From Flavobacterium sp. (lineage in GTDB: Bacteria; Bacteroidota; Bacteroidia; Flavobacteriales; Flavobacteriaceae): DNA of 64,000 nucleotides. The translations under genes and the position numbers were made by a program. Positions within the stretch are counted from its first letter, which is position 1. Every line of letters starts with the position of its first letter. The notes beneath the pieces were generated by a model. It was not told where the DNA came from and did not search any database. It saw nothing but the letters and a program-made list of their open reading frames with translations. The stretch spans positions 372,001 to 436,000 of the forward strand of contig NZ_JBCNKR010000006.1 in NCBI RefSeq assembly GCF_039595935.1, read 5' to 3'. This document shows positions 1 to 64,000 of the stretch, one piece after another.

Positions 1-663
1 GTCGATATGATTTCGTTTGTTCCGGTTTATGAATATGAAGTCGAGAAAAAAGTCTTTAATCGTAAAACTTACAATGAAGTTCCTGTTGGATTTGAATTAA
101 AAAAGAACATCCATATCAAATTCTCAGATCCAAATCAGCTTAATGATTTTATTTCGATTTTATCTAATTACGAAATATACGATTTGGTTCGCGTTGATTA
201 TTTCTCTAATGCCTTAGAAACCATTAAAAAAGAAATGATGACCAAGGCAAGACTTCTGACTCAGGAAAAAATCAAAAACTATGAAACACTGCTTGGAGAA
301 ACCTTTACAAATGCTGAAAAAAGAATCGCCGATGATTTTGTTGTCAATTTGCCTGTAGAAATGTACAAATCGTATGAGGCTTACAACAGCTCTTCTTTAA
401 ATTTGAAAAAATCAGCCAATGTTAACCAAGTCAGTAAATCTACTACGCTTTATTATCAGCCTGTTTTTAATAAAGAATTTGATTTTATTATAAATCCCGC
501 TGTTTTAGAACCTGTTATTCAAGTGCAATATGAAGTTAAAATTTTCATCAACAGAGAAAAAGAAAAGAAACAGATTGCCAAAACAGACAAAGAATATATT
601 CTTGTTACTCCAAATGGCGATTTAAGACCTATTAATGTGTCTTCACCAAAACAAACTTATTAG
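1..663 (+). CDS. SIMPL-domain (DUF541-like) protein, 5' end outside window
   Basis: The reading frame is open from the first base (codons GTC GAT ATG), so the methionine at position 7 is probably internal and the gene starts upstream. The visible part resembles the C-terminal half of SIMPL/YggE-type proteins: a beta segment followed by 'gi.D.v.vd', then a long helix rich in Lys and Ala ending in 'LLG'. SIMPL proteins are usually envelope-associated and some are linked to oxidative stress, but their activity is poorly defined. The last 60 residues are lineage-specific. No terminator follows, and the next gene begins about 100 bases later. The family call rests on pattern only. Confidence 0.55.
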   Translation, partial: VDMISFVPVYEYEVEKKVFNRKTYNEVPVGFELKKNIHIKFSDPNQLNDFISILSNYEIYDLVRVDYFSNALETIKKEMMTKARLLTQEKIKNYETLLGETFTNAEKRIADDFVVNLPVEMYKSYEAYNSSSLNLKKSANVNQVSKSTTLYYQPVFNKEFDFIINPAVLEPVIQVQYEVKIFINREKEKKQIAKTDKEYILVTPNGDLRPINVSSPKQTY

Positions 664-770
664 TTCTAAAGTATTTCACCAAGTCAAAAGACCGTTTCAC
701 CATTTGTCCATAAAACGAGCTTTTTTAGTTTCTAAGTTTGATTAAAAATCAATCAATTAAAACTAAAATT

Positions 771-1934
771 ATGAAATCAAATCTTTTTATTTCTGCACTT
801 TTTGCCACTGTATTTTCTTTTGCGGGCTGCAACACTTCTAATGCAAGTCCGAAAAACAAAATTGAAATCAAAAAAACGGAAACGGCCAATGCAACCAAAA
901 TTCAGGTAGCACTTTTATTGGATACTTCAAGCAGTATGGACGGACTAATTGATCAGGCAAAATCGAGATTATGGGAAATTGTAAACACACTGACAACATT
1001 AAAATACGAAGGAAAAACTCCCGAAATTGAAATTGCTTTATATGAATATGGAAATGATGGTTTATCTGAAAAGTCAAATTACATTAGACAAATAACGCCT
1101 TTATCGACAGATCTTGATTTGATTTCAGAAAAACTATTTGCTTTGAGAACCAATGGCGGAAACGAATATTGCGGGGCGGTAATTCAGGACGCGACAAAAG
1201 AATTAAAATGGGCTCCGGAAAACAGCAGCATGAAACTGATTTACATTGCCGGAAACGAAGAATTCAATCAAGGAAAAATCAGTTATAAAGAAGCAATCAG
1301 CACTGCTTTGAAAAATGATATTTATGTGAATACTATTTTTTGCGGTAACAAAACGGAAGGCATTAACACATTCTGGAAAGACGGTGCCGACCGTGGAAAA
1401 GGAAAGTATTTCAATATAGATTCAGATAAAGCGGTTCAATATATTGCAACACCTTATGACGAAGAAATCACAAAGTGTGATGAAAAAATAAACAAAACGT
1501 ACATTAATTATGGTGCTAAAGGAGCTGAGAAAAAAATGAATCAGGTTATGCAGGACCAAAATGCTAAAAAAGTTTCAAACGCCAATTACACCAATCGTGC
1601 AGTAAGTAAATCAAAAGCGGTTTATAAAAACGAAAGCTGGGACTTGGTTGACAAAGCAAAACAGGATCCTAATGCGATTTCTAAAATGAAAAAAGAGGAA
1701 CTGCCTGACGAACTTAAAGATAAATCGGAAGCTGAAATTAAAACAATTATAAGCGAGAAAACAAAAGAGCGAGAAGCTATTCAAAAAGAGGTTAGTGTTT
1801 TGGCAAAAAAACGTCAGGAATATATTAATGCCGAAGCTAAAAAAACCAAAAAGCAAGACGATTTGGGCAACACGATAAACAGTTCTATTGTAGCTTTTGC
1901 AAAAGTGAAAGGCTATACTGTTGAGAAAGAATAG
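771..1934 (+). CDS. VWA-domain lipoprotein
   Basis: This is a 387-residue exported protein. The N-terminus is a lipoprotein signal with Cys20 in a FAGC lipobox, so I chose the ATG at 771 over the upstream in-frame TTG at 738. A von Willebrand factor A domain follows (about residues 43-240), with a metal-ion-dependent adhesion site D51-T-S53-S-S55. The C-terminal third (about 270-385) is Lys/Glu-rich and likely helical or coiled coil. VWA domains bind ligands through a divalent metal, but the partner here is unknown. The L,D-transpeptidase-like lipoprotein starts 21 bases downstream, suggesting co-transcription and an envelope role. Confidence 0.85.
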   Translation: MKSNLFISALFATVFSFAGCNTSNASPKNKIEIKKTETANATKIQVALLLDTSSSMDGLIDQAKSRLWEIVNTLTTLKYEGKTPEIEIALYEYGNDGLSEKSNYIRQITPLSTDLDLISEKLFALRTNGGNEYCGAVIQDATKELKWAPENSSMKLIYIAGNEEFNQGKISYKEAISTALKNDIYVNTIFCGNKTEGINTFWKDGADRGKGKYFNIDSDKAVQYIATPYDEEITKCDEKINKTYINYGAKGAEKKMNQVMQDQNAKKVSNANYTNRAVSKSKAVYKNESWDLVDKAKQDPNAISKMKKEELPDELKDKSEAEIKTIISEKTKEREAIQKEVSVLAKKRQEYINAEAKKTKKQDDLGNTINSSIVAFAKVKGYTVEKE

Positions 1935-1955
1935 TCAATTGAATTTCTAAATCTA

Positions 1956-2579
1956 ATGAAAAAGATTCTCTGCTTTATACTGTTTTTACTGATTCCAGTT
2001 ATTTCCTTAAGCTGTGAAAACAAAAAAGAGAAACCAATAAAGATCAAAATATCAAAACCGATTTATTCCTACGAAGAGAAACTAAAAAGTGAGATTGCTG
2101 CCATCAGGAGCTTTTTGGGGAAATCTCCGAAATACAATTCAGACGTAGTTTTCTTTTTAGACATGAAGATAGAATCTGGAAGAAATCGGTTTTTTGTTTA
2201 TGATTTAAAAAACAACAAATTGCTAAACAAAGGTTTGGTCGGGCATGGTTCTGGTTCAGAAACTGGAATTAGAGGCGAATTGAAATTTAGCAATGTCGAA
2301 AATTCACACTGCAGTTCGCTGGGTAAATATGCTATTGGAGGTTCTTATTCTGGAACATTTGGAAAAGCCTATAAATTATACGGTTTAGACAAAACCAACA
2401 ATAATGCTTTTAATCGAAATATAGTATTGCACAAATACTCTGAAATTCCGTTTGAAGAACAGCCCTACCCTATCTGCAACAGTCTAGGCTGCCCGATGGT
2501 AAACGAAAAGTTTTTCAGTGTTCTTGAAAAGCTGATTGACAATTCAAAAAAGAAAATCATTTTGGTAATGTATTATTAA
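1956..2579 (+). CDS. L,D-transpeptidase-like (YkuD_2 family) lipoprotein
   Basis: This 207-residue protein has a hydrophobic leader ending at Cys20 (SLSC), consistent with a lipoprotein. The C-terminal half carries features of murein L,D-transpeptidase catalytic domains: 'GHGSGSETG' near residues 97-104, His159 in 'VLHKYSE', and 'SLGCPMVN' with the presumed nucleophile Cys179. Such enzymes cross-link peptidoglycan stem peptides or attach proteins to them in the periplasm. The length fits the family. It lies 21 bases after the VWA lipoprotein gene, so the two are probably one transcript. Confidence 0.8.
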   Translation: MKKILCFILFLLIPVISLSCENKKEKPIKIKISKPIYSYEEKLKSEIAAIRSFLGKSPKYNSDVVFFLDMKIESGRNRFFVYDLKNNKLLNKGLVGHGSGSETGIRGELKFSNVENSHCSSLGKYAIGGSYSGTFGKAYKLYGLDKTNNNAFNRNIVLHKYSEIPFEEQPYPICNSLGCPMVNEKFFSVLEKLIDNSKKKIILVMYY

Positions 2580-2640
2580 TACAACCTTTCAGCCATTTTT
2601 GTCATCTATACTTTTATAAAAGACTTTAAATTATACTCCA

Positions 2641-4281
2641 ATGATTAAAAAACAAGCAACAGCACTCTTATTATTCTTTAGCATTTTTGCCTTTGCGCAG
2701 AAACCAATTTTTACTACAGCAAAGGTAAAAGCTGCTACAGTATATTTTAATGCTGCCGAAATTTCTCAAATTGCAAATACAATTTTACCGTTAGGAACAA
2801 GTGAAATTGTGATTAAAAATGTGGCCGTAAATTTAAATGAAAGTTCAATCCAAATTGGTACGCCGGCGACTGTAACGGTACTTTCGGTTCAATTTACTAA
2901 TAATTATATTTCAGAATATGAACCCGATCCTAAATCGCCTTTATTGAAAAAAGTTCGTGACAGTATTGTTTTGGTTCAGAAGGAAATTCTGAAAGTAAAT
3001 AATAGCATAAATTCTGAATCAAAAACCATTCAGTTATTAGATAAAAACCAACAGATTTCCGGCACAAATTCTGGGTTAAATGTTGCCGAATTAATGAAAA
3101 TGGTCGATTATTATAAAAGCAAGCAAATAGAAATTGCAAACAACATAAATACACTGACTGAGAAAAAGCAAAAGCTAGATGAAACACTTCAAAAACTAAA
3201 CAACAAACTTGAAGTTGATACAAGTAAAGAAGAAAAAACTTCATCTGGAAAACTGATTGTTCAGGTAATGAACAATGCTGCAGGGCAGGTTCCTTTAGAA
3301 ATATCTTATTTAACCAATAATGCCGGCTGGTCTACTTTTTATGATTTACGCACCGAAAGCGTTGCGGCTCCAATTAATATGATGTACAAAGCGCAAGTGG
3401 TTCAAAATACAGGAATTGACTGGAAAAAAGTAAAACTGACTCTGTCAAGCGGTTATCCAAATCAAAATAATCAAGCTCCAATATTGAGTTCTTGGTTTCT
3501 GGCGAATCAGGCATATATTGATCAAGTTATTACTGCTACTGCTTATGGAATCAACAAAAGAAATCAGATACAGGGAAGTATCTATAAAGATAAAAAAGTA
3601 AGTAATGAAATGGAGATGGCTGCACCGGTCATGGCAGAATCTTCGGTTTCGAATTACACAACTGTGGCAGAAAACCAGCTTAATATTTCTTTTGATATTG
3701 ATATCCCGTATGACATTTTATCAAATGGAAAAATTCACAGCGTATCTTTAAAAGAAATAAAACTTCCGGCAACATATAAATATTATGCTGTTCCAAAAGC
3801 TGAAAATGATGCTTTTTTACTTGCTGAAATTGCAGACTACAGCAAATACAATTTACTGCGAGGTGAAGCGAATATTATTTTTGAAGGAATGTATGTTGGT
3901 AAAACATTCATAGAACCAAATCAGACCAGTGATACTTTGAACTTAAGTATGGGGCGCGATAAAAAAGTATCAATTAAACGTGAAAAAGTTGCAGATAAAT
4001 CAGGAACTAAGTTTTTATCTGCTAGAAAAGAACAAACTTTTACTTATGATATTACCGTTAGAAATAATAAAAAAGAACCTGTAGAATTATTGCTAAAAGA
4101 CCAATATCCGCTTAGCACAAATAAGGAAATCGAAGTTGAATTACTGCAGAACGACAGTGCTAAAATAAATGCAGAAACTGGAATCTTGACCTGGCAATTA
4201 CAGCTGAAACCAAATGAAACCAAGAAATTCAGAATTAGCTATAAAGTGAAATATCCAAAAGATCAAGTTTTAAATTTATAA
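2641..4281 (+). CDS. DUF4139/DUF4140 domain protein (mucoidy inhibitor MuiA-like)
   Basis: This is a 546-residue secreted or periplasmic protein with a clear signal peptide (first 20 residues, ending AFAQ). The N-terminal DUF4140 part (about 25-125) contains 'VKAATVYFNAAEISQIA'. A coiled-coil stretch covers about 125-200. The C-terminal DUF4139 beta-rich region (about 215-546) has 'AGWSTFYDLR' and ends 'FRISYKVKYPKD'. The architecture matches MuiA-family proteins, which are common in Bacteroidota and have no firmly assigned biochemical role. It is followed by a strong terminator. Confidence 0.85.
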   Translation: MIKKQATALLLFFSIFAFAQKPIFTTAKVKAATVYFNAAEISQIANTILPLGTSEIVIKNVAVNLNESSIQIGTPATVTVLSVQFTNNYISEYEPDPKSPLLKKVRDSIVLVQKEILKVNNSINSESKTIQLLDKNQQISGTNSGLNVAELMKMVDYYKSKQIEIANNINTLTEKKQKLDETLQKLNNKLEVDTSKEEKTSSGKLIVQVMNNAAGQVPLEISYLTNNAGWSTFYDLRTESVAAPINMMYKAQVVQNTGIDWKKVKLTLSSGYPNQNNQAPILSSWFLANQAYIDQVITATAYGINKRNQIQGSIYKDKKVSNEMEMAAPVMAESSVSNYTTVAENQLNISFDIDIPYDILSNGKIHSVSLKEIKLPATYKYYAVPKAENDAFLLAEIADYSKYNLLRGEANIIFEGMYVGKTFIEPNQTSDTLNLSMGRDKKVSIKREKVADKSGTKFLSARKEQTFTYDITVRNNKKEPVELLLKDQYPLSTNKEIEVELLQNDSAKINAETGILTWQLQLKPNETKKFRISYKVKYPKDQVLNL

Positions 4282-4296
4282 AACTTCTTATCAAAA

Positions 4297-4328
4297 AAAA
4301 TCCCGATAATCAAGGTTATCGGGATTTT
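4297..4328. terminator. bidirectional intrinsic terminator
   Basis: A 9-bp perfect stem (TCCCGATAA / TTATCGGGA) with a 6-base loop is flanked by an A run on the left and a T run on the right. It sits between the convergent DUF4139 and aldo/keto reductase genes and could serve both. Confidence 0.8.
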
Positions 4329-4369
4329 GTATTTACTTGGAAACCTAACAGGTTTGATTGTAAACATTC

Positions 4370-5407
4370 TTAAGGCGCCGGATCAGGAATTATTGCCTGA
4401 ACAGCATCGATTTCTGCCAAAATTTCTTTAGAAAGCACAACATCAATAGTATCGATGTTTTCTTCTAATTGCTCTAAAGTTGTTGCACCAATAATTGCAC
4501 TTGTCAAAAATGGCTGTTGCAATACAAATCCCATAGCAAGTTGTGTTAGCGTTAAACCATGTTTTTTGGCGATTTCCTGATACAATTTTGTTGCTTGCGT
4601 ACATTGTTCGCTATTGTAACGTTTGTATTGTGGAAAAAGATTAATTCTTGCTTTTGGGTGACTTTCCCCAGTTAAAAATTTCCCGGTTAAAACTCCAAAT
4701 GCTAAAGGTGAATATCCTAATAAACCAACGTTTTCGTATTTTGAAACTTCGGCAGAATTTACTTCAAACAAACGGTTCAATAAAGAATAAGGATTTTGAA
4801 CGGTTTTAATTCTTGGCAGATTGTTGTATTTGCTTTCTTCCAAAAGGCGCATCATTCCCCACGCATTTTCATTAGAAACACCAATATGTTTAATTTTCCC
4901 TTCTTTGATTAATCCGTCGAAAGTTTCTAATATCTCTCTGAAATTATCTTCCCAGGCATCATTGTGTCCGTGAAAAGCACGCTGTCCGAAATTATTAGTT
5001 TTTCTTTCCGGCCAGTGCATTTGATACAAATCGATATAATCTGTCTGAAGTCTTTTTAAACTATTTTCTAAAGCGTATTTAATACTTGCCGGAGAAAAAT
5101 CCAGTTTTTCACGCATGTATCCAAAACTCGGATTTGGACCGGCGATTTTAGATGCCAGAACCACTTTATCTCTATTTCCTGATTTTTTAAACCAGGTTCC
5201 AATAATTTTTTCTGTACTTCCGTAAGTTGCTTCACTCGCCGGAACTGAATACATTTCGGCTGTATCGAAGAAATTAACTCCTCTTTCCAGAGCGTAATCC
5301 ATTTGAGCATGTCCTTCAGCTTCGGTATTCTGCTGCCCGAAAGTCATTGTTCCAAGATTGATTTTACTAACTTTTATGTCGGTGTTGGGTAGTGTTGTGT
5401 ATTTCAT
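4370..5407 (-). CDS. tas: NADP(H)-dependent aldo/keto reductase, Tas type
   Basis: This 345-residue protein aligns end to end with my recollection of E. coli Tas (346 residues). Shared features are the N-terminal 'LGTMTFGQQN', 'SLKRLQTDYIDLYQMHWPER', 'IGVSNENAWG', 'QNPYSLLNR' and the C-terminal '...PDPAP'. The aldo/keto reductase tetrad is visible as Asp48, Tyr53, Lys87 and His131. The fold is a TIM barrel that binds NADPH, and the family reduces aldehydes and ketones. The physiological substrate is unknown. The gene stands alone, with a large palindromic repeat immediately upstream. Confidence 0.9.
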   Translation of the reverse strand: MKYTTLPNTDIKVSKINLGTMTFGQQNTEAEGHAQMDYALERGVNFFDTAEMYSVPASEATYGSTEKIIGTWFKKSGNRDKVVLASKIAGPNPSFGYMREKLDFSPASIKYALENSLKRLQTDYIDLYQMHWPERKTNNFGQRAFHGHNDAWEDNFREILETFDGLIKEGKIKHIGVSNENAWGMMRLLEESKYNNLPRIKTVQNPYSLLNRLFEVNSAEVSKYENVGLLGYSPLAFGVLTGKFLTGESHPKARINLFPQYKRYNSEQCTQATKLYQEIAKKHGLTLTQLAMGFVLQQPFLTSAIIGATTLEQLEENIDTIDVVLSKEILAEIDAVQAIIPDPAP

Positions 5408-5417
5408 TTTTCTCTTT

Positions 5418-5661
5418 AAGGTTCAAAGTTGCAAAGTGACAAAGGTACAAAGGGATTTTTCAAATTTAAATTTGACAAAGGTTAAAAAAAGTACAAGATT
5501 TTTTTCTCTCCTGCAAGGTTTCCAAAACCTTGTGGGTGTTTTTTTTTACAAAAAATAAACTTATACCTACAAGGTTTTGGAAACCTTGCAGGAAAACAAA
5601 AAGGCTCAAAAGTAAAACCTTTGAGCCTTTGTATCTTTGTCACTTTGCAACTTTGAACCTT
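5418..5661. repeat. nested inverted-repeat element (about 245 bp)
   Basis: Three palindromes are nested here. The outer 35-base arms (5418-5452 and 5627-5661) are reverse complements with one mismatch. The inner 28-base arms (5509-5536 and 5566-5593) have one mismatch, and each arm is itself palindromic (CAAGGTTT..AAACCTTG). A third hairpin, AGGCTCAAA / TTTGAGCCT, spans 5602-5628. The element fills the gap between the divergent tas promoter side and the 3' end of the OmpA lipoprotein gene, overlapping the latter's stop codon. There is no coding potential. Confidence 0.85.
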
Positions 5662-6604
5662 AGTTTATGCTATTAAGCATATCAGCAATTTCATCTAATC
5701 TTGGCGTTAAGATGATTTCGATTCTACGGTTTTTAGCTTTTCCTTCCGGAGTTGCGTTACTTGCCAAAGGAGAAAATTCACTTCTTCCTGCTGCCGTAAG
5801 TTTTTGTTTGTTGATTTTAGTATTTTCACTTAAAATAGCCACAATTGCAGTTGCTCTTTTTGTAGATAAATCCCAGTTGTTTGCAATTGGCCCAGAACCA
5901 GCATACGGATCATCATCAGTATGGCCTTCAATAAGAACTGAAAGATCTGGATTTTCACCTAATACTTTTCCAAGTTCTACAACCGCTTTTCTACCTTCTG
6001 TTCCTACAGCCCAGCTTCCTGAATTGAAAAGCAATTTATTTTCCATAGAAACATATACTTTTCCGTTTTTCTGTTCAACTGTTAAACCTTTGCCTTCAAA
6101 ACCATTTAAAGCTTTAGATAAAGTTTCTTTCAGCTTGCGCATTGATTCTTCTTTAGCAGCAATCATATCTTCAAGCTCTTTTAAACGATTTGCTGTTTTA
6201 TCCAAACGAGCCTGCTCATCGGCTAATTTTTTAGATTTTGCTTCTAATTGTGCCAATAAATCACGGTTTTTAGCCATGTTACTTTCTAATGCATCGTTGC
6301 TGTTTTTCTCTAAAGCATTATAAGAATCCTGCAAAACTTTGTATTTCTTTTGTTCTGCTGCTAAATCTGCTTTTTGTTTAGCCAGTTCGTCTTTTGTGTT
6401 TGCTAAATCTTTAGTCAGTTTATCACGATCTAATTCTAATTGATTTTTTGCTGTTTTTAAACTTTCGTTTTCGTCAGCAATTGAACGATTTTCTTTTTTT
6501 AGATCTGAATATTTTGTTTCCAGATCATTGTAAATCTTTTTGGATACGCATGAAGTTGCAGACAATGCTAAAACAACTAATCCAATGGAGGCTTTTTTAA
6601 TCAT
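5660..6604 (-). CDS. OmpA-family lipoprotein with coiled-coil stalk
   Basis: This is a 314-residue outer-membrane-associated protein. A lipoprotein signal ends at Cys19 (ATSC). Residues about 25-175 are a long Lys/Glu/Ala/Leu-rich coiled coil. Residues about 185-305 form an OmpA-like peptidoglycan-binding domain with 'EGHTDDDPY', 'NWDLSTKRA' and 'NRRIEI'. The layout suggests a lipid-anchored spacer that tethers the outer membrane to peptidoglycan, as in Pal-like proteins. The stop codon lies inside the right outer arm of the palindromic repeat at 5418-5661. Confidence 0.9.
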   Translation of the reverse strand: MIKKASIGLVVLALSATSCVSKKIYNDLETKYSDLKKENRSIADENESLKTAKNQLELDRDKLTKDLANTKDELAKQKADLAAEQKKYKVLQDSYNALEKNSNDALESNMAKNRDLLAQLEAKSKKLADEQARLDKTANRLKELEDMIAAKEESMRKLKETLSKALNGFEGKGLTVEQKNGKVYVSMENKLLFNSGSWAVGTEGRKAVVELGKVLGENPDLSVLIEGHTDDDPYAGSGPIANNWDLSTKRATAIVAILSENTKINKQKLTAAGRSEFSPLASNATPEGKAKNRRIEIILTPRLDEIADMLNSIN

Positions 6605-6661
6605 TTTACTTTTCGGTTTTTTATTTGGGGCTATTAATAATTTTCAAATTCTAAAAAATTA

Positions 6662-6700
6662 AAATCCAGACCGTTTCATAGTTTTATAGAATCTGGATTT
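6662..6700 (-). terminator. possible terminator for xth
   Basis: A 9-bp stem (AAATCCAGA / TCTGGATTT) with a loop of about 21 bases lies downstream of the minus-strand exonuclease gene, followed by a T-rich stretch on that strand. The long loop makes it a weaker candidate. Confidence 0.45.
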
Positions 6701-6744
6701 ACATTTTAGAATCGCTATTTTCTCAACAAGAACAATACCAAACT

Positions 6745-7506
6745 TTAATCAATCTCAACTAAAACCGGACAATGATCTGAGTGAACAGCATCCGGAAGAA
6801 TTACGGCACGTTTTAAACGATGCCCCATTACTTCACTTACTAAGTTATAATCAATACGCCAGCCTTTATTATTTCCTCGGGCTCCTGCGCGATAGCTCCA
6901 CCACGAATAATGATGCGGATCTTTATTAAAATGACGGAAACTATCTATAAATCCGGATTTCATAAAAGCATCCAGCCAGGCGCGTTCTTCCGGCAAAAAT
7001 CCTGAAACTGTTTTGTTACGAACAGGATCATGAATATCAATTGCTTCATGGCAGATATTATAATCTCCGCAGATAATTAAATTTGGAATCGTAACTTTTA
7101 ACTCATTAATATATTTTTGAAAATCGTCCATAAACATAAATTTATGATCCAGTCTTTCAATATTTGTTCCTGACGGAAGATATAAACTCATTACAGAAAC
7201 ATCATCAAAATCAGCACGAAGGTTACGTCCTTCAAAATCCATATGATGAATTCCGGTTCCGTATACTACTTTTTTAGGTTCTATTTTAGATAATATTGCT
7301 ACACCGCTGTAACCTTTTTTTGTCGCAGGATAATAATATTGGTAAGGATAGCCCGCAGCCGTTATTGCTTCTACAGGAATTTGATCCTGAGTTGCTTTAA
7401 TTTCCTGAAGACAGATAACATCAGGGCTGGCCGCTTGCAGCCATTCAATAAAACCTTTGGTAATTGCAGCACGAATTCCGTTTACATTATAAGAAATAAT
7501 TTTCAT
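6745..7506 (-). CDS. xth: exodeoxyribonuclease III
   Basis: This 253-residue enzyme belongs to the exonuclease III/AP endonuclease family of base excision repair; it cleaves 5' to abasic sites and has 3'-5' exonuclease activity. The diagnostic motifs are present: 'NVNGIRA' (Asn7), 'CLQEIKA' with metal ligand Glu35, 'GYSGVAI', 'GDYNICHEAIDI', 'WRIDY' and the terminal 'HSDHCP' with catalytic His245. The length is typical (about 250-270). The gene is transcribed divergently from olsF, and each has its own -7-like box in the 119-base gap. Confidence 0.95.
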   Translation of the reverse strand: MKIISYNVNGIRAAITKGFIEWLQAASPDVICLQEIKATQDQIPVEAITAAGYPYQYYYPATKKGYSGVAILSKIEPKKVVYGTGIHHMDFEGRNLRADFDDVSVMSLYLPSGTNIERLDHKFMFMDDFQKYINELKVTIPNLIICGDYNICHEAIDIHDPVRNKTVSGFLPEERAWLDAFMKSGFIDSFRHFNKDPHHYSWWSYRAGARGNNKGWRIDYNLVSEVMGHRLKRAVILPDAVHSDHCPVLVEID

Positions 7507-7528
7507 CCGATTGTATTTTTTAGGATTT

Positions 7529-7536
7529 CAAATGTA
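7529..7536 (-). promoter_or_regulatory. putative -7 element for xth
   Basis: The minus strand reads TACATTTG, matching the Bacteroidota TAnnTTTG -7 consensus, 23 bases before the xth ATG. No clear TTG -33 element lies at the usual spacing. Confidence 0.45.
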
Positions 7537-7588
7537 ATAAAAAAGTGGAAAGTTTATAATTGAATAAAGGAAAAGTAGAGTTTTTTGT

Positions 7589-7596
7589 TATCTTTG
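7589..7596 (+). promoter_or_regulatory. putative -7 element for olsF
   Basis: TATCTTTG matches the TAnnTTTG consensus and lies 30 bases before the ATG of the acyltransferase gene. The nearest upstream TTG (7560-7562) is 26 bases away, slightly beyond the usual spacing. Confidence 0.5.
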
Positions 7597-7625
7597 TTCG
7601 CTGCTTAATAATTTAAAAATAGTAA

Positions 7626-9428
7626 ATGGGTTTAGTTACCGCGAAAGAAGTTGCAAAGGCAATAAATGTTGAAAAGTACGGAGTATTTGGTACTTTTTCA
7701 GGCTGGATTCTTATGAAGGTTCTTAAGATCTCTACCCTTAATAAAATTTACGACCGTAATAAGCATCTGGAGGATCTTGCGTTTTTAAACGGAATTTTGG
7801 ATGAAATGGAAATTAAATTCGAAATCCCGGAAGAAGATTTGAAACGTCTGCCGAAAGATGGTGCGTATATTACTATTTCAAATCACCCGCTTGGAGGTAT
7901 TGATGGTATTTTGCTTTTGAAATTGATGCTTGAAAGAGAACCAAATTTCAAAATCATTGCCAACTTTCTATTACACAGAATCGTTCCGATGAAAAAGTAC
8001 ATTATGCCGGTTAATCCTTTTGAAAATCATAAGGATGCAAAATCGAGCGTAATTGGTATTAAGGAAACTTTACGTCATTTAAGCGACGGAAAACCATTAG
8101 GGATTTTTCCCGCAGGTGAAGTTTCTACTTATAAAGATGGTAAATTAGTTGTTGATAAACCTTGGGAAGAAGGCGCTCTGAAATTGATCAGAAAAGCAAA
8201 AGTTCCGGTTGTACCTATTTACTTTCACGCCAAAAACAGTAAATTATTCTATTGGCTTTCTAAAATTGATGACACTTTGCGTACTGCAAAACTGCCGTCT
8301 GAATTGCTTACACAAAAAGACCGCGTTATAAAAGTTCGTATTGGAAAACCTATTTCTGTAAGTGAACAAAATGAAATAGAATCGTTTGAAGAATATTCAG
8401 AATTCTTAAGACGTAAAACTTATATGCTTGCTAATCCTTTTGAGAAAGACACGAAATTGATAGACACAGCAAGTTTAAAAATTCCTAAAGCGCCTAAAAA
8501 AATCGTTACGCCGGCAAATGAATCAAAATTGATTGATGAAGTTCAGGCTTTAAGAGACAGTGATTCGAGATTTTTACAAAGCAAAAACTACGAAGTATTC
8601 TTCGCAAGCGCAAAGCAAATTCCGAATATTTTACACGAAATAGGACGTTTACGCGAAATTACTTTCCGTGAAGTAGGCGAAGGAACCAATGAATCTATTG
8701 ACTTAGACGAATACGACCAATATTATCACCATATGTTTTTATGGGATGATGAAACCAAAAAAATCGCCGGAGCTTATCGTATGGGATTAGGTTCTGAGAT
8801 TTATCCAAAATACGGAATCGAAGGTTTCTACTTAACTGATCTTTTCAGATTTGAACCGGAACTTCACGATATGATGCACAAATCTATCGAAATGGGCCGT
8901 GCATTTATTGTAAAAGAATACCAGCAAAAACCAATGCCATTATTCCTTTTATGGAAAGGTATTATTCATACTACTCTGCGTCACCCTGAACACAAATATT
9001 TGGTTGGAGGAGTAAGTATCAGTAATCAGTTTTCTGACTTCTCTAAATCGCTTATGATTGAGTTCATGAAGTCTAACTATTATGACCCTTATATTGCGCA
9101 GTATATCCATCCGAAAAAGGCTTATAAAGTAAAATTAAAAGATGCTGATAAAGATTTTATCTTCGACGAAGCAGAATCTGATTTAAATAAATTCGACAAA
9201 ATCATTGACGAATTAGAACCAGGAAATTTACGCTTACCTGTTTTAATTAAAAAGTACATCAAACAAAATGCACGTGTAGTTGCTTTTAACGTTGATCCGC
9301 TTTTTAATAACGCAATTGACGGCTTAATGTACATCAGAATTGCAGATATTCCGGAAAGTACAATGAAGCCTGTTATCGAGGAATTTCAGATTGAATTGGA
9401 AAAGAAATTATCTGAGAAGGAAGATTAA
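7626..9428 (+). CDS. olsF: bifunctional ornithine/glycine-type aminolipid acyltransferase (OlsF-like)
   Basis: This is a 600-residue two-domain protein. Residues about 60-290 form a PlsC-type O-acyltransferase with 'SNHPLGGIDG' (His87 and Asp93, an HX5D spacing) and 'FPAGEVST' near 161-168. Residues about 310-570 resemble OlsB/hemolysin-type N-acyltransferases, with 'LREITFREVGEGTNESIDLDEYD', 'AGAYRMGLG', 'EMGRAFI' and 'LVGGVSISNQF'. OlsF enzymes, described in Serratia and Flavobacterium, acylate an amino acid on nitrogen and then on the 3-hydroxyl, giving ornithine or related aminolipids in the membrane. The amino acid used here cannot be read from sequence. The gene is monocistronic with a strong terminator. 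Confidence 0.85.
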   Translation: MGLVTAKEVAKAINVEKYGVFGTFSGWILMKVLKISTLNKIYDRNKHLEDLAFLNGILDEMEIKFEIPEEDLKRLPKDGAYITISNHPLGGIDGILLLKLMLEREPNFKIIANFLLHRIVPMKKYIMPVNPFENHKDAKSSVIGIKETLRHLSDGKPLGIFPAGEVSTYKDGKLVVDKPWEEGALKLIRKAKVPVVPIYFHAKNSKLFYWLSKIDDTLRTAKLPSELLTQKDRVIKVRIGKPISVSEQNEIESFEEYSEFLRRKTYMLANPFEKDTKLIDTASLKIPKAPKKIVTPANESKLIDEVQALRDSDSRFLQSKNYEVFFASAKQIPNILHEIGRLREITFREVGEGTNESIDLDEYDQYYHHMFLWDDETKKIAGAYRMGLGSEIYPKYGIEGFYLTDLFRFEPELHDMMHKSIEMGRAFIVKEYQQKPMPLFLLWKGIIHTTLRHPEHKYLVGGVSISNQFSDFSKSLMIEFMKSNYYDPYIAQYIHPKKAYKVKLKDADKDFIFDEAESDLNKFDKIIDELEPGNLRLPVLIKKYIKQNARVVAFNVDPLFNNAIDGLMYIRIADIPESTMKPVIEEFQIELEKKLSEKED

Positions 9429-9444
9429 ATGATTAATCATATAA

Positions 9445-9486
9445 AAGAAGACTCATAAATTTAGATTTATGAGTCTTCTTTTTTTA
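9445..9486. terminator. strong bidirectional terminator
   Basis: A perfect 16-bp stem (AAGAAGACTCATAAAT and its complement) with a 4-base loop is followed by a T run. It separates the convergent olsF and SUFU-domain genes. Confidence 0.9.
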
Positions 9487-9494
9487 TACTATTC

Positions 9495-10592
9495 TTAAAC
9501 AACTTCTTGTCGCTCCAAACTAAATATTTCTTCACCAATAGTATCCAGTTTATCCAGTATAACTTTAGAACCAGATTCTTTCATCATCTTCCATTCTTTA
9601 TCAGAAACAGGTACTATCCATAAAAAATTAGTATGTGAATTTCCAAAAGCAGGTACATTCATTTCAGGCAGAAGTTTTAATTTATTCGTCAGAACTGCAT
9701 ACTTAAATTTTTCACTAGCAATTGTCTCAAATTCTACTGTATGTCCTTCTGCTACAAATGTGATATAATCCCAAGGTATTGCTGTAATTCCGCTTATTAG
9801 ACTTGCTATATTATTTATTTCATCATTTGTCAATCCTGATTTCAAAATAATTCCAAGTTCAATTCTATTTACCTTGCTAGCATCTTCATAATACATTTCT
9901 ACTTTTGGCTGCGGTCTTAATGAAACTGCTACAGTTGCAAATACAATCTTTTCTGTTCCTTCGTAAACATAAAGACCTTTTGGAGGCCAATCTGAATTAT
10001 CGATTGCATAATACTTCTCACTTTCTCCAAATATGTCTTCATAATAATCTAGAATTTGAGGCTGTAAAGACTGAAAAGGATTCACTTCTTCATTCCATTC
10101 TTTAATAAAAGAGATTGCATTATTTATACGTTTTCTGATCTCATTATCTTCGGAAAGCTCCCAGGCAAAACCACCCTGACCATTACAATCTCGGGCGTAT
10201 CCACAGAATCCTCTGTCTCCTCCCCAGCTTGGAATTACACATAAAATCTCTCCATTTTCCAACAATGCTGCTCCATCTCCTTCTTCCATCCAGACAATTT
10301 CTAAATTCTTCTTATTAAGGCTTTCCTGGCCTTCAGGAAATTTACAAAATTCTTTAGTCAACATAGGAGGAATACCTTTTTCCATCAGTTTTACCTCTAT
10401 TTCTTCTGGCGCTTTAGTTAAATTTCTAATCCAACAGCTTTTCATACCAAAATCTTCATTATCACCAAACAAATAAAAATAAGCTGTTCTATTGTCTTGT
10501 TCCACAATTGCTGTGATTGGACAGTTAGGACTTCTTAATTCAAGAAGAACCCTCGGTTTTTCAATCTTATTTTTTCTGCTAAATAATCCCAT
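9495..10592 (-). CDS. suppressor-of-fused (SUFU)-domain protein
   Basis: This is a 365-residue soluble protein without a signal peptide. The C-terminal half (about 185-355) resembles the bacterial SUFU domain: 'YAIDNSDWPPKGLYVYEG', 'LRPQPKVEMYYED', 'RIELGIILK', 'ITFVAEGHTVEFE' and 'LWIVPVSDKEWKMMKESG'. The N-terminal half has the 'FGMKSCWIRNLTKAP' and 'PSWGGDRGFCGYARDC' segments often found ahead of it. Bacterial SUFU-superfamily proteins are frequently immunity proteins in polymorphic toxin systems (established for the superfamily). No toxin gene is adjacent, so that role is only a possibility here. Confidence 0.75.
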   Translation of the reverse strand: MGLFSRKNKIEKPRVLLELRSPNCPITAIVEQDNRTAYFYLFGDNEDFGMKSCWIRNLTKAPEEIEVKLMEKGIPPMLTKEFCKFPEGQESLNKKNLEIVWMEEGDGAALLENGEILCVIPSWGGDRGFCGYARDCNGQGGFAWELSEDNEIRKRINNAISFIKEWNEEVNPFQSLQPQILDYYEDIFGESEKYYAIDNSDWPPKGLYVYEGTEKIVFATVAVSLRPQPKVEMYYEDASKVNRIELGIILKSGLTNDEINNIASLISGITAIPWDYITFVAEGHTVEFETIASEKFKYAVLTNKLKLLPEMNVPAFGNSHTNFLWIVPVSDKEWKMMKESGSKVILDKLDTIGEEIFSLERQEVV

Positions 10593-10704
10593 ATTTCTTT
10601 ATTATTTTTTTTCAGATTAAAATTCATATTGAAGTAAAGATTTTTATTTTAAAAAAGCATTATCCTCAACAAAAACTCTTTACCTTTATTCCATTAAATC
10701 AAAA

Positions 10705-10731
10705 ATCCCATCCGTGATAGCAGATGGGACT
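10705..10731 (-). terminator. terminator of distal TM2 gene
   Basis: On the minus strand a GTCCCATC / GATGGGAT stem with a loop of about 10 bases is followed by a T run, directly after the 79-residue TM2 gene. Confidence 0.75.
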
Positions 10732-10752
10732 TTTTTAATTTATAGCTTTTAT

Positions 10753-10992
10753 TTAAAACCAAGGTTTTTGACCAACCTGATACGTCTGATAAAACTCTTC
10801 ATCCGATTTTGTGAGATAAATAATTCCTTCAATTAAACCAATTAAGCCTCCAATTCCGCATAAAAGACCTAAAAGAAGCTGAATCACTCCTTCTTTACTA
10901 TATCCTAAATAAAACTTATGAATTCCTAATGCTCCTAATAAAATAGCCAGAATTCCTGCCGTTATTTTTTTATTCTCTTGAGTGCCTTCCAT
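10753..10992 (-). CDS. TM2-domain membrane protein (copy 2)
   Basis: This 79-residue protein consists almost entirely of a TM2 domain: a short polar N-terminus, 'AILLGALGIHKFYLGY', a second hydrophobic segment (about 36-58), and a polar C-terminal tail ending 'YQVGQKPWF'. TM2 proteins are small two-helix membrane proteins of unknown function, and the family often carries 'G.hrFYlG'. The last 30 residues are nearly identical to the neighbouring TM2 protein, so the two are tandem paralogs. It has its own terminator, and the gap upstream also holds a terminator for copy 1. Confidence 0.9.
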   Translation of the reverse strand: MEGTQENKKITAGILAILLGALGIHKFYLGYSKEGVIQLLLGLLCGIGGLIGLIEGIIYLTKSDEEFYQTYQVGQKPWF

Positions 10993-11013
10993 ATTGTGAT
11001 TATTTAAAATTGA

Positions 11014-11048
11014 TAAAAAAATCCCATTTGCTTTTACACAAATGGGAT
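11014..11048 (-). terminator. terminator after TM2 copy 1
   Basis: A perfect 10-bp stem (ATCCCATTTG / CAAATGGGAT, 11021-11030 and 11039-11048) is followed on the minus strand by a T run. Confidence 0.8.
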
Positions 11049-11059
11049 TAAATATATTT

Positions 11060-11338
11060 TTAGAACCAGCCTTTCTTACCTACTTGGTAAGTTTGGTAGA
11101 ATTCTTCATCTGATTTTGTCAGGTAAATGATTCCTTCAATGAAACCAATAATGCTACCGATTCCGCAAGTAACAACGCTTATTACAATTTGAAGAATTCC
11201 TTCTTGTGTATATCCTAAGATGAATTTGTGAATTCCAAATCCGCCTAATAAGATACCTAAAACTCCGGCAGCAACTTTTTTATTTTCTGGTCTTGGTCCA
11301 GATGGTGTATTCCAAGATTCTGGTTTTGTAGTCTCCAT
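11060..11338 (-). CDS. TM2-domain membrane protein (copy 1)
   Basis: This 92-residue protein has a Pro/Ser-rich N-terminal extension ('PESWNTPSGPRPENKK') followed by a TM2 domain with two hydrophobic helices around 'GILLGGFGIHKFILGY' and 'VISVVTCGIGSIIGFIEGIIYL'. The tail 'KSDEEFYQTYQVGKKGWF' is shared with the 79-residue paralog downstream. In the glycine-rich helix junction the usual Phe-Tyr is Phe-Ile here. The gene begins 24 bases after the DUF805 gene and is probably co-transcribed with it. Confidence 0.9.
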   Translation of the reverse strand: METTKPESWNTPSGPRPENKKVAAGVLGILLGGFGIHKFILGYTQEGILQIVISVVTCGIGSIIGFIEGIIYLTKSDEEFYQTYQVGKKGWF

Positions 11339-11362
11339 CTTCTTTATTACTAATATTTAAAA

Positions 11363-11734
11363 TTATAATTCAACTTTTCCTATTTCGTTAACTTCGTCAA
11401 ACTCGTTTTTAGGATCTGGTCCATATTCATTTACTCCTTTATCCCCTTCTGTACAAGCTAATATTAAACTATAAATAGGAATAAGAATAAACCATCCGCT
11501 TTTACCAACATCATGCATTCTTCTAACGCCAACAGCAAGCACAGGTACAAAAACTGCCAAAGTATAGACATTTATTAGTAACATTAAAGCTGGAGAAATT
11601 AATCCGGCAATAAAAGCTAAAGCAAAAACAATAATTATGTGTCCTAAAAAGAACATCCAATATTCTTTTCTTCTTGCTCTTCCATTAAAATTTGCATAGT
11701 TTTCAAAAACCACTTTTTTGTACCATTCAATCAT
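11363..11734 (-). CDS. DUF805 membrane protein
   Basis: This 123-residue inner-membrane protein has about three hydrophobic segments. Typical DUF805 signatures are 'NFNGRARRKEYWMFFL' at the start, 'VGVRRMHDVGKSGWFILIPI' in the second half, and 'GDKGVNEYGPDPK' near the end. The family has no assigned function. It heads a minus-strand group with two TM2 genes, and the pairing of small membrane proteins suggests a shared envelope role, which is inference only. Confidence 0.93.
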   Translation of the reverse strand: MIEWYKKVVFENYANFNGRARRKEYWMFFLGHIIIVFALAFIAGLISPALMLLINVYTLAVFVPVLAVGVRRMHDVGKSGWFILIPIYSLILACTEGDKGVNEYGPDPKNEFDEVNEIGKVEL

Positions 11735-11942
11735 AATTAATCAATTAGTTAGTTTATTCCTACTCTTTTAAGGATTTTCAGTTCCTCCTTTATAAAATTT
11801 TGTTAAAAAAATCGGAAACAATATTAAACAAAAATTATATTAAAAACTAATTCTGTAAGTTACTTTTACAGAAATCCCTTGTTATTAAAAACTAAATTGA
11901 TTATATTATGCAGAAGTGGTATTTTAATTTTGAATTTTATAA

Positions 11943-12890
11943 TTATTTAGAATAAATCTTCTTAATCTTATCAACTATAACCTGAGCCAATCGTTCATGA
12001 CTTTCAAAAGTCCATCCCGCGATATGCGGCGTTAATAAAGAATTCTTCGCTTCTAGCAAATATTGAAATGCTTCAGGAGTATTTTTATCCTGAAAAAGGG
12101 TTTCAAAAGACAATTTTTCATATTCCAAAACATCTAAACCGGCACCTAAAACCTTCTTGGTTTTCATGGCTTCAACTAAATCAGCTGTTACGATATTTTT
12201 TCCTCGTGAAGTATTTATAACCCAAAATGGTTTTTCGAAAGCATTTATAAAAGCAGCATCAACCATTTTATCCGTTTCGGGAGTCCACGGAAGATGTAAA
12301 CTCAGCACATCTGTTTTTTCCTGTAATTCTTTTAAAGTAACTTGTTTTGCATTATCATCCCCTACATTATCGAGAATGTCATAACAAAGTACCTCAACAT
12401 CAAAACCACGAAGTTTTTTGGCGAAAGCTTTACCCATGTTTCCATAACCAATAATTCCAACCGTTTTACCATCTAATTCATGACCGCGATTACTTTCACG
12501 ATTCCAGTGTCCGGCTTTAACTTCGGCATCAGCCTGATTCAAATTATTAAAAAGAGAAAGAATTACGCCAAGCGAATGTTCGGCAACTGCATTTCGGTTT
12601 CCTTCAGGCGCTGCAATTAAATGAATTCCTTTTGTTTCGGCATAATCACAATCAATACTTTCTAAACCCGCGCCTACTCTGGCAATAAACTGAAGATTTG
12701 TGGCTTTATCTAAAAAGGTTTTGTCGATCTTGAATCGGCTTCGAATTACAATTCCGTTATAATGCTGGATTTTAGCTTCAATTTCCTCTTTAGAAGATTT
12801 AAAATCGGCGTGGTTTTCAAAACCAGCTTCTTCTAACTGATTCCAAAGAACCGGATGATTGCTGTCGATATGAAGAATTTTTATGCTCAT
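11943..12890 (-). CDS. D-isomer-specific 2-hydroxyacid dehydrogenase
   Basis: This 315-residue enzyme is of the SerA/GhrA/PdxB superfamily. It has the split catalytic domain, the NAD-binding 'GIIGYGNMGKAFAKKL' Rossmann loop, and the active-site residues Arg in 'NTSRGKN', Glu in 'GLDVLEYEKLSF' and His in 'LTPHIAGWT'. It lacks an ACT domain, so a regulated full-length SerA is unlikely. Substrate candidates are 3-phosphoglycerate or short 2-hydroxy acids. It appears monocistronic, with its own -7 box. The 208 bases between it and the DUF805 start hold only a weak hairpin. Confidence 0.88.
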   Translation of the reverse strand: MSIKILHIDSNHPVLWNQLEEAGFENHADFKSSKEEIEAKIQHYNGIVIRSRFKIDKTFLDKATNLQFIARVGAGLESIDCDYAETKGIHLIAAPEGNRNAVAEHSLGVILSLFNNLNQADAEVKAGHWNRESNRGHELDGKTVGIIGYGNMGKAFAKKLRGFDVEVLCYDILDNVGDDNAKQVTLKELQEKTDVLSLHLPWTPETDKMVDAAFINAFEKPFWVINTSRGKNIVTADLVEAMKTKKVLGAGLDVLEYEKLSFETLFQDKNTPEAFQYLLEAKNSLLTPHIAGWTFESHERLAQVIVDKIKKIYSK

Positions 12891-12911
12891 TTTTATTCAA
12901 TTTTATAAAAA

Positions 12912-12919
12912 CAAAAATA
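12912..12919 (-). promoter_or_regulatory. putative -7 element for 2-hydroxyacid dehydrogenase
   Basis: The minus strand reads TATTTTTG (TAnnTTTG) 22 bases before the ATG. No clear TTG -33 box lies at the expected spacing. Confidence 0.4.
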
Positions 12920-13103
12920 CGGCTAAATATTAATTCTTTAGTTTTAAAAATTGTCATTTCAGAAATCACATACACCTTGCATCTTTGTTGCTTTGTTTCT
13001 CTGTTCCTCTATCCCTCCTTTTTTATTGGTCAGATTTTTTTTAACTTTGAAAAATAAGCCTCAAAAGAAATTCCTTCTTTATAAATCATTACAATCTCTC
13101 CTC

Positions 13104-14249
13104 ATGAAATTAACCAAGACTTTTAAAGCCTTTTTTGAAAATGAAAAATCAGGAGGATTGCTCTTATTATTTGTTACGATCCTCTCTCTCTATGCAGCCA
13201 ACTCTTCATTCGCTGAAAATTATATCGCTTTTTGGGAAAAAGATTTGGGCGGTCACTCCATTACACACTGGATTAATGACGGGCTAATGACCATTTTCTT
13301 TTTGTTGATTGGTTTAGAGCTGGAACGTGAAATTTATCATGGCGAATTATCAAACATCAAAAATGCTTCGCTGCCTATTATGGGGGCTCTTGGCGGAATG
13401 CTTATTCCGGCTGCAATTTTTCTTGCTTTAAACTTTAAAACACCAACTCAAAACGGCGCGGGAATCCCGATGGCAACTGATATTGCTTTTGCGATTGGTA
13501 TATTATCGCTATTAGGAGATAAAGTTCCTGCTTCGCTAAAAGTCTTTTTAACGGCTCTTGCTGTAATAGACGATTTAGGCGCCATAATTGTAATTGCAAT
13601 ATTCTACACTACTGCAATTTCATTTGTAAACCTGGGAATAGCTCTCGGAATTTGGATTTTGTTATTTGTTTTAAACCGAATGAAAATTCATAATCTCATT
13701 CCGTATTTAATTGGAGGGGCAGTAATGTGGTATTTTATGCTAAACTCGGGAATTCATGCCACCATAACCGGAGTTATTTTGGCCTTTGTAATTCCGTTTG
13801 GAGATGGTGGCGAAAAAACATCTTCATACAAATTGCAGCACTTTTTACATAAACCTGTTGCATTTGTAATTTTACCTTTGTTTGCAATTGCAAATACTTG
13901 TATTGCCATCGATTCAAATTGGCATATGGGACTGAATCATCCTAATGCATTTGGAATAATCCTGGGCTTAGTAGTTGGAAAACCTTTAGGAATTGCACTT
14001 TTCTCTTCTATTGGAGTAAGTGCGGGGTTGTGCGCTTTGCCAAAAAGTTTAAAATGGGCGCATATTTTAGGTGCGGGAATGCTGGGAGGAATTGGCTTTA
14101 CGATGTCTATTTTTATAACTCTTTTGGCTTTTAATGATCCTGAAACTATTCTCTATTCTAAAATATCAATTCTTATTGCTTCTGTTCTTTCTGGCGCATT
14201 TGGATTTGCTTATTTAAAGCTTGTTCTGACGAAAAAGAAAAGTGTTTAG
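13104..14249 (+). CDS. nhaA: Na+/H+ antiporter NhaA
   Basis: This 381-residue integral membrane antiporter has about 12 predicted helices. It exchanges cytoplasmic Na+ for external H+ and supports salt and pH homeostasis. The Asp pair of the ion site is present as 'VIDDLGAI' (Asp156-Asp157), together with 'ATDIAFAIG' (Asp126), equivalent to E. coli Asp163/164 and Asp133. I chose the ATG at 13104 because it gives the standard N-terminus ('FKAFFENEKSGGLLLL') and length (E. coli 388). The reading frame extends upstream to 12951 without such support. Confidence 0.95.
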   Translation: MKLTKTFKAFFENEKSGGLLLLFVTILSLYAANSSFAENYIAFWEKDLGGHSITHWINDGLMTIFFLLIGLELEREIYHGELSNIKNASLPIMGALGGMLIPAAIFLALNFKTPTQNGAGIPMATDIAFAIGILSLLGDKVPASLKVFLTALAVIDDLGAIIVIAIFYTTAISFVNLGIALGIWILLFVLNRMKIHNLIPYLIGGAVMWYFMLNSGIHATITGVILAFVIPFGDGGEKTSSYKLQHFLHKPVAFVILPLFAIANTCIAIDSNWHMGLNHPNAFGIILGLVVGKPLGIALFSSIGVSAGLCALPKSLKWAHILGAGMLGGIGFTMSIFITLLAFNDPETILYSKISILIASVLSGAFGFAYLKLVLTKKKSV

Positions 14250-14253
14250 TTTT

Positions 14254-14292
14254 CGCACACAGATTTAGCAGATATAAACAGATTAATTTTAA
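14254..14292. repeat. CAGATT-type degenerate intergenic repeat
   Basis: Repeated CAGATT/AGCAGAT words fill the short gap between nhaA and the next gene. Similar stretches occur at 16190-16240, 38001-38135 and 51258-51346. Confidence 0.5.
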
Positions 14293-14295
14293 TAA

Positions 14296-14835
14296 ATGAA
14301 AAAGTATTATTCCTTGTTTGCAATCCTTGTTTTATTATCGTCATGTAACGATAAAAAGCCTGAAACTCTATCAAAAGCAAATATTTCTAAAGATACAATT
14401 GCTCTTCAAACGGGCAATAATGAAAATGTAATTGAAGGAATTTATGAAACTCAAGCTGAAGAAAATAATTCAGATGACTGCGCAATTTCATTAAAAATGA
14501 CCAAAACAAAAGATGGTTATTCTTATTTCCTGAAAACAAAAACACGACAATTAAAAGGAATTGCAACTTTCACCACAGAAGAATCTGGTGAAAAATATTT
14601 GGTTTTGGAAGGCATAAAATGGGATGAATACGAAGGTGACATAAGTCATGAAGAGGAAGAAAATGATTCTATTGCAAGTTTAGAAAAACCAGAACTTGAA
14701 ATTCCGGTTGGAATTACTGCTGGTTATGTAAAAGATACACTGACTATTCAAAATTATGGCAACTCGATGAATTCCTATACAAAGCTTTCAGAGTGTGGAA
14801 GAAAGTATATTCGATTGATTAAATTACAAAAGTAA
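14296..14835 (+). CDS. hypothetical lipoprotein
   Basis: This 179-residue protein has a lipoprotein signal (Cys17 in 'LLSSC'). The mature part is polar and acidic, with an 'EEEENDS' stretch around residues 118-124, and ends 'YIRLIKLQK'. I recognise no domain; the beta-strand-like alternation suggests a small beta-rich periplasmic protein. A c-type cytochrome gene starts 24 bases downstream, so co-transcription is likely, but no functional link can be shown. Confidence 0.75.
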   Translation: MKKYYSLFAILVLLSSCNDKKPETLSKANISKDTIALQTGNNENVIEGIYETQAEENNSDDCAISLKMTKTKDGYSYFLKTKTRQLKGIATFTTEESGEKYLVLEGIKWDEYEGDISHEEEENDSIASLEKPELEIPVGITAGYVKDTLTIQNYGNSMNSYTKLSECGRKYIRLIKLQK

Positions 14836-14859
14836 AACTCCAAATCCCAATCTTCATAA

Positions 14860-15276
14860 ATGAAGACAATAAAACAAATACTTACGACATCAATATCTCT
14901 AATAATATTGCTTGTAGGTTTTATATTTTATCAAATAAAATATGAAACACAAGCCGATTATTTAGTTTGTCAAATCCCTGTTCCTTTTTGTGGAACCAAT
15001 GCTCCTCCTTTAACAGAAAGCCAAGAAAAAGGAAGAGAACTATTTAATTCTAATTGCGCTGCTTGCCATAAACTAGATTACAGAAGCACTGGACCACCAT
15101 TACGCAATAGAGATTCGCTTGTTTTTGCAAAATGGATACTTCAAAAAAACTATAAAATAGACAGCATTAAAATTGAAAAATTAGGAATTGATTATCACAA
15201 AACTATGTTTAAAGAATACATAAATAAAGAAAATCTTCCTTTAATAATTGATTATTGCTCAAGACCGCGTTACTAA
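14860..15276 (+). CDS. small membrane-anchored c-type cytochrome
   Basis: This 138-residue protein has an N-terminal membrane anchor (about 8-25) and one heme c site, C66-A-A-C69-H70, in 'ELFNSNCAACHKLDYRSTGPPL'. 'STGPPL' after the heme site is typical of class I cytochrome c. A Met in 'YHKTMFKEY' (about residue 109) could be the sixth heme ligand. It likely transfers electrons at the periplasmic face of the inner membrane. Two extra cysteines (37 and 44) precede the heme domain. Its partner oxidase is not in the window. Confidence 0.85.
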   Translation: MKTIKQILTTSISLIILLVGFIFYQIKYETQADYLVCQIPVPFCGTNAPPLTESQEKGRELFNSNCAACHKLDYRSTGPPLRNRDSLVFAKWILQKNYKIDSIKIEKLGIDYHKTMFKEYINKENLPLIIDYCSRPRY

Positions 15277-15292
15277 AAGTTTCAAAAAACAA

Positions 15293-15330
15293 AAATTCCA
15301 AATCCCATCAAGAATTGGAATTTGGAATTT
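15293..15330. terminator. hairpin between convergent genes
   Basis: An 11-bp stem (AAATTCCAAAT / ATTTGGAATTT) with a loop of about 16 bases lies between the convergent cytochrome and proC genes. The T run is short. Confidence 0.5.
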
Positions 15331-15353
15331 CAAATATTGTAATTTCTTTAAAA

Positions 15354-16131
15354 CTAACCTTTGATTTGTTTCAAAGAAGTTTTAATCCCTTTAATTAAAG
15401 ATGAACTGAAACCATTGTGTTCCATTTCATTTAAACCAACAATTGTGCAGCCCTGAGGCGTCGTTACGCGGTCAATTAATTGTTCCGGGTGAACTCTCTC
15501 TTCTAAAAGCATTTTGGCAGCTCCTTTTACCGTTTGTGCCGCAATTGCCAGAGCAGTGTTAGAATCAAACCCAATTTCAATTCCGGCCTGCATAGAAGCA
15601 CGAATATAACGTAAAGCATATGCAGTACCGCAAGCACCTAAAACTGTCGCTGCATCCATCAATTTTTCGTCGATTACCGGAGCCGTTCCTAAATCCTGAA
15701 ACAAGTCAACAATTGGCAATGCTTTTTCTCTGTCTTTTTCAGGAAAAGAAATACAAGTTGCCGATTCTCCAAACTGTGCTCGCAATATTTGGCATAATAC
15801 GCACAACCGGATATTCATTATTTGTTTTAGATTGAAGAACATCTAAAGACAATCCGCTTACTGCAGAAGCAATAGTTTTGTTTTGAATTACCGGAAGAAT
15901 CTCTGCCAAAACTGTATCAACCTGATACGGTTTTATGGTTAGGATCACTACATCGGCTTCCTGAATGTTGTGTTTATTATCGTTAGAAACCGTAATTCCG
16001 TATTCGGCTAAATATTGAATACTCGCCGTGTTTCTTCTGGTTACAGTTACCTGATTATTTTTAGAAAATTTTGCGATTCCCAAGGCAATAGAAACGCCAA
16101 GGTTTCCTCCCCCTATAATGTGTACTTTCAT
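15354..16131 (-). pseudogene. proC: pyrroline-5-carboxylate reductase, frameshifted
   Basis: ProC reduces pyrroline-5-carboxylate to proline with NAD(P)H. The N-terminal Rossmann part (start at 16131, 'MKVHIIGGGNLGVSIALGI') stays in frame to 'VVRIMPNIA' and then runs into nonsense. The C-terminal part resumes one frame over with 'AQFGESATCISFPEKD' and has the family features 'VLGACGTAYALRYI' and 'VTTPQGCTIVGLNEME'. Removing one base (T at 15780 on the plus strand) gives '...MPNIAAQFGESAT...' and a normal protein of about 258 residues. The extra base is not in a homopolymer. Either the gene is broken or the sequence has an error; the rest is well conserved, which favours error. Confidence 0.9.
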
Positions 16132-16189
16132 CCTGCTTGGTTTTAATTTATTTTTTGGCTGCTGAATAGCAGATTTTTTCGGCGTGTAA

Positions 16190-16240
16190 ATTACGCAGAT
16201 TTTACAGATTTTAAATCACTGTAATCTATTAATTTGTGGC
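16190..16240. repeat. CAGATT-type degenerate intergenic repeat
   Basis: ACGCAGATTTTACAGATT followed by TGTGGC-type words lies between the mgtE 3' end and the proC start. It belongs to the dispersed family seen at 38001-38135 and 51258-51346. Confidence 0.5.
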
Positions 16241-16246
16241 AAAAAA

Positions 16247-17596
16247 TTAAAATCCGAGAATCAATTTGGCAACTCCAAAATAGAGCATAATTCCAAATAC
16301 ATCATTCGTTGTAGTAATAAACGGCCCTGTTGCTATTGCGGGGTCAATTTTATTTTTATGAAGAAAAAGCGGTACTAAAGTTCCTAAAGTTGCAGCAAAC
16401 ATAATAACCACAATCATAGAAATCGAAATTGCCATTCCCACTAAATATTGCTGATACATAAGAGAATGATAACCAAGAAGAAGAAGTGAAATGATACTTC
16501 CGGAAATCATCGAAACGGTAATTTCTTTACTGAAATAACTTTTGCTGAATTCTTTTAAAGTTCCGTTTGCTAAACCCTGCACAACGATTGCCGATGCCTG
16601 AACTCCAATATTTCCGGCTGTAGCCGAAAGCAGAGGCACGAAAATAATCAGGGTTGAATATTTCTGAAAAGCAGTTTCGTTATCTTTTAAAACAAAAGAA
16701 GCTACAATTTCGATCACCATCCCGATTAAAAGCCATGGCAAACGTGCTTTGGTTAATTCAAGAACGCTGTCATTCGATTCAACGTCCTGCGTAATACCCG
16801 CTGCTAACTGGTAATCTTTATCGGCCTCTTCTTTGATAACATCTACGATATCGTCAATGGTAATTCTCCCAACTAAACGACCGAGTTCATCAACAACCGG
16901 AATTGCCTCTAAATCGTATTTCTGCATGATACGCGCAACTTCTACGTCTTCGGTATCAACATTTACAAAGTTCAATTTTCGGATATAAACTTCTCCAATC
17001 TGAGTTTTAGTGGAAGAAGTTAGTAAGTCTTTAAGAGATAGGCGCCCTTTTAAACGGTTTTCATCATCGACTACATAAATAGAATGTACTCTTGAAACAT
17101 TTTCAGCCTGAATTCGCATTTCTTTTACGCAGGTCAAAACGTTCCAGTTTTCATTGACTTTTACAAGCTCTTTTCCCATCAAACCACCTGCCGTGTTTTC
17201 GTCGTAGCGCAATAACTCGACAATGTCTTTGGCATGTTCCACATCGACCATCTCCGAGATAACCTCCGCTTTTATTTCCTGCGAAAGTTCGGCGATGATA
17301 TCGGCGGCGTCATTCGTTTCAAGCTCATCAAGCTCTTCGGCAATCTCTTTTGGTGAAAGTCTGCTTAAGATATTTTCACGCAGATCTTCTTCCAGTTCAA
17401 GAAGAATCTCGGCGGTTTTATCACTATCTAAAACTTTGAAAATGTATGTCGCCTCGTCAAAATCTAATTCTTCAAGAATTTCAGCGATATCAGCGTGGTG
17501 AAGATCATTAAGTAAAATTTCAAGTTCATTGTCATTTTTCTTAACGATTAGTTCCTCTAATTGGTGGATAAATTCTCTGCTAACTTTGAACTCCAT
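16247..17596 (-). CDS. mgtE: magnesium transporter MgtE
   Basis: This is a 449-residue Mg2+ channel/transporter. The N-terminal helical domain (about 1-130) is rich in 'L.EL' repeats, followed by paired CBS domains (about 135-255, with '[23 protein letters not shown]') and a five-helix transmembrane domain (about 280-449). '[20 protein letters not shown]' and '[19 protein letters not shown]' contain the conserved pore Asp region. The CBS domains sense cytosolic Mg2+ in this family. Its start overlaps the rsmA stop by 17 bases, indicating coupled translation downstream of rsmA. Confidence 0.95.
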
Positions 17597-18364
17597 CGGC
17601 TTCTATTTTTTGAGTCAAAACAATAAATTCGTCAACACTTAGCTGTTCGGGACGTTTATCAAAGATAGTGTCTTCTCGCAGTTTGTCTGATAAATTTAAT
17701 GTTTTCAAACTGTTACGTAATGTTTTTCTTCTTTGCTGAAAAGCCGTTTTTACAACTGTAAAAAATAACTTTTCGCCACACGGAAGGCTATAATCTTCCT
17801 TTCGGGTCATTTTCATCACACCCGACTTGACCTTGGGCGGAGGAATAAAAACATTTTCGCTTACAGTAAACAAATACTCAGTATCATAGAAAGCCTGTGC
17901 CAGTACAGACAGGATTCCGTAGGTTTTTGATCCTTTTTTTCGCAGATGCGTTCTGCAACTTCCTTTTGAAACATTCCTGAAAATTCGGGAATCTGATCTC
18001 TAAATTCTAATGTTCTAAAAACAATTTGAGAAGAGATATTATAAGGGAAGTTACCAATTATAGCAAACTGCTTGTTTTCGTAAACCTGGTTTATGTTGTA
18101 TTTCAGGAAGTCTTCTGAAATAATATTATCTTTTAATTTTGGATAATTTGCATCTAAATAAGCAACAGATTCTGTATCTATTTCAATTACCCGGGTATGA
18201 ACTGGTTTTTCAAGTAAATATTTAGTAAGCACACCCATCCCTGGTCCTATTTCTAAAACCTCATCGTATCCCTTTAAGCTTAAAGTATCGGCAATTGCTT
18301 TTGCTATGCTTTCGTCTTTAAGGAAATGCTGTCCTAAATGTTTTTTGGCTTTTACTTTTTCCAT
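17580..18364 (-). pseudogene. rsmA: 16S rRNA dimethyladenosine transferase RsmA/KsgA, frameshifted
   Basis: RsmA dimethylates two adjacent adenines near the 3' end of 16S rRNA. The N-terminal part begins '[17 protein letters not shown]' and has the SAM-binding '[11 protein letters not shown]' and catalytic '[15 protein letters not shown]'. The frame breaks after 'ERICEKK'. The C-terminal part continues in another frame through '[18 protein letters not shown]' and '[14 protein letters not shown]'. Adding one A to the seven-A run (17934-17940 on the plus strand as T) restores '...[18 protein letters not shown]...' and a protein of about 261 residues. I prefer the start at 18364, because an upstream ATG at 18394 overlaps the -7 box at 18392-18399. 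Confidence 0.92.
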
Positions 18365-18391
18365 TTTCTTACCTGTTTTGCCACGAGGGTG

Positions 18392-18422
18392 CAAAAGTAT
18401 TCTTTTTAATGCGAAGGGTCAA
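18392..18422 (-). promoter_or_regulatory. promoter for rsmA-mgtE
   Basis: On the minus strand a TTG (18420-18422) is separated by 20 bases from TACTTTTG (18392-18399), matching the Bacteroidota TTG-N17-23-TAnnTTTG promoter. It lies 27 bases before the rsmA ATG at 18364. Confidence 0.65.
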
Positions 18423-18486
18423 AGACTCAAAGCTTTATTTTTTATTATTCTAGATTTTTTTTGCCACAAACTTACTATAGTCAAAC

Positions 18487-18678
18487 TCATTTGTTTCTTG
18501 GCTCAATAACAATCTGAAAATTATCCTTGTTTTTATCTATTTTGTTTTTTACAGGAAATCTACTCATCCTCTCACTTAAGCGTAAAAAACTATAAAACCT
18601 CTCTGCTTTTGATAACTTTAGAAATTCTTCTTGCTGTTGTTTATTACTTTCTTCTTTTGTTTGAAATCGAATTTCCAT
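18487..18678 (-). CDS. small conserved hypothetical protein
   Basis: This 63-residue soluble, highly charged protein begins 'MEIRFQTKEESNKQQQEEFL' and contains 'KAERFYSFLRLSERM', a helix-like amphipathic pattern. It has no signal peptide or membrane segment. I have the impression that similar short proteins occur in other flavobacteria, but no function is known to me. It lies 13 bases downstream of the two-helix membrane protein gene at 18692-19012 and is probably in the same transcript. Confidence 0.65.
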   Translation of the reverse strand: MEIRFQTKEESNKQQQEEFLKLSKAERFYSFLRLSERMSRFPVKNKIDKNKDNFQIVIEPRNK

Positions 18679-18691
18679 AACTTAAAAAAGT

Positions 18692-19012
18692 TTACATGAA
18701 AGGAATTTTGTTGTGTTTAGTAACTGTTTCAACAGTATTTTTACTCCAAACCAATAATCCTTTTTTTCCAATATTCACTAATCTTTCCTCTTCAACATTA
18801 TTTGCAACTGCCCACTCAATCCATCTCTTTACAGAAAAACTCCAGTAAATCCATCCTAAAGCAACTCCAATCAACATTGCTATTTTAAAATGTAGATCAG
18901 CATACATACTTAATCCAAAGCCTGTTGTAAGTATTATAAATATAACCGGTAAATTGATCGTCAATTGTCCTCTTAAAGAAATATCGTAATCAGTTAGTTT
19001 TTTATAATTCAT
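18692..19012 (-). CDS. small two-helix membrane protein
   Basis: This 106-residue protein has two adjacent hydrophobic segments (about 19-38 and 43-60, 'IAMLIGVALGWIYWSF') and a charged C-terminal half ('RWIEWAVANNVEEERLVNIGKKGLLVW'). I do not recognise the family. It lies between the DUF4286 gene (36 bases upstream) and the 63-residue protein gene, in a minus-strand run of small genes. Confidence 0.7.
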   Translation of the reverse strand: MNYKKLTDYDISLRGQLTINLPVIFIILTTGFGLSMYADLHFKIAMLIGVALGWIYWSFSVKRWIEWAVANNVEEERLVNIGKKGLLVWSKNTVETVTKHNKIPFM

Positions 19013-19048
19013 ATAAATCCAAATAGTTTTTTTGCAACTGAAAACTAA

Positions 19049-19360
19049 TTAATGTTCCGAAATAACCTCAAGCTCCGTTCTAAAAGAAAGCATTTTATCT
19101 GCAAATAATTCTAATGCTTCTCTGTCAAACTTGGGCTGATCTTCTAAATAATACTTTTCTAAAGTATCCTTGCTATCGGTTATGTATTGTACAGAATAGG
19201 TAACTCCGCCCATTTCTTCTTCAACCAAAACTTTTACAATTCTTGCCGAAGAAAATTTTTGTGTTGCGAGGATCTCCGGTATGTGCTTTTCCTGCATCCA
19301 TTTTAACCATTGATCGTGTGCACTTTCGTGTATATTGGTAGTAACGTTGAAAATTATCAT
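19049..19360 (-). CDS. DUF4286 family protein
   Basis: This 103-residue soluble protein begins 'MIIFNVTTNIHESAHDQWLKWMQEKHIPEIL' and has 'YSVQYITDSKDTLEKYYLEDQPKFDREALELFADKMLSFRTELEV'. These are the hallmarks of DUF4286, a small ferredoxin-like (ABM-type) alpha/beta family found mainly in Bacteroidota. The function is unknown. The gene follows the large TPR protein gene by about 140 bases containing a CTAAGG-type repeat. Confidence 0.88.
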   Translation of the reverse strand: MIIFNVTTNIHESAHDQWLKWMQEKHIPEILATQKFSSARIVKVLVEEEMGGVTYSVQYITDSKDTLEKYYLEDQPKFDREALELFADKMLSFRTELEVISEH

Positions 19361-19367
19361 TTTTTTT

Positions 19368-19402
19368 AAGGTTCTGAGATACTAAGGCGCTAAGGTTCTA
19401 AG
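19368..19402. repeat. CTAAGG-type degenerate repeat
   Basis: The words AAGGTTCTGAGATACTAAGG and GCTAAGGTTCTAAG occur here, closely resembling 58083-58120 downstream of fumarase. The element sits directly upstream of the DUF4286 start. Confidence 0.6.
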
Positions 19403-19501
19403 TTTTTTTTAGAATCTTAAAATACATCTCATATTACTAATTCATTTAATTCAATTGATAATTCCGAATAAACGGATAAACAAATAACCGATTAAACCAA
19501 A

Positions 19502-21283
19502 TTATAAATTCTTATCTCCTCTCAATTCTCGGTATTTTTTTCTGGCATCAACAAAGTAAATACTGTCCTGATGGTTAAAAATTACCTTTTCATACAAAGG
19601 CTTGGCCTTTTCTATATCTTTTAGTTCGTCGTTGTAAATTTCTGCTGAGAAAAACAGCGCTTCATCTACATAAATTCCGTCGCTGTGATTATCAATGATT
19701 TGCTGGTATTGACTTAAAGCTAAAGGATAATCTTTTTGACTTTCATATATTTTTCCTAAACGCAACAATGTAACCGCTTCGATTTCCTGTCCTTTAAAAT
19801 TCTTTAAAATACTCTGAAACTGTGTAATGGCTTCTGGTTTTTTATTCTGATAAAGTAAAAAATCGCCTTTTGCAAATTGTTTCAAAGCTGTTTGAGTTGA
19901 ATCAGCAGCGGTGTTGTCGTTTATCAGTAAAAAATATTCTAGAGCGTCATTGGCGATTAACTGAGTGTTGGCCGATTTTAATTCTTTAAACTGCTTTAAA
20001 GCCCATTCAAAATCGCCTTTGTAATAACTTGTTTTTGCGGCTTTCAAACTTGCTTCGTGCGACATAACATCATTCTTTAAATCCATTTGAATCTGCGAAT
20101 AATAGATAAGCGCCTGATTAAATTTTTCTTCTAAAAGAAGGATATCTGCCAGCTCCATCTTTGCATCAGCCTGTTGATAAGCATTCAAATTTAATTCTAA
20201 AGCTCTTTTTACAACTGATTTGGCTTCTTCTGTCTTTTTTAAATTAAAAGCTAAAAAACGAGCCTGAATTAACTGCAAAGATAACGTAAAAGGATTTATT
20301 TCGTAAGTAATCAGTAATTGCTGCAGTTCAGCAGTAATTGCGGGATAATCTTTTTCCTGTGCCTTATTGATTTTAATCTGCATTAAATTGGCATTGGTCT
20401 GAATTAGTAAATCCTGATCTTTTGTGTTTTGCAGAATAAAGTTGAGAATTTCAGAAGCCGTTTCGGTGTCATCTTCATTTAAAGCAAACTGACTTAAATT
20501 GACAATACTGATTAAAGATTCAGGTTCGCGTTTATAAATGGCTTTTTCCTGAATAAAGGCTTTTCCAAATTCTTTCTGCTGTACATAAAACCAGCTTAAA
20601 TAATGATTCCAGAAAACATCCTGATCTTTTTGTGTTCTTAAAATCAGGGCTTTTCGCATGGCATCTTTAAAAGCGGTGTTATCCGTTTCGCCATTCATAA
20701 AACGGGATAACTGCGTTTGAATTAAATTAGCATTCTGTTGATTGTTATATGATTCTGTCAGCAGAAGATCAATCATTAAATCGGTTTTACCTAATTGACC
20801 ATACAACATTCCAATCTGGAAATTGAAATTATAATTCGGCTGAATCTGCATTGCAGTTTGATATGCTTTTAAAGCATATTCCAACAATACTTTTTTCTCA
20901 AAAGCATTCCCAACTCCATAAACATCATTTGGATTGGTTTTTATTTTTTCGATTGCCTGATCGTAGTAATTTTTGGCTTTTGATTCGTTTTTCTGTAATT
21001 GATAATTATACCCTAATTCAACCAGAAAAGCGCCTTGCTTGTATGCATTATAACGGCTTAAAATTGTTTTTTCAGCAAGATCAAACTGCTGCAGCTGCTG
21101 ATAACAATCTATAGTTCGTAAAAAATATTGGGTATTGGATGGAGAACTTCTTAAAAGGTCTTCGTAAATGATTTTGGCTTTTTCAAAATCACCTTTGTCG
21201 TAGTAATTGTTTGCTAACTGTTCGTTTTGCGAAAATGCAAAACCCGACCACAACAAAACGATATAGATAAAGATGTTTTTCAT
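19502..21283 (-). CDS. exported tetratricopeptide-repeat protein
   Basis: This 593-residue protein has a signal peptide (about 1-18, 'FIYIVLLWSGFAFSQ') and helical TPR repeats through most of its length. Clear repeats include 'LANNYYDKGDFEKAKIIYEDLL', 'ALKAYQTAMQIQPNYNFNFQIGMLYGQLGK' and, near the C-terminus, 'LRLGKIYESQKDYPLALSQYQQII' and 'KPLYEKVIFNHQDSIYFVDARKKYRELRG'. The C-terminal part resembles outer-membrane assembly scaffold (BamD/YbgF-like) TPRs. A periplasmic protein-protein interaction role is likely; the partner is unknown. It follows serS across a strong terminator. Confidence 0.88.
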   Translation of the reverse strand: MKNIFIYIVLLWSGFAFSQNEQLANNYYDKGDFEKAKIIYEDLLRSSPSNTQYFLRTIDCYQQLQQFDLAEKTILSRYNAYKQGAFLVELGYNYQLQKNESKAKNYYDQAIEKIKTNPNDVYGVGNAFEKKVLLEYALKAYQTAMQIQPNYNFNFQIGMLYGQLGKTDLMIDLLLTESYNNQQNANLIQTQLSRFMNGETDNTAFKDAMRKALILRTQKDQDVFWNHYLSWFYVQQKEFGKAFIQEKAIYKREPESLISIVNLSQFALNEDDTETASEILNFILQNTKDQDLLIQTNANLMQIKINKAQEKDYPAITAELQQLLITYEINPFTLSLQLIQARFLAFNLKKTEEAKSVVKRALELNLNAYQQADAKMELADILLLEEKFNQALIYYSQIQMDLKNDVMSHEASLKAAKTSYYKGDFEWALKQFKELKSANTQLIANDALEYFLLINDNTAADSTQTALKQFAKGDFLLYQNKKPEAITQFQSILKNFKGQEIEAVTLLRLGKIYESQKDYPLALSQYQQIIDNHSDGIYVDEALFFSAEIYNDELKDIEKAKPLYEKVIFNHQDSIYFVDARKKYRELRGDKNL

Positions 21284-21319
21284 ATTTCAGTTTTTAATGT
21301 GGTATTTTAAACAATTAAG

Positions 21320-21352
21320 AAACCTGACGGGTTTTAAAAGCCCGTCAGGTTT
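21320..21352 (-). terminator. terminator of serS (CCTGACGGG palindrome)
   Basis: A perfect 12-bp stem (AAACCTGACGGG / CCCGTCAGGTTT) with a 9-base loop lies after serS on the minus strand. It closely resembles the hairpin at 44045-44077, pointing to a dispersed terminator-like palindrome. Confidence 0.75.
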
Positions 21353-21372
21353 AACTCTAAATTACAAAAAAT

Positions 21373-22644
21373 TTAGTTTATAATATCAAATCCGCAGTAA
21401 GGACGTAAAACTTCCGGGATTACGATTCCTTCCGGCGTTTGGTAATTTTCTAAAATTCCGGCTAAAACTCTAGGCAGGGCTAATGAACTTCCGTTTAATG
21501 TGTGTGCCAATTGGTTTTTTCCGTCTTTGTCTTTGAAACGTAATTTCAAGCGGTTTGCCTGAAAAGTTTCAAAGTTAGAAACAGAACTGATTTCTAACCA
21601 GCGATCCTGTGCCGTAGAAAATACTTCAAAATCATAAGTCAAAGCCGATGTGAAACCCATATCGCCACCGCACAGACGCAAAACTCGGTATGGGAGTTTT
21701 AATTCTTTTAAAATACCTTTTACGTGCTCAACCATTCCGTCAAGTGCTTCATAAGACTTTTCAGGATGCTCGATGCGAACAATTTCTACTTTGTCAAATT
21801 GGTGTAAACGATTTAATCCGCGAACGTGTGCTCCGTATGAACCTGCTTCACGACGGAAACATGGCGTATAAGCAGTTTGCAAAACCGGCAGTTCGCTTTC
21901 GTTTAAAATAACATCGCGGAATAAATTCGTAACAGGAACCTCAGCGGTTGGAATTAAATATAAATCATCAACTCCTGCGTGGTACATCTGCCCTTCTTTA
22001 TCCGGCAATTGCCCTGTTCCGTAACCTGAAGCTTCGTTTACCAAATGCGGTACCTGAACTTCATTGTATCCTGCAGCTGTATTTTTATCTAAAAAATAAT
22101 TGATTAAAGCACGCTGTAACTTTGCTCCTTTTCCTTTGTAAACAGGAAAACCTGCGCCGGTAATTTTTACACCTAACTCAAAATCGATGATATCGTATTT
22201 CTTTACCAATTCCCAGTGCGGCTGTGCGCCTTCATGTAAAACCGGAATATCACCTTCCTGAAAAACATTCAAATTGTCATCCGGAGTTTTTCCTTCAGGA
22301 ACAATATCTGCCGGAAGGTTTGGTAAAGTGTATAATTTATTGGTTAACTCAACTGCCAAAGCTTCTGCTTTTTCGCCAAGTTCTTTGCTTTTTTCTTTTA
22401 ATGTCGCTGTTTTTTCTTTTAAGATCGCTGCTTTGGCTTTCTCTCCAGCTTTCATTAATTCGCCAATGTCTTTGGACAATTTATTAGATTCAGACAAAGT
22501 ATTGTCAAGCTCCACTTGTGCAGCACGACGATTTTCATCTAGTTTCACCACCTCTTCAACAATGCTTTTGGCATCGATATTTCGTTTTGCCAAAGCCTTG
22601 ATTACTTTCTCCTGATTTTCTCTAATAAATGCAATTTGTAACAT
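21373..22644 (-). CDS. serS: serine--tRNA ligase
   Basis: This 423-residue class II synthetase charges tRNA-Ser with serine. The N-terminal long coiled-coil arm (about 25-110, 'LDNTLSESNKLSKDIGELMKAGEKAKAA') contacts the tRNA variable arm. The catalytic core has motif 2 'TPCFRREAGSYGAHVRGLNRLHQFDKVE' and motif 3 'LNGSSLALPRVLAGILENYQ'. The length is typical (about 420-430). It appears to be transcribed alone, with a strong terminator at its 3' end. Confidence 0.97.
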   Translation of the reverse strand: MLQIAFIRENQEKVIKALAKRNIDAKSIVEEVVKLDENRRAAQVELDNTLSESNKLSKDIGELMKAGEKAKAAILKEKTATLKEKSKELGEKAEALAVELTNKLYTLPNLPADIVPEGKTPDDNLNVFQEGDIPVLHEGAQPHWELVKKYDIIDFELGVKITGAGFPVYKGKGAKLQRALINYFLDKNTAAGYNEVQVPHLVNEASGYGTGQLPDKEGQMYHAGVDDLYLIPTAEVPVTNLFRDVILNESELPVLQTAYTPCFRREAGSYGAHVRGLNRLHQFDKVEIVRIEHPEKSYEALDGMVEHVKGILKELKLPYRVLRLCGGDMGFTSALTYDFEVFSTAQDRWLEISSVSNFETFQANRLKLRFKDKDGKNQLAHTLNGSSLALPRVLAGILENYQTPEGIVIPEVLRPYCGFDIIN

Positions 22645-22685
22645 AGCTTGTTTTTTATAACTATTGTATTTTTTAATAACGGAAG

Positions 22686-22693
22686 CAAATTTA
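22686..22693 (-). promoter_or_regulatory. putative -7 element for serS
   Basis: The minus strand reads TAAATTTG 42 bases before the serS ATG, matching TAnnTTTG. The -33 part is not evident. Confidence 0.4.
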
Positions 22694-22797
22694 ATGAAAT
22701 GTTTGCTAAGATTAGGTAGAAAGTTTAGTCTAAAGTTATTTCTATGATTTCACAGAGATACACGAAGTTGGCGGAAAGATCTGCGAAGAGTTTTTGC

Positions 22798-24207
22798 TTA
22801 TTCTTTAATCACTTTAAAAATTTCTGCAGAGTTGCCCGAACTCACTTTTAAAAAGTAAAACCCTGAACCCAGCCCAATGACATTTATTGTGCCGTCACTG
22901 GTTTTACCTTTTAAAACTGATTTTGATTCGAAGTTAAAAAACTCAAAATCAAAGTTTTTATCTACCCAATTCTCAATTGAGATGGTATTTACTGCCGGAT
23001 TTGGAGAAACGAAAGGCTGTTTTTTGATTGTTTTTTCTAATGGATGTTTATTACAGGCACTTTCTAAGAGATCTTCTAAATCATTTTCATCATAAACAAA
23101 AGCATAATTAAGCTCTTTAGCTTTTTGAAACAACTCGCAGGCGTTGTCATATTTTTTCTGATCGAGATAAATAATTCCAAGATTTTTCATTGCATAAGAA
23201 TTGTTTTTGTCTGTTTCTAAAACAGCTTTTAAATCAGCAATTCCTTTTTTAGATTCTCCTAGTTTATGATACAATAAACCGCGAATTGTCTTTAAATCTT
23301 CTTCCGTTCGCGAAGGTGATTTTCTGTCATTTTCTTTATTGTATTCAAATGCTTTTTCAATATTTTCTAATGCTTTTTGATATTCTCCTATTCCTGCCAA
23401 TAAGCTGGAAAGTGCTTGATATGCTTGGGATTGATTTGGTTTTTCTGTTACAATTTTCTCTAAATAAAAACGTGCCAGATCGTTTATTTTTCTTTTTTGC
23501 AACAGTGTTGCAAAATTATATAAAATGCGATAATCATCGGGTGCATTTTTGATTGCTTTGAAATAATAGTTGAATGCAAAACCGTCCATTTCAAGAATAG
23601 AATAAACACTTGCCATTCGGTCATAAAGTTTACTCCTAAAAGCCGATGTTTTCTTTTGGGCCGAATCTGATAAAACCAAATTCTTATTTTTTGGATCTTT
23701 ATCAATGGCAAATTCAACCTTTTTTAAATCTTCAATTGCCAGTGTATTATTCCCTAAACTTACTCCTAAAACGCCGCGGTTGTATAAATCGTTAACGCTT
23801 GTTGGGTTAAAATTGGTTTTTGCATTGATTTCAGTCAGCATTTTTAATGCCTTTTTAACCGATTCTTCACGGTCTTTTCCATACGGAAGTTTGTGGTCTG
23901 TTCTTCCAGTCATTTTCCCGTGTGTAAAACTCCACGTTACCAGTTTTTCGCCTTGCGGATTGTATTGAAAACCATCTCCGTCTTTCAATCCGTCCTTATC
24001 AAAATAAAAAACTTCATTTAGTTTTCCGTTTGAATAATATGTTTTCGAACTGTCTGGCTTTTTATCTTCCCCGAACCAAATAGCAGCAGAAACAGTATGA
24101 TTATTATAAAAATACTGCGTAACATTTTCAGACACTTCTTTTTGTTTTTCCTGAGCCAGCAAGAAAAAGGGCCAAATTAATACAACAAGAAATATCTTTT
24201 TCAACAT
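22798..24207 (-). CDS. TPR protein with type IX sorting tail
   Basis: This is a 469-residue secreted protein with a signal peptide (about 1-18). Residues 35-110 contain MORN/YwqK-like segments ('TYYSNGKLNEVFYFDKDGLKDGDGFQY'). Several TPR repeats follow ('AFNYYFKAIKNAPDDYRILYNFATLL', 'AMKNLGIIYLDQKKYDNACELFQKAKEL'). The last 80 residues form a type A sorting domain ('VSPNPAVNTISIENW', ending 'GFYFLKVSSGNSAEIFKVIKE'), so it is probably exported by the type IX system and attached to the cell surface. It lies 25 bases downstream of a lipoprotein gene, likely in one operon. Confidence 0.88.
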   Translation of the reverse strand: MLKKIFLVVLIWPFFLLAQEKQKEVSENVTQYFYNNHTVSAAIWFGEDKKPDSSKTYYSNGKLNEVFYFDKDGLKDGDGFQYNPQGEKLVTWSFTHGKMTGRTDHKLPYGKDREESVKKALKMLTEINAKTNFNPTSVNDLYNRGVLGVSLGNNTLAIEDLKKVEFAIDKDPKNKNLVLSDSAQKKTSAFRSKLYDRMASVYSILEMDGFAFNYYFKAIKNAPDDYRILYNFATLLQKRKINDLARFYLEKIVTEKPNQSQAYQALSSLLAGIGEYQKALENIEKAFEYNKENDRKSPSRTEEDLKTIRGLLYHKLGESKKGIADLKAVLETDKNNSYAMKNLGIIYLDQKKYDNACELFQKAKELNYAFVYDENDLEDLLESACNKHPLEKTIKKQPFVSPNPAVNTISIENWVDKNFDFEFFNFESKSVLKGKTSDGTINVIGLGSGFYFLKVSSGNSAEIFKVIKE

Positions 24208-24232
24208 TTTTTAAATTTCAGTAAATGCGAAA

Positions 24233-25129
24233 TTACAAAAATCGGTTGCGATCGTCTTTCTTAAAAGAATATGTTTTTCCGTTAAATTTTAGTTTTTGAA
24301 ATTCTTTTTTGACTTTTAAATCACTTTTTTGCTGAATATCATTCTCCAGATCTTCTTCGGCGGCGTCTTCATAAGTAAAGATTTTAGAAACTAACAAATC
24401 ATAAAATCCGTTTGTTTGCGAATCTGAAAGACTAATTCCGGTTTCTAAAGTTTCTATTTGATAGGTTCCGCCTCCGTTTGAGTCACCGTTTGCAGATCGA
24501 ATTGGGTATTCGTATAAGACTTTATTCATTTTATTCCCGTCAAAAGTTACAATCGTAAACTTTTCTTCAGAATACATGACAACTCTGCTGTTTGAGTATA
24601 CTTCTGTGCTTAATGCAATGGCAGTTGTTTTGTCGTTGAGATGTAGTAAATCTTTCAAAATGTAGGTTTTCGAAACTCTTAAACCTTCATTTTCATGATA
24701 GCCAAGATTTTGATCTGTTAACTGATCCAGAATTTTTCCGTCTTCGTTATTTACAAACACGTATTTTCTTTCGTAAAAATTACCTAAATCTTCTTCGTTA
24801 GAAACTGATTTGCTATTTTTTTTGATAATACAAATTACAAAAAAAGTCACTTTTTCGTTGTACCGAATCGAACTTACATCTTCAATTTTAATACTGGAAT
24901 ATTTTACATTCAGATTTTTGGCCGTTTTTTGCAACAGACCCAAGTCTAGTTCATCAGAAGGAACGATGTCTTCACTTTTCTTAAAAATAAGCTGTTCTGC
25001 TGCTTTTGGGGTTTCAGACTGAACGGCTAACGAAGGGGCGTTTTCGTCAATGAGCTGTTTTTCATTTTTTCCACAGGAAAATAGAAATAGAAAAATGCCA
25101 CTGAGAATTAAGTAGGTTTTAATTTTCAT
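24233..25129 (-). CDS. hypothetical lipoprotein
   Basis: This 298-residue protein has a lipoprotein signal (Cys19 in 'FLFSC'). The mature part is polar and beta-rich ('VTFFVICIIKKNSKSVSNEEDLGNFYERKYVFVN', 'SRVVMYSEEKFTIVTFDGN') and ends 'TYSFKKDDRNRFL'. I recognise no family. It is the first gene of a probable two-gene operon with the TPR/sorting-tail protein and has a good promoter upstream. Confidence 0.75.
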   Translation of the reverse strand: MKIKTYLILSGIFLFLFSCGKNEKQLIDENAPSLAVQSETPKAAEQLIFKKSEDIVPSDELDLGLLQKTAKNLNVKYSSIKIEDVSSIRYNEKVTFFVICIIKKNSKSVSNEEDLGNFYERKYVFVNNEDGKILDQLTDQNLGYHENEGLRVSKTYILKDLLHLNDKTTAIALSTEVYSNSRVVMYSEEKFTIVTFDGNKMNKVLYEYPIRSANGDSNGGGTYQIETLETGISLSDSQTNGFYDLLVSKIFTYEDAAEEDLENDIQQKSDLKVKKEFQKLKFNGKTYSFKKDDRNRFL

Positions 25130-25157
25130 TGGTTCTTGGTTTTAAAATTAGGGCTAT

Positions 25158-25190
25158 CAAATATAAAATATTTTAGCTAAATTTTTTCAA
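25158..25190 (-). promoter_or_regulatory. promoter for lipoprotein-TPR operon
   Basis: The minus strand reads TTG (25188-25190), a 22-base spacer, then TATATTTG (25158-25165), 28 bases before the ATG. This matches the Bacteroidota promoter consensus. Confidence 0.65.
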
Positions 25191-25220
25191 TAAAACCAAA
25201 AAAACAAGTAAATCAGTACT

Positions 25221-26765
25221 TTATTTATATTCTACAAGCAATTCTTTTAGTTCGGGAGTTTTTAAAAATACAGCATATCTTCCGGCCAATAATAAGATAT
25301 CCCTTTCTTCTGGTTTTATCCGCAATTTGGTTTCAATATGCGATGCATACTCGTACATTAGCAAAACTTCTCCCGCCGAAAGTTCCTGAAACTTATCTTT
25401 TTGAAGCGTTGCGGCGATAATTTCTCCATCTTTATTTTTTTTGAATGCACTTTCGCCGAATTTCTCTACGATATCATTTTTAAAATCTGTATATAATTTA
25501 AACCAGCCGCTAGAATCATCCGTTGTGTTTTTTAATTCTGAAACGAGTTCTTCGTACTTTTCATCCTTTTTCATTTTTTGCAAATGATTCCGAATTGTAG
25601 TAAAACCAATGATCTGATAATTTTTTACTGGAATTTTGTAGCGTTCAAAAGTGTTTTCGACATCTTTATCAAAAGTCATATAACGTGTTTGAACTGTATA
25701 TAATGAAGCTGTTTCGAATAATGAAAGAAGTCCGATTTTTGTATCGTTGATGTACGGTTCCTTTTTGCCTTGTCCGAGACAATCGATAAAAAGTGCTTTT
25801 TTATTTTTGTCCTCCACTCTCGTATCAGAATGAAGCAGTTCTGCGAGAGTTTTATAACCCGTATTATCAGAAGCGCCTCCATCAATAATGCATAAAATTT
25901 TATCCTGATTTTTGATGCCAAATTTAACCTTTGGCAAAACACCCGGAAAAGCTGAACTTGCCGTTATGCCATACGTTACAGGAAAATTGTAACCGTCGTT
26001 AATTTTGCTTTCATTCAATACAAGATCTGCTTTATTGGGTGCTAGAGATTCATCTATTCCAAGTCCTTTAATAACGTGAGGCATAAACGCAATTCGTTCG
26101 CCATTGTTAAAAGCAGTTCCGTTGGCTACAAACATGGGCAGCGAAGGTTCTGTTTTACTTTCTTTTGGAACAAAAAAATCAGACAGCAGCATTTGAGTAT
26201 TAAACTTATCTTTATTATCAGGATTTAATGCATCGTATTGCAAAATATCAGCATCGATGCGCTGCGTCATCGGGATTTTATCCCCTTTTTCGTTTCGGCT
26301 GTTATTTAAAAGTGATAAAATATTAGCCGATTTATCTACATAATCTTTATAAGCATCAGCTTTTGAAAAGTAAAATTCGTTGAAAGAACAATTATCATGC
26401 TGGAGTTTATTTTTAAGAACCGTTAAATAATATCCGGCCGAAAAACAGCCGCCGGAAACGGTTGAATAATAATCGATTTCATTTAAAAAATTGCGCTGCA
26501 GATAATTTTCATCAATTTCTTCAAGTCCGAGGAGAACACCCATGCTAAAAAACTGGGCTCGCGAACCGCCGCCGGAAATTCCGATTCCGAGAGCGATATT
26601 CGGATTTTGAAATTTTTGATCTCTTTCCTGAACCGATTTATAATCAGCTAAAGAAACATCAGGAATGGAGTTATAATTGATCTCCGAAAAAAGGTTTATT
26701 TTATTTTGAGAAATTACGGTTTGAGCAAAAAGAACAAGCAGAATCTGGCAGTATTTATTTCTCAT
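25221..26765 (-). CDS. secreted patatin-like phospholipase
   Basis: This 514-residue exported lipase-like protein has a signal peptide (about 1-20). The glycine-rich oxyanion region 'GIGISGGGSRAQFF' (about 60-73) precedes the nucleophile Ser104 in 'STVSGGCFSAG'; the residue two before Ser is Thr rather than Gly, as in a cPLA2-like variant. The catalytic Asp lies in 'CIIDGGASDNTG'. Patatins hydrolyse acyl chains from phospholipids by a Ser-Asp dyad. The long C-terminal region (about 330-514) is helical and lineage-specific. No sorting tail is seen, so its final location is open. Confidence 0.87.
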   Translation of the reverse strand: MRNKYCQILLVLFAQTVISQNKINLFSEINYNSIPDVSLADYKSVQERDQKFQNPNIALGIGISGGGSRAQFFSMGVLLGLEEIDENYLQRNFLNEIDYYSTVSGGCFSAGYYLTVLKNKLQHDNCSFNEFYFSKADAYKDYVDKSANILSLLNNSRNEKGDKIPMTQRIDADILQYDALNPDNKDKFNTQMLLSDFFVPKESKTEPSLPMFVANGTAFNNGERIAFMPHVIKGLGIDESLAPNKADLVLNESKINDGYNFPVTYGITASSAFPGVLPKVKFGIKNQDKILCIIDGGASDNTGYKTLAELLHSDTRVEDKNKKALFIDCLGQGKKEPYINDTKIGLLSLFETASLYTVQTRYMTFDKDVENTFERYKIPVKNYQIIGFTTIRNHLQKMKKDEKYEELVSELKNTTDDSSGWFKLYTDFKNDIVEKFGESAFKKNKDGEIIAATLQKDKFQELSAGEVLLMYEYASHIETKLRIKPEERDILLLAGRYAVFLKTPELKELLVEYK

Positions 26766-26910
26766 TTTGACTATTTTAAAATAGATAAATCACTCAAAGC
26801 GAAATTAATAAAGAAATTGCAAATGCTGGGTGAAGACAGAAAAGATTAGCTAAATTTTACCAAAAAAACCTCTGACTCTTTGTTACTCTGCTTCTTTGAA
26901 CCTTAAAAAT

Positions 26911-27453
26911 CTAAGCCCTTTTAATTTCATGCCCAATAAATTCTTCTAAAACGGCAAATATCTCTTCAACCGGAAGTGCTTCAAAATCAGGATGGTTTTT
27001 TAGGAAATTAGCATTAAGCTGAACCAGATTTTCATCCAATTCAAAAAAAGTATTGTTGTTCAGCAAATCTCTTGTAGGGTTTACGCCTTCCAGCTTTCCT
27101 TTTAAAAATTTACCAATTTTAACAGAACTCAGCAGTTTAACTCTTTTTGACTGCGCCTGAAATAATTCTAAATGTTTTTCGGCACCAATTAAAGCCAGAC
27201 CTTCTTCTATTAATTCGTTCAGTTCCTTATTCCATCCAGAATTATATACAAACTGAGAAAAATTGCCAGCCGAATATTGCGAAGCATAATAATCTAAATA
27301 ATAACTCAATAAAGCATCTTCGTGAATGAAGTCGTCGTTTACTTTTTCTTCACGAATTAAATTTATTATCGAAATATTTGAATTGATAATATCCTGCGGA
27401 TTTTCGCTATTTGCTGCTGTTTCTGAAACTAGTATTCTGCCGAATTCTTCCAT
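26911..27453 (-). CDS. DMP19-like (DUF4375) family protein
   Basis: This 180-residue soluble acidic protein has a helical pattern around 'LSYYLDYYASQYSAGNFSQFVYNSGWNKELNELIEEGLALIGAEKHLELF', which matches the DUF4375 core (N.GF.QF..NSG). One founding member, DMP19 of Neisseria, acts as a DNA mimic; this cannot be assumed here. I chose the ATG at 27453 ('MEEFGRILVSE'). The longer upstream extension begins in hydrophobic sequence with no support. The gene is isolated, with a CTTTG-type repeat downstream. Confidence 0.75.
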   Translation of the reverse strand: MEEFGRILVSETAANSENPQDIINSNISIINLIREEKVNDDFIHEDALLSYYLDYYASQYSAGNFSQFVYNSGWNKELNELIEEGLALIGAEKHLELFQAQSKRVKLLSSVKIGKFLKGKLEGVNPTRDLLNNNTFFELDENLVQLNANFLKNHPDFEALPVEEIFAVLEEFIGHEIKRA

Positions 27454-27643
27454 TGGGTTTTGTTTATAAAATAAGAATACAAATTTCGAATAAAAATGAA
27501 GAACAACGGTTAAAAACTGATTAAATCTAAATCTTTCTAAAATTACCAATCATTTTTAGGTGAAAATACCTGCTGAAAATTCATAACAATGTATTATACT
27601 TTAGCACTTTTTTAACCAAAAACAATCATTATTCTAAATTTTT

Positions 27644-28363
27644 ATGAAAAAAACAATAGTTTTTCTATTTAGCTTTTTTTGCATTATTTGCTTATTTAGC
27701 TGTTCTTCAAATGAAGCAGTCACATGCTATCTTCCCTCTAATACAGTTAAGAGTAATTCGCCTTTAGTTCCTGGCGGGACATTAAAACTGTACACACCAG
27801 AACAGAGTTCAGACACGAAATATAACTGGTCAGGGCCAAATAATTTTCAATCAAATTTGCAAAATCCGGTTATTACAAACGTAACTACAGCTATGGCTGG
27901 AGAATATAAATTAAAAACGACTAAAGGAATTTGCGAAAGTTTTGAAACCTCTGTTGTTGTTGAAGTGAATGCTCCAAATATTCCATGTAATATCGACGAC
28001 AATACTATTGTTCTGAATGGTGATAAAAAAACACTTTCTTCTGGATACTTATCTTCTGTCATGGATAGATATGAGATCACTGTCAATGGTTCTGGAGCTT
28101 CTTTTATATTATATTTTCCTGACAACGTAGTTGTGGAACCTGGAATTTATACTATTTGCAATGATGACTGCCCAATATTTACATCTGCAGATAGTAAATA
28201 TGTTTCTATGACTGCTTATTATGGCGGTGATTACAGTTATCCTAATGAAGGTTTTGTATATATATCTAATATAAATGGAAAACTTACTCTACAGTTTTGC
28301 GATTTAAAAATGGACTTTTATTCTAGGACTTATAATGTATCATCTAAAGTAACCGTAAGATAA
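27644..28363 (+). CDS. hypothetical lipoprotein with Ig-like domain
   Basis: This 239-residue protein has a lipoprotein signal (Cys20 in 'CLFSC'). Residues about 30-110 resemble a PKD/Ig-like fold ('YNWSGPNNFQSNLQNPVITNVTTAMAGEYKLKTTKGIC'), common in cell-surface proteins of this phylum. The C-terminal half is unassigned. It opens a tight run of three exported proteins, with only 2 bases before the next start. Confidence 0.75.
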   Translation: MKKTIVFLFSFFCIICLFSCSSNEAVTCYLPSNTVKSNSPLVPGGTLKLYTPEQSSDTKYNWSGPNNFQSNLQNPVITNVTTAMAGEYKLKTTKGICESFETSVVVEVNAPNIPCNIDDNTIVLNGDKKTLSSGYLSSVMDRYEITVNGSGASFILYFPDNVVVEPGIYTICNDDCPIFTSADSKYVSMTAYYGGDYSYPNEGFVYISNINGKLTLQFCDLKMDFYSRTYNVSSKVTVR

Positions 28364-28365
28364 TT

Positions 28366-28956
28366 ATGAAAAAACTATTAATAATTCTGTTATTTACTTT
28401 TACAGGAACTTTTGCGCAAAATTCATACATCGTTGATAAAAAAGGAAACAAATCATTTATTAGACCAGAACTTACAGATGTTTTATTAATTGACAAAAGA
28501 ATATCTTATGTAAATGTGGGTAAGACTTGGGAAAAGTATATTAAGTTTGAAGATCTTGATCAGGCATTAATTGGTCCGAGTCTGCTAAAATCATTTCATT
28601 TAAATCAGAAAAAAAGAGCTGAGGTTTATTTTGTTTACGCAGAAAAACCAGATCGAAAACTTATTGGTTTAGCTATAACTACAACTACCGTTCATGGCTC
28701 AATGTCTTCTAGTGTAACATCTTATGAATTATATGTTATTGATAATAGTGAAACTATTATTGATCAAATTTCTACCAGATCAGGAAAATCAGATGCAAAA
28801 ATAGAAACCCGATTAAAAATAGCTCCATTTATTAGAACATATTTTTCTGACTGTCCTAGTTTAATGGCAAAAGTTGACAAATACGATTACCCTGATGAAA
28901 GAAACGAATCGATTTTAGGCTTTTTCTCAGACACAAGATATATTAATTGTAAATAA
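28366..28956 (+). CDS. hypothetical exported protein
   Basis: This 196-residue protein has a signal peptide (about 1-17, 'LLFTFTGTFAQ'). The mature part has no recognisable family and includes 'EVYFVYAEKPDRKLIGLAITTTTVHG' and a possible C-terminal Cys pair. It begins 2 bases after the Ig-like lipoprotein stop and ends 11 bases before a beta-barrel gene, so the three are probably one operon of envelope proteins. Confidence 0.7.
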   Translation: MKKLLIILLFTFTGTFAQNSYIVDKKGNKSFIRPELTDVLLIDKRISYVNVGKTWEKYIKFEDLDQALIGPSLLKSFHLNQKKRAEVYFVYAEKPDRKLIGLAITTTTVHGSMSSSVTSYELYVIDNSETIIDQISTRSGKSDAKIETRLKIAPFIRTYFSDCPSLMAKVDKYDYPDERNESILGFFSDTRYINCK

Positions 28957-28967
28957 CATCCTTAATA

Positions 28968-29657
28968 ATGAAACAAACATTACTTTTTATAATTGCATTA
29001 TTTTTTAATCTCTCAATATACAGTCAGGCACCAAGAGGGTTTTACGTTGCAGCGGGGCTTTCGCAAACCAATTTAAAATCATCAGATTTATTAAGCGAAT
29101 CTAAACCGGGATTTTATGTTGGAATAAATGGTCTTATGGGTTACCATGAAACTTATAATTTTCAACTGGAAGCAACTTACAAACAAAGTACACTCGATTT
29201 AAAATATGTAGAAGGCGGTTTTGAAGAAGCAAAAATATCAAAATATAAATACTCTGAAATTAACTTTGGTTTTTACTTTAACTACTATATTTTAAAACCT
29301 GAAGAAGATAAATTTTTCTTCGGGCCTCAGGCTGGAGTATTTGCCTCAATTGTTGATCCAATTACACCATCAAAAGGTGACGATGTGACTTACCAATATT
29401 ATCTGCCTTATTTAGTAACCGAATCTGATTTACAGAATTCTGCAAAATATAATTACGGTGTTGGATTGGGTTTTACAGGCGGATATAATAATTTTAGATT
29501 TGATCTGAGATATAGTTTAGGTATGGCTAACGTATTACAAGATGTTCAGATAAATAGTTTTGACGAAAACCACAATTATACAGGACCAACTCTGCAAGGT
29601 AAAACAAGTACGATATCATTTGGAATAAGTTATAATATATTTCATTTTAGAAAATAG
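28968..29657 (+). CDS. PorT-type outer-membrane beta-barrel protein
   Basis: This 229-residue protein has a signal peptide (about 1-20) and alternating hydrophobic/polar strands typical of eight-stranded outer-membrane barrels. Examples are 'GFYVAAGLSQTNLKSSDL', 'FNFQLEATYKQSTLDLKYVEGGF' and the terminal 'STISFGISYNIFHFRK'. Small PorT-like barrels are common in Flavobacterium and mostly of unknown role. It is the third gene of the operon starting at 27644 and is followed by a strong terminator. Confidence 0.8.
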   Translation: MKQTLLFIIALFFNLSIYSQAPRGFYVAAGLSQTNLKSSDLLSESKPGFYVGINGLMGYHETYNFQLEATYKQSTLDLKYVEGGFEEAKISKYKYSEINFGFYFNYYILKPEEDKFFFGPQAGVFASIVDPITPSKGDDVTYQYYLPYLVTESDLQNSAKYNYGVGLGFTGGYNNFRFDLRYSLGMANVLQDVQINSFDENHNYTGPTLQGKTSTISFGISYNIFHFRK

Positions 29658-29670
29658 AAAACTTTAAATC

Positions 29671-29704
29671 AAACCCGATAACATTCATTTTGTTATCGGG
29701 TTTT
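29671..29704 (+). terminator. intrinsic terminator
   Basis: The stem AAACCCGATAAC / GTTATCGGGTTT with a loop of about 9 bases and a following T run lies 13 bases after the beta-barrel gene. Confidence 0.85.
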
Positions 29705-29793
29705 CTTTTAATAAATAGTTGAAAAAAGAAACTTTTATCCTTCGGCATGATAAATGTATAGTGTTAATTCTATTAACCAAAACTACCAAAACC

Positions 29794-30192
29794 ATGAAAA
29801 ACACTATTTACAAAAGTTTATTATTATCACTTTTAATTACCAATATCTGGTCGGTTGCTATATTTTTTATCTATTATTTTGACAACTCTAGTTCATTTGG
29901 CGCATTAAAAACACTTTTTATTTACATTTATAGTTGCTGGATTACTTCTGGATTGGGATTATTGGTTTTCTTACTTTCATTTTTAAAAATTTGGAAATCA
30001 AATCAATCAAAAGTTTTTTTTCTATTACTAATTGACTGGCTTAATATCTTCTTTTCAATAACACTGATAATTACAGCATGCTTTGAAATAATTAGATCCG
30101 AAGCCATAACTGGACTTTATCTTTTTGCTAACTTTATTATTTCAATTATAATTTTCTTTCGTGCAAGAAAAATAATCAAAACAACTATATGA
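29794..30192 (+). CDS. four-helix membrane protein
   Basis: This 132-residue protein is mostly hydrophobic with four predicted helices ('SLLLSLLITNIWSVAIFFIYYF', 'WITSGLGLLVFLLSFL', 'VFFLLLIDWLNIFFSITLIITACF', 'GLYLFANFIISIIIFF'). The family is not recognised. I chose the ATG at 29794; an upstream in-frame TTG at 29719 adds a charged stretch without support. The next membrane protein overlaps by 4 bases (ATGA), so the two are translationally coupled. Confidence 0.75.
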   Translation: MKNTIYKSLLLSLLITNIWSVAIFFIYYFDNSSSFGALKTLFIYIYSCWITSGLGLLVFLLSFLKIWKSNQSKVFFLLLIDWLNIFFSITLIITACFEIIRSEAITGLYLFANFIISIIIFFRARKIIKTTI

Positions 30193-30467
30193 GCTTTACA
30201 AAAAACCTAACCCTATTTTTTCTCTTAGGAATTATCTCGATTTTAGCAGGAATAATTTATGCTATAATCCTGATAACCGGAAATTCAGCGCAAGATGGAT
30301 TATTAGGGATTTACATTTTAATGGGTTTGCTTCCGGTTTTTCTTGTTTTGTTGATTGATCGATTATTGGTAAAAAGGTTTGGAAATCAAAAAGTCAATAA
30401 GGTTCAGTTTTCTTTTCTGTTATTTATTATACTTTTATGGATTGTTAGATTTATTGCTAATCTATAA
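30189..30467 (+). CDS. three-helix membrane protein
   Basis: This 92-residue hydrophobic protein has about three helices ('LFFLLGIISILAGIIYAIILI', 'LGIYILMGLLPVFLVLLIDRLL', 'FSFLLFIILLWIVRFIANL'). No family is recognised. Its ATG overlaps the preceding stop, and the lipoprotein gene follows after 8 bases, so these three small genes form one probable transcript. Confidence 0.7.
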   Translation: MSFTKNLTLFFLLGIISILAGIIYAIILITGNSAQDGLLGIYILMGLLPVFLVLLIDRLLVKRFGNQKVNKVQFSFLLFIILLWIVRFIANL

Positions 30468-30475
30468 TTTAAGTC

Positions 30476-30989
30476 ATGAATAAAAAAGCTTTTTTACTAA
30501 TCTTAATTACTTTTTTTGGTTGCAAAAAAGAAGAAACAATAGAATATCCATTTGACAGTTTGATTTTATCTTCTTCAAATTTAGCAGAGATTAATTCTAT
30601 TAAATTTACAAAGAGTGATACAATATACCTTCAAAGAAATTATCCTAATCCTAAACAAAATTTTTATGCAATAATTTCAAATGATGAAAAAATTAAATTA
30701 AATACGTTTCTTCAAAATTTAAACTTAAAGAAATATGATTCTCTATATTATGATAAAAATCTTGAAGATGGTCAGGACTATCTAATCAATATCAAGGAAA
30801 AAAAATAAAAAAAAATCAATTTATATACATGGAGATAATGCACCTAAAGAACTTTATGTCTATATAAATTCATTAAGTACATTTAAAGAAAATTTGAAGT
30901 TTATAAAAACGAAACAAGTTATTGACTTTGGTAATTTAAGTTCAATTCTTCCACCCACTCCTCCGCTTTCTCCAATAAAAACAAAATAA
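30476..30989 (+). pseudogene. small lipoprotein, frameshifted in an A8 run
   Basis: The reading frame from 30476 encodes a lipoprotein ('FFGCKKEE' lipobox, Cys16) but stops at 30808, just after a run of eight As (30798-30805). The next frame is open from there through 'SIYIHGDNAPKELYVYINSLSTF' to a stop at 30987-30989. Deleting one A restores a continuous protein of about 170 residues ('...NIKEKNKKKSIYIHGD...'). The downstream part has normal codon use and ends one base before the next gene, so it looks genuine. No family is recognised. Confidence 0.8.
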
Positions 30990-30990
30990 C

Positions 30991-31548
30991 ATGACCCCAA
31001 CTTTTTTCGCAACACAAGAAAAATTCAGAGAATGGCTGGAAAAGCATTATCAAAAAGAAACTGAACTTGTAGTTGGTTTCTATAAAGTAAGCACCAAAAA
31101 ACCATGTATGACCTGGTCAGAATCTGTAGATCAGGCGCTTTGTTTTGGCTGGATCGACGGCATTCGAAAAACTATTGATGATGAAAGTTATACGATACGA
31201 TTTACACCGAGAAAAAAATCAAGTATTTGGAGTGCTATAAATATTAAAAAAGTTGAAGCACTCACAAAAGCCGGATTGATGAAAGAAGCCGGAATAAAAG
31301 CTTACGAATTAAGATCTGAAGAAAGATCTAAAATTTACTCGCATGAAAATGAAGCTTATGTACTTGATCCGGAACTCGAAAAACAATTTAAAGCTAATAA
31401 AACAGCTTGGGAATATTTCAGTAATCAGGCTCCATCGTACAGAAAAGTAATAATTCATGTAATTATGAGTGCAAAACAAGAAAAAACCAGAATTGCGAGA
31501 CTCGAAAAAGCAATAAAATTTAGCGCCGAAGGAAAACGAATGTTATAA
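30991..31548 (+). CDS. YdeI/OmpD-associated family protein
   Basis: This 185-residue soluble protein begins 'TPTFFATQEKFREWLEKHYQKETELVVGFYK' and has 'MTWSESVDQALCFGWIDGIRK', 'RFTPRKKSSIWSAINIKKVEAL' and a basic C-terminus ('KTRIARLEKAIKFSAEGKRM'), all hallmarks of the YdeI/OmpD-associated family. Bacterial members are linked to stress or antimicrobial peptide resistance in some species, but the biochemistry is unclear. It begins 1 base after the frameshifted lipoprotein's reconstructed stop. Confidence 0.88.
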   Translation: MTPTFFATQEKFREWLEKHYQKETELVVGFYKVSTKKPCMTWSESVDQALCFGWIDGIRKTIDDESYTIRFTPRKKSSIWSAINIKKVEALTKAGLMKEAGIKAYELRSEERSKIYSHENEAYVLDPELEKQFKANKTAWEYFSNQAPSYRKVIIHVIMSAKQEKTRIARLEKAIKFSAEGKRML

Positions 31549-31621
31549 AGATTATTGTTTTGATGTTTTATAAACCGTAATTTTATTCCGTTAAAAAAGT
31601 CTCAGCTAAAAAAGAAAAGGA

Positions 31622-32521
31622 ATGGAAGGAAGAAAAGCATTAGAATATTACGTTTTAGATGTGTTTTCAAACGAAAGCTACAAAGGAAATCCACTTTCGG
31701 TGGTTTTTACCGATGGTAATCTAAAACTGGAAACTTACAAGGATATTTCTAAGGAATTTGGCTATTCTGAAACCTCATTTGTCTATTATTCTCCTAGAGA
31801 AAAAGCGCTCATGGTACGTTCGTTTACCCCAACCGGATTCGAAATCGACGGTGCCGGACATAATTTATTGGGCGCAGTCTGCGGTGCTTTGTTAAAAGGA
31901 ATGCCAATTTTTGACGAACAAAACGAAAGTGAACTTTTTGTAATCATGAAAGATTCAGCAATTCCGCTAACAGTTACTTTTGATCCGGTTACGTTTTATC
32001 CTCTTGTTCAAATGCACCAAAAATCGGCAGTTATCAAACAGGAAATTCCAACGTATAGAATTGCAGTAGCTCTGGGTTTAAAAATTGAAGATTTAGACGT
32101 AAATGCTTTTGTTCCAACAATAGTTAAAACAGAAGTTGCCCACGCGATGGTTCCCATAAAAAATAGTCAAATCCTTAACAGCTTTGTTCCAGACAATCAG
32201 CTCTTAATCGAAATTTCAAAAGAATATAATTTTGAAGGATTTTACTGTTTCACCCTTGCCGAAGGTCAGGAACATATAGTCGAAACAAGATTCTTCAATC
32301 CAATAATCGGCATAATTGAAGATCCGGCAACAGGAACAGCTGCGGGTCCTTTAATTGGTTTTTTAACCCAAAAGAAATTCACCAAATCTGAAAAAGAATA
32401 TAAAATTCTTCAGGGCGTAAGGTTAAAACAAGCCTCAATGATTGAAGTTATGAATCGCGAGGAAGATATTTTGGTTGGAGGTTCTTCGATAATTACTATG
32501 AAGGGGGAACTTTATATATAG
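31622..32521 (+). CDS. PhzF-family isomerase/epimerase
   Basis: This 299-residue protein of the PhzF (diaminopimelate epimerase-like) fold shows 'YYVLDVFSNESYKGNPLSVVF' at the start, the catalytic Glu50 in 'FGYSETSFVYY', 'RSFTPTGFEIDGAGHNLLGAV' and 'EDPATGTAAGPLIGFL'. PhzF itself isomerises a dihydro-anthranilate in phenazine synthesis. Most homologs lie outside phenazine clusters, as here, and have unknown substrates. There are no other phenazine genes nearby. It ends at a strong terminator. Confidence 0.9.
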   Translation: MEGRKALEYYVLDVFSNESYKGNPLSVVFTDGNLKLETYKDISKEFGYSETSFVYYSPREKALMVRSFTPTGFEIDGAGHNLLGAVCGALLKGMPIFDEQNESELFVIMKDSAIPLTVTFDPVTFYPLVQMHQKSAVIKQEIPTYRIAVALGLKIEDLDVNAFVPTIVKTEVAHAMVPIKNSQILNSFVPDNQLLIEISKEYNFEGFYCFTLAEGQEHIVETRFFNPIIGIIEDPATGTAAGPLIGFLTQKKFTKSEKEYKILQGVRLKQASMIEVMNREEDILVGGSSIITMKGELYI

Positions 32522-32527
32522 AAAACA

Positions 32528-32557
32528 AAAAAGCTGCATTTCTGGATGCAGCTTTTT
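32528..32557. terminator. bidirectional terminator
   Basis: The stem AAAAAGCTGCAT / ATGCAGCTTTTT with a 6-base loop lies between the convergent PhzF and CDGSH genes. Confidence 0.85.
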
Positions 32558-32574
32558 GTATTTTTAAAAACCAA

Positions 32575-32802
32575 TTAGTTCGTTTTCATCGGCGGTAAAT
32601 CAAACGCTTTTGAATCGTGCTCGAAATTATTTCTGTGTGCTCCATCGCAAAATGGTTTATTTGCAGAATGTCCGCAGCGGCAAAGTCCAAGTGCTTGTCT
32701 TCCTTGTAATCCGTAAAGTACTCCTTCCGGATCCATGATTTCAAAATCACCTTCAATTTTGATTGATCCGTTTTTATTGATGATTAGTTTTGTCTTGCTC
32801 AT
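32575..32802 (-). CDS. CDGSH iron-sulfur domain protein
   Basis: This is a 75-residue protein. The single CDGSH motif is 'CRCGHSANKPFCDGAH', matching C-X-C-X2-(S/T)-X3-P-X-C-D-G-(S/A/T)-H, which binds a [2Fe-2S] cluster with three Cys and one His. Residues 1-45 form a beta-rich cap. I chose the ATG at 32802 ('MSKTKLIIN'); ten upstream codons lack a supporting signal. Small soluble CDGSH proteins are thought to act in redox or cluster transfer. Monocistronic. Confidence 0.92.
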   Translation of the reverse strand: MSKTKLIINKNGSIKIEGDFEIMDPEGVLYGLQGRQALGLCRCGHSANKPFCDGAHRNNFEHDSKAFDLPPMKTN

Positions 32803-32930
32803 AAACTTGTTTTTTGTTTTTTTCGGATGCAAAGATTGCGAAATATATTCTGAAGATTTTGATGCGAATGCTAGTTTAAACTGGTTCTATTTTAATTCTT
32901 AATTCCGCAGAGATACACAACGTTTTTTAT

Positions 32931-33063
32931 TTAATTGCGTCCAGCTTTAGCTGGATGAAATTTATGATTGTCCTCAAAAGCGGCTTTAGCCAAACTATGT
33001 CTTTTGGCTAAAGCCAGATAAATTGACTTCTTATAACCTCCAGTTAAAGCTGGAGGCAATTGA
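32931..33063. repeat. nested palindromic intergenic element
   Basis: The outer arms (about 32931-32955 and 33037-33063) are imperfect reverse complements built on AATTGC..TCCAGCTTTA.CTGGA, and each arm is itself a small hairpin (CCAGCTTTAGCTGG). An inner stem pairs GGCTTTAGCCAAA (from 32982) with TTTGGCTAAAGCC (ending 33016). Like the 5418-5661 element, it is a hairpin within a hairpin with no coding content. Confidence 0.8.
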
Positions 33064-33207
33064 ATAACTTAAAAACTTTGCATCTCTGCGACTTTGCGAG
33101 ATTCAAAAAAACTAAAAACTTAGCGAATCTCTGCGCTTTTTCTTCGTGCAACTCTGCGAAATTGCCTGCGAATCTCCATGTAATAATAAAATCTCAATTC
33201 TATTGCT

Positions 33208-33215
33208 TATTTTTG
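33208..33215 (+). promoter_or_regulatory. putative -7 element for metG
   Basis: TATTTTTG, 19 bases before the metG ATG, matches TAnnTTTG. No TTG is seen at the usual -33 spacing. Confidence 0.5.
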
Positions 33216-33234
33216 CACTCAATAAAATTGAGTT

Positions 33235-35292
33235 ATGATACAAAATCCAAAGAGATATACTATTACAGCAGCATTACCTTATACAAACGGACCAATCCAC
33301 ATTGGACATTTGGCGGGGGTTTACGTGCCTGCAGATATATATTCGAGATATTTAAGATTGCAAAATAAAGACGTTGCATTTATCTGCGGAAGCGATGAAC
33401 ACGGTGTTGCAATTTCGATGAAAGCCAAAAAAGAAGGAATTACACCACAAGAAGTTATTGATAAATACGACGGAATTATCAGAAAATCATTTTCTGATTT
33501 CGGAATTTCATTTGACAATTATTCAAGAACATCTGCAAAAATTCATCACGATACAGCTTCAGAATTCTTTAGAACTTTGTATGATAAAGGCGATTTTATT
33601 GAAGAAGTTACAGAGCAATTGTATGATGCAAAAGCAAATCAGTTTCTTGCAGATCGTTTTGTGGTTGGAACTTGCCCTAGATGTGGTAATGACGGAGCTT
33701 ACGGAGATCAATGTGAAAATTGCGGATCGACTTTGAATGCGACAGATTTAATAAATCCGAAATCGACAATTACAGGCGAAACTCCAATTTTAAAATCAAC
33801 TAAACACTGGTTTTTACCTCTTGATCGTTACGATGCTTTTTTACGCGAATGGATTTTAGAAGGTCACAAAAATGACTGGAAAACCAACGTTTACGGACAA
33901 GTAAAATCTTGGATCGATGCCGGATTAGAACCTCGTGCCGTAACGCGTGACCTTGACTGGGGAATTGATGTTCCGGTTGAAGGTGCCGAAGGGAAAAAAC
34001 TATACGTTTGGTTTGATGCACCTATCGGATATATTTCATCTACAAAAGAATGGGCAGCACGCGAAGGAAAAGACTGGGAACCATATTGGAAAGATGAAGA
34101 AACAAAATTGGTTCACTTTATCGGAAAAGATAATATTGTTTTTCACTGTATCATTTTCCCGGCGATGTTAAAAGCCGAAGGAAGTTATATTTTACCTGAC
34201 AACGTTCCTGCAAATGAATTCCTGAATTTAGAAGGAAACAAACTTTCGACTTCTAAAAACTGGGCAGTTTGGTTACATGAATATTTAGAAGAATTTCCAG
34301 ACAAACAGGATGTTTTGCGTTACGCTTTAACATCAAATGCTCCGGAAACAAAAGATAATGATTTTACCTGGAAAGATTTTCAGGCTAGAAATAACAATGA
34401 ATTAGTTGCTATTTTCGGAAACTTCGTAAACCGTGTTGTAGTTTTAACCAACAAATATTACGACGGAATTATTCCGACACCAAATGAATTTACAGAAGTT
34501 GACGAACAAACTTTAGCAGAATTAAAAGCTTATCCGGCAGTTATTTCGAGTTCAGTTGAGCGTTACAGATTCCGTGAAGCTTTAGGCGAATTAATGAATG
34601 TTGCCCGTTTAGGAAATAAATATCTGGCAGACGAAGAGCCTTGGAAAGTAATGAAAGACAATCCTGAACGTGTAAAAACTCAAATGTATGTAGCATTGCA
34701 AATTGTTGCTGCGTTGAGCGTTTTGGCTGAACCGTTTTTACCTTTCACAGCTGCTAAATTGTCCAAAATCCTGAAAAATGAAGGGAATCTAAAATGGTCT
34801 GATGTAGCTGAAAATGACGAATTAATTGCTGCCGGACATAAAATAGGAGAAGCAGAATTGCTTTTCGCTAAAATTGAAGACGAAGAAATACAAAAACAAA
34901 TAGATAAATTGGAAGCTACAAAAACCGCTAACCTTGCCGAAAATAAACAAGCTGAACCACAAAAAGATTTAATTCAGTTTGATGATTTTGCTAAAATGGA
35001 TATCCGTATCGGAACTATTCTTGAGGCTGAAAAAATGCCAAAAGCAAACAAACTTTTAGTTCTTAAAGTTGATACAGGAATTGACGTTCGTACAATCGTT
35101 TCGGGAATTGCTGAGAGTTTTTCTCCTGAAGAAATCATCGGGAAACGTGTTTCTGTTTTAGCTAATTTAGCTCCAAGAGCTTTACGCGGAGTTGAAAGTC
35201 AGGGAATGATCTTAATGACAACAAATGCCGAAGGAAAACTGGTATTTGTAAATCCTGATGCTGATGCGCCTAATGGTGCGACTGTAAATTAA
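33235..35292 (+). CDS. metG: methionine--tRNA ligase
   Basis: This 685-residue class I synthetase charges tRNA-Met. The HIGH box is 'GPIHIGH' (22-25), and the KMSKS equivalent is 'KLSTSKNW' near 337-344. The zinc knuckle '[18 protein letters not shown]' marks the MetG1 subfamily. The helical anticodon-binding domain covers about 390-540. The C-terminal tRNA-binding OB domain (about 580-685, '[29 protein letters not shown]') is a dimerisation and tRNA-binding module. It ends with a strong terminator. Confidence 0.97.
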
Positions 35293-35316
35293 AGTTCTAT
35301 AATTTATATATCAATT

Positions 35317-35356
35317 GCGTGAATCAATTAAGACTAAATTGATTCACGCTTTTTCT
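35317..35356 (+). terminator. terminator of metG
   Basis: A perfect 13-bp stem (GCGTGAATCAATT / AATTGATTCACGC) with a 7-base loop is followed by a T run. Confidence 0.9.
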
Positions 35357-35413
35357 TTTGATTAAAGATACATTATTTCAGAAAAAGTAAGATATTCGCC
35401 AAAAAAACATATC

Positions 35414-37018
35414 ATGAAAAAAACATTTTTGCCTATTCTTTTATTAGTTCTTTTTGTAAACTGTAGTAGTGACAAGAATTCTGAATTTGAAATTGAAATC
35501 CCAACTGTTAATTTAAAAACAGAAATTACTGCACCTATAAAAAATAGAGATTATACTTTTTACGATAATGGCAAATATGGTGTTTTTGAAGATCCTTCTG
35601 CTCAAAAAAAACTGACAGCAAAAATAATATTGGAAGAAGAAAATACAACTTCAAATGACAATCTTATTGTAAAATGGAAAAGTGATATAGATGGATCATT
35701 GTATGAAGGCAAACCTAACAACAAATTAGAAAGTGAGATTAATATCAATTTAAGTAAAGGAATTCATAAAATATTTTTTGAAGTCTATACAACAGATAAC
35801 AAGATTATTTCCAAAGATTCTATTACAATTTCAAACATTATTAAATTAGAAGGAGTAAGTGATACTGGAAGATCTGTAAAATTGAATTGGACAAAATATG
35901 AGGGCAATGATTTTGTATCCTATCTTGTATATGGAGAGGATTCAAAATATATTACCGAAATCAATAATATCAATACTTTAACATATGAATGTCCCGAAAC
36001 TAAATCATTAATAAAAGAGCAAAAATACCAAATTGTAGTTAAGACAAACAAATCGGATAATAGCATATTAGGAAGTAACATTCTGGGTAAAATGTCTGGA
36101 GATTTTATCGAATTTCCGTATTATATCTCTAAAATGGTTAAAGATAATCAACGTTCAAAAATATATGCAATGGCCTCTCCAAGAAGCAAGTATGACAGCG
36201 CTGATAAATACGGTCTATTAATAATTGATAGTAAAACTTTTAAAATTGAGTCTCATATTTTAACTGATATTCGATTTTCAGATTTAGATCTTTCTCCAGA
36301 TAATCGCTACTTATATCTCACTCAAAATTATATTGAAAAATTAACAAAAATAGATTTAACTTCAATGTCTGTAACCTCCTTTCCAACTTCAACAAACGGT
36401 TGGGGTTTTCATAAAGTTGAAGCTGGAAACGATAATGTTGTTTTTTGTCATATAACTCCTCCAACCTCAGGTTCAACTGGTATAAATGTAATCAACGGAA
36501 CAAATGGCAATCCTATTTCAACAAGTTATAATGCTTATAGACATGGAGATATAGAATTTAATAGTAAAAATGGCAAATTATATATGGGAGAAAGCAATAC
36601 TTCTGCTGGAGCTATTTATTGCAGTACATATATCAATCAGGATTTAAAAATTGAAAATAATTATCCTGTATTTCCAGATAGTGTATTATTTCCTGATCCT
36701 TTTCTTTTTATTTCAGATGACAATGAATCTGTTTTTTGGGAAAATTATCAACTTAGCTTAAGTCTTAAAGTAAAAAGAACATTCAATACAAAAATGATTG
36801 CTTCTAGTCCAGCCAACCTTTATTTATCTGATATAGGAAAAGTATATGATTATAATAATCTTTCAGTAATTTTTAGTTATCCGCCATTTCCACCAAATGA
36901 CGAAACAAAATCAACTATATTTTTAGATGATAATACTATAATTACATGCAAAACTCATCAGCCAAATACAGTGGGAGAACCCGCTCAAACTTATTTTTTC
37001 AAAATGAAAATTAAATAA
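35414..37018 (+). CDS. lipoprotein with FN3-like and propeller-like regions
   Basis: This is a 534-residue lipoprotein (Cys17 in 'FVNCSS'). An Ig/FN3-like region occupies about 40-215 ('SVKLNWTKYEGNDFVSYLVYGEDSKYI'). The rest has beta-propeller-like blades: 'IYAMASPRSKYDSADKYGLLIIDSKTFKIESHIL', 'LDLSPDNRYLYLTQNYIEKLTKIDLTSMSV', 'IEFNSKNGKLYMGESNTS'. Such architecture suggests a surface or periplasmic binding protein. No catalytic motif is visible and I cannot name the family. Confidence 0.75.
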   Translation: MKKTFLPILLLVLFVNCSSDKNSEFEIEIPTVNLKTEITAPIKNRDYTFYDNGKYGVFEDPSAQKKLTAKIILEEENTTSNDNLIVKWKSDIDGSLYEGKPNNKLESEININLSKGIHKIFFEVYTTDNKIISKDSITISNIIKLEGVSDTGRSVKLNWTKYEGNDFVSYLVYGEDSKYITEINNINTLTYECPETKSLIKEQKYQIVVKTNKSDNSILGSNILGKMSGDFIEFPYYISKMVKDNQRSKIYAMASPRSKYDSADKYGLLIIDSKTFKIESHILTDIRFSDLDLSPDNRYLYLTQNYIEKLTKIDLTSMSVTSFPTSTNGWGFHKVEAGNDNVVFCHITPPTSGSTGINVINGTNGNPISTSYNAYRHGDIEFNSKNGKLYMGESNTSAGAIYCSTYINQDLKIENNYPVFPDSVLFPDPFLFISDDNESVFWENYQLSLSLKVKRTFNTKMIASSPANLYLSDIGKVYDYNNLSVIFSYPPFPPNDETKSTIFLDDNTIITCKTHQPNTVGEPAQTYFFKMKIK

Positions 37019-37096
37019 TGGAAAACCGTATTTTAAAATTTATCCTCTGTTTAAAATTATAGAGAACGAACATAAACTTACTTATTAAAAAACAAA

Positions 37097-37984
37097 ATGA
37101 AACTCACCAAACCAAGATTAGCTTTAATCTGCGGAATACTCTGCATTTCGATTTTTCCGATATTGGTTAAATTACGTTTAACACCAGGATTAATTTCGGC
37201 TTTTTACCGAATGTTTTTCGCCGTAATTCTGTTATTGCCTTATGTACTTTTAAGCGGAAATTTTAAAACTCCGAGTCTTAAATTTGCACTTTTGGCGATG
37301 CTTTGCGGTGTTTTATTTTCTTCGGATGTTGCGGTTTGGAATATTGCTATTCAGGATTCGAGTGCAACTCAGGCTTCTTTATTGACGAATTTGTCTCCGG
37401 TTTGGGTAGGAATTGGTTCTTTTTTGTTTCTAAAATCAAAACCAGCGACAAATTTCTGGATCGGTACAATCGTTTCTTTATTCGGAATGGTAACTTTAGT
37501 TGGCTTTGAATTTTTTATCGATTTAAACTTCGATCAGGCTTTTCTTTTTGCCGTTTTATCCGGAATTTTATATTCAATTTATCTTTTGGTGAGTAAAAAT
37601 GTGCTTTCAGAAGTAGATGTTCTTTCGTTTATGACGATTAGTTTAACGGCTTCGAGTATTTATTTGGGAATTTTGTGTTATTCTTTGAACGAACCTTTTA
37701 CAGGATTTTCAAATGCGGGTTGGTTTGTATTGATTCTTCAGGCGTTAATCTGCCAATTGTGTGCATGGCTTTCGATTAGTTACGCAACGCAGCACATGCG
37801 CGCGACCAGAGTTTCATTAAGTTTATTGAGTCAGGCCGTAATTACCTCAATTTTAGCTTGGTTGTTTTTAGAAGAAAAAATAACTTTACAGATGGTTTTC
37901 GGCGGAATCATTTTACTTTTCGGAATCCGAATTACTTTTTATGATAAAACAATTTCCTTGAAAAGATTGTTTTCTAAAGATTGA
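37097..37984 (+). CDS. EamA-family (DMT) transporter
   Basis: This 295-residue inner-membrane protein has about ten helices arranged as two EamA repeats. The N-terminus is 'LALICGILCISIFPILVK', with 'FYRMFFAVILLLPYVL', 'SSDVAVWNIAIQDSSATQASLLTNLSPVWVGIGSFLFL' and, in the second repeat, 'RVSLSLLSQAVITSILAWLFLEEKITLQMVFGGIILLFGI'. DMT exporters move amino acids or metabolites outward; the substrate is unknown. The gene is isolated, with repeats in the gap downstream. Confidence 0.9.
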   Translation: MKLTKPRLALICGILCISIFPILVKLRLTPGLISAFYRMFFAVILLLPYVLLSGNFKTPSLKFALLAMLCGVLFSSDVAVWNIAIQDSSATQASLLTNLSPVWVGIGSFLFLKSKPATNFWIGTIVSLFGMVTLVGFEFFIDLNFDQAFLFAVLSGILYSIYLLVSKNVLSEVDVLSFMTISLTASSIYLGILCYSLNEPFTGFSNAGWFVLILQALICQLCAWLSISYATQHMRATRVSLSLLSQAVITSILAWLFLEEKITLQMVFGGIILLFGIRITFYDKTISLKRLFSKD

Positions 37985-38000
37985 GATTAGAAATTTTCTC

Positions 38001-38135
38001 GCAGATTTGGCAGATCCAGCAGATTTATTTTTTAATTTAATGAAAAGTATCTGAGGAAAAATTAGTGTTAATTCGTGAAATTTGTGGCGAAAAAAAATCC
38101 TTTTTAATCCTTTCAATCTGTGGCAAAAAAACTTG
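38001..38135. repeat. CAGATT / TGTGGC degenerate intergenic repeat
   Basis: GCAGATTTGGCAGATCCAGC is followed by two copies of a TGTGGC-AAAAA word (near 38082 and 38120) in the 170-base gap before the HAD gene. This is the same class as the stretches at 16190 and 51258. Confidence 0.55.
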
Positions 38136-38154
38136 AACTTGAAACAAAAACAAT

Positions 38155-38862
38155 ATGTTACATAAAAGCAAAATTCCAAACCTTAAAGTAATCGCATTTG
38201 ATGCCGATGATACTTTATTTGTAAACGAACCTTATTTTCAGGAAACCGAACATAAATTTTGTGCTTTGATGGAAGATTATCTTTCGCATCAGGGTATTTC
38301 GCAGGAATTATTTAAGATTGAAATTGCGAACCTTCCGCTTTATGGTTACGGAATCAAAGGCTACATACTTTCGATGATCGAGGCGGCGATGAATATTTCG
38401 AATAATACCATTCCGGTTGAAGTAATCGAAAAGATTATACAGTACGGAAAAGAACTGCTCGAAAAACCAATCGAATTGCTGGACGGAATTGAAGAAACAC
38501 TGCAGGCTTTACACGGAAAATACAAATTGGTCGTGGCTACAAAAGGTGATTTAAAAGATCAGCACAGCAAATTACATCGTTCTGGATTAGGACATTATTT
38601 TCATCATATCGAAGTAATGTCAGACAAACAGGAAATTGATTATCAAAAATTATTGGGTCGTTTAGATATTCAGGCGCACGAATTTTTAATGATCGGGAAT
38701 TCATTAAAATCAGATGTTCTTCCAGTTTTGGGAATCGGCGGATATGCAGTTCATATTCCTTTCCATACCACTTGGGAACACGAAAAAATTAATCATACTA
38801 TAGAACACGAGCATTTTAGTTCTTTTGAAACTATTGCAGAAGTGGTTCCGAATTTATTATAA
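38155..38862 (+). CDS. HAD-superfamily hydrolase
   Basis: This 235-residue phosphatase-like enzyme has HAD motif I 'FDADDTLFVN' (nucleophile Asp16, acid/base Asp18), motif II in 'LVVATKGDLKDQ' (Thr), motif III Lys near 'KQEIDYQKLL', and motif IV 'FLMIGNSLKSDVLPVLGIGGYAV', where the usual Asp pair is reduced to N..SD. A helical cap lies between motifs I and II (about 30-110). The substrate is unknown. The stop overlaps the CAT-like gene's start by 1 base, so the pair is coupled. Confidence 0.9.
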   Translation: MLHKSKIPNLKVIAFDADDTLFVNEPYFQETEHKFCALMEDYLSHQGISQELFKIEIANLPLYGYGIKGYILSMIEAAMNISNNTIPVEVIEKIIQYGKELLEKPIELLDGIEETLQALHGKYKLVVATKGDLKDQHSKLHRSGLGHYFHHIEVMSDKQEIDYQKLLGRLDIQAHEFLMIGNSLKSDVLPVLGIGGYAVHIPFHTTWEHEKINHTIEHEHFSSFETIAEVVPNLL

Positions 38863-39500
38863 TGAAAACACTTTTAGACTTAGAAAACTGGAACAGAAAA
38901 GAGCATTTTGCTCATTTTAGCCGAATGGAAGAACCTTTCTTTGGTGCAACCGTCGAGATTGACTGTACAAAAGCCTATCAGACAGCCAAAGAACTGGGTA
39001 CCTCTTTTTTCATTTTCTATTTACACAAAACATTAACAGCAGTAAATGCTGTTGAAAATTTTAAATACAGAATTGACCAGGGTAAAATATACATCAACGA
39101 CCGTATTGATGCATCGGCTACAATTGGTCGTGAAGATGGGACTTTCGGATTTTCTTTAATTCAATATAATCCGGATTTTAAAATCTTTGAACAAAATGCA
39201 CTGGCAGAAATTAAACGTATTCAAAATACGACAGGACTTTTTACAAGATCTTTTGATGATGACAATGTAATTCATTTCTCGGCAATTCCGTGGTTGAATT
39301 TCACCTCGCTTTCGCATGCCAGAAGTTTTACCTTTCCAGACAGCTGTCCTAAAATTTCTTTCGGAAAAATGATTACTTCTGACACCGGAAAACGGACCAT
39401 TGCCATGTCTGTACATGTACATCTCGGATTAATGGATGGTTTACATCTAGGACAATTCGTAGATATCTTTCAGGAAGAGATGAATAACTATAAACTTTAA
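38862..39500 (+). CDS. chloramphenicol acetyltransferase-fold protein lacking the catalytic His
   Basis: This 212-residue CAT-family protein shows 'HFSRMEEPFFGATVEIDCTKAYQTAKE', 'FKYRIDQGKIYINDRIDASATI', 'PWLNFTSLSHAR' and 'SFGKMITSDTGKRTIAMSVHVHLGLMDGLHLGQFVD'. In CATs the catalytic His is four residues before the Asp of HxxxDG. Here that position is Leu188 (codon CTC at 39423-39425), with His187 one step earlier. The Asp-Gly pair (192-193) and the downstream His are kept. It may be inactive, use a shifted His, or have another role; chloramphenicol resistance should not be assumed. Coupled to the HAD gene. Confidence 0.85.
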   Translation: MKTLLDLENWNRKEHFAHFSRMEEPFFGATVEIDCTKAYQTAKELGTSFFIFYLHKTLTAVNAVENFKYRIDQGKIYINDRIDASATIGREDGTFGFSLIQYNPDFKIFEQNALAEIKRIQNTTGLFTRSFDDDNVIHFSAIPWLNFTSLSHARSFTFPDSCPKISFGKMITSDTGKRTIAMSVHVHLGLMDGLHLGQFVDIFQEEMNNYKL

Positions 39501-39599
39501 CTTACAATTACCTTATTCTGTCATTTTTAAAACTTTTAAAGGATAATACAGGCAGCAATAAATCGTTGGTTTGAGGAAAATTTTAAAACTCAAATTACG

Positions 39600-40730
39600 A
39601 TGAAAAAAATTATCATCACTCTTGCGTTTGCGCTAAGCTTAATGCATGCAAATGCACAAACAGAAAAGAAATCTCCAGACAACTACAACAAGTGGTCTGT
39701 AGAATTAGCTGGTGGTGTAAATAAACCACAAAAACCATTTTCTAGTGGATACTTTACAAGTACGCCAAGCCCATGGGTTGGTGATTTAGGAGTTCGTTAC
39801 ATGTTTAACAACAAATTCGGTTTAAAAGCTGATTTTGGTTACAACAGTTTTACAAACAAAAACAACTCTTTAGATTTTGATTCAAAATACTACAGAGTAG
39901 ACTTACAAGGAGTTGCGAACTTAGGTCGTATTATGAACTTCGAAACATGGACTAACACTATTGGTTTATTAGGACATGCAGGTTTTGGTTATGCACAATT
40001 AAGAAGCGACAGCTTTAAAGGAGCAGATGAAATGGGTAACTTTATTGCTGGTCTTACCGGACAAATAAAATTATCAAACAGATTCGCTTTAACCGGAGAT
40101 TTTTCTACCATTTTCAACGCATCTCAAGATCGTTCTTTTGATGGTGCTTATTTACCGGAAAACAGAGGATACTCAGGATTAATTTTTAATGGTACTGTTG
40201 GTTTACAAGTTTACTTAGGTAAAAATACAAAACATGCTGACTGGACTGTAGTTTCTGAAAATGTTGATCTTTCTGAATTTGAAAACAAGATTGCTGATCT
40301 TGAAAATCAAATCAAAAACATCCCTTCAAAACAAGTTATCGTAGAAAAACCAGTTACAAACAATGTGACTAACGATAAAGATGTTGTTAAAGACTTAATC
40401 AATGACAAGTATTACAGTGTATACTTTGATTTCAACAAAGCTACTCCTATTGAAAATTCAACTGCTGCAATTGATGTTGTTTTATCTTATTTGAGAAAAA
40501 ACCCTTCTGCATCTCTTGATATTATTGGATATGCTGACCAGGTTGGAAAAGCTGAATACAATGAGAAATTATCAAATGCAAGAGCAGAGAATGTTAAAAA
40601 GATTTTGACGCAGGCTGGAATTTCTGCCTCAAGATTAAATGTTGTTGCTAACGGAGCTGACACTTCAATCCAAAAAGATTCTGATGAAGCTAGAAGATTG
40701 GCTAGAAGAGTTACTTTCAGAGTAAAATAA
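39600..40730 (+). CDS. OmpA-family outer-membrane protein
   Basis: This 376-residue protein has a signal peptide (about 1-20, 'LSLMHANAQ'). An eight-stranded beta-barrel (about 25-205) is followed by a linker containing a short coiled coil ('ENKIADLENQIKNIPSKQVIVEKP'), then an OmpA-like peptidoglycan-binding domain (about 260-376, 'YSVYFDFNKATP', 'DIIGYADQVGKAEYNEKLSNARAENVKKIL', 'RRLARRVTFRV'). This layout is typical of the abundant major outer-membrane OmpA of flavobacteria, linking the outer membrane to peptidoglycan. It ends at a strong terminator. Confidence 0.93.
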   Translation: MKKIIITLAFALSLMHANAQTEKKSPDNYNKWSVELAGGVNKPQKPFSSGYFTSTPSPWVGDLGVRYMFNNKFGLKADFGYNSFTNKNNSLDFDSKYYRVDLQGVANLGRIMNFETWTNTIGLLGHAGFGYAQLRSDSFKGADEMGNFIAGLTGQIKLSNRFALTGDFSTIFNASQDRSFDGAYLPENRGYSGLIFNGTVGLQVYLGKNTKHADWTVVSENVDLSEFENKIADLENQIKNIPSKQVIVEKPVTNNVTNDKDVVKDLINDKYYSVYFDFNKATPIENSTAAIDVVLSYLRKNPSASLDIIGYADQVGKAEYNEKLSNARAENVKKILTQAGISASRLNVVANGADTSIQKDSDEARRLARRVTFRVK

Positions 40731-40754
40731 TTCTTTTGAATAAGTAATAAGATT

Positions 40755-40787
40755 AAAAAGCCCGAAAGAAAATCTTTTGGGCTTTTT
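40755..40787 (+). terminator. terminator of the OmpA gene
   Basis: A stem built on AAAAGCCC / GGGCTTTT (14 bp with one mismatch) with a 3-5 base loop is followed by a T run, 25 bases after the stop. Confidence 0.8.
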
Positions 40788-40896
40788 TGTGTTTTTTAAT
40801 CTAAAAATACTCGTTTTCGATAATGTGAGCTGATTTGTGTAAAAAGACATAGGTTTATTTCATTAAATTTGGAATAATATTTGCCCGTAAAAATGT

Positions 40897-42360
40897 ATGA
40901 AAAAACTTTTACTCTTTTTGCTTTTACTGTCTAAATCAGTATTGTTGAGCCAAACAGTATTGAATTCATTTCCATTGAACTTAGACAATCCTTTAGAAGA
41001 AGGTCAGATTTTAAATATCGAAGATGTAAAAACACATAATATTTACGTCTTTGCAGCTGATACAAAAAAAGTCAGTATTTTAAAGTATAATAAATCACTG
41101 TTTCTTACCGATCAATTTACAGATTCTATAAAAAATCCATTAAACAGGCAGTTAATCGGCTATAGTATTAGTGAAGACGGAAATCCCTTGTTGTATTGGA
41201 ATTTCCCAAATACAAAAAACATTAAAATCGTAAAGTTTTTTCTTGACTCAAAAATGTCACGAACATTAAACTTTGATTTTCCCGAAAACAACGAATATAT
41301 CATAAACACTTTTCAAAAAGACAACATTTTTTATGTTCTTGGAAAGGAAAAAGACCAGCCGCATTTACTTTTATATGAATTTCAAAATGGAAGATGTGAT
41401 ATAAAAATGTTTGATTTTTCTCCATTTAAATTTCAAAATGAAAGAGGTCAGTCTTCCTCTTTAGGAAGGCTCATTCCGCTTTTTTCAATTAAAAAAATAG
41501 AACCCGATACATTTAATACTCTAGACAAAACTTCGAACATAAACAAAATGTACGTTCTTGATGACCGTATTCTTTTGACATTTGATTATAATACTAAAAA
41601 CACACAGACTTTTGATCTTAATTTAAAGACGAGTGAAGTCAAAGAGAAAATTTTTGATCAGCCAATTTCAAAAAAATCGTCCAGAAACTCTAATTCATTT
41701 TATAGTGATGGCAAATTATTTCAAGTCAAAGCTAATAGCGAGGAGTTTCTGTATCATGTAAAAGATTTTGATTCAGGGCAGACATTAAAAAGCATTTCTA
41801 TTTCAAAAAATGATACAATTCGTTTTAAAAATTCTCCTTTGTTTGTTCAAGCAAACAATCAAAAACCCAAAGAATTAAAAACTACCGCTAAATTTCTTCA
41901 GCATTTATCAGATTTAAGCGTTGCGGTTACCGTTTTTAAAAACAATAAAAATTATTACGCCACTTTTGGAGGCTATCTTGAATATATTGTTACCCGATAC
42001 TATGGTGTCGACGATGTTGCATTTCCCGGCTTCGGCTCACAGTCTCAGGAAATTGAAAACAAAATGGTGTTTTTTGATTCTACATTCGACTCCAATTTCG
42101 ATTTTGTAAATGCCAAACAGCAAGAACCGATGGCAATTGACAATATTTATTATTATCTCAGTACCAACAAAAATGCAGCTCTTCAAAACATTGTAAAACT
42201 AAAAGATTTCTCTATTTTAAGTTATTATGATACTTCATTAAAGCAATTTGTTATTCGAAAATTTACAGACGGTTTTATCAGATTAGATGACGGAAACCCA
42301 ATTATAAATAAATCTGTATTTTCTAAACCTGCTTCTTTTGAACCAATAAAAACCCGTTAA
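40897..42360 (+). CDS. hypothetical exported protein
   Basis: This 487-residue protein has a signal peptide (about 1-18, 'LLFLLLLSKSVLLSQ'). The mature part consists of repeated beta segments resembling irregular propeller blades ('NIYVFAADTKKVSILKYNKSLFLTD', 'LGKEKDQPHLLLYEFQNGRCDIKMFDFS', 'MYVLDDRILLTFDYNTKNTQTFDLNLKTSEV'). No catalytic motif and no sorting tail are seen, and the family is not recognised. It is probably monocistronic. Confidence 0.72.
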   Translation: MKKLLLFLLLLSKSVLLSQTVLNSFPLNLDNPLEEGQILNIEDVKTHNIYVFAADTKKVSILKYNKSLFLTDQFTDSIKNPLNRQLIGYSISEDGNPLLYWNFPNTKNIKIVKFFLDSKMSRTLNFDFPENNEYIINTFQKDNIFYVLGKEKDQPHLLLYEFQNGRCDIKMFDFSPFKFQNERGQSSSLGRLIPLFSIKKIEPDTFNTLDKTSNINKMYVLDDRILLTFDYNTKNTQTFDLNLKTSEVKEKIFDQPISKKSSRNSNSFYSDGKLFQVKANSEEFLYHVKDFDSGQTLKSISISKNDTIRFKNSPLFVQANNQKPKELKTTAKFLQHLSDLSVAVTVFKNNKNYYATFGGYLEYIVTRYYGVDDVAFPGFGSQSQEIENKMVFFDSTFDSNFDFVNAKQQEPMAIDNIYYYLSTNKNAALQNIVKLKDFSILSYYDTSLKQFVIRKFTDGFIRLDDGNPIINKSVFSKPASFEPIKTR

Positions 42361-42421
42361 TTTTATTGAGAATTAATCCAAATGTGCAATGTTTTGGCGG
42401 TTTCCAAAAAATGGTTTGAAT

Positions 42422-42429
42422 TATTTTTG
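42422..42429 (+). promoter_or_regulatory. putative -7 element for ferritin
   Basis: TATTTTTG, 25 bases before the ferritin ATG, matches TAnnTTTG. The nearest TTG (42394-42396) is 25 bases upstream, a little far. Confidence 0.45.
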
Positions 42430-42454
42430 TTAATTTTACAAAAAAGACATCATT

Positions 42455-42973
42455 ATGCTATCAAAAAATATTGAATCAGCTTTAAACAAGCAAATCCGCA
42501 TAGAAGCAGAATCTTCGCAAACTTACCTTTCTATGGCTTGTTGGGCTGAAGTACACGGATTAGAAGGAATCGCTCAATTTATGTACACACAGTCAGACGA
42601 AGAGCGTGCACACATGCTTAAATTAGTTAAGTATGTAAATGAACGCGGAGGACACGCTCAAATTACAGATTTAAAAGCGCCTAAAGTAACTTACTCTACT
42701 TTTAAGGAAATGTTTGAGGAGCTTTATAATCATGAACTTTTTGTTTCAAAATCTATTAACGAATTGGTGCATATTACTTTTGAAGAAAAAGATTATGCAA
42801 CACATAATTTCTTACAATGGTACGTTTCTGAACAAATCGAGGAAGAAGCAACAGCTAAATCTATTCTGGACAAAATCAACTTGATTGGTGAGGATAAAGG
42901 CGGACTTTACTTGTTTGACCGTGACATTCAGCAATTAACAGTTACAAGCTCAATTGCTATAAATCCAAAATAA
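42455..42973 (+). CDS. ftnA: ferritin
   Basis: This 172-residue iron-storage protein assembles into a 24-mer that oxidises Fe(II) and stores Fe(III). The ferroxidase ligands coincide with E. coli FtnA numbering: Glu17, Glu50, His53, Glu94, and the 'SEQIEEE' segment giving Glu126, Gln127 and Glu130. Four-helix bundle, no signal peptide, family-typical length. It has its own -7 box, and the next gene is a small Lys/Cys-rich protein after 82 bases. Confidence 0.96.
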   Translation: MLSKNIESALNKQIRIEAESSQTYLSMACWAEVHGLEGIAQFMYTQSDEERAHMLKLVKYVNERGGHAQITDLKAPKVTYSTFKEMFEELYNHELFVSKSINELVHITFEEKDYATHNFLQWYVSEQIEEEATAKSILDKINLIGEDKGGLYLFDRDIQQLTVTSSIAINPK

Positions 42974-43055
42974 AAAAGTTAAAGTTTATTTAGAATATTT
43001 AAAAATAACTTTTTTCGTTTATATTTGTCTCTGTTTTTAATAATACAGAGGAATT

Positions 43056-43241
43056 TTGGGCAAGAAAGAAAAAGACAAGGACAAGAAAAAGGATAAAAAG
43101 AAAAAAAAGAATAAAGATATCCTTGATAAAATCAAGAAGATTGAAAACTGTAAATCTTCTTGTTGTGAAAAATATAAGAAAAGCGAAAAAAAACGCTGCA
43201 CACGATGTCCTATGTTTGATTTATTCAAAAAAACTGCTTAA
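43056..43241 (+). CDS. small Lys-rich protein with Cys cluster
   Basis: This 61-residue protein starts at TTG (43056), with a purine-rich AGAGGA just upstream; no ATG fits. The N-terminal 27 residues are almost all Lys/Asp/Glu. The C-terminal half has 'ENCKSSCCEKYKKSEKKRCTRCPMFDLF' with six cysteines that could form a metal-binding or disulfide cluster. I recall similar short proteins ending 'RC.RCP.FDL' in Bacteroidota, but none with a known function. It ends at a strong terminator. Confidence 0.75.
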   Translation: MGKKEKDKDKKKDKKKKKNKDILDKIKKIENCKSSCCEKYKKSEKKRCTRCPMFDLFKKTA

Positions 43242-43252
43242 TAAACATATAG

Positions 43253-43282
43253 AAAAACCCATCAGAAACCTGATGGGTTTTT
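43253..43282 (+). terminator. intrinsic terminator
   Basis: A 13-bp stem (AAAAACCCATCAG / CTGATGGGTTTTT) with a 4-base loop follows the Lys/Cys-rich gene. Confidence 0.88.
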
Positions 43283-43330
43283 AATTTTACTTACATTCGT
43301 CTTCTGATTTTAAAACGGTTCAATTTAATT

Positions 43331-44023
43331 ATGGAAAACAAAATTCTTATTCCAAAATCCACTCTTGATTTTTTGGTTCAACTTAAAGAAAATAACAATA
43401 AACCCTGGTTTGAGGAACATAAATCAGAATATTTAACCGAATTAAATCATATTGAAAACTTTGCCGGTGCTTTACTAAAAGAACTTTCTAAAACTGATGT
43501 TCTTGAAACGCAATCCGGAAAGAAAAGTGTTTATCGAATTTATCGCGACATTCGGTTTTCAAAAGATAAAACTCCTTTTAAAACTTATTGGGGCGGGAGT
43601 TATAAACGTGCAACAAGTGCAAGACGCGGTGGTTATTATTTTCATATCGAAAAAGGAAACACTTCTTTAATTGGTGCTTTTTGGGGACCTAGTGCTGCCG
43701 ATTTAAAACGCATAAGAAGCGAATTTGCTCATGATCATGAATCGTTCAGAGAAATATTGAATTCGAAAACCTTCAAAAATACTTTCGGAACTTTACAAGG
43801 CGAACAGCTTAAAACTGCGCCAAAAGGTTTTGATGCTGACCACGAAGCTATAGATTTACTTCGATTTAAACAGTTTTTGATAATCAAACATTTTACAGAT
43901 GAAGAAGTAGTAAGCCCGCTATTTTTGGAACAAGCTTTGGAAACTTTCAAAAATATGCGCCCATTTTTTGATTATATGAGTGAAGTGCTTTCGACCGATA
44001 TAAACGGAGCTTCTGTTTTATAA
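43331..44023 (+). CDS. DUF2461 family protein
   Basis: This 230-residue soluble protein has the DUF2461 signatures 'TLDFLVQLKENNNKPWFEEHKSEYL', 'RIYRDIRFSKDKTPFKTYWGGSYKRA', 'GGYYFHIEKGNTSLIGAFWGPSAADLKRIR' and 'TAPKGFDADHEAIDLLRFKQFLI'. The family is widespread and has no assigned reaction. The gene is convergent with ssb, sharing the palindromic terminator at 44045-44077. Confidence 0.92.
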   Translation: MENKILIPKSTLDFLVQLKENNNKPWFEEHKSEYLTELNHIENFAGALLKELSKTDVLETQSGKKSVYRIYRDIRFSKDKTPFKTYWGGSYKRATSARRGGYYFHIEKGNTSLIGAFWGPSAADLKRIRSEFAHDHESFREILNSKTFKNTFGTLQGEQLKTAPKGFDADHEAIDLLRFKQFLIIKHFTDEEVVSPLFLEQALETFKNMRPFFDYMSEVLSTDINGASVL

Positions 44024-44044
44024 ATACATTTCAGCATAAAAGTT

Positions 44045-44077
44045 AAACCCGACAGGTTTTAAAAACCTGTCGGGTTT
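44045..44077. terminator. bidirectional palindromic terminator
   Basis: A perfect 16-bp palindrome (AAACCCGACAGGTTTT / AAAACCTGTCGGGTTT) with a 1-base centre lies between the convergent DUF2461 and ssb genes. It is closely related to the serS hairpin at 21320-21352. Confidence 0.85.
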
Positions 44078-44096
44078 CGTTGATCTTAATCGACAA

Positions 44097-44429
44097 TTAT
44101 TTACTTAGCAATAAAATCTCGTTTACAACAACTTCGGTTATATACTTTTTCTCACCGTTTTTGTCTTCGTAACTTCTGTGTGTCAACTTCCCTTCTACCG
44201 CAACCTCTTTTCCTTTTACAACAAATTTTTCGATAATTTCGGCAGTTTTACCCCAAGCCGTTACACGGTGCCATTCGGTTTGTTCTACTTTTTCACCTTT
44301 GTCATTTCTATAAATGTCATTTGTAGCTATTGTTAAATGAGCAAGCTTTTTTCCGCTTTCTAAGGTTTTAATTTCCGGATTGTTTCCAACATTACCAATT
44401 AATTGTACTCTGTTTTTCATTGCATTCAT
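44097..44429 (-). CDS. ssb: short single-stranded DNA-binding protein
   Basis: This 110-residue OB-fold protein binds single-stranded DNA in replication and repair. It has 'NRVQLIGNVGNNPEIKTLESGKKLAHLTIATND', 'EWHRVTAWGKTAEIIEKFVVKGKEVAVEGKLTHRSYEDKNGEKKYITEVVV', all of the SSB core. It stops right after the OB fold with 'LLLSK' and lacks the disordered linker and acidic DDDIPF-type tail used to recruit partners. This suggests a second, accessory SSB. A start at the internal Met4 is equally possible. Confidence 0.9.
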   Translation of the reverse strand: MNAMKNRVQLIGNVGNNPEIKTLESGKKLAHLTIATNDIYRNDKGEKVEQTEWHRVTAWGKTAEIIEKFVVKGKEVAVEGKLTHRSYEDKNGEKKYITEVVVNEILLLSK

Positions 44430-44557
44430 GGCGTATACTTATTTAAATGTTCATATAAAAATTCGTTGATCAAATTCAACGATGCAAAATTGCGCTCATC
44501 GCCCTAAAATATTCGGTTGCAAACTATTTACTTTCGGTTGTAAATATTTGTAAGCGT

Positions 44558-44588
44558 TTGTAAGTGGAATTTATTTTTGCTATATTTG
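44558..44588 (+). promoter_or_regulatory. promoter for the GNAT-nitrilase operon
   Basis: TTG (44558-44560), a 20-base spacer and TATATTTG (44581-44588) match the Bacteroidota TTG/TAnnTTTG promoter, 17 bases before the ATG at 44606. Confidence 0.7.
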
Positions 44589-44605
44589 AGATAAATCGTA
44601 CATAT

Positions 44606-46135
44606 ATGCAGACAGAAATTAAAAAAGTTGAGTTACGAAACCTTGCGTTTGAAGATTATAAACAATTGAAAAATTCAATGGTTGAATCGTATCCAGAAAT
44701 GGCCAACTCTTATTGGAGATCAAATGATATAAAAAAATTACTCTCAATATTTCCGGAAGGACAATTAGTAATTCTTGTTGACGGAGTCGTTGTAGGATCG
44801 GCATTATCGCTAATTGTCGATGAAAAATTAGTCGATAAAAGACACAATTACAGACAAATTGTGGGAGACTATACTTTTTCAACTCATAATCCCGACGGCG
44901 AAATTTTATACGGAATTGACGTTTTCATTCATCCAAACTATCGCGGCCTTCGTTTAGGTCGACGTCTTTATGATGCCCGAAAAGAACTTTGCGAACAATT
45001 AAACTTAAAAGCGATTGTTTTTGCGGGTCGAATTCCGAATTACAATCAATACGCAAAAAAGTTTACTCCAAGAACTTATATTGAAAAAGTAAAAGACAAA
45101 GAATTGCACGATCCAGTTCTTTCTTTTCAGTTAAGCAATGATTTTCACGTACTTAGAGTTATAAAAAATTATCTGGAAGGCGACGAAGAATCAAAAGAAT
45201 TTGCTGTTTTACTGGAATGGAATAATGTTTATTATGATGAAAGTCCGAAATTAATTAATTCAGAAAAAAGCATTATCCGATTAGGCTTAATTCAATGGCA
45301 GATGCGTCAGCTTAACAATGTAGAAGCTCTTTTTGAACAAGCCGAATTCTTTATCGATGTGGTTTCCGGTTACGGAAGTGATTTTGCGCTTTTCCCGGAA
45401 CTTTTCACCGCTCCTCTAATGGCCGATTTTAATCATTTATCAGAAGCCGAAGCGATTCGGGAATTGGCTAGACATTCTGAACCAATCAGAAAACGCTTCC
45501 AGGAATTTGCCATTTCATACAATATCAATATCATAACCGGAAGCATGCCACATCTCGAAAACGGAATTTTGTATAATGTTGGTTTTTTATGCAAAAGAGA
45601 CGGAACTTCTGAGATGTATTACAAAATACACATTACGCCAAATGAAGTACATCATTGGGGAATGAAAGGCGGATCTGAATTTAAAACGTATGATACCGAT
45701 TGTGGCAAAATTGGAATTTTGATTTGTTATGATGTCGAGTTTCCGGAACTTTCAAGATTATTAGCAGATGAAGGAATGAACATTCTTTTTGTTCCGTTTT
45801 TAACCGATACTCAAAATGCTTATACCCGTGTAAAACACTGTTCGCAGGCACGTGCAATTGAAAATGAATGTTACGTTGCGATTGCGGGCTGCGTAGGGAA
45901 TCTTCCAAAAGTAAATAATATGGATATTCAATATGCGCAGGCCTCTGTTTTTACGCCTTCAGATTTTGCATTTCCAAGTAACGGAATTAAAGCAGAAGCC
46001 ACTCCAAATACCGAAATGACATTGATCGTTGATGTCGATTTAAACTTATTGAAAAATCTTCATGAACACGGAAGTGTGCGAATTTTGAAAGACCGAAGAA
46101 CTGATTTATATCAAATTAATAAACTAAATCGATGA
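44606..46135 (+). CDS. GNAT N-acetyltransferase fused to a carbon-nitrogen hydrolase
   Basis: This is a 509-residue two-domain protein. Residues about 1-200 are a GNAT domain with 'GIDVFIHPNYRGLRLGRRLYDARKEL' as the acetyl-CoA pyrophosphate loop. Residues about 220-505 are a nitrilase-superfamily amidohydrolase with the Glu-Lys-Cys triad in 'ALFPELFTAPL', 'YKIHITPNE' and 'ILICYDVEFPELSRL'. The fused arrangement is known from annotated proteins, but its substrate is not established. I chose the ATG at 44606 because it follows a good promoter. The stop overlaps the next gene by 4 bases, so a small zinc-ribbon-like protein is coupled to it. Confidence 0.9.
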   Translation: MQTEIKKVELRNLAFEDYKQLKNSMVESYPEMANSYWRSNDIKKLLSIFPEGQLVILVDGVVVGSALSLIVDEKLVDKRHNYRQIVGDYTFSTHNPDGEILYGIDVFIHPNYRGLRLGRRLYDARKELCEQLNLKAIVFAGRIPNYNQYAKKFTPRTYIEKVKDKELHDPVLSFQLSNDFHVLRVIKNYLEGDEESKEFAVLLEWNNVYYDESPKLINSEKSIIRLGLIQWQMRQLNNVEALFEQAEFFIDVVSGYGSDFALFPELFTAPLMADFNHLSEAEAIRELARHSEPIRKRFQEFAISYNINIITGSMPHLENGILYNVGFLCKRDGTSEMYYKIHITPNEVHHWGMKGGSEFKTYDTDCGKIGILICYDVEFPELSRLLADEGMNILFVPFLTDTQNAYTRVKHCSQARAIENECYVAIAGCVGNLPKVNNMDIQYAQASVFTPSDFAFPSNGIKAEATPNTEMTLIVDVDLNLLKNLHEHGSVRILKDRRTDLYQINKLNR

Positions 46136-46479
46136 GAACATGCCTCGAATGCTCGGAGAAACTTGTGGGTAGAGAAGATAAAAAGTTTTGTTCAGACAAT
46201 TGCCGAAATGCCTACAACAATAAAATTAATAAAGACAGCAACAATTTCATGCGAAATGTAAACAACAAATTACGAAAAAATTACCGTATTTTGTCTGAGC
46301 TAAATGTTGATGGAAAATCAAAAGCAACAAGGGAGAAAATGATTAATAAAGGTTTTGATTTTGATTTCTTTACTAATATCTTGCAAACCAAAACAGGAAA
46401 CACCTACTATTTCCTGTATGACCAAGGATATAGATCTTTGGACAATGATTATTATATGCTTGTTAAAAAAGAAATTTAG
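46132..46479 (+). CDS. small zinc-ribbon-like protein
   Basis: This 115-residue protein begins 'MRTCLECSEKLVGREDKKFCSDNCRNAYNNK', with a C-X2-C...C-X3-C pattern that could bind one zinc ion. The rest is basic and helical ('NNKLRKNYRILSELNVDGKSKATREKMI') and ends 'YYFLYDQGYRSLDNDYYMLVKK'. It may bind nucleic acid or a partner protein, but the family has no function known to me. It is translationally coupled to the GNAT-nitrilase gene (ATGA overlap), and the M28 peptidase follows after 9 bases. Confidence 0.8.
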   Translation: MRTCLECSEKLVGREDKKFCSDNCRNAYNNKINKDSNNFMRNVNNKLRKNYRILSELNVDGKSKATREKMINKGFDFDFFTNILQTKTGNTYYFLYDQGYRSLDNDYYMLVKKEI

Positions 46480-46488
46480 TTTTATGTC

Positions 46489-48888
46489 ATGAGAAAAAAC
46501 CCCACCTCAATTCTGGCAATTGTCCTGATTCTAGCCATTTTAGGTATCATTTACGCTGCAATGATGCCGCAGTACATTTCAAAAAATGATGATGCGCTTG
46601 CTGATTTTTCGACTGAACGGGCATTAAATCAAGTTGAAATTATTGCTCAAAAACCACATTATGTGGGTTCAACAAATCATGAATTAGTCGCTAATTATCT
46701 TAAACTTGAGCTAAACAGAATTGGATTAGAAACCAGTGTTCAGGAAGGTTTTACTCTTAACGACAGAGGACTTTTGGTAAAATCTAAAAACATTCTGGCC
46801 CGAATTAAGGGAACAAACAATACAAAAGCACTTTTATTACTTTCTCATTACGACAGTGCACCGCATTCTTTTTCAAAAGGCGCGAGCGACGATGCCTCAG
46901 GAGTTGCTACCATTCTTGAAGGAATCAGAGCTTTTTTATATGCTAAAGAACCGCAGAAAAATGACATCATCATTCTTTTCTCAGATGCCGAAGAATTAGG
47001 TTTAAACGGAGCGGCACTTTTTGTAAACAAACATCCGTGGGCAAAAGATGTTGGTTTGGTTTTAAACTTCGAAGCCAGAGGAAGTTCAGGACCGAGTTAC
47101 ATGCTCATGGAAACCAACAAAGGCAATAAAGCACTTGTAGAAGAATTTACAAAAGCAAAACCATCTTATCCGGTATCAAACTCTTTGATGTACAGCATTT
47201 ATAAAATGCTTCCCAATGATACTGATTTAACGGTTTTTAGAGAACAAGGAAATATTCAGGGCTTTAATTTTGCTTTCATCGACGGACATTACAATTATCA
47301 CACACAGCAGGATGATGTTCAGCATTTAAACAAAATGACTCTCGCGCATCAGGGTTCTTATTTGATGCCTTTATTAAGATACTTCGCCAATATTGACTTA
47401 AACCAAACGGCTTCAACTGAAGATTACGTTTATTTCAGCGCTCCATTTTCTTTCATTAGTTATCCATTTTCGTGGGTAATGCCAATGACCATAATCGCTT
47501 TTGGTTTATTAGTGCTTTTTATGTTTATCGGAAAAGCCAAAAGAATGATTACATTAAGAGAAATATTCAGAGGTTTTGTACCGCTTTTAGGCTCTTTGAT
47601 CATTGCTGGATTAGTAACGTTTTTAGGATGGAAAATAATTTTAGAAATTTATCCGCAGTATTCTGATCTGTTAAATGGATTTACATATAACGGCCACGCT
47701 TACATTGGCGCATTTGTAACTTTAAGCATTGCCATTTGTTTTGCTTTCTATCATCATTTTTCTGATGCCAAAATTACGATGAACCATTTTGTAGCGCCTT
47801 TACTGCTTTGGATTATCATAAATGCATTTTTGGCTAATAGCTTAACCGGTGCAGGATTTTTAATTGTTCCGGTTTATTTCGGAATTCTTTTGTTCGGAAT
47901 CTTTGTTTTTACGCAGCATTACAGTTTAGGAATGAATTTAATTTTCAGTATTCCGGCTTTGGCTATCATAGCGCCATTTATTGTAATGTTTCCGGTTGGT
48001 TTAGGATTAAAAATTCTATTCGTAAGTGCTATTTTAACCGTACTTCTTTTCGGATTATTACTGCCGATATTCAATACTTTTGTTAAAAAAGGGGCCTGGA
48101 TTATGGTTTTCTTTGCCGCATCAATTGGATTTTTCATTTATGCCGGATATAATTCAGGCTACGAACACGGAAAAGCAAAATCAAACAGCTTATTGTACAT
48201 TTATAACGCCAATACCAATTCAGCACTTTGGGCAACTTATGATGTTAATCTGGATGAGTGGACAAAATCGTATTTGGGCGAAAAAAATCAAAAAGCTCCG
48301 GGATTAAATAGTTTTCCTATTTCAAGTAAATACAACTCAACTTTTACGCACAGTGCGATTGCTCCTCTAATTGATGTTCCAAAACCAACTATTGCTTTCT
48401 TAAGAGACAGCGTAATTGGCAGCAACAGATATTTAAAAATTAAAATTACACCAAACCGAAAAGTAAATCGTTACGATATTTATGCCAACCCAAAAATGAC
48501 GTTTTATAACTTTAAAGCAAACGGCGTTTCGACTTTTGGCGAAAAAGGAAATCGCTTACAACGTGAAGACAGCAAAATTTTATGCTATTATGTTGTTGGA
48601 AACGAACCACTTGTTATGGAATTCTACATCAATAAATCGTCTATTTTTGATATGGATTTAATAGAAAGTTCATTTGATTTAATGACAAACCCGGAATTGA
48701 AAGTGAAACCAAGAAGCGACTGGATGATGCCGACTCCTTTTGTTTTAAATGATGCGGTTTTAATTCAGCAAAAAATAAAAAAATATACAGCTCCGATAAA
48801 TCCACCAATTCAGCCTGCAGCAATTCAGGACAGCACAGTAATTGCAAAAGACAGTTTAATAAAACCAGCTGTTCAAAAACCAGAATAA
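46489..48888 (+). CDS. M28-family membrane peptidase
   Basis: This 799-residue protein has an N-terminal membrane anchor (about 5-25). The zinc peptidase domain (about 40-305) carries 'LLLLSHYDSAPHSFSKGASDDASGVATILEG' and 'IILFSDAEELGLNGAALFVNKH' for the two-zinc site, and a His in 'DGHYNYHTQQDD'. About eight membrane helices (about 330-570) follow, then a periplasmic C-terminal domain. The arrangement resembles vacuolar membrane protease (Pff1-like) M28 enzymes. It probably cleaves amino-terminal residues at the cell envelope. It lies in the GNAT-nitrilase operon. Confidence 0.88.
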   Translation: MRKNPTSILAIVLILAILGIIYAAMMPQYISKNDDALADFSTERALNQVEIIAQKPHYVGSTNHELVANYLKLELNRIGLETSVQEGFTLNDRGLLVKSKNILARIKGTNNTKALLLLSHYDSAPHSFSKGASDDASGVATILEGIRAFLYAKEPQKNDIIILFSDAEELGLNGAALFVNKHPWAKDVGLVLNFEARGSSGPSYMLMETNKGNKALVEEFTKAKPSYPVSNSLMYSIYKMLPNDTDLTVFREQGNIQGFNFAFIDGHYNYHTQQDDVQHLNKMTLAHQGSYLMPLLRYFANIDLNQTASTEDYVYFSAPFSFISYPFSWVMPMTIIAFGLLVLFMFIGKAKRMITLREIFRGFVPLLGSLIIAGLVTFLGWKIILEIYPQYSDLLNGFTYNGHAYIGAFVTLSIAICFAFYHHFSDAKITMNHFVAPLLLWIIINAFLANSLTGAGFLIVPVYFGILLFGIFVFTQHYSLGMNLIFSIPALAIIAPFIVMFPVGLGLKILFVSAILTVLLFGLLLPIFNTFVKKGAWIMVFFAASIGFFIYAGYNSGYEHGKAKSNSLLYIYNANTNSALWATYDVNLDEWTKSYLGEKNQKAPGLNSFPISSKYNSTFTHSAIAPLIDVPKPTIAFLRDSVIGSNRYLKIKITPNRKVNRYDIYANPKMTFYNFKANGVSTFGEKGNRLQREDSKILCYYVVGNEPLVMEFYINKSSIFDMDLIESSFDLMTNPELKVKPRSDWMMPTPFVLNDAVLIQQKIKKYTAPINPPIQPAAIQDSTVIAKDSLIKPAVQKPE

Positions 48889-48906
48889 AAACTAAAAACG
48901 AATACT

Positions 48907-49326
48907 ATGGCAACAAATGTTTCTACAATATTTTTAAGTGCGCCAATAGAAAAAGTCTGGAACGTATTGACAAAACCAGAATTGGTCAAACAATGGCAAT
49001 ACGGAAGTGATTTAATTACAGATTGGAAAATCGGTAACGAAATCAGATTCAGGAATGAATGGGAAGGTCAGGTTTTTGAGCAATGGGGAACAGTTTTAGA
49101 AGTTTCTCCAAATCAAAAAATAAAATATTCGCTGTTTTTTCCAAGACCGGAATTAGAAGACAAACCAGAGAATTATTTCATAATGAGTTATGTTTTATCT
49201 GAAGAAAATCAAAAAGTAAAACTCGAAATAATTCAGGAAGATAATCGTCCGGGAGCGGTTCAGGAAAAACCTCAAGGAGAAGAAAATCCAATTCTTCAGG
49301 CTTTAAAAGCTGTAGTAGAATCTTAA
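48907..49326 (+). CDS. SRPBCC/AHSA1-domain protein
   Basis: This 139-residue protein has a START-like hydrophobic-pocket fold. It begins 'ATNVSTIFLSAPIEKVWNVLTKPELVKQWQYGSDL' and has 'GNEIRFRNEWEGQVFEQWGTVLEVSPNQKIKYSLF', typical of activator-of-Hsp90-ATPase-like (AHSA1) proteins. These bind small hydrophobic ligands or act in stress response; the ligand is unknown. It starts 18 bases after the M28 gene and ends at a terminator, closing the operon. Confidence 0.88.
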   Translation: MATNVSTIFLSAPIEKVWNVLTKPELVKQWQYGSDLITDWKIGNEIRFRNEWEGQVFEQWGTVLEVSPNQKIKYSLFFPRPELEDKPENYFIMSYVLSEENQKVKLEIIQEDNRPGAVQEKPQGEENPILQALKAVVES

Positions 49327-49344
49327 ATTTATTTTCAAATATTT

Positions 49345-49371
49345 AAAGGCAGACCAACCAAGTCTGCCTTT
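49345..49371. terminator. bidirectional terminator
   Basis: A 10-bp stem (AAAGGCAGAC / GTCTGCCTTT) with a 7-base loop lies between the convergent SRPBCC and rhodanese genes. Confidence 0.8.
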
Positions 49372-49375
49372 CTAT

Positions 49376-49771
49376 TTAACAAGCACATTGAATCTTTAAC
49401 CCTGATTCAATTCCTTTAGTTCCTTGAGTAGCATAGCCATCAAACTTCCACCACTCAATTCCTCCTATTAATTCTTTTACTTTAAAACCTAATTTTGTCA
49501 TATTCAAAGCGCCTTTAGTCGAAGCGTTGCAACCAATTCCGTCGCAGTATGTAACATACACAATATCTTTATCTAAATGTTTTGTAGTTTCTACAGACAT
49601 TTCGCGATGCGGAATATTAATAGCATTTGGAATATGTTCTGCTTCAAATCCAAAAGCTTTTCTGGCATCCAATGCAATTACTTTTTCACCATTGTTTAAA
49701 GCATCGAATAAATCTGACGGATCCATTTCGAAAGCCAGTTTATGTTCATAAAATTTAATTTGCTCTTCCAT
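49376..49771 (-). CDS. rhodanese-like domain protein
   Basis: This 131-residue single-domain rhodanese (start ATG at 49771, 'MEEQIKFYEHK') has 'ALDARKAFGFEAEHIPNAINIPHREM' and the active-site loop 'VTYCDGIGCNASTKGALNMTKLGF', with a Cys at the sulfur-carrier position. The C-terminus ends 'IQCAC', adding two more cysteines. Single-domain rhodaneses carry persulfide sulfur. It is divergent from a LysR regulator, the usual arrangement of a regulator and its target. Confidence 0.87.
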   Translation of the reverse strand: MEEQIKFYEHKLAFEMDPSDLFDALNNGEKVIALDARKAFGFEAEHIPNAINIPHREMSVETTKHLDKDIVYVTYCDGIGCNASTKGALNMTKLGFKVKELIGGIEWWKFDGYATQGTKGIESGLKIQCAC

Positions 49772-49917
49772 AGTAATGTTGTTTTGTTGATTTTGTTTTT
49801 TCAAAAGTAGAAGAACATTTCATGCCATAAAAACGAAAAGAATTCATGAACCGCATTAGATTTTTTCATGCAAATGGCAGCCTAAAATTTTGTTCCTTTG
49901 TATATAAATCTCAAAAA

Positions 49918-50820
49918 ATGGAAATACGCCACTTAAAATTGATAAAAGCAATTGTCGAAGAAGGAAGCATTACAAAAGCGATTGACAAACTTCATTTGAC
50001 ACAATCGGCTTTGAGTCATCAGCTCAAAGAAGCAGAATATCAATTGGGTACGGCTATTTTTTTACGAACCAACAAAAAACTGGTTCTCACAAAAGCAGGC
50101 GAAAAAATCTATGCACTTGCTAACGAAATTTTGGACAAACTCACCGAAACCCAATCTCAGATCAAACAAATGGTTTATGGTGAATACGGCGAAATCAGAA
50201 TCAGTACAGAATGTTTTTCAAGTTATCACTGGCTTCCTCCGGTTTTAAAGCAATTTCATCTTTTATACCCAAATGTTGAACTGAAAATTATAACCGAAGC
50301 AACGCATATTCCGCTGCAAAAACTTTTAGAAAACACAATCGATATTGCCATTGTAAGCGACACGATAAAAGACAATCATATAAAATATACCGAGTTATTT
50401 CAGGATGAAGTTGTAATGGCCGTTTCAGAAAATCATCCGTGGGCAGATAAAAAATATGTCGTTGCAGAAGATTTCATCAACGAACATTTAATTATTCATT
50501 CCCTGCCAATGGAAACCGTTACGATTCATCAATTTGTTTTGGCCCCAGCCAAAGTAACACCAAAGAAAATAACACCGCTTCCGCTGACAGAAGCTTCCCT
50601 GGAAATGGTAAAAGCGGATATGGGCGTTATGTCGATGGCAAAATGGGCATTGCAACCACATTTAAAGAATAATCCAATTAAAGCCGTAAAAGTGGGCAAA
50701 AATGGCTTAAAACGAAAACATTTCATAGCGACAAGAGCAAACGAAACATATCCGGATTATTTTCAGCATTTTATTAATTTTCTTCAAAATGAAATTAACC
50801 TACAATGGAATATTCAATAA
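49918..50820 (+). CDS. LysR-family transcriptional regulator
   Basis: This 300-residue regulator (start ATG at 49918) has an N-terminal winged helix-turn-helix 'MEIRHLKLIKAIVEEGSITKAIDKLHLTQSALSHQLKEAEYQLG'. An effector-binding domain of periplasmic-binding-protein type covers about 95-295 ('EIRISTECFSSYHWLPPVLKQFHLLYPNVEL'). This resembles MetR-type regulators of methionine metabolism, though the inducer cannot be read. The neighbouring divergent rhodanese is a plausible target. The stop overlaps the GNAT gene by 16 bases, so the two are coupled. Confidence 0.9.
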   Translation: MEIRHLKLIKAIVEEGSITKAIDKLHLTQSALSHQLKEAEYQLGTAIFLRTNKKLVLTKAGEKIYALANEILDKLTETQSQIKQMVYGEYGEIRISTECFSSYHWLPPVLKQFHLLYPNVELKIITEATHIPLQKLLENTIDIAIVSDTIKDNHIKYTELFQDEVVMAVSENHPWADKKYVVAEDFINEHLIIHSLPMETVTIHQFVLAPAKVTPKKITPLPLTEASLEMVKADMGVMSMAKWALQPHLKNNPIKAVKVGKNGLKRKHFIATRANETYPDYFQHFINFLQNEINLQWNIQ

Positions 50821-51254
50821 GAAACTGCGAAATAACCGATTTACCAAAATTGGTTATCCTCTGCCAAAAACACGCTGAATTTGAAAAAGCTGATTTTTCT
50901 CCGGAAGGAAAATTAGAAAATCTACAAAAAGCAATTTTCAGCGAAAATCCAAAACTGTTTTGTTTGGTTGTCGCCGTAAAAGAAACAATTGTTGGTTATG
51001 TTTCCTATACTTTTGATTATTCAACTTGGGATGCTGCGACTTTCCTGTACATGGATTGTTTGTTTCTGGAAGAAGAAGCCCGCAGTTTCGGAATCGGAGA
51101 AGTTCTAATTGAAAAACTAAAAGAAATCGGAACTCAGAATAACTGCGTAAACATACAATGGCAGACGCCTGAGTTTAATGAAAGAGCAATTAAATTTTAC
51201 AATAGAATTGGTGCAAAAGGAAAAGATAAAGTGAGATTTACATTGACTTTATAA
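50805..51254 (+). CDS. GNAT-family N-acetyltransferase
   Basis: This 149-residue protein has the GNAT fold: 'YSIRNCEITDLPKLVILCQKHAEFE', 'VGYVSYTFDYSTWDAATFLYMDCLFLEEEARSFGIGEVLIEKLKEIG' (acetyl-CoA loop SFGIGE), and 'IQWQTPEFNERAIKFYNRIGAKG'. It acetylates an amine with acetyl-CoA; the substrate is unknown. Its start lies inside the end of the LysR gene, so it is probably in the same transcript. Confidence 0.9.
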   Translation: MEYSIRNCEITDLPKLVILCQKHAEFEKADFSPEGKLENLQKAIFSENPKLFCLVVAVKETIVGYVSYTFDYSTWDAATFLYMDCLFLEEEARSFGIGEVLIEKLKEIGTQNNCVNIQWQTPEFNERAIKFYNRIGAKGKDKVRFTLTL

Positions 51255-51257
51255 TTT

Positions 51258-51346
51258 TTTCACGCAGATTCTGCAGATTTTAGCAGATTAAATTTAATTA
51301 TAGAATCTGCTCCCATCTGCTTAAATCTTTTGAAATCTGCGTGAAA
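51258..51346. repeat. CAGATT inverted repeat
   Basis: Perfect 13-base outer arms (TTTCACGCAGATT at 51258-51270 and its complement at 51334-51346) enclose further CAGATT/AATCTGC words, giving a long imperfect hairpin between the GNAT gene and the next gene's promoter region. Confidence 0.7.
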
Positions 51347-51360
51347 CAAAAACCTCTGAA

Positions 51361-51390
51361 CCTTTGTATCTTTGCTCCTTTGAACCTCAA
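51361..51390 (+). promoter_or_regulatory. CTTTG-type repeat containing a -7 element
   Basis: This copy of the dispersed CTTTG word repeat (compare 5627-5661) contains TATCTTTG at 51367-51374, matching TAnnTTTG, 22 bases before the ATG at 51397. Confidence 0.5.
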
Positions 51391-51396
51391 AACAAA

Positions 51397-52230
51397 ATGA
51401 AACAAATAAGCATATTAGGCTGCGGCTGGTTAGGTTTGCCTTTAGCGAAAAAACTAATCGAAAAAGGAATTTCGGTAAACGGATCAACAACTTCTGAAAG
51501 CAAACTTTCTATTTTAGAAAATGCAGGAATAAATCCTTTCCTTGTCATCCTGAGCGAAGTCGAAGGAAATATTGAAAGTGAAAGTATTTCTGGAAATATT
51601 GATGATTTTTTAGCTGAAAGCGAAATCCTGATTATTGATATTCCGCCCAAATTAAGAGCAGTTTCTTCCGATTCAAATAAAATTTTTGTTCAGAAAATGG
51701 AAAATCTAAATCCATTTATAGAAAAATCAACCATACAAAAAGTCTTATTTATAAGCTCAACATCGGTTTATGGCGATGATAACGAATTAATTACCGAAGA
51801 AACAATACCAAATCCGGAAACCGAAAGCGGCAAGCAATTGATTTTAGCGGAAGCAATTCTTCAAAAAAACAAAAACTTCGAAACCACAATTTTACGTTTC
51901 GGAGGATTAATCGGCGAAGACCGACATCCTGTAAAATTTCTAGCCGGAAAAGAAAATCTCGAAAATCCCGACGCTCCAATAAACTTAATTCATCTAAAAG
52001 ACTGCATTGCCATTATTGAAGAAATCATAAACCAGGAAAAATGGAATGAAGTTTTCAACGCCGTTGCGCCTTTTCATCCATCAAGAGAAAATTATTATAC
52101 GCTAAAAGCAAAAGAGCAAAACTTAGTTTTACCAAAATTCAGTTCTGAAAAATCAAATATCAAAAAGGTTATTTCCAGCGAAAAAATCGAAAACATTTTA
52201 AATTATCAATTTAAACTGGAGAATTATTAA
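51397..52230 (+). CDS. NAD(P)-dependent epimerase/SDR-like protein (YeeZ type)
   Basis: This 277-residue protein has a Rossmann start 'ISILGCGWLGLPLAKKLIEKG', 'LFISSTSVYGDDNELITEE' with a Tyr-containing active-site region, and 'NLIHLKDCIAIIEEI'. It resembles extended short-chain dehydrogenase/epimerase proteins such as E. coli YeeZ. The substrate is unknown. Codons around 51543-51567 encode 'VILSEVEG' from a dispersed DNA repeat inserted in frame between 'GINPFL' and 'NIESESISGN', so this loop is probably dispensable. Confidence 0.85.
   Translation: MKQISILGCGWLGLPLAKKLIEKGISVNGSTTSESKLSILENAGINPFLVILSEVEGNIESESISGNIDDFLAESEILIIDIPPKLRAVSSDSNKIFVQKMENLNPFIEKSTIQKVLFISSTSVYGDDNELITEETIPNPETESGKQLILAEAILQKNKNFETTILRFGGLIGEDRHPVKFLAGKENLENPDAPINLIHLKDCIAIIEEIINQEKWNEVFNAVAPFHPSRENYYTLKAKEQNLVLPKFSSEKSNIKKVISSEKIENILNYQFKLENY
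51543..51567 (+). repeat. dispersed TCCTGAGCGAAGTCGAAGGA motif inside a CDS
   Basis: This 25-base stretch matches a motif that recurs widely in bacterial intergenic regions and is recognisable by its translations ('VILSEVEG' on one strand, 'PSTSLRMT' on the other). Here it is read through in frame within the epimerase-like gene. Confidence 0.65.
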
Positions 52231-52258
52231 CCATATAAGTTATATAAGTTTATTTAAA
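52227..52258 (+). repeat. 32-bp element, left copy of an inverted pair
   Basis: An AT-rich element with CCATATAAGTTATATAAGTT at its core. Its reverse complement, with 2 differences, occurs at 53719-53750, so the pair brackets the ogt and exonuclease genes. The core AACTTATATAACTT is itself palindromic. Confidence 0.75.
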
Positions 52259-52376
52259 TAAAGCGTGCTAAACTTTGTACCCTTGCAATACCAACAAACT
52301 TAAATTACTTACTTAACTCATATGGTTTTAAAAAAAAACTTTGCTCCCGATAGCTATCGGGATTGCGAAACCTTTT

Positions 52377-52384
52377 TATCTTTG
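52377..52384 (+). promoter_or_regulatory. putative -7 element for ogt
   Basis: TATCTTTG, 17 bases before the ATG at 52402, matches TAnnTTTG. A GATAGCTATC palindrome lies about 25 bases further upstream. Confidence 0.45.
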
Positions 52385-52401
52385 TGATTAAGCAAAAAAT
52401 T

Positions 52402-52879
52402 ATGGAAACAGTTTTCGTCAATTCGCCTTTAGGAATCACCAAAATAGTTGGAGACGAAGATGGTATTTCCATAATTTCGGTATCTGATGTTGGCACAAAC
52501 GAAGTTTCTAAAAAAAATTCCAGAAATTCTAAAAGATGCTGTTTTGCAGCTTGAAGAATATTTTGAAGGCAAAAGAAAAGATTTCGACTTAAAACTAAAT
52601 CCGCAAGGAACTGAATTCCAGCAGAAAGTCTGGAAAGCATTACTGGAAATTCCATACGGAAAAACGGTAAGTTATATGGATCAAACCAAAAAACTGGGCG
52701 ATGTAAAAGCAATTCGCGCGGTAGCATCTGCAAATGGGAAAAATCCGCTTTGGATTGTTGTTCCTTGTCACCGCGTTATTGGTACAAATGGTTCTTTAAC
52801 GGGTTATGCTGGTGGATTGTCTCGTAAAAAATGGCTTTTGGAACACGAAAGTCCATCACCACAGCAAAGTTTGTTCTAA
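52402..52879 (+). pseudogene. ogt: methylated-DNA--protein-cysteine methyltransferase, frameshifted
   Basis: Ogt removes alkyl groups from O6-alkylguanine onto its own Cys. The N-terminal part (ATG 52402, 'METVFVNSPLGITKIVGDED') breaks after 'TNEVSKK', at a run of eight As (52510-52517). The other frame continues 'KKIPEILKDAVLQLEEYFEGK' and contains the helix-turn-helix region and active site 'VVPCHRVIGTNGSLTGYAGG'. Deleting one A restores a protein of about 158 residues. The active-site half is intact, so a sequence error or slippage is likely. Confidence 0.9.
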
Positions 52880-52963
52880 CAGTTTTTAAATAGTAAGAAT
52901 TTTACGCATATTTGTAAAACATAAAATACAAGTCTAACAATCTAATATCTAAGAAGTCTGAAA

Positions 52964-53677
52964 ATGATTGAAAAAATAAACCTTAACAACATTTTATTTC
53001 TTGATATAGAAACCGTTCCCGAAGAAGAAAACTTCAATTCTCTTGATGCAGAAATGCAGTCGCTTTGGGATTTAAAAACACAATATCAACGAAAAGACGA
53101 TTTTACACCAGAAGAATTCTACGATCGCGCCGGAATTTGGGCGGAATTCGGAAAGATAATTTGTATTTCGGTTGGGTATTTTACAATCAAAGGCGATGTT
53201 CGCAATTTTAGAGTAACTTCATTTTTTGGAGAAGAAAAAAAGATTCTGAAAGACTTTAATAATTTGCTGAACAATCATTTCAATCAGCCGCAGCATCTTT
53301 TATGCGGACATAACGCTAAAGAATTTGATATTCCGTTTATCGCTCGCAGAATGATTATAAACCAAATTGCAATTCCCGACAAACTGAATTTATTCGGGAA
53401 AAAACCTTGGGAAATTGCACATCTTGATACTTTGGAATTGTGGAAGTTTGGCGATTACAAGCATTTTACATCACTAAAGCTTTTGACCAAGATTCTCGGA
53501 GTTCCATCGCCAAAAGGCGATATTGACGGAAGTCAGGTCGCACATGTTTATTATGTCGAAAAAGATATTGACCGAATTATAACGTATTGCGAAAAAGATA
53601 CAATTGCCGTAGCACAGATTTTCCTTCGTTTACGTAGAGAAGATTTATTGATTGATGAAGAAATAATTCATGTATAA
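52964..53677 (+). CDS. predicted DEDDy 3'-5' exonuclease (PolB-related)
   Basis: This 237-residue nuclease-like protein has the exonuclease motifs: Exo I 'FLDIETVPE' (Asp14, Glu16), Exo II 'GHNAKEFDIPFIARRM' and Exo III 'YCEKDTIAVAQIF' (Tyr-X3-Asp). This matches the stand-alone exonuclease-domain family related to DNA polymerase B (PF10108-like). It probably degrades single-stranded 3' ends with two metal ions. It sits between ogt and an AlkZ-like gene, which suggests a repair role. Confidence 0.88.
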   Translation: MIEKINLNNILFLDIETVPEEENFNSLDAEMQSLWDLKTQYQRKDDFTPEEFYDRAGIWAEFGKIICISVGYFTIKGDVRNFRVTSFFGEEKKILKDFNNLLNNHFNQPQHLLCGHNAKEFDIPFIARRMIINQIAIPDKLNLFGKKPWEIAHLDTLELWKFGDYKHFTSLKLLTKILGVPSPKGDIDGSQVAHVYYVEKDIDRIITYCEKDTIAVAQIFLRLRREDLLIDEEIIHV

Positions 53678-53718
53678 TTTTTGAGGTGCAAAGGTCAAAG
53701 GGACAGAGAGACAAAGTT

Positions 53719-53750
53719 TTTAAATGAACTTATATAACTTATATGGTTTA
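53719..53750 (-). repeat. 32-bp element, right copy of an inverted pair
   Basis: Reverse complement of 52227-52258 with 2 differences. It ends 5 bases before the AlkZ-like ATG, so it may overlap that gene's leader. Confidence 0.75.
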
Positions 53751-53755
53751 ATATT

Positions 53756-54829
53756 ATGACGCATTCGGAAATTTCACATCATCGCCTTGTTTCGCAGAAA
53801 CTGTATAAAACAGACAAATGTTCGCCTCAGGAAATTGTAAAACATTTTGGCGCAATGCAGGCGCAGGATTATGCAATGGCAAAATGGGCAATTGGTTCCC
53901 GATGTGACGCATCTGAAAAAGAAATTGAAGAAGCAGTAAACTCTGCGCAAATAATTCGAACTCATATTTTACGGCCAACCTGGCACTTTGTTTCTCCAGA
54001 AGATATTTACTGGATGTTAGATCTTGCAGGACCTCAAGTAAAAAGAATGACGATATCCGGAGCCAAAAAATTTGGTTTTGATTCTAAAAAACTGGAGCAG
54101 GCTAATAATTCTATTGAAAAATTATTATCTGGAAACAATCATTTAACCCGAGATGAAATTATGCAGGAACTTGGCATTAAAAGAACTTCTAAAGAAGATT
54201 TTCTAAGTGCCGCGATTATGATGCATGCCGAACAAGATGGTTTGGTTTGCAACGGAAGAATGAAAGGTAAAAAAATTACTTATGGTTTGCTGGAAGAACG
54301 CGTTCAAAAACCAAAAACCAAATTGACAAAAGAAGAAGCTTTGGCAAAATTAGCCTTACGATATTTAGAAAGTCACGGCCCGGCAACTTTGCTGGATTTT
54401 TCGTGGTGGTCTGGTTTTCCGCCTACAATTTGTGCAAAAGCTATTGATGCAATAAAGTTGCAACTAGAATTTGTTGAAATTGAAAATCAAAATTATTACT
54501 TTGTAAATCAAAATATTGAAAAGGTTAACTTCAAGCAAAGCATTCACTTTCTTCCAGCTTTTGATGAGATTTTGATTTCGTATAAAACCAGAGAAGCTTC
54601 CTTTTTAACAGATCATCAAACAAAGGTTTTTACCAATAATGGAATCTTCAAACCGATAATTCTGGAAGATGGAAAAGTTATCGGAATATGGAAACGAACC
54701 ATCAAAAAAGATCATGCTAAAATTGAAACGGAGTTTTTTAATGAAACTGAAAATTCTAAAAAACAAATTCTTTTCGAAGGAATAAAGTCCTTTGAAAAGT
54801 ATCTCGGAACTAAAATTGTGATCGAATGA
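53756..54829 (+). CDS. AlkZ/YcaQ-like winged-helix DNA glycosylase-family protein
   Basis: This 357-residue protein of the HTH_42 family shows 'HRLVSQKLYKTDKCSPQEIVKHFGAMQAQDYAMAKWAIGSR', 'RTHILRPTWHFVSPEDIYWML', 'YLESHGPATLLDFSWWSGFPP' and 'SIHFLPAFDEILISYKTR'. The 'QAQ' (Gln35-Ala-Gln37) corresponds to the catalytic Q-x-Q of AlkZ glycosylases, which unhook DNA cross-links or release alkylated bases; most homologs are untested. It follows the exonuclease by 78 bases and the right copy of the inverted repeat by 5. Confidence 0.88.
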   Translation: MTHSEISHHRLVSQKLYKTDKCSPQEIVKHFGAMQAQDYAMAKWAIGSRCDASEKEIEEAVNSAQIIRTHILRPTWHFVSPEDIYWMLDLAGPQVKRMTISGAKKFGFDSKKLEQANNSIEKLLSGNNHLTRDEIMQELGIKRTSKEDFLSAAIMMHAEQDGLVCNGRMKGKKITYGLLEERVQKPKTKLTKEEALAKLALRYLESHGPATLLDFSWWSGFPPTICAKAIDAIKLQLEFVEIENQNYYFVNQNIEKVNFKQSIHFLPAFDEILISYKTREASFLTDHQTKVFTNNGIFKPIILEDGKVIGIWKRTIKKDHAKIETEFFNETENSKKQILFEGIKSFEKYLGTKIVIE

Positions 54830-54949
54830 GATTCAAAAAGTCAAAAATTTAAAAATAAATTCAAACGAATTAATTGGTCTTAAATCACGAAATTGACTTT
54901 TGTAATTGTCATTACAATTGATTTATTACATTTACAAAAAATTCTCATT

Positions 54950-56389
54950 ATGGTATTAAGCAGATTCTGGTTAGTTATTTTTATTTCTTCGATTCTTTTT
55001 ATTGTAGTCAGTTTATTTACTGCCAATACTTATACTATTGATTCTGTTTTAAATGGAAAGAAAGACGATCCTATTTTAGTTTCTGAAAAATACATTCATG
55101 AACTTCCGGCTTTTCTTAAAGACAGTATTAAAAAAGCGCCAGATCAAACCATGATTATCAATCGTGATACGCTTAATGCCGATACAACTTATGTTTATAA
55201 AAACAAAACGGTAAAAATTTACAGCGGACTTCAAAAATCTGATGGTTTACTGCCAACTTGTAAAAGTACTTTGGTTGATTTGATTCTGCCGCTTATTGCT
55301 TATCTGGCTTTCTTTTGCGGATTAATGGAACTTTTAATTGTTTCCGGAGCTTCTGGAAATCTAGCAAAAGTTTTGAGTCCGGTTTTTGTAAAAGTGTTTC
55401 CAAGTATTCCTAAAAATCACCCATCGATCTCATACATGACGTTGAATTTTGCTGCTAATTTCCTCGGATTAGATTCGGCCGCAACTCCATTTGGATTAAA
55501 AGCTATGGAAAGTTTACAGGAAATAAATCCCGATAAAGACAAAGCCAGCGATGCACAAATTATGTTTATGTGTCTTCATGCTTCGGGTCTAACCTTAATT
55601 GCAACTTCGATTATTGGATATCGCGCTGCTGCAAATGCAAGTAATCCTGCCGATGTTATGCTGCCTTGCATTATTACTTCTTTTATTGGAACAATTGCGG
55701 CATTTTTAATTGTTGGAATCAAACAAAAAATCAATTTCAAAAGTGCTTCTCTTCTTATCGTCTTAATGGGATTAATCGCCGCCATTGTTGGTTTGCTGAT
55801 GTATGTTAACCATTTGGATATAATTGGAAAAAACTATTTTACTTCTAACCTTTCCGGATTAATTTTAATCGCCATTATTGCTTTTACTTTGATTTTTTCT
55901 TTTAAAAATGAAAAGAAATTCAGCGAAGCCAATACAACCGTTTTTGAAACTTTTGTTGTGGGTGCCAATAACGGAGTGAAAACCGGGGTTACAATTTTTC
56001 CTTACGTTTTAGGAATGCTGGTTGCGATTTCATTATTCAGAAACAGTGGTTTATTTGAAATCATCAGTGATGGAATTGCTTTTGTTTTCTCGAATATGGG
56101 AGTTAGTAAAGAAATTACGAATGCGCTGCCTGTTGCTATGCTTCGTCCGTTTAGTTCTGCTGGTTCCCGCGGATTCTTAATTGATTCAATGAATACTTTT
56201 GGTGCCGATTCTTTAACAGCAAGATTGAGTAGTATTTTTCAATGCAGCGCCGAAAGTACGTTTTATGTTATTGCGGTTTATTTTGGTTCTGTGAATATCA
56301 AAAATACCCGTTATGCCTTGGGTACTATGCTTTTGGTGGATTTAATTTGTGTGATTACCGCTATTTTTGTGGCTACCTGGTTTTTTTAA
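54950..56389 (+). CDS. fused SpmA/SpmB-like nucleoside-recognition membrane protein
   Basis: This 479-residue protein has about 12 membrane segments and a periplasmic loop after the first helix (about 25-115, 'ILVSEKYIHELPAFLKDSIKKAPDQTMIINRD'). The two halves resemble SpmA ('LVDLILPLIAYLAFFCGLMELLIVSGASGNLAKVLSP', 'NFAANFLGLDSAATPFGLKAMESLQ') and SpmB ('FVVGANNGVKTGVTIFPYVLGMLVAISLFRNSG', 'ALPVAMLRPFSSAGSRG'), both Gate-domain proteins. The organism is not a spore former, so a transport role is more likely. I chose the ATG at 54950. Confidence 0.85.
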   Translation: MVLSRFWLVIFISSILFIVVSLFTANTYTIDSVLNGKKDDPILVSEKYIHELPAFLKDSIKKAPDQTMIINRDTLNADTTYVYKNKTVKIYSGLQKSDGLLPTCKSTLVDLILPLIAYLAFFCGLMELLIVSGASGNLAKVLSPVFVKVFPSIPKNHPSISYMTLNFAANFLGLDSAATPFGLKAMESLQEINPDKDKASDAQIMFMCLHASGLTLIATSIIGYRAAANASNPADVMLPCIITSFIGTIAAFLIVGIKQKINFKSASLLIVLMGLIAAIVGLLMYVNHLDIIGKNYFTSNLSGLILIAIIAFTLIFSFKNEKKFSEANTTVFETFVVGANNGVKTGVTIFPYVLGMLVAISLFRNSGLFEIISDGIAFVFSNMGVSKEITNALPVAMLRPFSSAGSRGFLIDSMNTFGADSLTARLSSIFQCSAESTFYVIAVYFGSVNIKNTRYALGTMLLVDLICVITAIFVATWFF

Positions 56390-56450
56390 AATCATCTTTG
56401 CGCATATAAATACACCCCTAATTCAAATTCTTTCTTAGGTAAATAATTTC

Positions 56451-56458
56451 TAACTTTG
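56451..56458 (+). promoter_or_regulatory. putative -7 element for fumarase
   Basis: TAACTTTG, 15 bases before the fumarase ATG, matches TAnnTTTG. No TTG lies at the -33 spacing. Confidence 0.45.
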
Positions 56459-56473
56459 TAAAAAAACAAAGAA

Positions 56474-58078
56474 ATGATTGATTTTATATACCAGGATCCT
56501 TACCCAATTTTAAAGGATGATACGCAGTACCGCAAAATTACCTCTGATTTTGTAAAAGTTGAAAAATTTGGAGAACGTGAAGTTTTAACCGTTGATCCAA
56601 AAGGTTTAGAATTATTAGCTGAAGAGGCTTTAACAGATGTTTCGTTCATGCTGAGAACAACGCATTTGCAAAAACTAAGAAAAATTCTTGATGATCCTGA
56701 AGCTACAGACAACGATCGTTTTGTGGCATATAATTTACTTCAAAATGCTTCAGTTGCTGCCGAAGGTCAATTACCAAGCTGTCAGGATACCGGAACTGCT
56801 ATCGTAATGGCAAAAAAAGGCGAAAGCATTTTTACTGGTGTTGATGATGCAGAATGGCTGAGCAAAGGTATTTTCAACACATACCAAAAACGTAATTTAC
56901 GCTATTCTCAAATTGTTCCGATTTCGATGTTTGAAGAAAAGAATTCAGGCTCAAATCTTCCGGCGCAAATTGATATTTATGCTAAAAAAGGAGCTTCTTA
57001 CGAGTTCTTATTTATGGCAAAAGGCGGAGGATCTGCAAACAAAACATATTTGTACCAACAGACCAAATCGCTATTAAACGATAAATCAATGGATGCTTTT
57101 ATCCGTGCAAAAATCAAAGATTTAGGAACTTCGGCTTGTCCGCCTTATCACTTGGCTTTGGTTATTGGCGGAACTTCTGCGGAAGCAAACTTAAGTGCCG
57201 TTAAAAAAGCATCTGCAGGATATTATGATCATTTGCCAACTTCTGGAAATATGGCTGGTCAGGCATTTCGTGATTTAGAATGGGAAGAACGTGTTCAGAA
57301 AATCTGTCAGGAAAGTGAAATTGGAGCTCAATTTGGAGGGAAATATTTCACGCATGACGTTCGTGTAATTCGTTTACCGCGTCACGCAGCATCTTGCCCT
57401 GTTGGATTGGGAGTTTCATGTTCTGCGGATAGAAATATCAAAGGAAAAATTACCAAAGACGGAATCTTCGTTGAGCAATTGGAAGTAAATCCAAAACAAT
57501 TTTTACCAAAATCAGCTCCGCATCTGGAAGCTCCGGTTGAAATTGATTTAGATCAGCCAATGGCAGACATTTTGGCTAAACTTTCTCAATATCCTATCAA
57601 AACACGTTTAAAACTAAACGGAACTGTAATTGTTGCCCGCGATATTGCCCACGCAAAAATCAAAGAGTTATTAGATGCCGGAAAACCAATGCCGGATTAC
57701 TTTAAAAACCACCCGGTATATTATGCCGGACCAGCAAAAACTCCGGAAGGAATGGCTTCTGGAAGTTTTGGACCAACAACTGCGGGACGTATGGACGTGT
57801 ATGTGGATGAATTCCAAAAACATGGCGGAAGTATGATCATGCTTGCAAAAGGAAACCGAACTAAACAAGTTACAGATGCCTGCAACAAATACGGTGGATT
57901 CTATTTGGGTTCTATTGGAGGTCCTGCAGCAATTTTAGCACAAGACAATATCTTAAAAGTTGAAGTGGTTGATTTTGAAGAATTAGGTATGGAAGCTGTT
58001 CGTAAAATTACAGTAAAAGATTTCCCTGCTTTCATCATTACAGATGATAAAGGAAATGACTTTTTTGAAAATCTATAA
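56474..58078 (+). CDS. fumA: class I (iron-sulfur) fumarate hydratase
   Basis: This 534-residue enzyme converts fumarate and malate in the TCA cycle with a [4Fe-4S] cluster. It follows my recollection of E. coli FumA along its length: '[10 protein letters not shown]' (Cys103), '[14 protein letters not shown]', '[20 protein letters not shown]', '[22 protein letters not shown]' and the terminal '[13 protein letters not shown]'. The cluster cysteines are those in SCQDTG, SACPPY and ASCPVG. The fused alpha and beta domains are of normal length. Monocistronic, with a strong terminator. Confidence 0.95.
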
Positions 58079-58082
58079 ATTT

Positions 58083-58120
58083 AGCGGCTAAGGTACTAAG
58101 ATGCTGAGTTACTAAGTTTT
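58083..58120. repeat. CTAAGG-type degenerate repeat
   Basis: AGCGGCTAAGGTACTAAG and TGCTGAGTTACTAAG lie right after the fumarase stop. This is the same word family as 19368-19402; related CTTTGCG words follow at about 58170-58215. Confidence 0.6.
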
Positions 58121-58130
58121 TTTAAAATAT

Positions 58131-58156
58131 AAAAACCGCCTAAATAGGCGGTTTTT
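58131..58156. terminator. terminator of fumarase
   Basis: A perfect 11-bp stem (AAAAACCGCCT / AGGCGGTTTTT) with a 4-base loop lies between the convergent fumarase and PAS genes. Confidence 0.88.
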
Positions 58157-58214
58157 CTTTATATAAACTTTGTGTTCTTTGCGTAAACCTTAGCGTTCTT
58201 TGCGGTTAAAAACT

Positions 58215-58715
58215 CTAAGCGCTTTTTTCTTCTTTTTCAAATGCTATAAAGTGTGAAATTTCTCCTTTTGAGTTATAAACCGGAGTTGCATCAACGTTGC
58301 ATTTGTATATTCTGCCGTCTTTTTTGTAGTTATTAATCGTTTTTTTAAACGGAACTTTTAATTCTATTGCTTCTCGTATTTCGTTTAAAACGAATTTACA
58401 AGTATCAGGTCCCTGAAACATTTTAGGTGTTTTGCCTAAAACTTCTTCTTCATAATATCCTGTCATTCTTTTAATTCGGTTCGAAGCAAAAACAATTTTT
58501 AAATCCAAATCGGTAATAAGAACAACTTCATCTTTAATTCGTTCTTCAATTTGTAAGTCTTTTTCGTTCCAGGTAAATTCTGCAGAAATCTTATTTACCT
58601 TTTTCATGTCGGCAAAAACCGCCTTCAATTCATTTAAGTACTCATAATGAAGATCTAAGGCCAAAATTGGCACCAGAGTACGGCTTGTTATATCTTCAGA
58701 GCTATGTTTTTTCAT
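58215..58715 (-). CDS. single PAS-domain protein, LOV-like but without the flavin cysteine
   Basis: This 166-residue cytoplasmic protein has one PAS domain (about 60-163) preceded by a helical N-terminus. The sequence 'LITDLDLKIVFASNRIKRMTGYYEEEVLGKTPKMFQGPDT' aligns with the LOV core, where the photoactive motif is GxNCRFLQG. Here it reads GKTPKMFQG, so the cysteine that forms the flavin adduct is missing. 'NYKKDGRIYKCNVDATPVYNSKGEISHFIAFEKE' completes the fold. No kinase or output domain is attached, so it may be a redox or ligand sensor acting through a partner. Confidence 0.85.
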   Translation of the reverse strand: MKKHSSEDITSRTLVPILALDLHYEYLNELKAVFADMKKVNKISAEFTWNEKDLQIEERIKDEVVLITDLDLKIVFASNRIKRMTGYYEEEVLGKTPKMFQGPDTCKFVLNEIREAIELKVPFKKTINNYKKDGRIYKCNVDATPVYNSKGEISHFIAFEKEEKSA

Positions 58716-58744
58716 TTTAAATGAATATTAGAAATCATTCCTCT

Positions 58745-58752
58745 CAAAGTTA
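58745..58752 (-). promoter_or_regulatory. putative -7 element for the PAS gene
   Basis: The minus strand reads TAACTTTG 30 bases before the PAS ATG, matching TAnnTTTG. The -33 part is not evident. Confidence 0.4.
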
Positions 58753-58810
58753 GAACTAAAGTTACAAAATAAATTACGGGAAAACCTCATTTACTAAAAT
58801 TTTACTAAAA

Positions 58811-59893
58811 TTAAAATTCGAACTTAAGCTGTACCACAACGGCTTTCTTAACTTCATTGTTCAAATTGTTTAGTGAAATTCCGAGCAGGCGAACAGAATC
58901 TTTCATTTTTTCCTGATAGAGTAATTCTTCAATAACTTCCATAATCAAACTTTTATCTGAGATAAAATAGGGTAATGTTTTACTTCTCGTCTGTTGGGTA
59001 AAATCACTGTATTTAATTTTTAGCGTAACAGTCTTACCCGAAATATTATGCTTTTTTAATCGTTTTTCTAATGATACAGCAATTCTTTCGAGTTGTTCGA
59101 GCATAAAGATCTCCGAAGACAAATTAACATCAAAAGTATGCTCTGCTGCAACAGATTTTGTAATTCTATACGGTTTTACTTCACTGTTATGAATTCCACG
59201 AACAACTCTGTAATAAAAACCGCCTGATTTCCCGAAATGTTTTTCAAGAAATTCCTCTGATTTACTTTTAAGATCTAAGCCCGTGAAAATTCCCAGCTGA
59301 TACATTTTTTCAGTCGTCACTTTACCAACTCCGTAAAATTTTCGGATAGGCAATTCTTCCAGAAAAGGGATAATTTCATCCGGATTTACTGTTTTCTGTC
59401 CGTTTGGTTTATTGAAATCGCTGGCTATTTTGGCCACAAATTTATTTACAGATATTCCTGCCGAAGCTGTTAAACCAACTTCATTTAAAATTCTGGATCT
59501 TATTTCCTGCGCCAATAAACTTGCACTTGGGTTTCCTTTTTTGTTTTGGGTAACATCCAGATAAGCTTCATCCAGCGAAAGCGGCTCAACCAAATCGGTA
59601 TAATCATGAAAAATTTTATGAATCTTAGAAGAAATCTCTTTGTACCGATCAAATCTCGGCCGGACAAAAATAATTTCCGGACAATATTTTTTTGCCAAAA
59701 CCCCGCTGATAGCACTTCTAACACCAAATTTTCTGGCCTCGTAACTTGCTGCCGAAACTACTCCTCTATTTTCTGATCCGCCAACCGCAACAGGTTTTCC
59801 GCGCAGAGCAGGATTATCCATCTGCTCTACCGAAGCATAAAAAGCATCCATGTCTATATGAATTATTTTTCGATATGTTGGCGCATCTGACAT
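58811..59893 (-). CDS. dinB: DNA polymerase IV
   Basis: This 360-residue Y-family translesion polymerase has 'IIHIDMDAFYASVEQMDNPALRGKPVAVGG' (metal Asp pair, steric gate Phe/Tyr), 'LSLDEAYLDVT' (catalytic Asp-Glu), the helix-hairpin-helix thumb 'RKFYGVGKVTTEKMYQLGI' and a little-finger domain. The C-terminus ends 'KKAVVVQLKFEF'; a beta-clamp-binding motif is not obvious there. Family-typical length. A TAAATTTG box lies only 4 bases before the ATG. Confidence 0.95.
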   Translation of the reverse strand: MSDAPTYRKIIHIDMDAFYASVEQMDNPALRGKPVAVGGSENRGVVSAASYEARKFGVRSAISGVLAKKYCPEIIFVRPRFDRYKEISSKIHKIFHDYTDLVEPLSLDEAYLDVTQNKKGNPSASLLAQEIRSRILNEVGLTASAGISVNKFVAKIASDFNKPNGQKTVNPDEIIPFLEELPIRKFYGVGKVTTEKMYQLGIFTGLDLKSKSEEFLEKHFGKSGGFYYRVVRGIHNSEVKPYRITKSVAAEHTFDVNLSSEIFMLEQLERIAVSLEKRLKKHNISGKTVTLKIKYSDFTQQTRSKTLPYFISDKSLIMEVIEELLYQEKMKDSVRLLGISLNNLNNEVKKAVVVQLKFEF

Positions 59894-60001
59894 TCTGCAA
59901 ATTTAAACAGGAAAGCACTAAAAAGAAAGCAGTTAATAGTTCTAAATCGTATCAATTTTGAAAGATTAACAAGGAAATGATACCAAACAAATCATTTTAA
60001 T

Positions 60002-60009
60002 TATTTTTG
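60002..60009 (+). promoter_or_regulatory. putative -7 element for the phosphatase gene
   Basis: TATTTTTG, 25 bases before the ATG at 60035, matches TAnnTTTG. No TTG lies at the -33 spacing. Confidence 0.4.
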
Positions 60010-60034
60010 TAGTTACTACCCGAAATATTTTAAA

Positions 60035-60769
60035 ATGCGAACATTTGTTATAGGCGACATACACGGAGGATTACGCGCACTTGAGCAAGTGTTGAATAGA
60101 GCCGAAGTTACTACACAAGATACTCTTATATTTTTAGGCGATTATGTTGACGGCTGGAGCCAATCGGCTGAAGTTATTGACTTTCTTATAGAATTTAAAA
60201 AAACGCAAAACTGTATTTTCATCAGAGGAAATCATGATCAGCTGGCGTTGGACTGGCTTGAAAACAGGCATGAAGATTTTGATGAAGAAATGTGGTACAA
60301 ACATGGCGGAAGAGCTACTGTTGAAGGATATTCTAAAATTTCACCAGAAAGAAAAAAAGATCATATTGCTTTTTTTGAATCGCTGAAGGATTATTATTTA
60401 GATGATGAAAACCGTCTTTTTGTTCATGCCGGATTTACGAATCTAAACGGTGTTGTCTGGGAATACTTTCCTAAATTATTCTATTGGGACAGAACCCTTT
60501 GGGAATCAGCATTGGCTTTAGACCCAAATTTAAAACCTGACGATTTATATTACCCGAAACGTTTTACAGTTTATAAAGAGATTTATATTGGCCATACGCC
60601 TGTTACCAGAATTGGAGAAACGGTGCCAATAAACAAAGCCTGCGTTTGGAATGTCGATACCGGAGCTGCTTTTAAAGGCCCTCTGACGATTATGAACATC
60701 GATACAAAAGAATTCTGGCAGAGCGAACCGTTAAATGAATTGTATTCTAACGAAAAAGGTAGGAATTGA
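60035..60769 (+). CDS. metallophosphoesterase (PPP-type phosphatase)
   Basis: This 244-residue calcineurin-like phosphatase has the two-metal motifs 'VIGDIHGGLRAL' (Asp-X-His), 'FLGDYVDGWSQS' (Gly-Asp-X2-Asp-Gly), 'FIRGNHDQLALDW' (Gly-Asn-His-Asp), 'FVHAGF' and 'YIGHTPV'. This matches bacterial PPP-family Ser/Thr phosphatases of the lambda/PrpA group or diadenosine polyphosphate hydrolases. It is cytosolic and its substrate is not defined. The next gene starts 49 bases later. Confidence 0.9.
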   Translation: MRTFVIGDIHGGLRALEQVLNRAEVTTQDTLIFLGDYVDGWSQSAEVIDFLIEFKKTQNCIFIRGNHDQLALDWLENRHEDFDEEMWYKHGGRATVEGYSKISPERKKDHIAFFESLKDYYLDDENRLFVHAGFTNLNGVVWEYFPKLFYWDRTLWESALALDPNLKPDDLYYPKRFTVYKEIYIGHTPVTRIGETVPINKACVWNVDTGAAFKGPLTIMNIDTKEFWQSEPLNELYSNEKGRN

Positions 60770-60818
60770 TATATAAAAATTTAATATTTGCACAGCAAAA
60801 TAATTAATATTTAAGTTT

Positions 60819-61346
60819 ATGAAAAAAGTTATCACATTATTGTTTTTAGTATCGTTTGGATTTATTCATGCGCAAAAAGCTTTTAGCGGAAAAGGCGATA
60901 TGAAAGTAAACGTAGGTGCTAATCTACAAGATGGAGGATCAGGAATTCAAGGTTCTATCGACTTTGGTTTAGGAGAAAATTTCTCTTTCGGATTTGTTTC
61001 TACTTACTTACTTGGAGTAGATAATTTCAATGGTTACTACCACGGAGGACCAACTTATTACAACGATTACAAACCGGAATTTAAAGATCGTTTTGATGCA
61101 AAAGCAAGAATCAATGCGAATTTAAGCAGTGTTATTGGTGTTGAGCAATTAGATGTTTATCCAGGTTTAAGCTTAGGTTTACATAACTTTGGAGGACACA
61201 TTGGAGGACGTTACTTTTTTACTGACGGATTTGGTGTTTTTACAGAAATTGGTTTCCCTATTGCAAAATACAGCGACAACAACGATATGTTCGATCACTT
61301 AAATAATCAGGCTACTTTTAGTTTAGGAGCTTCTTTTAATTTATAA
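60819..61346 (+). CDS. small outer-membrane beta-barrel protein (DUF6646-like)
   Basis: This 175-residue protein has a signal peptide (about 1-18) and beta strands such as 'GKGDMKVNVGANLQDGGSGIQGSIDFGLGENFSFGFVSTYLLG' and 'GGRYFFTDGFGVFTEIGFPIAKY', ending 'FSLGASFNL'. It resembles DUF6646 barrels of flavobacteria, of unknown function. It ends with a strong terminator shared with the convergent SAM-hydrolase gene. Confidence 0.82.
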   Translation: MKKVITLLFLVSFGFIHAQKAFSGKGDMKVNVGANLQDGGSGIQGSIDFGLGENFSFGFVSTYLLGVDNFNGYYHGGPTYYNDYKPEFKDRFDAKARINANLSSVIGVEQLDVYPGLSLGLHNFGGHIGGRYFFTDGFGVFTEIGFPIAKYSDNNDMFDHLNNQATFSLGASFNL

Positions 61347-61373
61347 GAGAATTTATCTCGCAAAATTTTATAA

Positions 61374-61399
61374 AAAAACCGCTCAATTGAGCGGTTTTT
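61374..61399. terminator. bidirectional terminator
   Basis: A perfect 26-bp palindrome centred on CAATTG (AAAAACCGCTCAA / TTGAGCGGTTTTT) separates the convergent barrel and SAM-hydrolase genes. The centre leaves only a minimal loop. Confidence 0.8.
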
Positions 61400-61418
61400 C
61401 TTTTTATGTAAAACAACA

Positions 61419-62306
61419 TTATTTGCTTAACTGAATTGTCCAGTCAGCGCCGCTGTAAATTTTATGCTTGGCTGAAAAACTTCCCTGATTTACGGCTAAT
61501 GAAAAATTCAAAAGACTGTTGAAATACGTAACATCTGTTCCTACAGGAACTTCTCCAAAAGTATTTACCAGTTTTAATTTTCCGTCATATACTTTTTTAG
61601 TTCCGTTGAAAATCTGAATTTTAACAAAGTCTCCCGCTTTTAAACCAAGATTTGCAAATGTCTTTTTATCAATATTTGTCCACACATTTCCGTATTGAAT
61701 ATCCAGAATTGGAATTCCGCCTTTGATAACTCCGTTTTCAAAAACTGCTTTTTGATAATCTATTTTAACTACTTCATTCGCCAATTTTGGCCCAACTTCT
61801 TCAAAAGTAATTATTTTTGATGCTAAACGCGCGCCTGTAAAAGCATACACATCACGTCCGTGAAAAGTATATGACTCATTTGAGTTTTGACGTCGGTTTT
61901 TAACCTCATCGATTTCACGAACTTCCTGAATTCCTAATTGTTCAGCGATTAAAGTTAAAGTTCCGTTATCTGGCGTTACAAAATAATGACCCGATTTTGT
62001 CAATAAAACTACAGAATGTCTTGCTGTTCCTACTCCCGGATCACAAACTGAAACAAAAACAGTTCCCGTTGGATAATATTGAGCTGTTTGTGATAAACGA
62101 TAAGCTGCTTCCCAAATATTAAAAGCCGGAATTTCGTGCGTTAAATCAAATATTTTCAAATCGGTAGAAACACCCATTGCAACTCCTTTCATAGCAGAAA
62201 CCGCTCCATCTTTCAAACCAAAATCAGATTGAAAAACCAATACATTATTTTGCGAAAAACCATTAAATGTAATAGCAAGCAAAAAAAGTAATACTCTTAA
62301 TTTCAT
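61419..62306 (-). CDS. exported SAM hydroxide adenosyltransferase (SAM hydrolase) family protein
   Basis: This 295-residue protein of the DUF62/SAM hydroxide adenosyltransferase-halogenase family has 'VFQSDFGLKDGAVSAMKGVAMG', 'DLTHEIPAFNIWEAAYRL', 'VSVCDPGVGTARHSVVL', 'VTPDNGTLTLI' and 'TFHGRDVYAFTGARLA'. These enzymes cleave SAM with water (giving adenosine and methionine) or halide. Starting at the ATG at 62306 gives a signal peptide ('MKLRVLLFLLAITFNGFSQ'), which would place it outside the cytoplasm, odd for a SAM-using enzyme. The upstream frame extends to 62381 without better support. Confidence 0.88.
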   Translation of the reverse strand: MKLRVLLFLLAITFNGFSQNNVLVFQSDFGLKDGAVSAMKGVAMGVSTDLKIFDLTHEIPAFNIWEAAYRLSQTAQYYPTGTVFVSVCDPGVGTARHSVVLLTKSGHYFVTPDNGTLTLIAEQLGIQEVREIDEVKNRRQNSNESYTFHGRDVYAFTGARLASKIITFEEVGPKLANEVVKIDYQKAVFENGVIKGGIPILDIQYGNVWTNIDKKTFANLGLKAGDFVKIQIFNGTKKVYDGKLKLVNTFGEVPVGTDVTYFNSLLNFSLAVNQGSFSAKHKIYSGADWTIQLSK

Positions 62307-62413
62307 TTTTTCTATTTTTGAATTTATGCAAAGATATTTCATTAAAATCAAAAAATCATATAATGAATTTACAAAAAACAAGATTTTATAAATCGATTTT
62401 AGTTTTTTACAAT

Positions 62414-62421
62414 TACATTTG
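62414..62421 (+). promoter_or_regulatory. putative -7 element for the receptor gene
   Basis: TACATTTG matches TAnnTTTG, 75 bases before the receptor ATG, giving a leader of roughly 65-70 bases. The -33 element is weak. Confidence 0.4.
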
Positions 62422-62496
62422 CATTTTATTCTTTATCCTATATAAATAGTAGGAAAATAATCTCTCCAATACTTTTAGTACAAAACCATTTTTATT

Positions 62497-64000
62497 ATGA
62501 GAAAAAAATTAAAACTTATTATAACACTCGTTCTCACATTGTCGAGCAGTTTGTTTTTTGCCCAAAATCACGAAATCAGCGGAACAATCACAACTGAAAC
62601 CGGAATTCCGTTAGAGTTTGCTACTATTCTTGTAAAAGGTTCAAAAACAACCGCAACAAGCGATGCGTTGGGAAAATTTAAAATCCAAGCTTCAATAAAT
62701 AACCCAACACTTATTATATCGCTATTTGGCTATCAAACCAAAGAAATTGTAGCAAAAGATCATTTTGTGGATGTTCAATTGATTTTAGAAAATAATAATT
62801 TAGATGAAATTGTAGTGGTCGGAAACAGAAACCCAAAGAAATCTAAACTCGAAACCGCCGTTCCTGTTGATGTTGTAAATCTGGCTAAAATTAGAAACAC
62901 AACACCGCAAACGACAACAAATGACATTTTAACGTATTTGATTCCGTCTTTCAATTCAAACCGACAATCTTCGGCAGACGGGACGGAACATATTGATCCG
63001 GCGTCTTTACGAGGTTTGGGTCCGGATCAGGTTTTGGTTTTGATTAACGGAAAAAGAAGACACACAACTTCTTTGGTAAATTATCAAAACACGGTTGGAA
63101 ATGGTTCTGTTGGAACTGATTTAAGCGCAATTCCGGCTTCGGCAATTAAACGAATTGAAGTTTTACGTGATGGCGCGGCAGCACAATACGGTTCTGATGC
63201 GATAGCTGGTGTTATAAATTTAGTTTTAAAAGATAACGCAGGTTTAGAAGCCAATGCCACTTATGGTTCGACTTCCAGAAATGACGGTCAAACCACAAAT
63301 TTGAATTTAAATTACGGAACAAAAATTGGCAATAAAGGCGGTTTTATAAATCTTTCGGCAGAATTTAATGACCGTCAGAAAACAAATCGTTCTCAAAATC
63401 ATAACCTTATTATTTTTGATCAATCGGCAGAAGGTAATTTCTTTGCTTATGATTTTGCCGATGATCCTGCACAATCACGTCAAATTGATGATAATCTTTT
63501 AGCTCAAAACGGATTGAAACGTGATGATTTTAATTTTCAGATTGGAGATGCTAAAATCCAGAATATTCAGGGCTTCTTTAATGCTTCAATTCCGTTAAAC
63601 GATCAAATCGAATTTTATGCTTCTGGAGGTGTGAGCCATAGAAAAGGAACAGGTTACGGTTTTAGACGTTTACCAAGTGAAACTGAAAGTGTTGTGGCTT
63701 CTATTTTTCCATTTGGTTTTCAGCCTGAATTAAACTCGGTTGTTACGGATCTGTCTTCTTCTTTTGGATTCAAATTCAAATTTGGCGAATGGAAACTAGA
63801 TTTAAGTAATACAATTGGAGAAAACAAATTTGTTTATGATGTTTCAAACACGAACAACTTTTCTCTGGGAGATGCCAGTCCGACAGAATTTAAAGCCGGA
63901 AATCATTCTTTTCTTCAAAATACGGTAAATGCTGACATTTCAAGATTGTATAAAGATATTTTCAGCGGATTGAATGTTGCTTTTGGTGCCGAATATCGTT
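62497..64000 (+). CDS. TonB-dependent receptor, 3' end outside window
   Basis: The frame opens at ATG 62497 and stays open to the window end (501 codons seen). A signal peptide (about 1-22, 'LTLSSSLFFAQ') is followed by a carboxypeptidase-regulatory-like domain (about 25-105, 'HEISGTITTETGIPLEFATILVKGSKTTATSD'). The plug domain (about 110-225) contains 'LRGLGPDQVLVLINGKRRH' and 'IKRIEVLRDGAAAQYGSDAIAGVINLVLK'. Beta-barrel strands follow. It imports a large substrate across the outer membrane using TonB energy; the substrate is unknown. No SusD partner can be seen before the window ends. Confidence 0.92.
   Translation, partial: MRKKLKLIITLVLTLSSSLFFAQNHEISGTITTETGIPLEFATILVKGSKTTATSDALGKFKIQASINNPTLIISLFGYQTKEIVAKDHFVDVQLILENNNLDEIVVVGNRNPKKSKLETAVPVDVVNLAKIRNTTPQTTTNDILTYLIPSFNSNRQSSADGTEHIDPASLRGLGPDQVLVLINGKRRHTTSLVNYQNTVGNGSVGTDLSAIPASAIKRIEVLRDGAAAQYGSDAIAGVINLVLKDNAGLEANATYGSTSRNDGQTTNLNLNYGTKIGNKGGFINLSAEFNDRQKTNRSQNHNLIIFDQSAEGNFFAYDFADDPAQSRQIDDNLLAQNGLKRDDFNFQIGDAKIQNIQGFFNASIPLNDQIEFYASGGVSHRKGTGYGFRRLPSETESVVASIFPFGFQPELNSVVTDLSSSFGFKFKFGEWKLDLSNTIGENKFVYDVSNTNNFSLGDASPTEFKAGNHSFLQNTVNADISRLYKDIFSGLNVAFGAEYR

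Follow-up and report, generated by a model that had tools for sequence, protein, structure and literature searches.

A nested intergenic palindrome in Flavobacterium that probably combines a REP doublet with a separate family of octamer arrays

The window, that is the whole stretch of DNA analysed, comprises 64,000 nucleotides of a Flavobacterium genome (C6:372001-436000 of genome G000, 5,492,557 bases). Within it, a 252-bp intergenic gap is wholly occupied by a nested palindrome, and both flanking genes lie on the minus strand. The upstream gene is presumed to encode an OmpA-family protein and the downstream gene an aldo/keto reductase, each family name being taken from the protein sequence; the same OmpA-family neighbour is found in 49 of the 50 loci examined. 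The features of the locus, in window coordinates, are as follows.

4370-5407, minus strand: presumed aldo/keto reductase gene, the transcriptionally downstream neighbour (ORF of 345 aa)
5417-5453, plus strand: left outer arm, an octamer array with its head toward the reductase start codon
5453-5500, minus strand: presumed promoter region of the reductase gene, which can be recognised in relatives (nine gaps aligned)
5510-5536 (C6:377510-377536), plus strand: left REP palindrome of the inner doublet, CCTGCAAGGTTTCCAAAACCTTGTGGG, with TGTGGG for TGTAGG
5566-5592 (C6:377566-377592), minus strand: right REP palindrome of the inner doublet, CCTACAAGGTTTTGGAAACCTTGCAGG
5601-5629, minus strand: terminator-like hairpin, GGCTCAAAGG..CTTTTGAGCC then a T-run (folded; in the gap of most relatives)
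5626-5662, minus strand: right outer arm, an octamer array with its head at the OmpA stop codon, CAAAGNNN on the OmpA sense strand
5660-6604, minus strand: presumed OmpA-family gene, the transcriptionally upstream neighbour (ORF of 314 aa)

Each outer arm (5417-5453 and 5626-5662) measures 37 nt, and the two are 97% complementary and 172 nt apart, which bears out the near-perfect pairing claimed in a first-pass annotation of this DNA but not the arm length of 35 nt given there. The inner arms contain two 27-nt palindromes that are mutually inverted and are reverse complements of each other with one mismatch, also as annotated. Two features are additional to that description: the right arm takes in the OmpA stop codon (5660-5662), and the terminator-like hairpin is interposed between inner pair and right arm. 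With one mismatch and a separation of up to 300 nt allowed, inverted repeats in the window reach 37 nt, against a maximum of 21 nt in 40 dinucleotide shuffles of the window. As RNA, the gap has a predicted fold of -121.2 kcal/mol (z -15.8), a stability reached by none of 200 shuffles. These comparisons confirm that the palindrome is real and beyond chance. A search of Rfam returned 48 matches at E <=1, mostly to microRNA hairpin models and none above the gathering score, and these are taken as chance. Scans of two half-windows (inverted repeats of at least 24 nt, at least 80% complementarity, arms up to 500 nt apart) list one further inverted repeat, at 32927-33067. This is a REP-doublet-like pair with 29-nt arms around CCAGCTTTAGCTGG and an additional stem within; similar palindromes occur at locus L006 and in a gap of genome G057.

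Searching the genome with the whole stretch returned 72 matches; besides the stretch's own site, nearly all of these are confined to one level, inner part or outer arm, and a few extend across adjoining portions of the two. As judged from these matches, the nested palindrome is two separate repeat families, one within the other. The first-pass annotation named a MITE-like element as one example. An alternative along these lines is that the entire stretch from 5417 to 5662 forms a single MITE whose terminal inverted repeats are the outer arms, and the arms are indeed inverted, near-perfect at this locus and dispersed through the genome. However, this is very improbable for three reasons: first, the inner and outer parts are dispersed separately, though a few matches span parts of both. 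Second, the terminator-like hairpin and the stretch upstream of the reductase gene are present in relatives that have other arms of this kind or none. Third, the loops of the arrays vary from 6 to 695 nt. Comparison of the orthologous gaps indicates that arms and content do not move as a unit: the arms swap type between species while the enclosed terminator-like hairpin stays. A MITE-like nature of the outer arms is unsupported because the arms do not move with their content, and the two families are considered separately below.

The inner palindrome is found at 27 sites in G000 (up to 3 mismatches), the reversed pattern at none, and in 2.0 Mb of this genome only one of 15 REP sites falls in a called gene. 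The same 2.0 Mb holds five inverted doublets, the two palindromes of each being separated by 23 to 43 nt. The element is thus a short, multicopy, extragenic palindrome that also forms inverted doublets with a spacer, as REPs do, and the inner pair is, by its sequence, an inverted REP doublet of the REPIN/BIME type (REPIN doublets are described in PMC3116915, as far as its available text goes). Direct reading of the sites places GTAG only within the stem (CTTGTAGG) and none before the hairpin, and because the GTAG tag before the hairpin is missing, the palindrome is not classed as a GTAG REP. A different dispersed palindrome, around AGACGCACTGC.GTGCGTCT, is intergenic in both G000 and G057 (gaps C6:220611, 301106 and 303453).

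G000 has several Y1 transposase genes, and each of three related ones has its own palindrome on both sides. For RAYT-A (C6:480010-480558), which lies outside the window and about 102 kb from the locus, this is the inner palindrome of the locus. The RAYT-like genes L032 (C6:2270918) and L035 (C6:2527107, below the Pfam cut-off) carry CTTTGTCAAAG..CTTTGACAAAG and CCCGACAGG..CCTGTCGGG, respectively, on both sides; given that each has its own flanking palindrome, there are at least three transposase-palindrome partnerships in G000. The RAYT-A protein is 183 aa long and its Pfam Y1_Tnp match is just over the cut-off (24.1 bits against 23), while the NCBIfam model for REP-associated transposases gives 44.2 bits, under its cut-off of 80. 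Residues H57, H59, Y118, S137 and S138, which make up the HxH, tyrosine and SS motifs, are invariant in 30 sequences. The predicted structure has a mean pLDDT of 91.6, and its first structural match is 4er8 (query-normalised TM-score 0.57), a REP-associated transposase with its REP hairpin. RAYT-A accordingly combines the HxH and tyrosine motifs, a predicted RAYT fold and, around its Y1/HUH gene, the palindrome of the doublet, the features expected of a RAYT. Elsewhere in G000, the Y1 transposase encoded by L030 (C6:450317-450658) is 146 aa long and has the motif YIKNQKQHH, and an inverted pair of CCCACGGTTTCAACCGTGGG adjoins the gene; the protein resembles subclass 1.2 of PMC6006769, a subclass without REP in the available portion of that paper.

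The association between RAYT-A and the palindrome extends beyond this genome. Among 199 genomes of the genus, 77 have any RAYT-A match and 28 (G000 included) have one of at least 58% identity over nearly the whole length; the palindrome lies on at least one side of all 28 loci and on both sides of 27, the minus-strand loci having been left unturned in this survey, which does not affect the both-side counts. In a second collection (genome_contigs), the closest relatives of RAYT-A are from Flavobacterium and up to 90% identical. The best 80 of 212 relatives there come from Flavobacterium plus Mesonia, Salegentibacter and Salinimicrobium, and, counting palindromes of at least 20 nt that contain CAAGGT or ACCTTG, 79 of these 80 have one on one side or more, 68 of them on both sides, some flanks stopping at a contig end; a Maribacter locus among the best 80 (L347) has none. 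The palindrome type changes with the transposase family, as the two members examined of the next family (L248 and L249, 49% identical) have CCTAACAGG..CCTGTTAGG flanks instead. The REP pattern itself is present in 109 of the 199 genus genomes, comprising 27 of the 28 with RAYT-A and 82 of the 171 without (Fisher p 5e-7, not corrected for ancestry, with G003 and G149, partial matches of 66 to 68% identity, counted as lacking RAYT-A). Some genomes without a RAYT-A ortholog are nevertheless rich in REPs (G102 with 72 forward matches, G008 with 71 and G057 with 16), and these are evidence against a strict link between RAYT-A and the REP.

Comparison with known systems places the inner level within an established class. 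As in the REPIN/BIME and RAYT systems described in the available parts of the literature cited here, there are extragenic inverted doublets, a Y1/HUH gene with the same flanks and a palindrome specific to the transposase family. In contrast to these systems, the inner palindrome has no GTAG before the hairpin and its stem is nearly perfect; GTAG REPs are one of the two types (GTAG and TIR) set out in the accessible text of PMC3733652. Of the RAYT classes in the available portion of PMC6006769, which include subclass 2.6, RAYT-A resembles subclass 2.1 in its motifs (NHFH, F at the usual place of W, Y[VI]HLNP and SS) and subclass 2.6 in its length and lineage; subclass 2.1 is described there as longer proteins without REPs, and subclass 2.6 as having atypical flanking structures. 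Two Flavobacterium genomes appear in a table of predicted REP candidates in PMC12306157, in whose main text, so far as available, no mention of a RAYT or transposase was found. No description of REPINs in Flavobacterium, or of the octamer arrays discussed below, was found in the open-licence literature searched, which does not prove that none exists. The inner level is a new member of the REPIN/RAYT class, the class itself being already established.

If RAYT-A acts like its counterparts in the REP/RAYT systems studied so far, it would recognise a folded single strand and spread the doublet (recognition of REPs by a transposase is treated in PMC8266576, as far as its available text goes). The two strands of each palindrome differ: the fold of one strand contains a G-T pair where that of its complement has an A-C mismatch, and this difference could let the enzyme discriminate between them. 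The age of the inner insertion was addressed with the orthologous gap, extracted from 49 of 50 loci: 29 of 30 from a gene search and 20 from stretches chosen for having both genes matching close together, the genes elsewhere being sometimes far apart or on different contigs. The palindrome, allowing up to 5 substitutions, is present in 8 of these 49 gaps (L062, L063, L064, L065, L067, L068, L082 and L084), and in L065, L068 and L082 a single copy is recognised. A close relative, L066, has an apparent decayed remnant of the doublet, and in the gaps of L077 and L079, for example, no trace of the palindrome was found; empty sites of the kind looked for in relatives are thus present. Given these filled, decayed and empty sites, the inner doublet is older than the separation of several species, unless it arrived multiple times. 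A REP copy may, before those species separated, have inserted downstream of the OmpA-family gene's terminator and upstream of the reductase promoter region. The suggestion of recent formation is unsupported for the inner pair because the pair is common to several related species and decayed in some, whereas the suggestion of a REP-like element is upheld at the inner level by the other copies, the cognate transposase and the doublet-free gaps in relatives. Separately, the same gap measures 650 to 890 nt in L082, L085, L086, L087 and L089, where additional sequence, related among these loci, resembles one or two small minus-strand genes.

The outer arms are of a different nature. Each is a four-octamer array, (C[A/T][A/G]AGNNN)4, with 10 sites in G000 when 3 mismatches are tolerated over 28 nt, the reversed pattern having none. 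In intergenic DNA, CWRAG recurs at a distance of 8 on four strands (29, 32, 44 and 48 times), and also at 16 and 24, with only 1, 2, 3 and 6 occurrences at 32; no period-8 signal of CWRAG was found in coding DNA. A scan of 2.0 Mb of G000 found 88 arrays of at least three units (reversed control 2), spanning exactly four units in 54 and three in 23; 86 of the 88 lie between genes and 2 inside called genes. Three free bases end each octamer, the last almost never C in 245 units, while the unit C[A/T][A/G]AG was fixed by the search pattern. Measured against home-made gene calls with unverified start codons, 56 of 86 arrays have their head no more than 25 nt from a gene end (38 at stops, 18 at starts); when the arrays were placed at random within the same gaps 2000 times, this number averaged 14.2 and never exceeded 26. 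Only 2 of 86 tails come as close, and in 71 of 86 arrays it is the head, not the tail, that is nearer the gene. A 33-base array pattern occurs in 19 of 395 genomes of the phylum (reversed control 0 throughout), namely in 16 of 24 genus members sampled, in one family member (6 matches) and in two more distant genomes (one match each).

Within gaps, arrays pair head-out 23 times, head-in 4 times and on the same strand 15 times, the pairs being partly non-independent as one gap contributes five; in 1.6 Mb, 18 of 48 arrays have a mate across their own gap. The A/T type agrees in 21 of the 23 head-out pairs. Beyond type, mates are closer than 95% of same-type arrays in 3 of 23 pairs and the mean fraction is 0.44, and on these figures arm-specific complementarity was rejected as a general rule; the present locus is the most extreme head-out pair in mate similarity. 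Active maintenance, which the first-pass annotation offered beside recent formation, is thus a possibility for the outer arms, favoured by the agreement in type but not by the usual lack of further likeness between mates. In this locus's gap in 49 species, both arms could be typed in 30 and the types agree in 27, disagreeing in L067, L082 and L083; in some species farther away, arms of this kind are missing. Turnover of types is also seen at gap C6:457983, where the two outer arrays are both T-type in G000, which has a further, A-type array inside on one side, and both A-type in G057 (14 of 29 gaps are comparable between these two genomes). Across such switches of type, the gap retains a terminator-like hairpin. 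On this evidence the outer arms are members of a separate abundant family that is mostly of four units, borders gaps with a fixed end geneward and usually has matching types. In three more distant loci with the same gap (L202, L214 and L218; 83 bp), an inverted octamer-like pair of ATAAAGTC fills much of the gap, and this other type raises the possibility that the bracketing habit exceeds the two types counted.

Several explanations of the arrays were considered. On the sense strand the arrays read CAAAG or CTAAG after stop codons and CTTTG or CTTAG before start codons, as would be expected if a pair at the two ends of one gene closed the mRNA into a panhandle. This idea was rejected and can be set aside almost entirely: in 1.6 Mb, none of 40 arrays has a mate at the other end of its gene, and the scores equal those of random gap ends. 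Use as Rho termination sites is improbable, for although C exceeds G on the complement strand (0.264 versus 0.151) and YC occurs in 211 of 245 octamers, this bias in composition is modest and 5' arrays would sit in the leader of their own gene's mRNA. The far part of the left outer arm contains, on the minus strand, a box resembling TAnnTTTG, the Bacteroidota -7 motif, and a similar box is found there in relatives. This would fit arrays that are parts of promoters, A-type arrays read geneward holding such boxes; that reading is nonetheless highly unlikely for two reasons: T-type arrays (CTTAG) have no TTTG, and 38 of the 56 gene-end arrays are at stop codons.

A more substantial, if still uncertain, possibility is that the arrays are selfish or slippage-born repeats with no host role, their position and polarity reflecting tolerance. 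Types turn over rapidly between species, the variable bases differ freely between mates and arrays are missing from some relatives, all of which this would explain; however, the four-unit length, the 71 of 86 heads pointing geneward and the matching types are unexpected from tolerance alone. An RNA role can be proposed only tentatively. The arrays may be transcribed as 3' and 5' untranslated ends, and upon read-through the two arms would close an interrupted hairpin of 5-bp blocks, enclosing terminator and promoter, that separates or protects the transcripts. Two observations speak against such a role: beyond type, mates are generally no more alike than unrelated arrays, and, in 2.0 Mb, terminator-like sites accompany 12 of 32 with an array versus 210 of 746 without, a difference that makes a tie to intrinsic terminators unconvincing. 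The analysis leans to the RNA role, with a selfish or slippage-born origin about as likely. The broader proposal, that the arrays are a distinct repeat class found mainly in part of Flavobacterium, acting as inverted-pair border marks, mostly fixed in length and polarity and set against start and stop codons, around a functional intergenic core, replaced pairwise between A and T type with core and position unchanged, and forming a long interrupted RNA hairpin, is possible but doubtful in its entirety.

Other families of short repeats offer partial parallels. The STRR heptanucleotide repeats of cyanobacteria are degenerate short units of 7 bases, and in the P6b stem of the Nostoc tRNA-Leu intron STRR-like heptamers build both strands of a hairpin; STRR repeats are not known to follow a gene-border rule, unlike the octamer arrays. 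The TAACTGA heptamer arrays described in the available text of PMC4679880 are likewise short and intergenic with a fixed orientation near start codons. Their unit is a fixed one of 7 bases, whereas that of the arrays here is degenerate and of 8, so that the outer arms share the fixed orientation near gene starts and lack the seven-base unit. The inverted pairing across gaps and the type switching seen here are not among the properties reported for TAACTGA arrays in that text.

In summary, the locus is probably a composite, in which a REPIN, whose cognate RAYT gene lies elsewhere in the genome, sits between the terminator-like hairpin of the OmpA-family gene and the presumed reductase promoter, and separate octamer arrays border the gap. 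The nesting itself need not be more than coincidence: in 2.0 Mb, arrays are also found in 2 of 8 gaps with REP sites (p 0.12), and the placement of REP doublets inside array pairs was rejected as a general rule. The inner half presents a very clean partnership between transposase and palindrome across Flavobacteriaceae, in a lineage outside the GTAG rule, and this makes it a good test case for how RAYT enzymes read hairpins. The outer half poses a testable question, namely what sets arrays, mostly of four degenerate octamers, against the gene ends that flank a gap, and what keeps the two alike in type.
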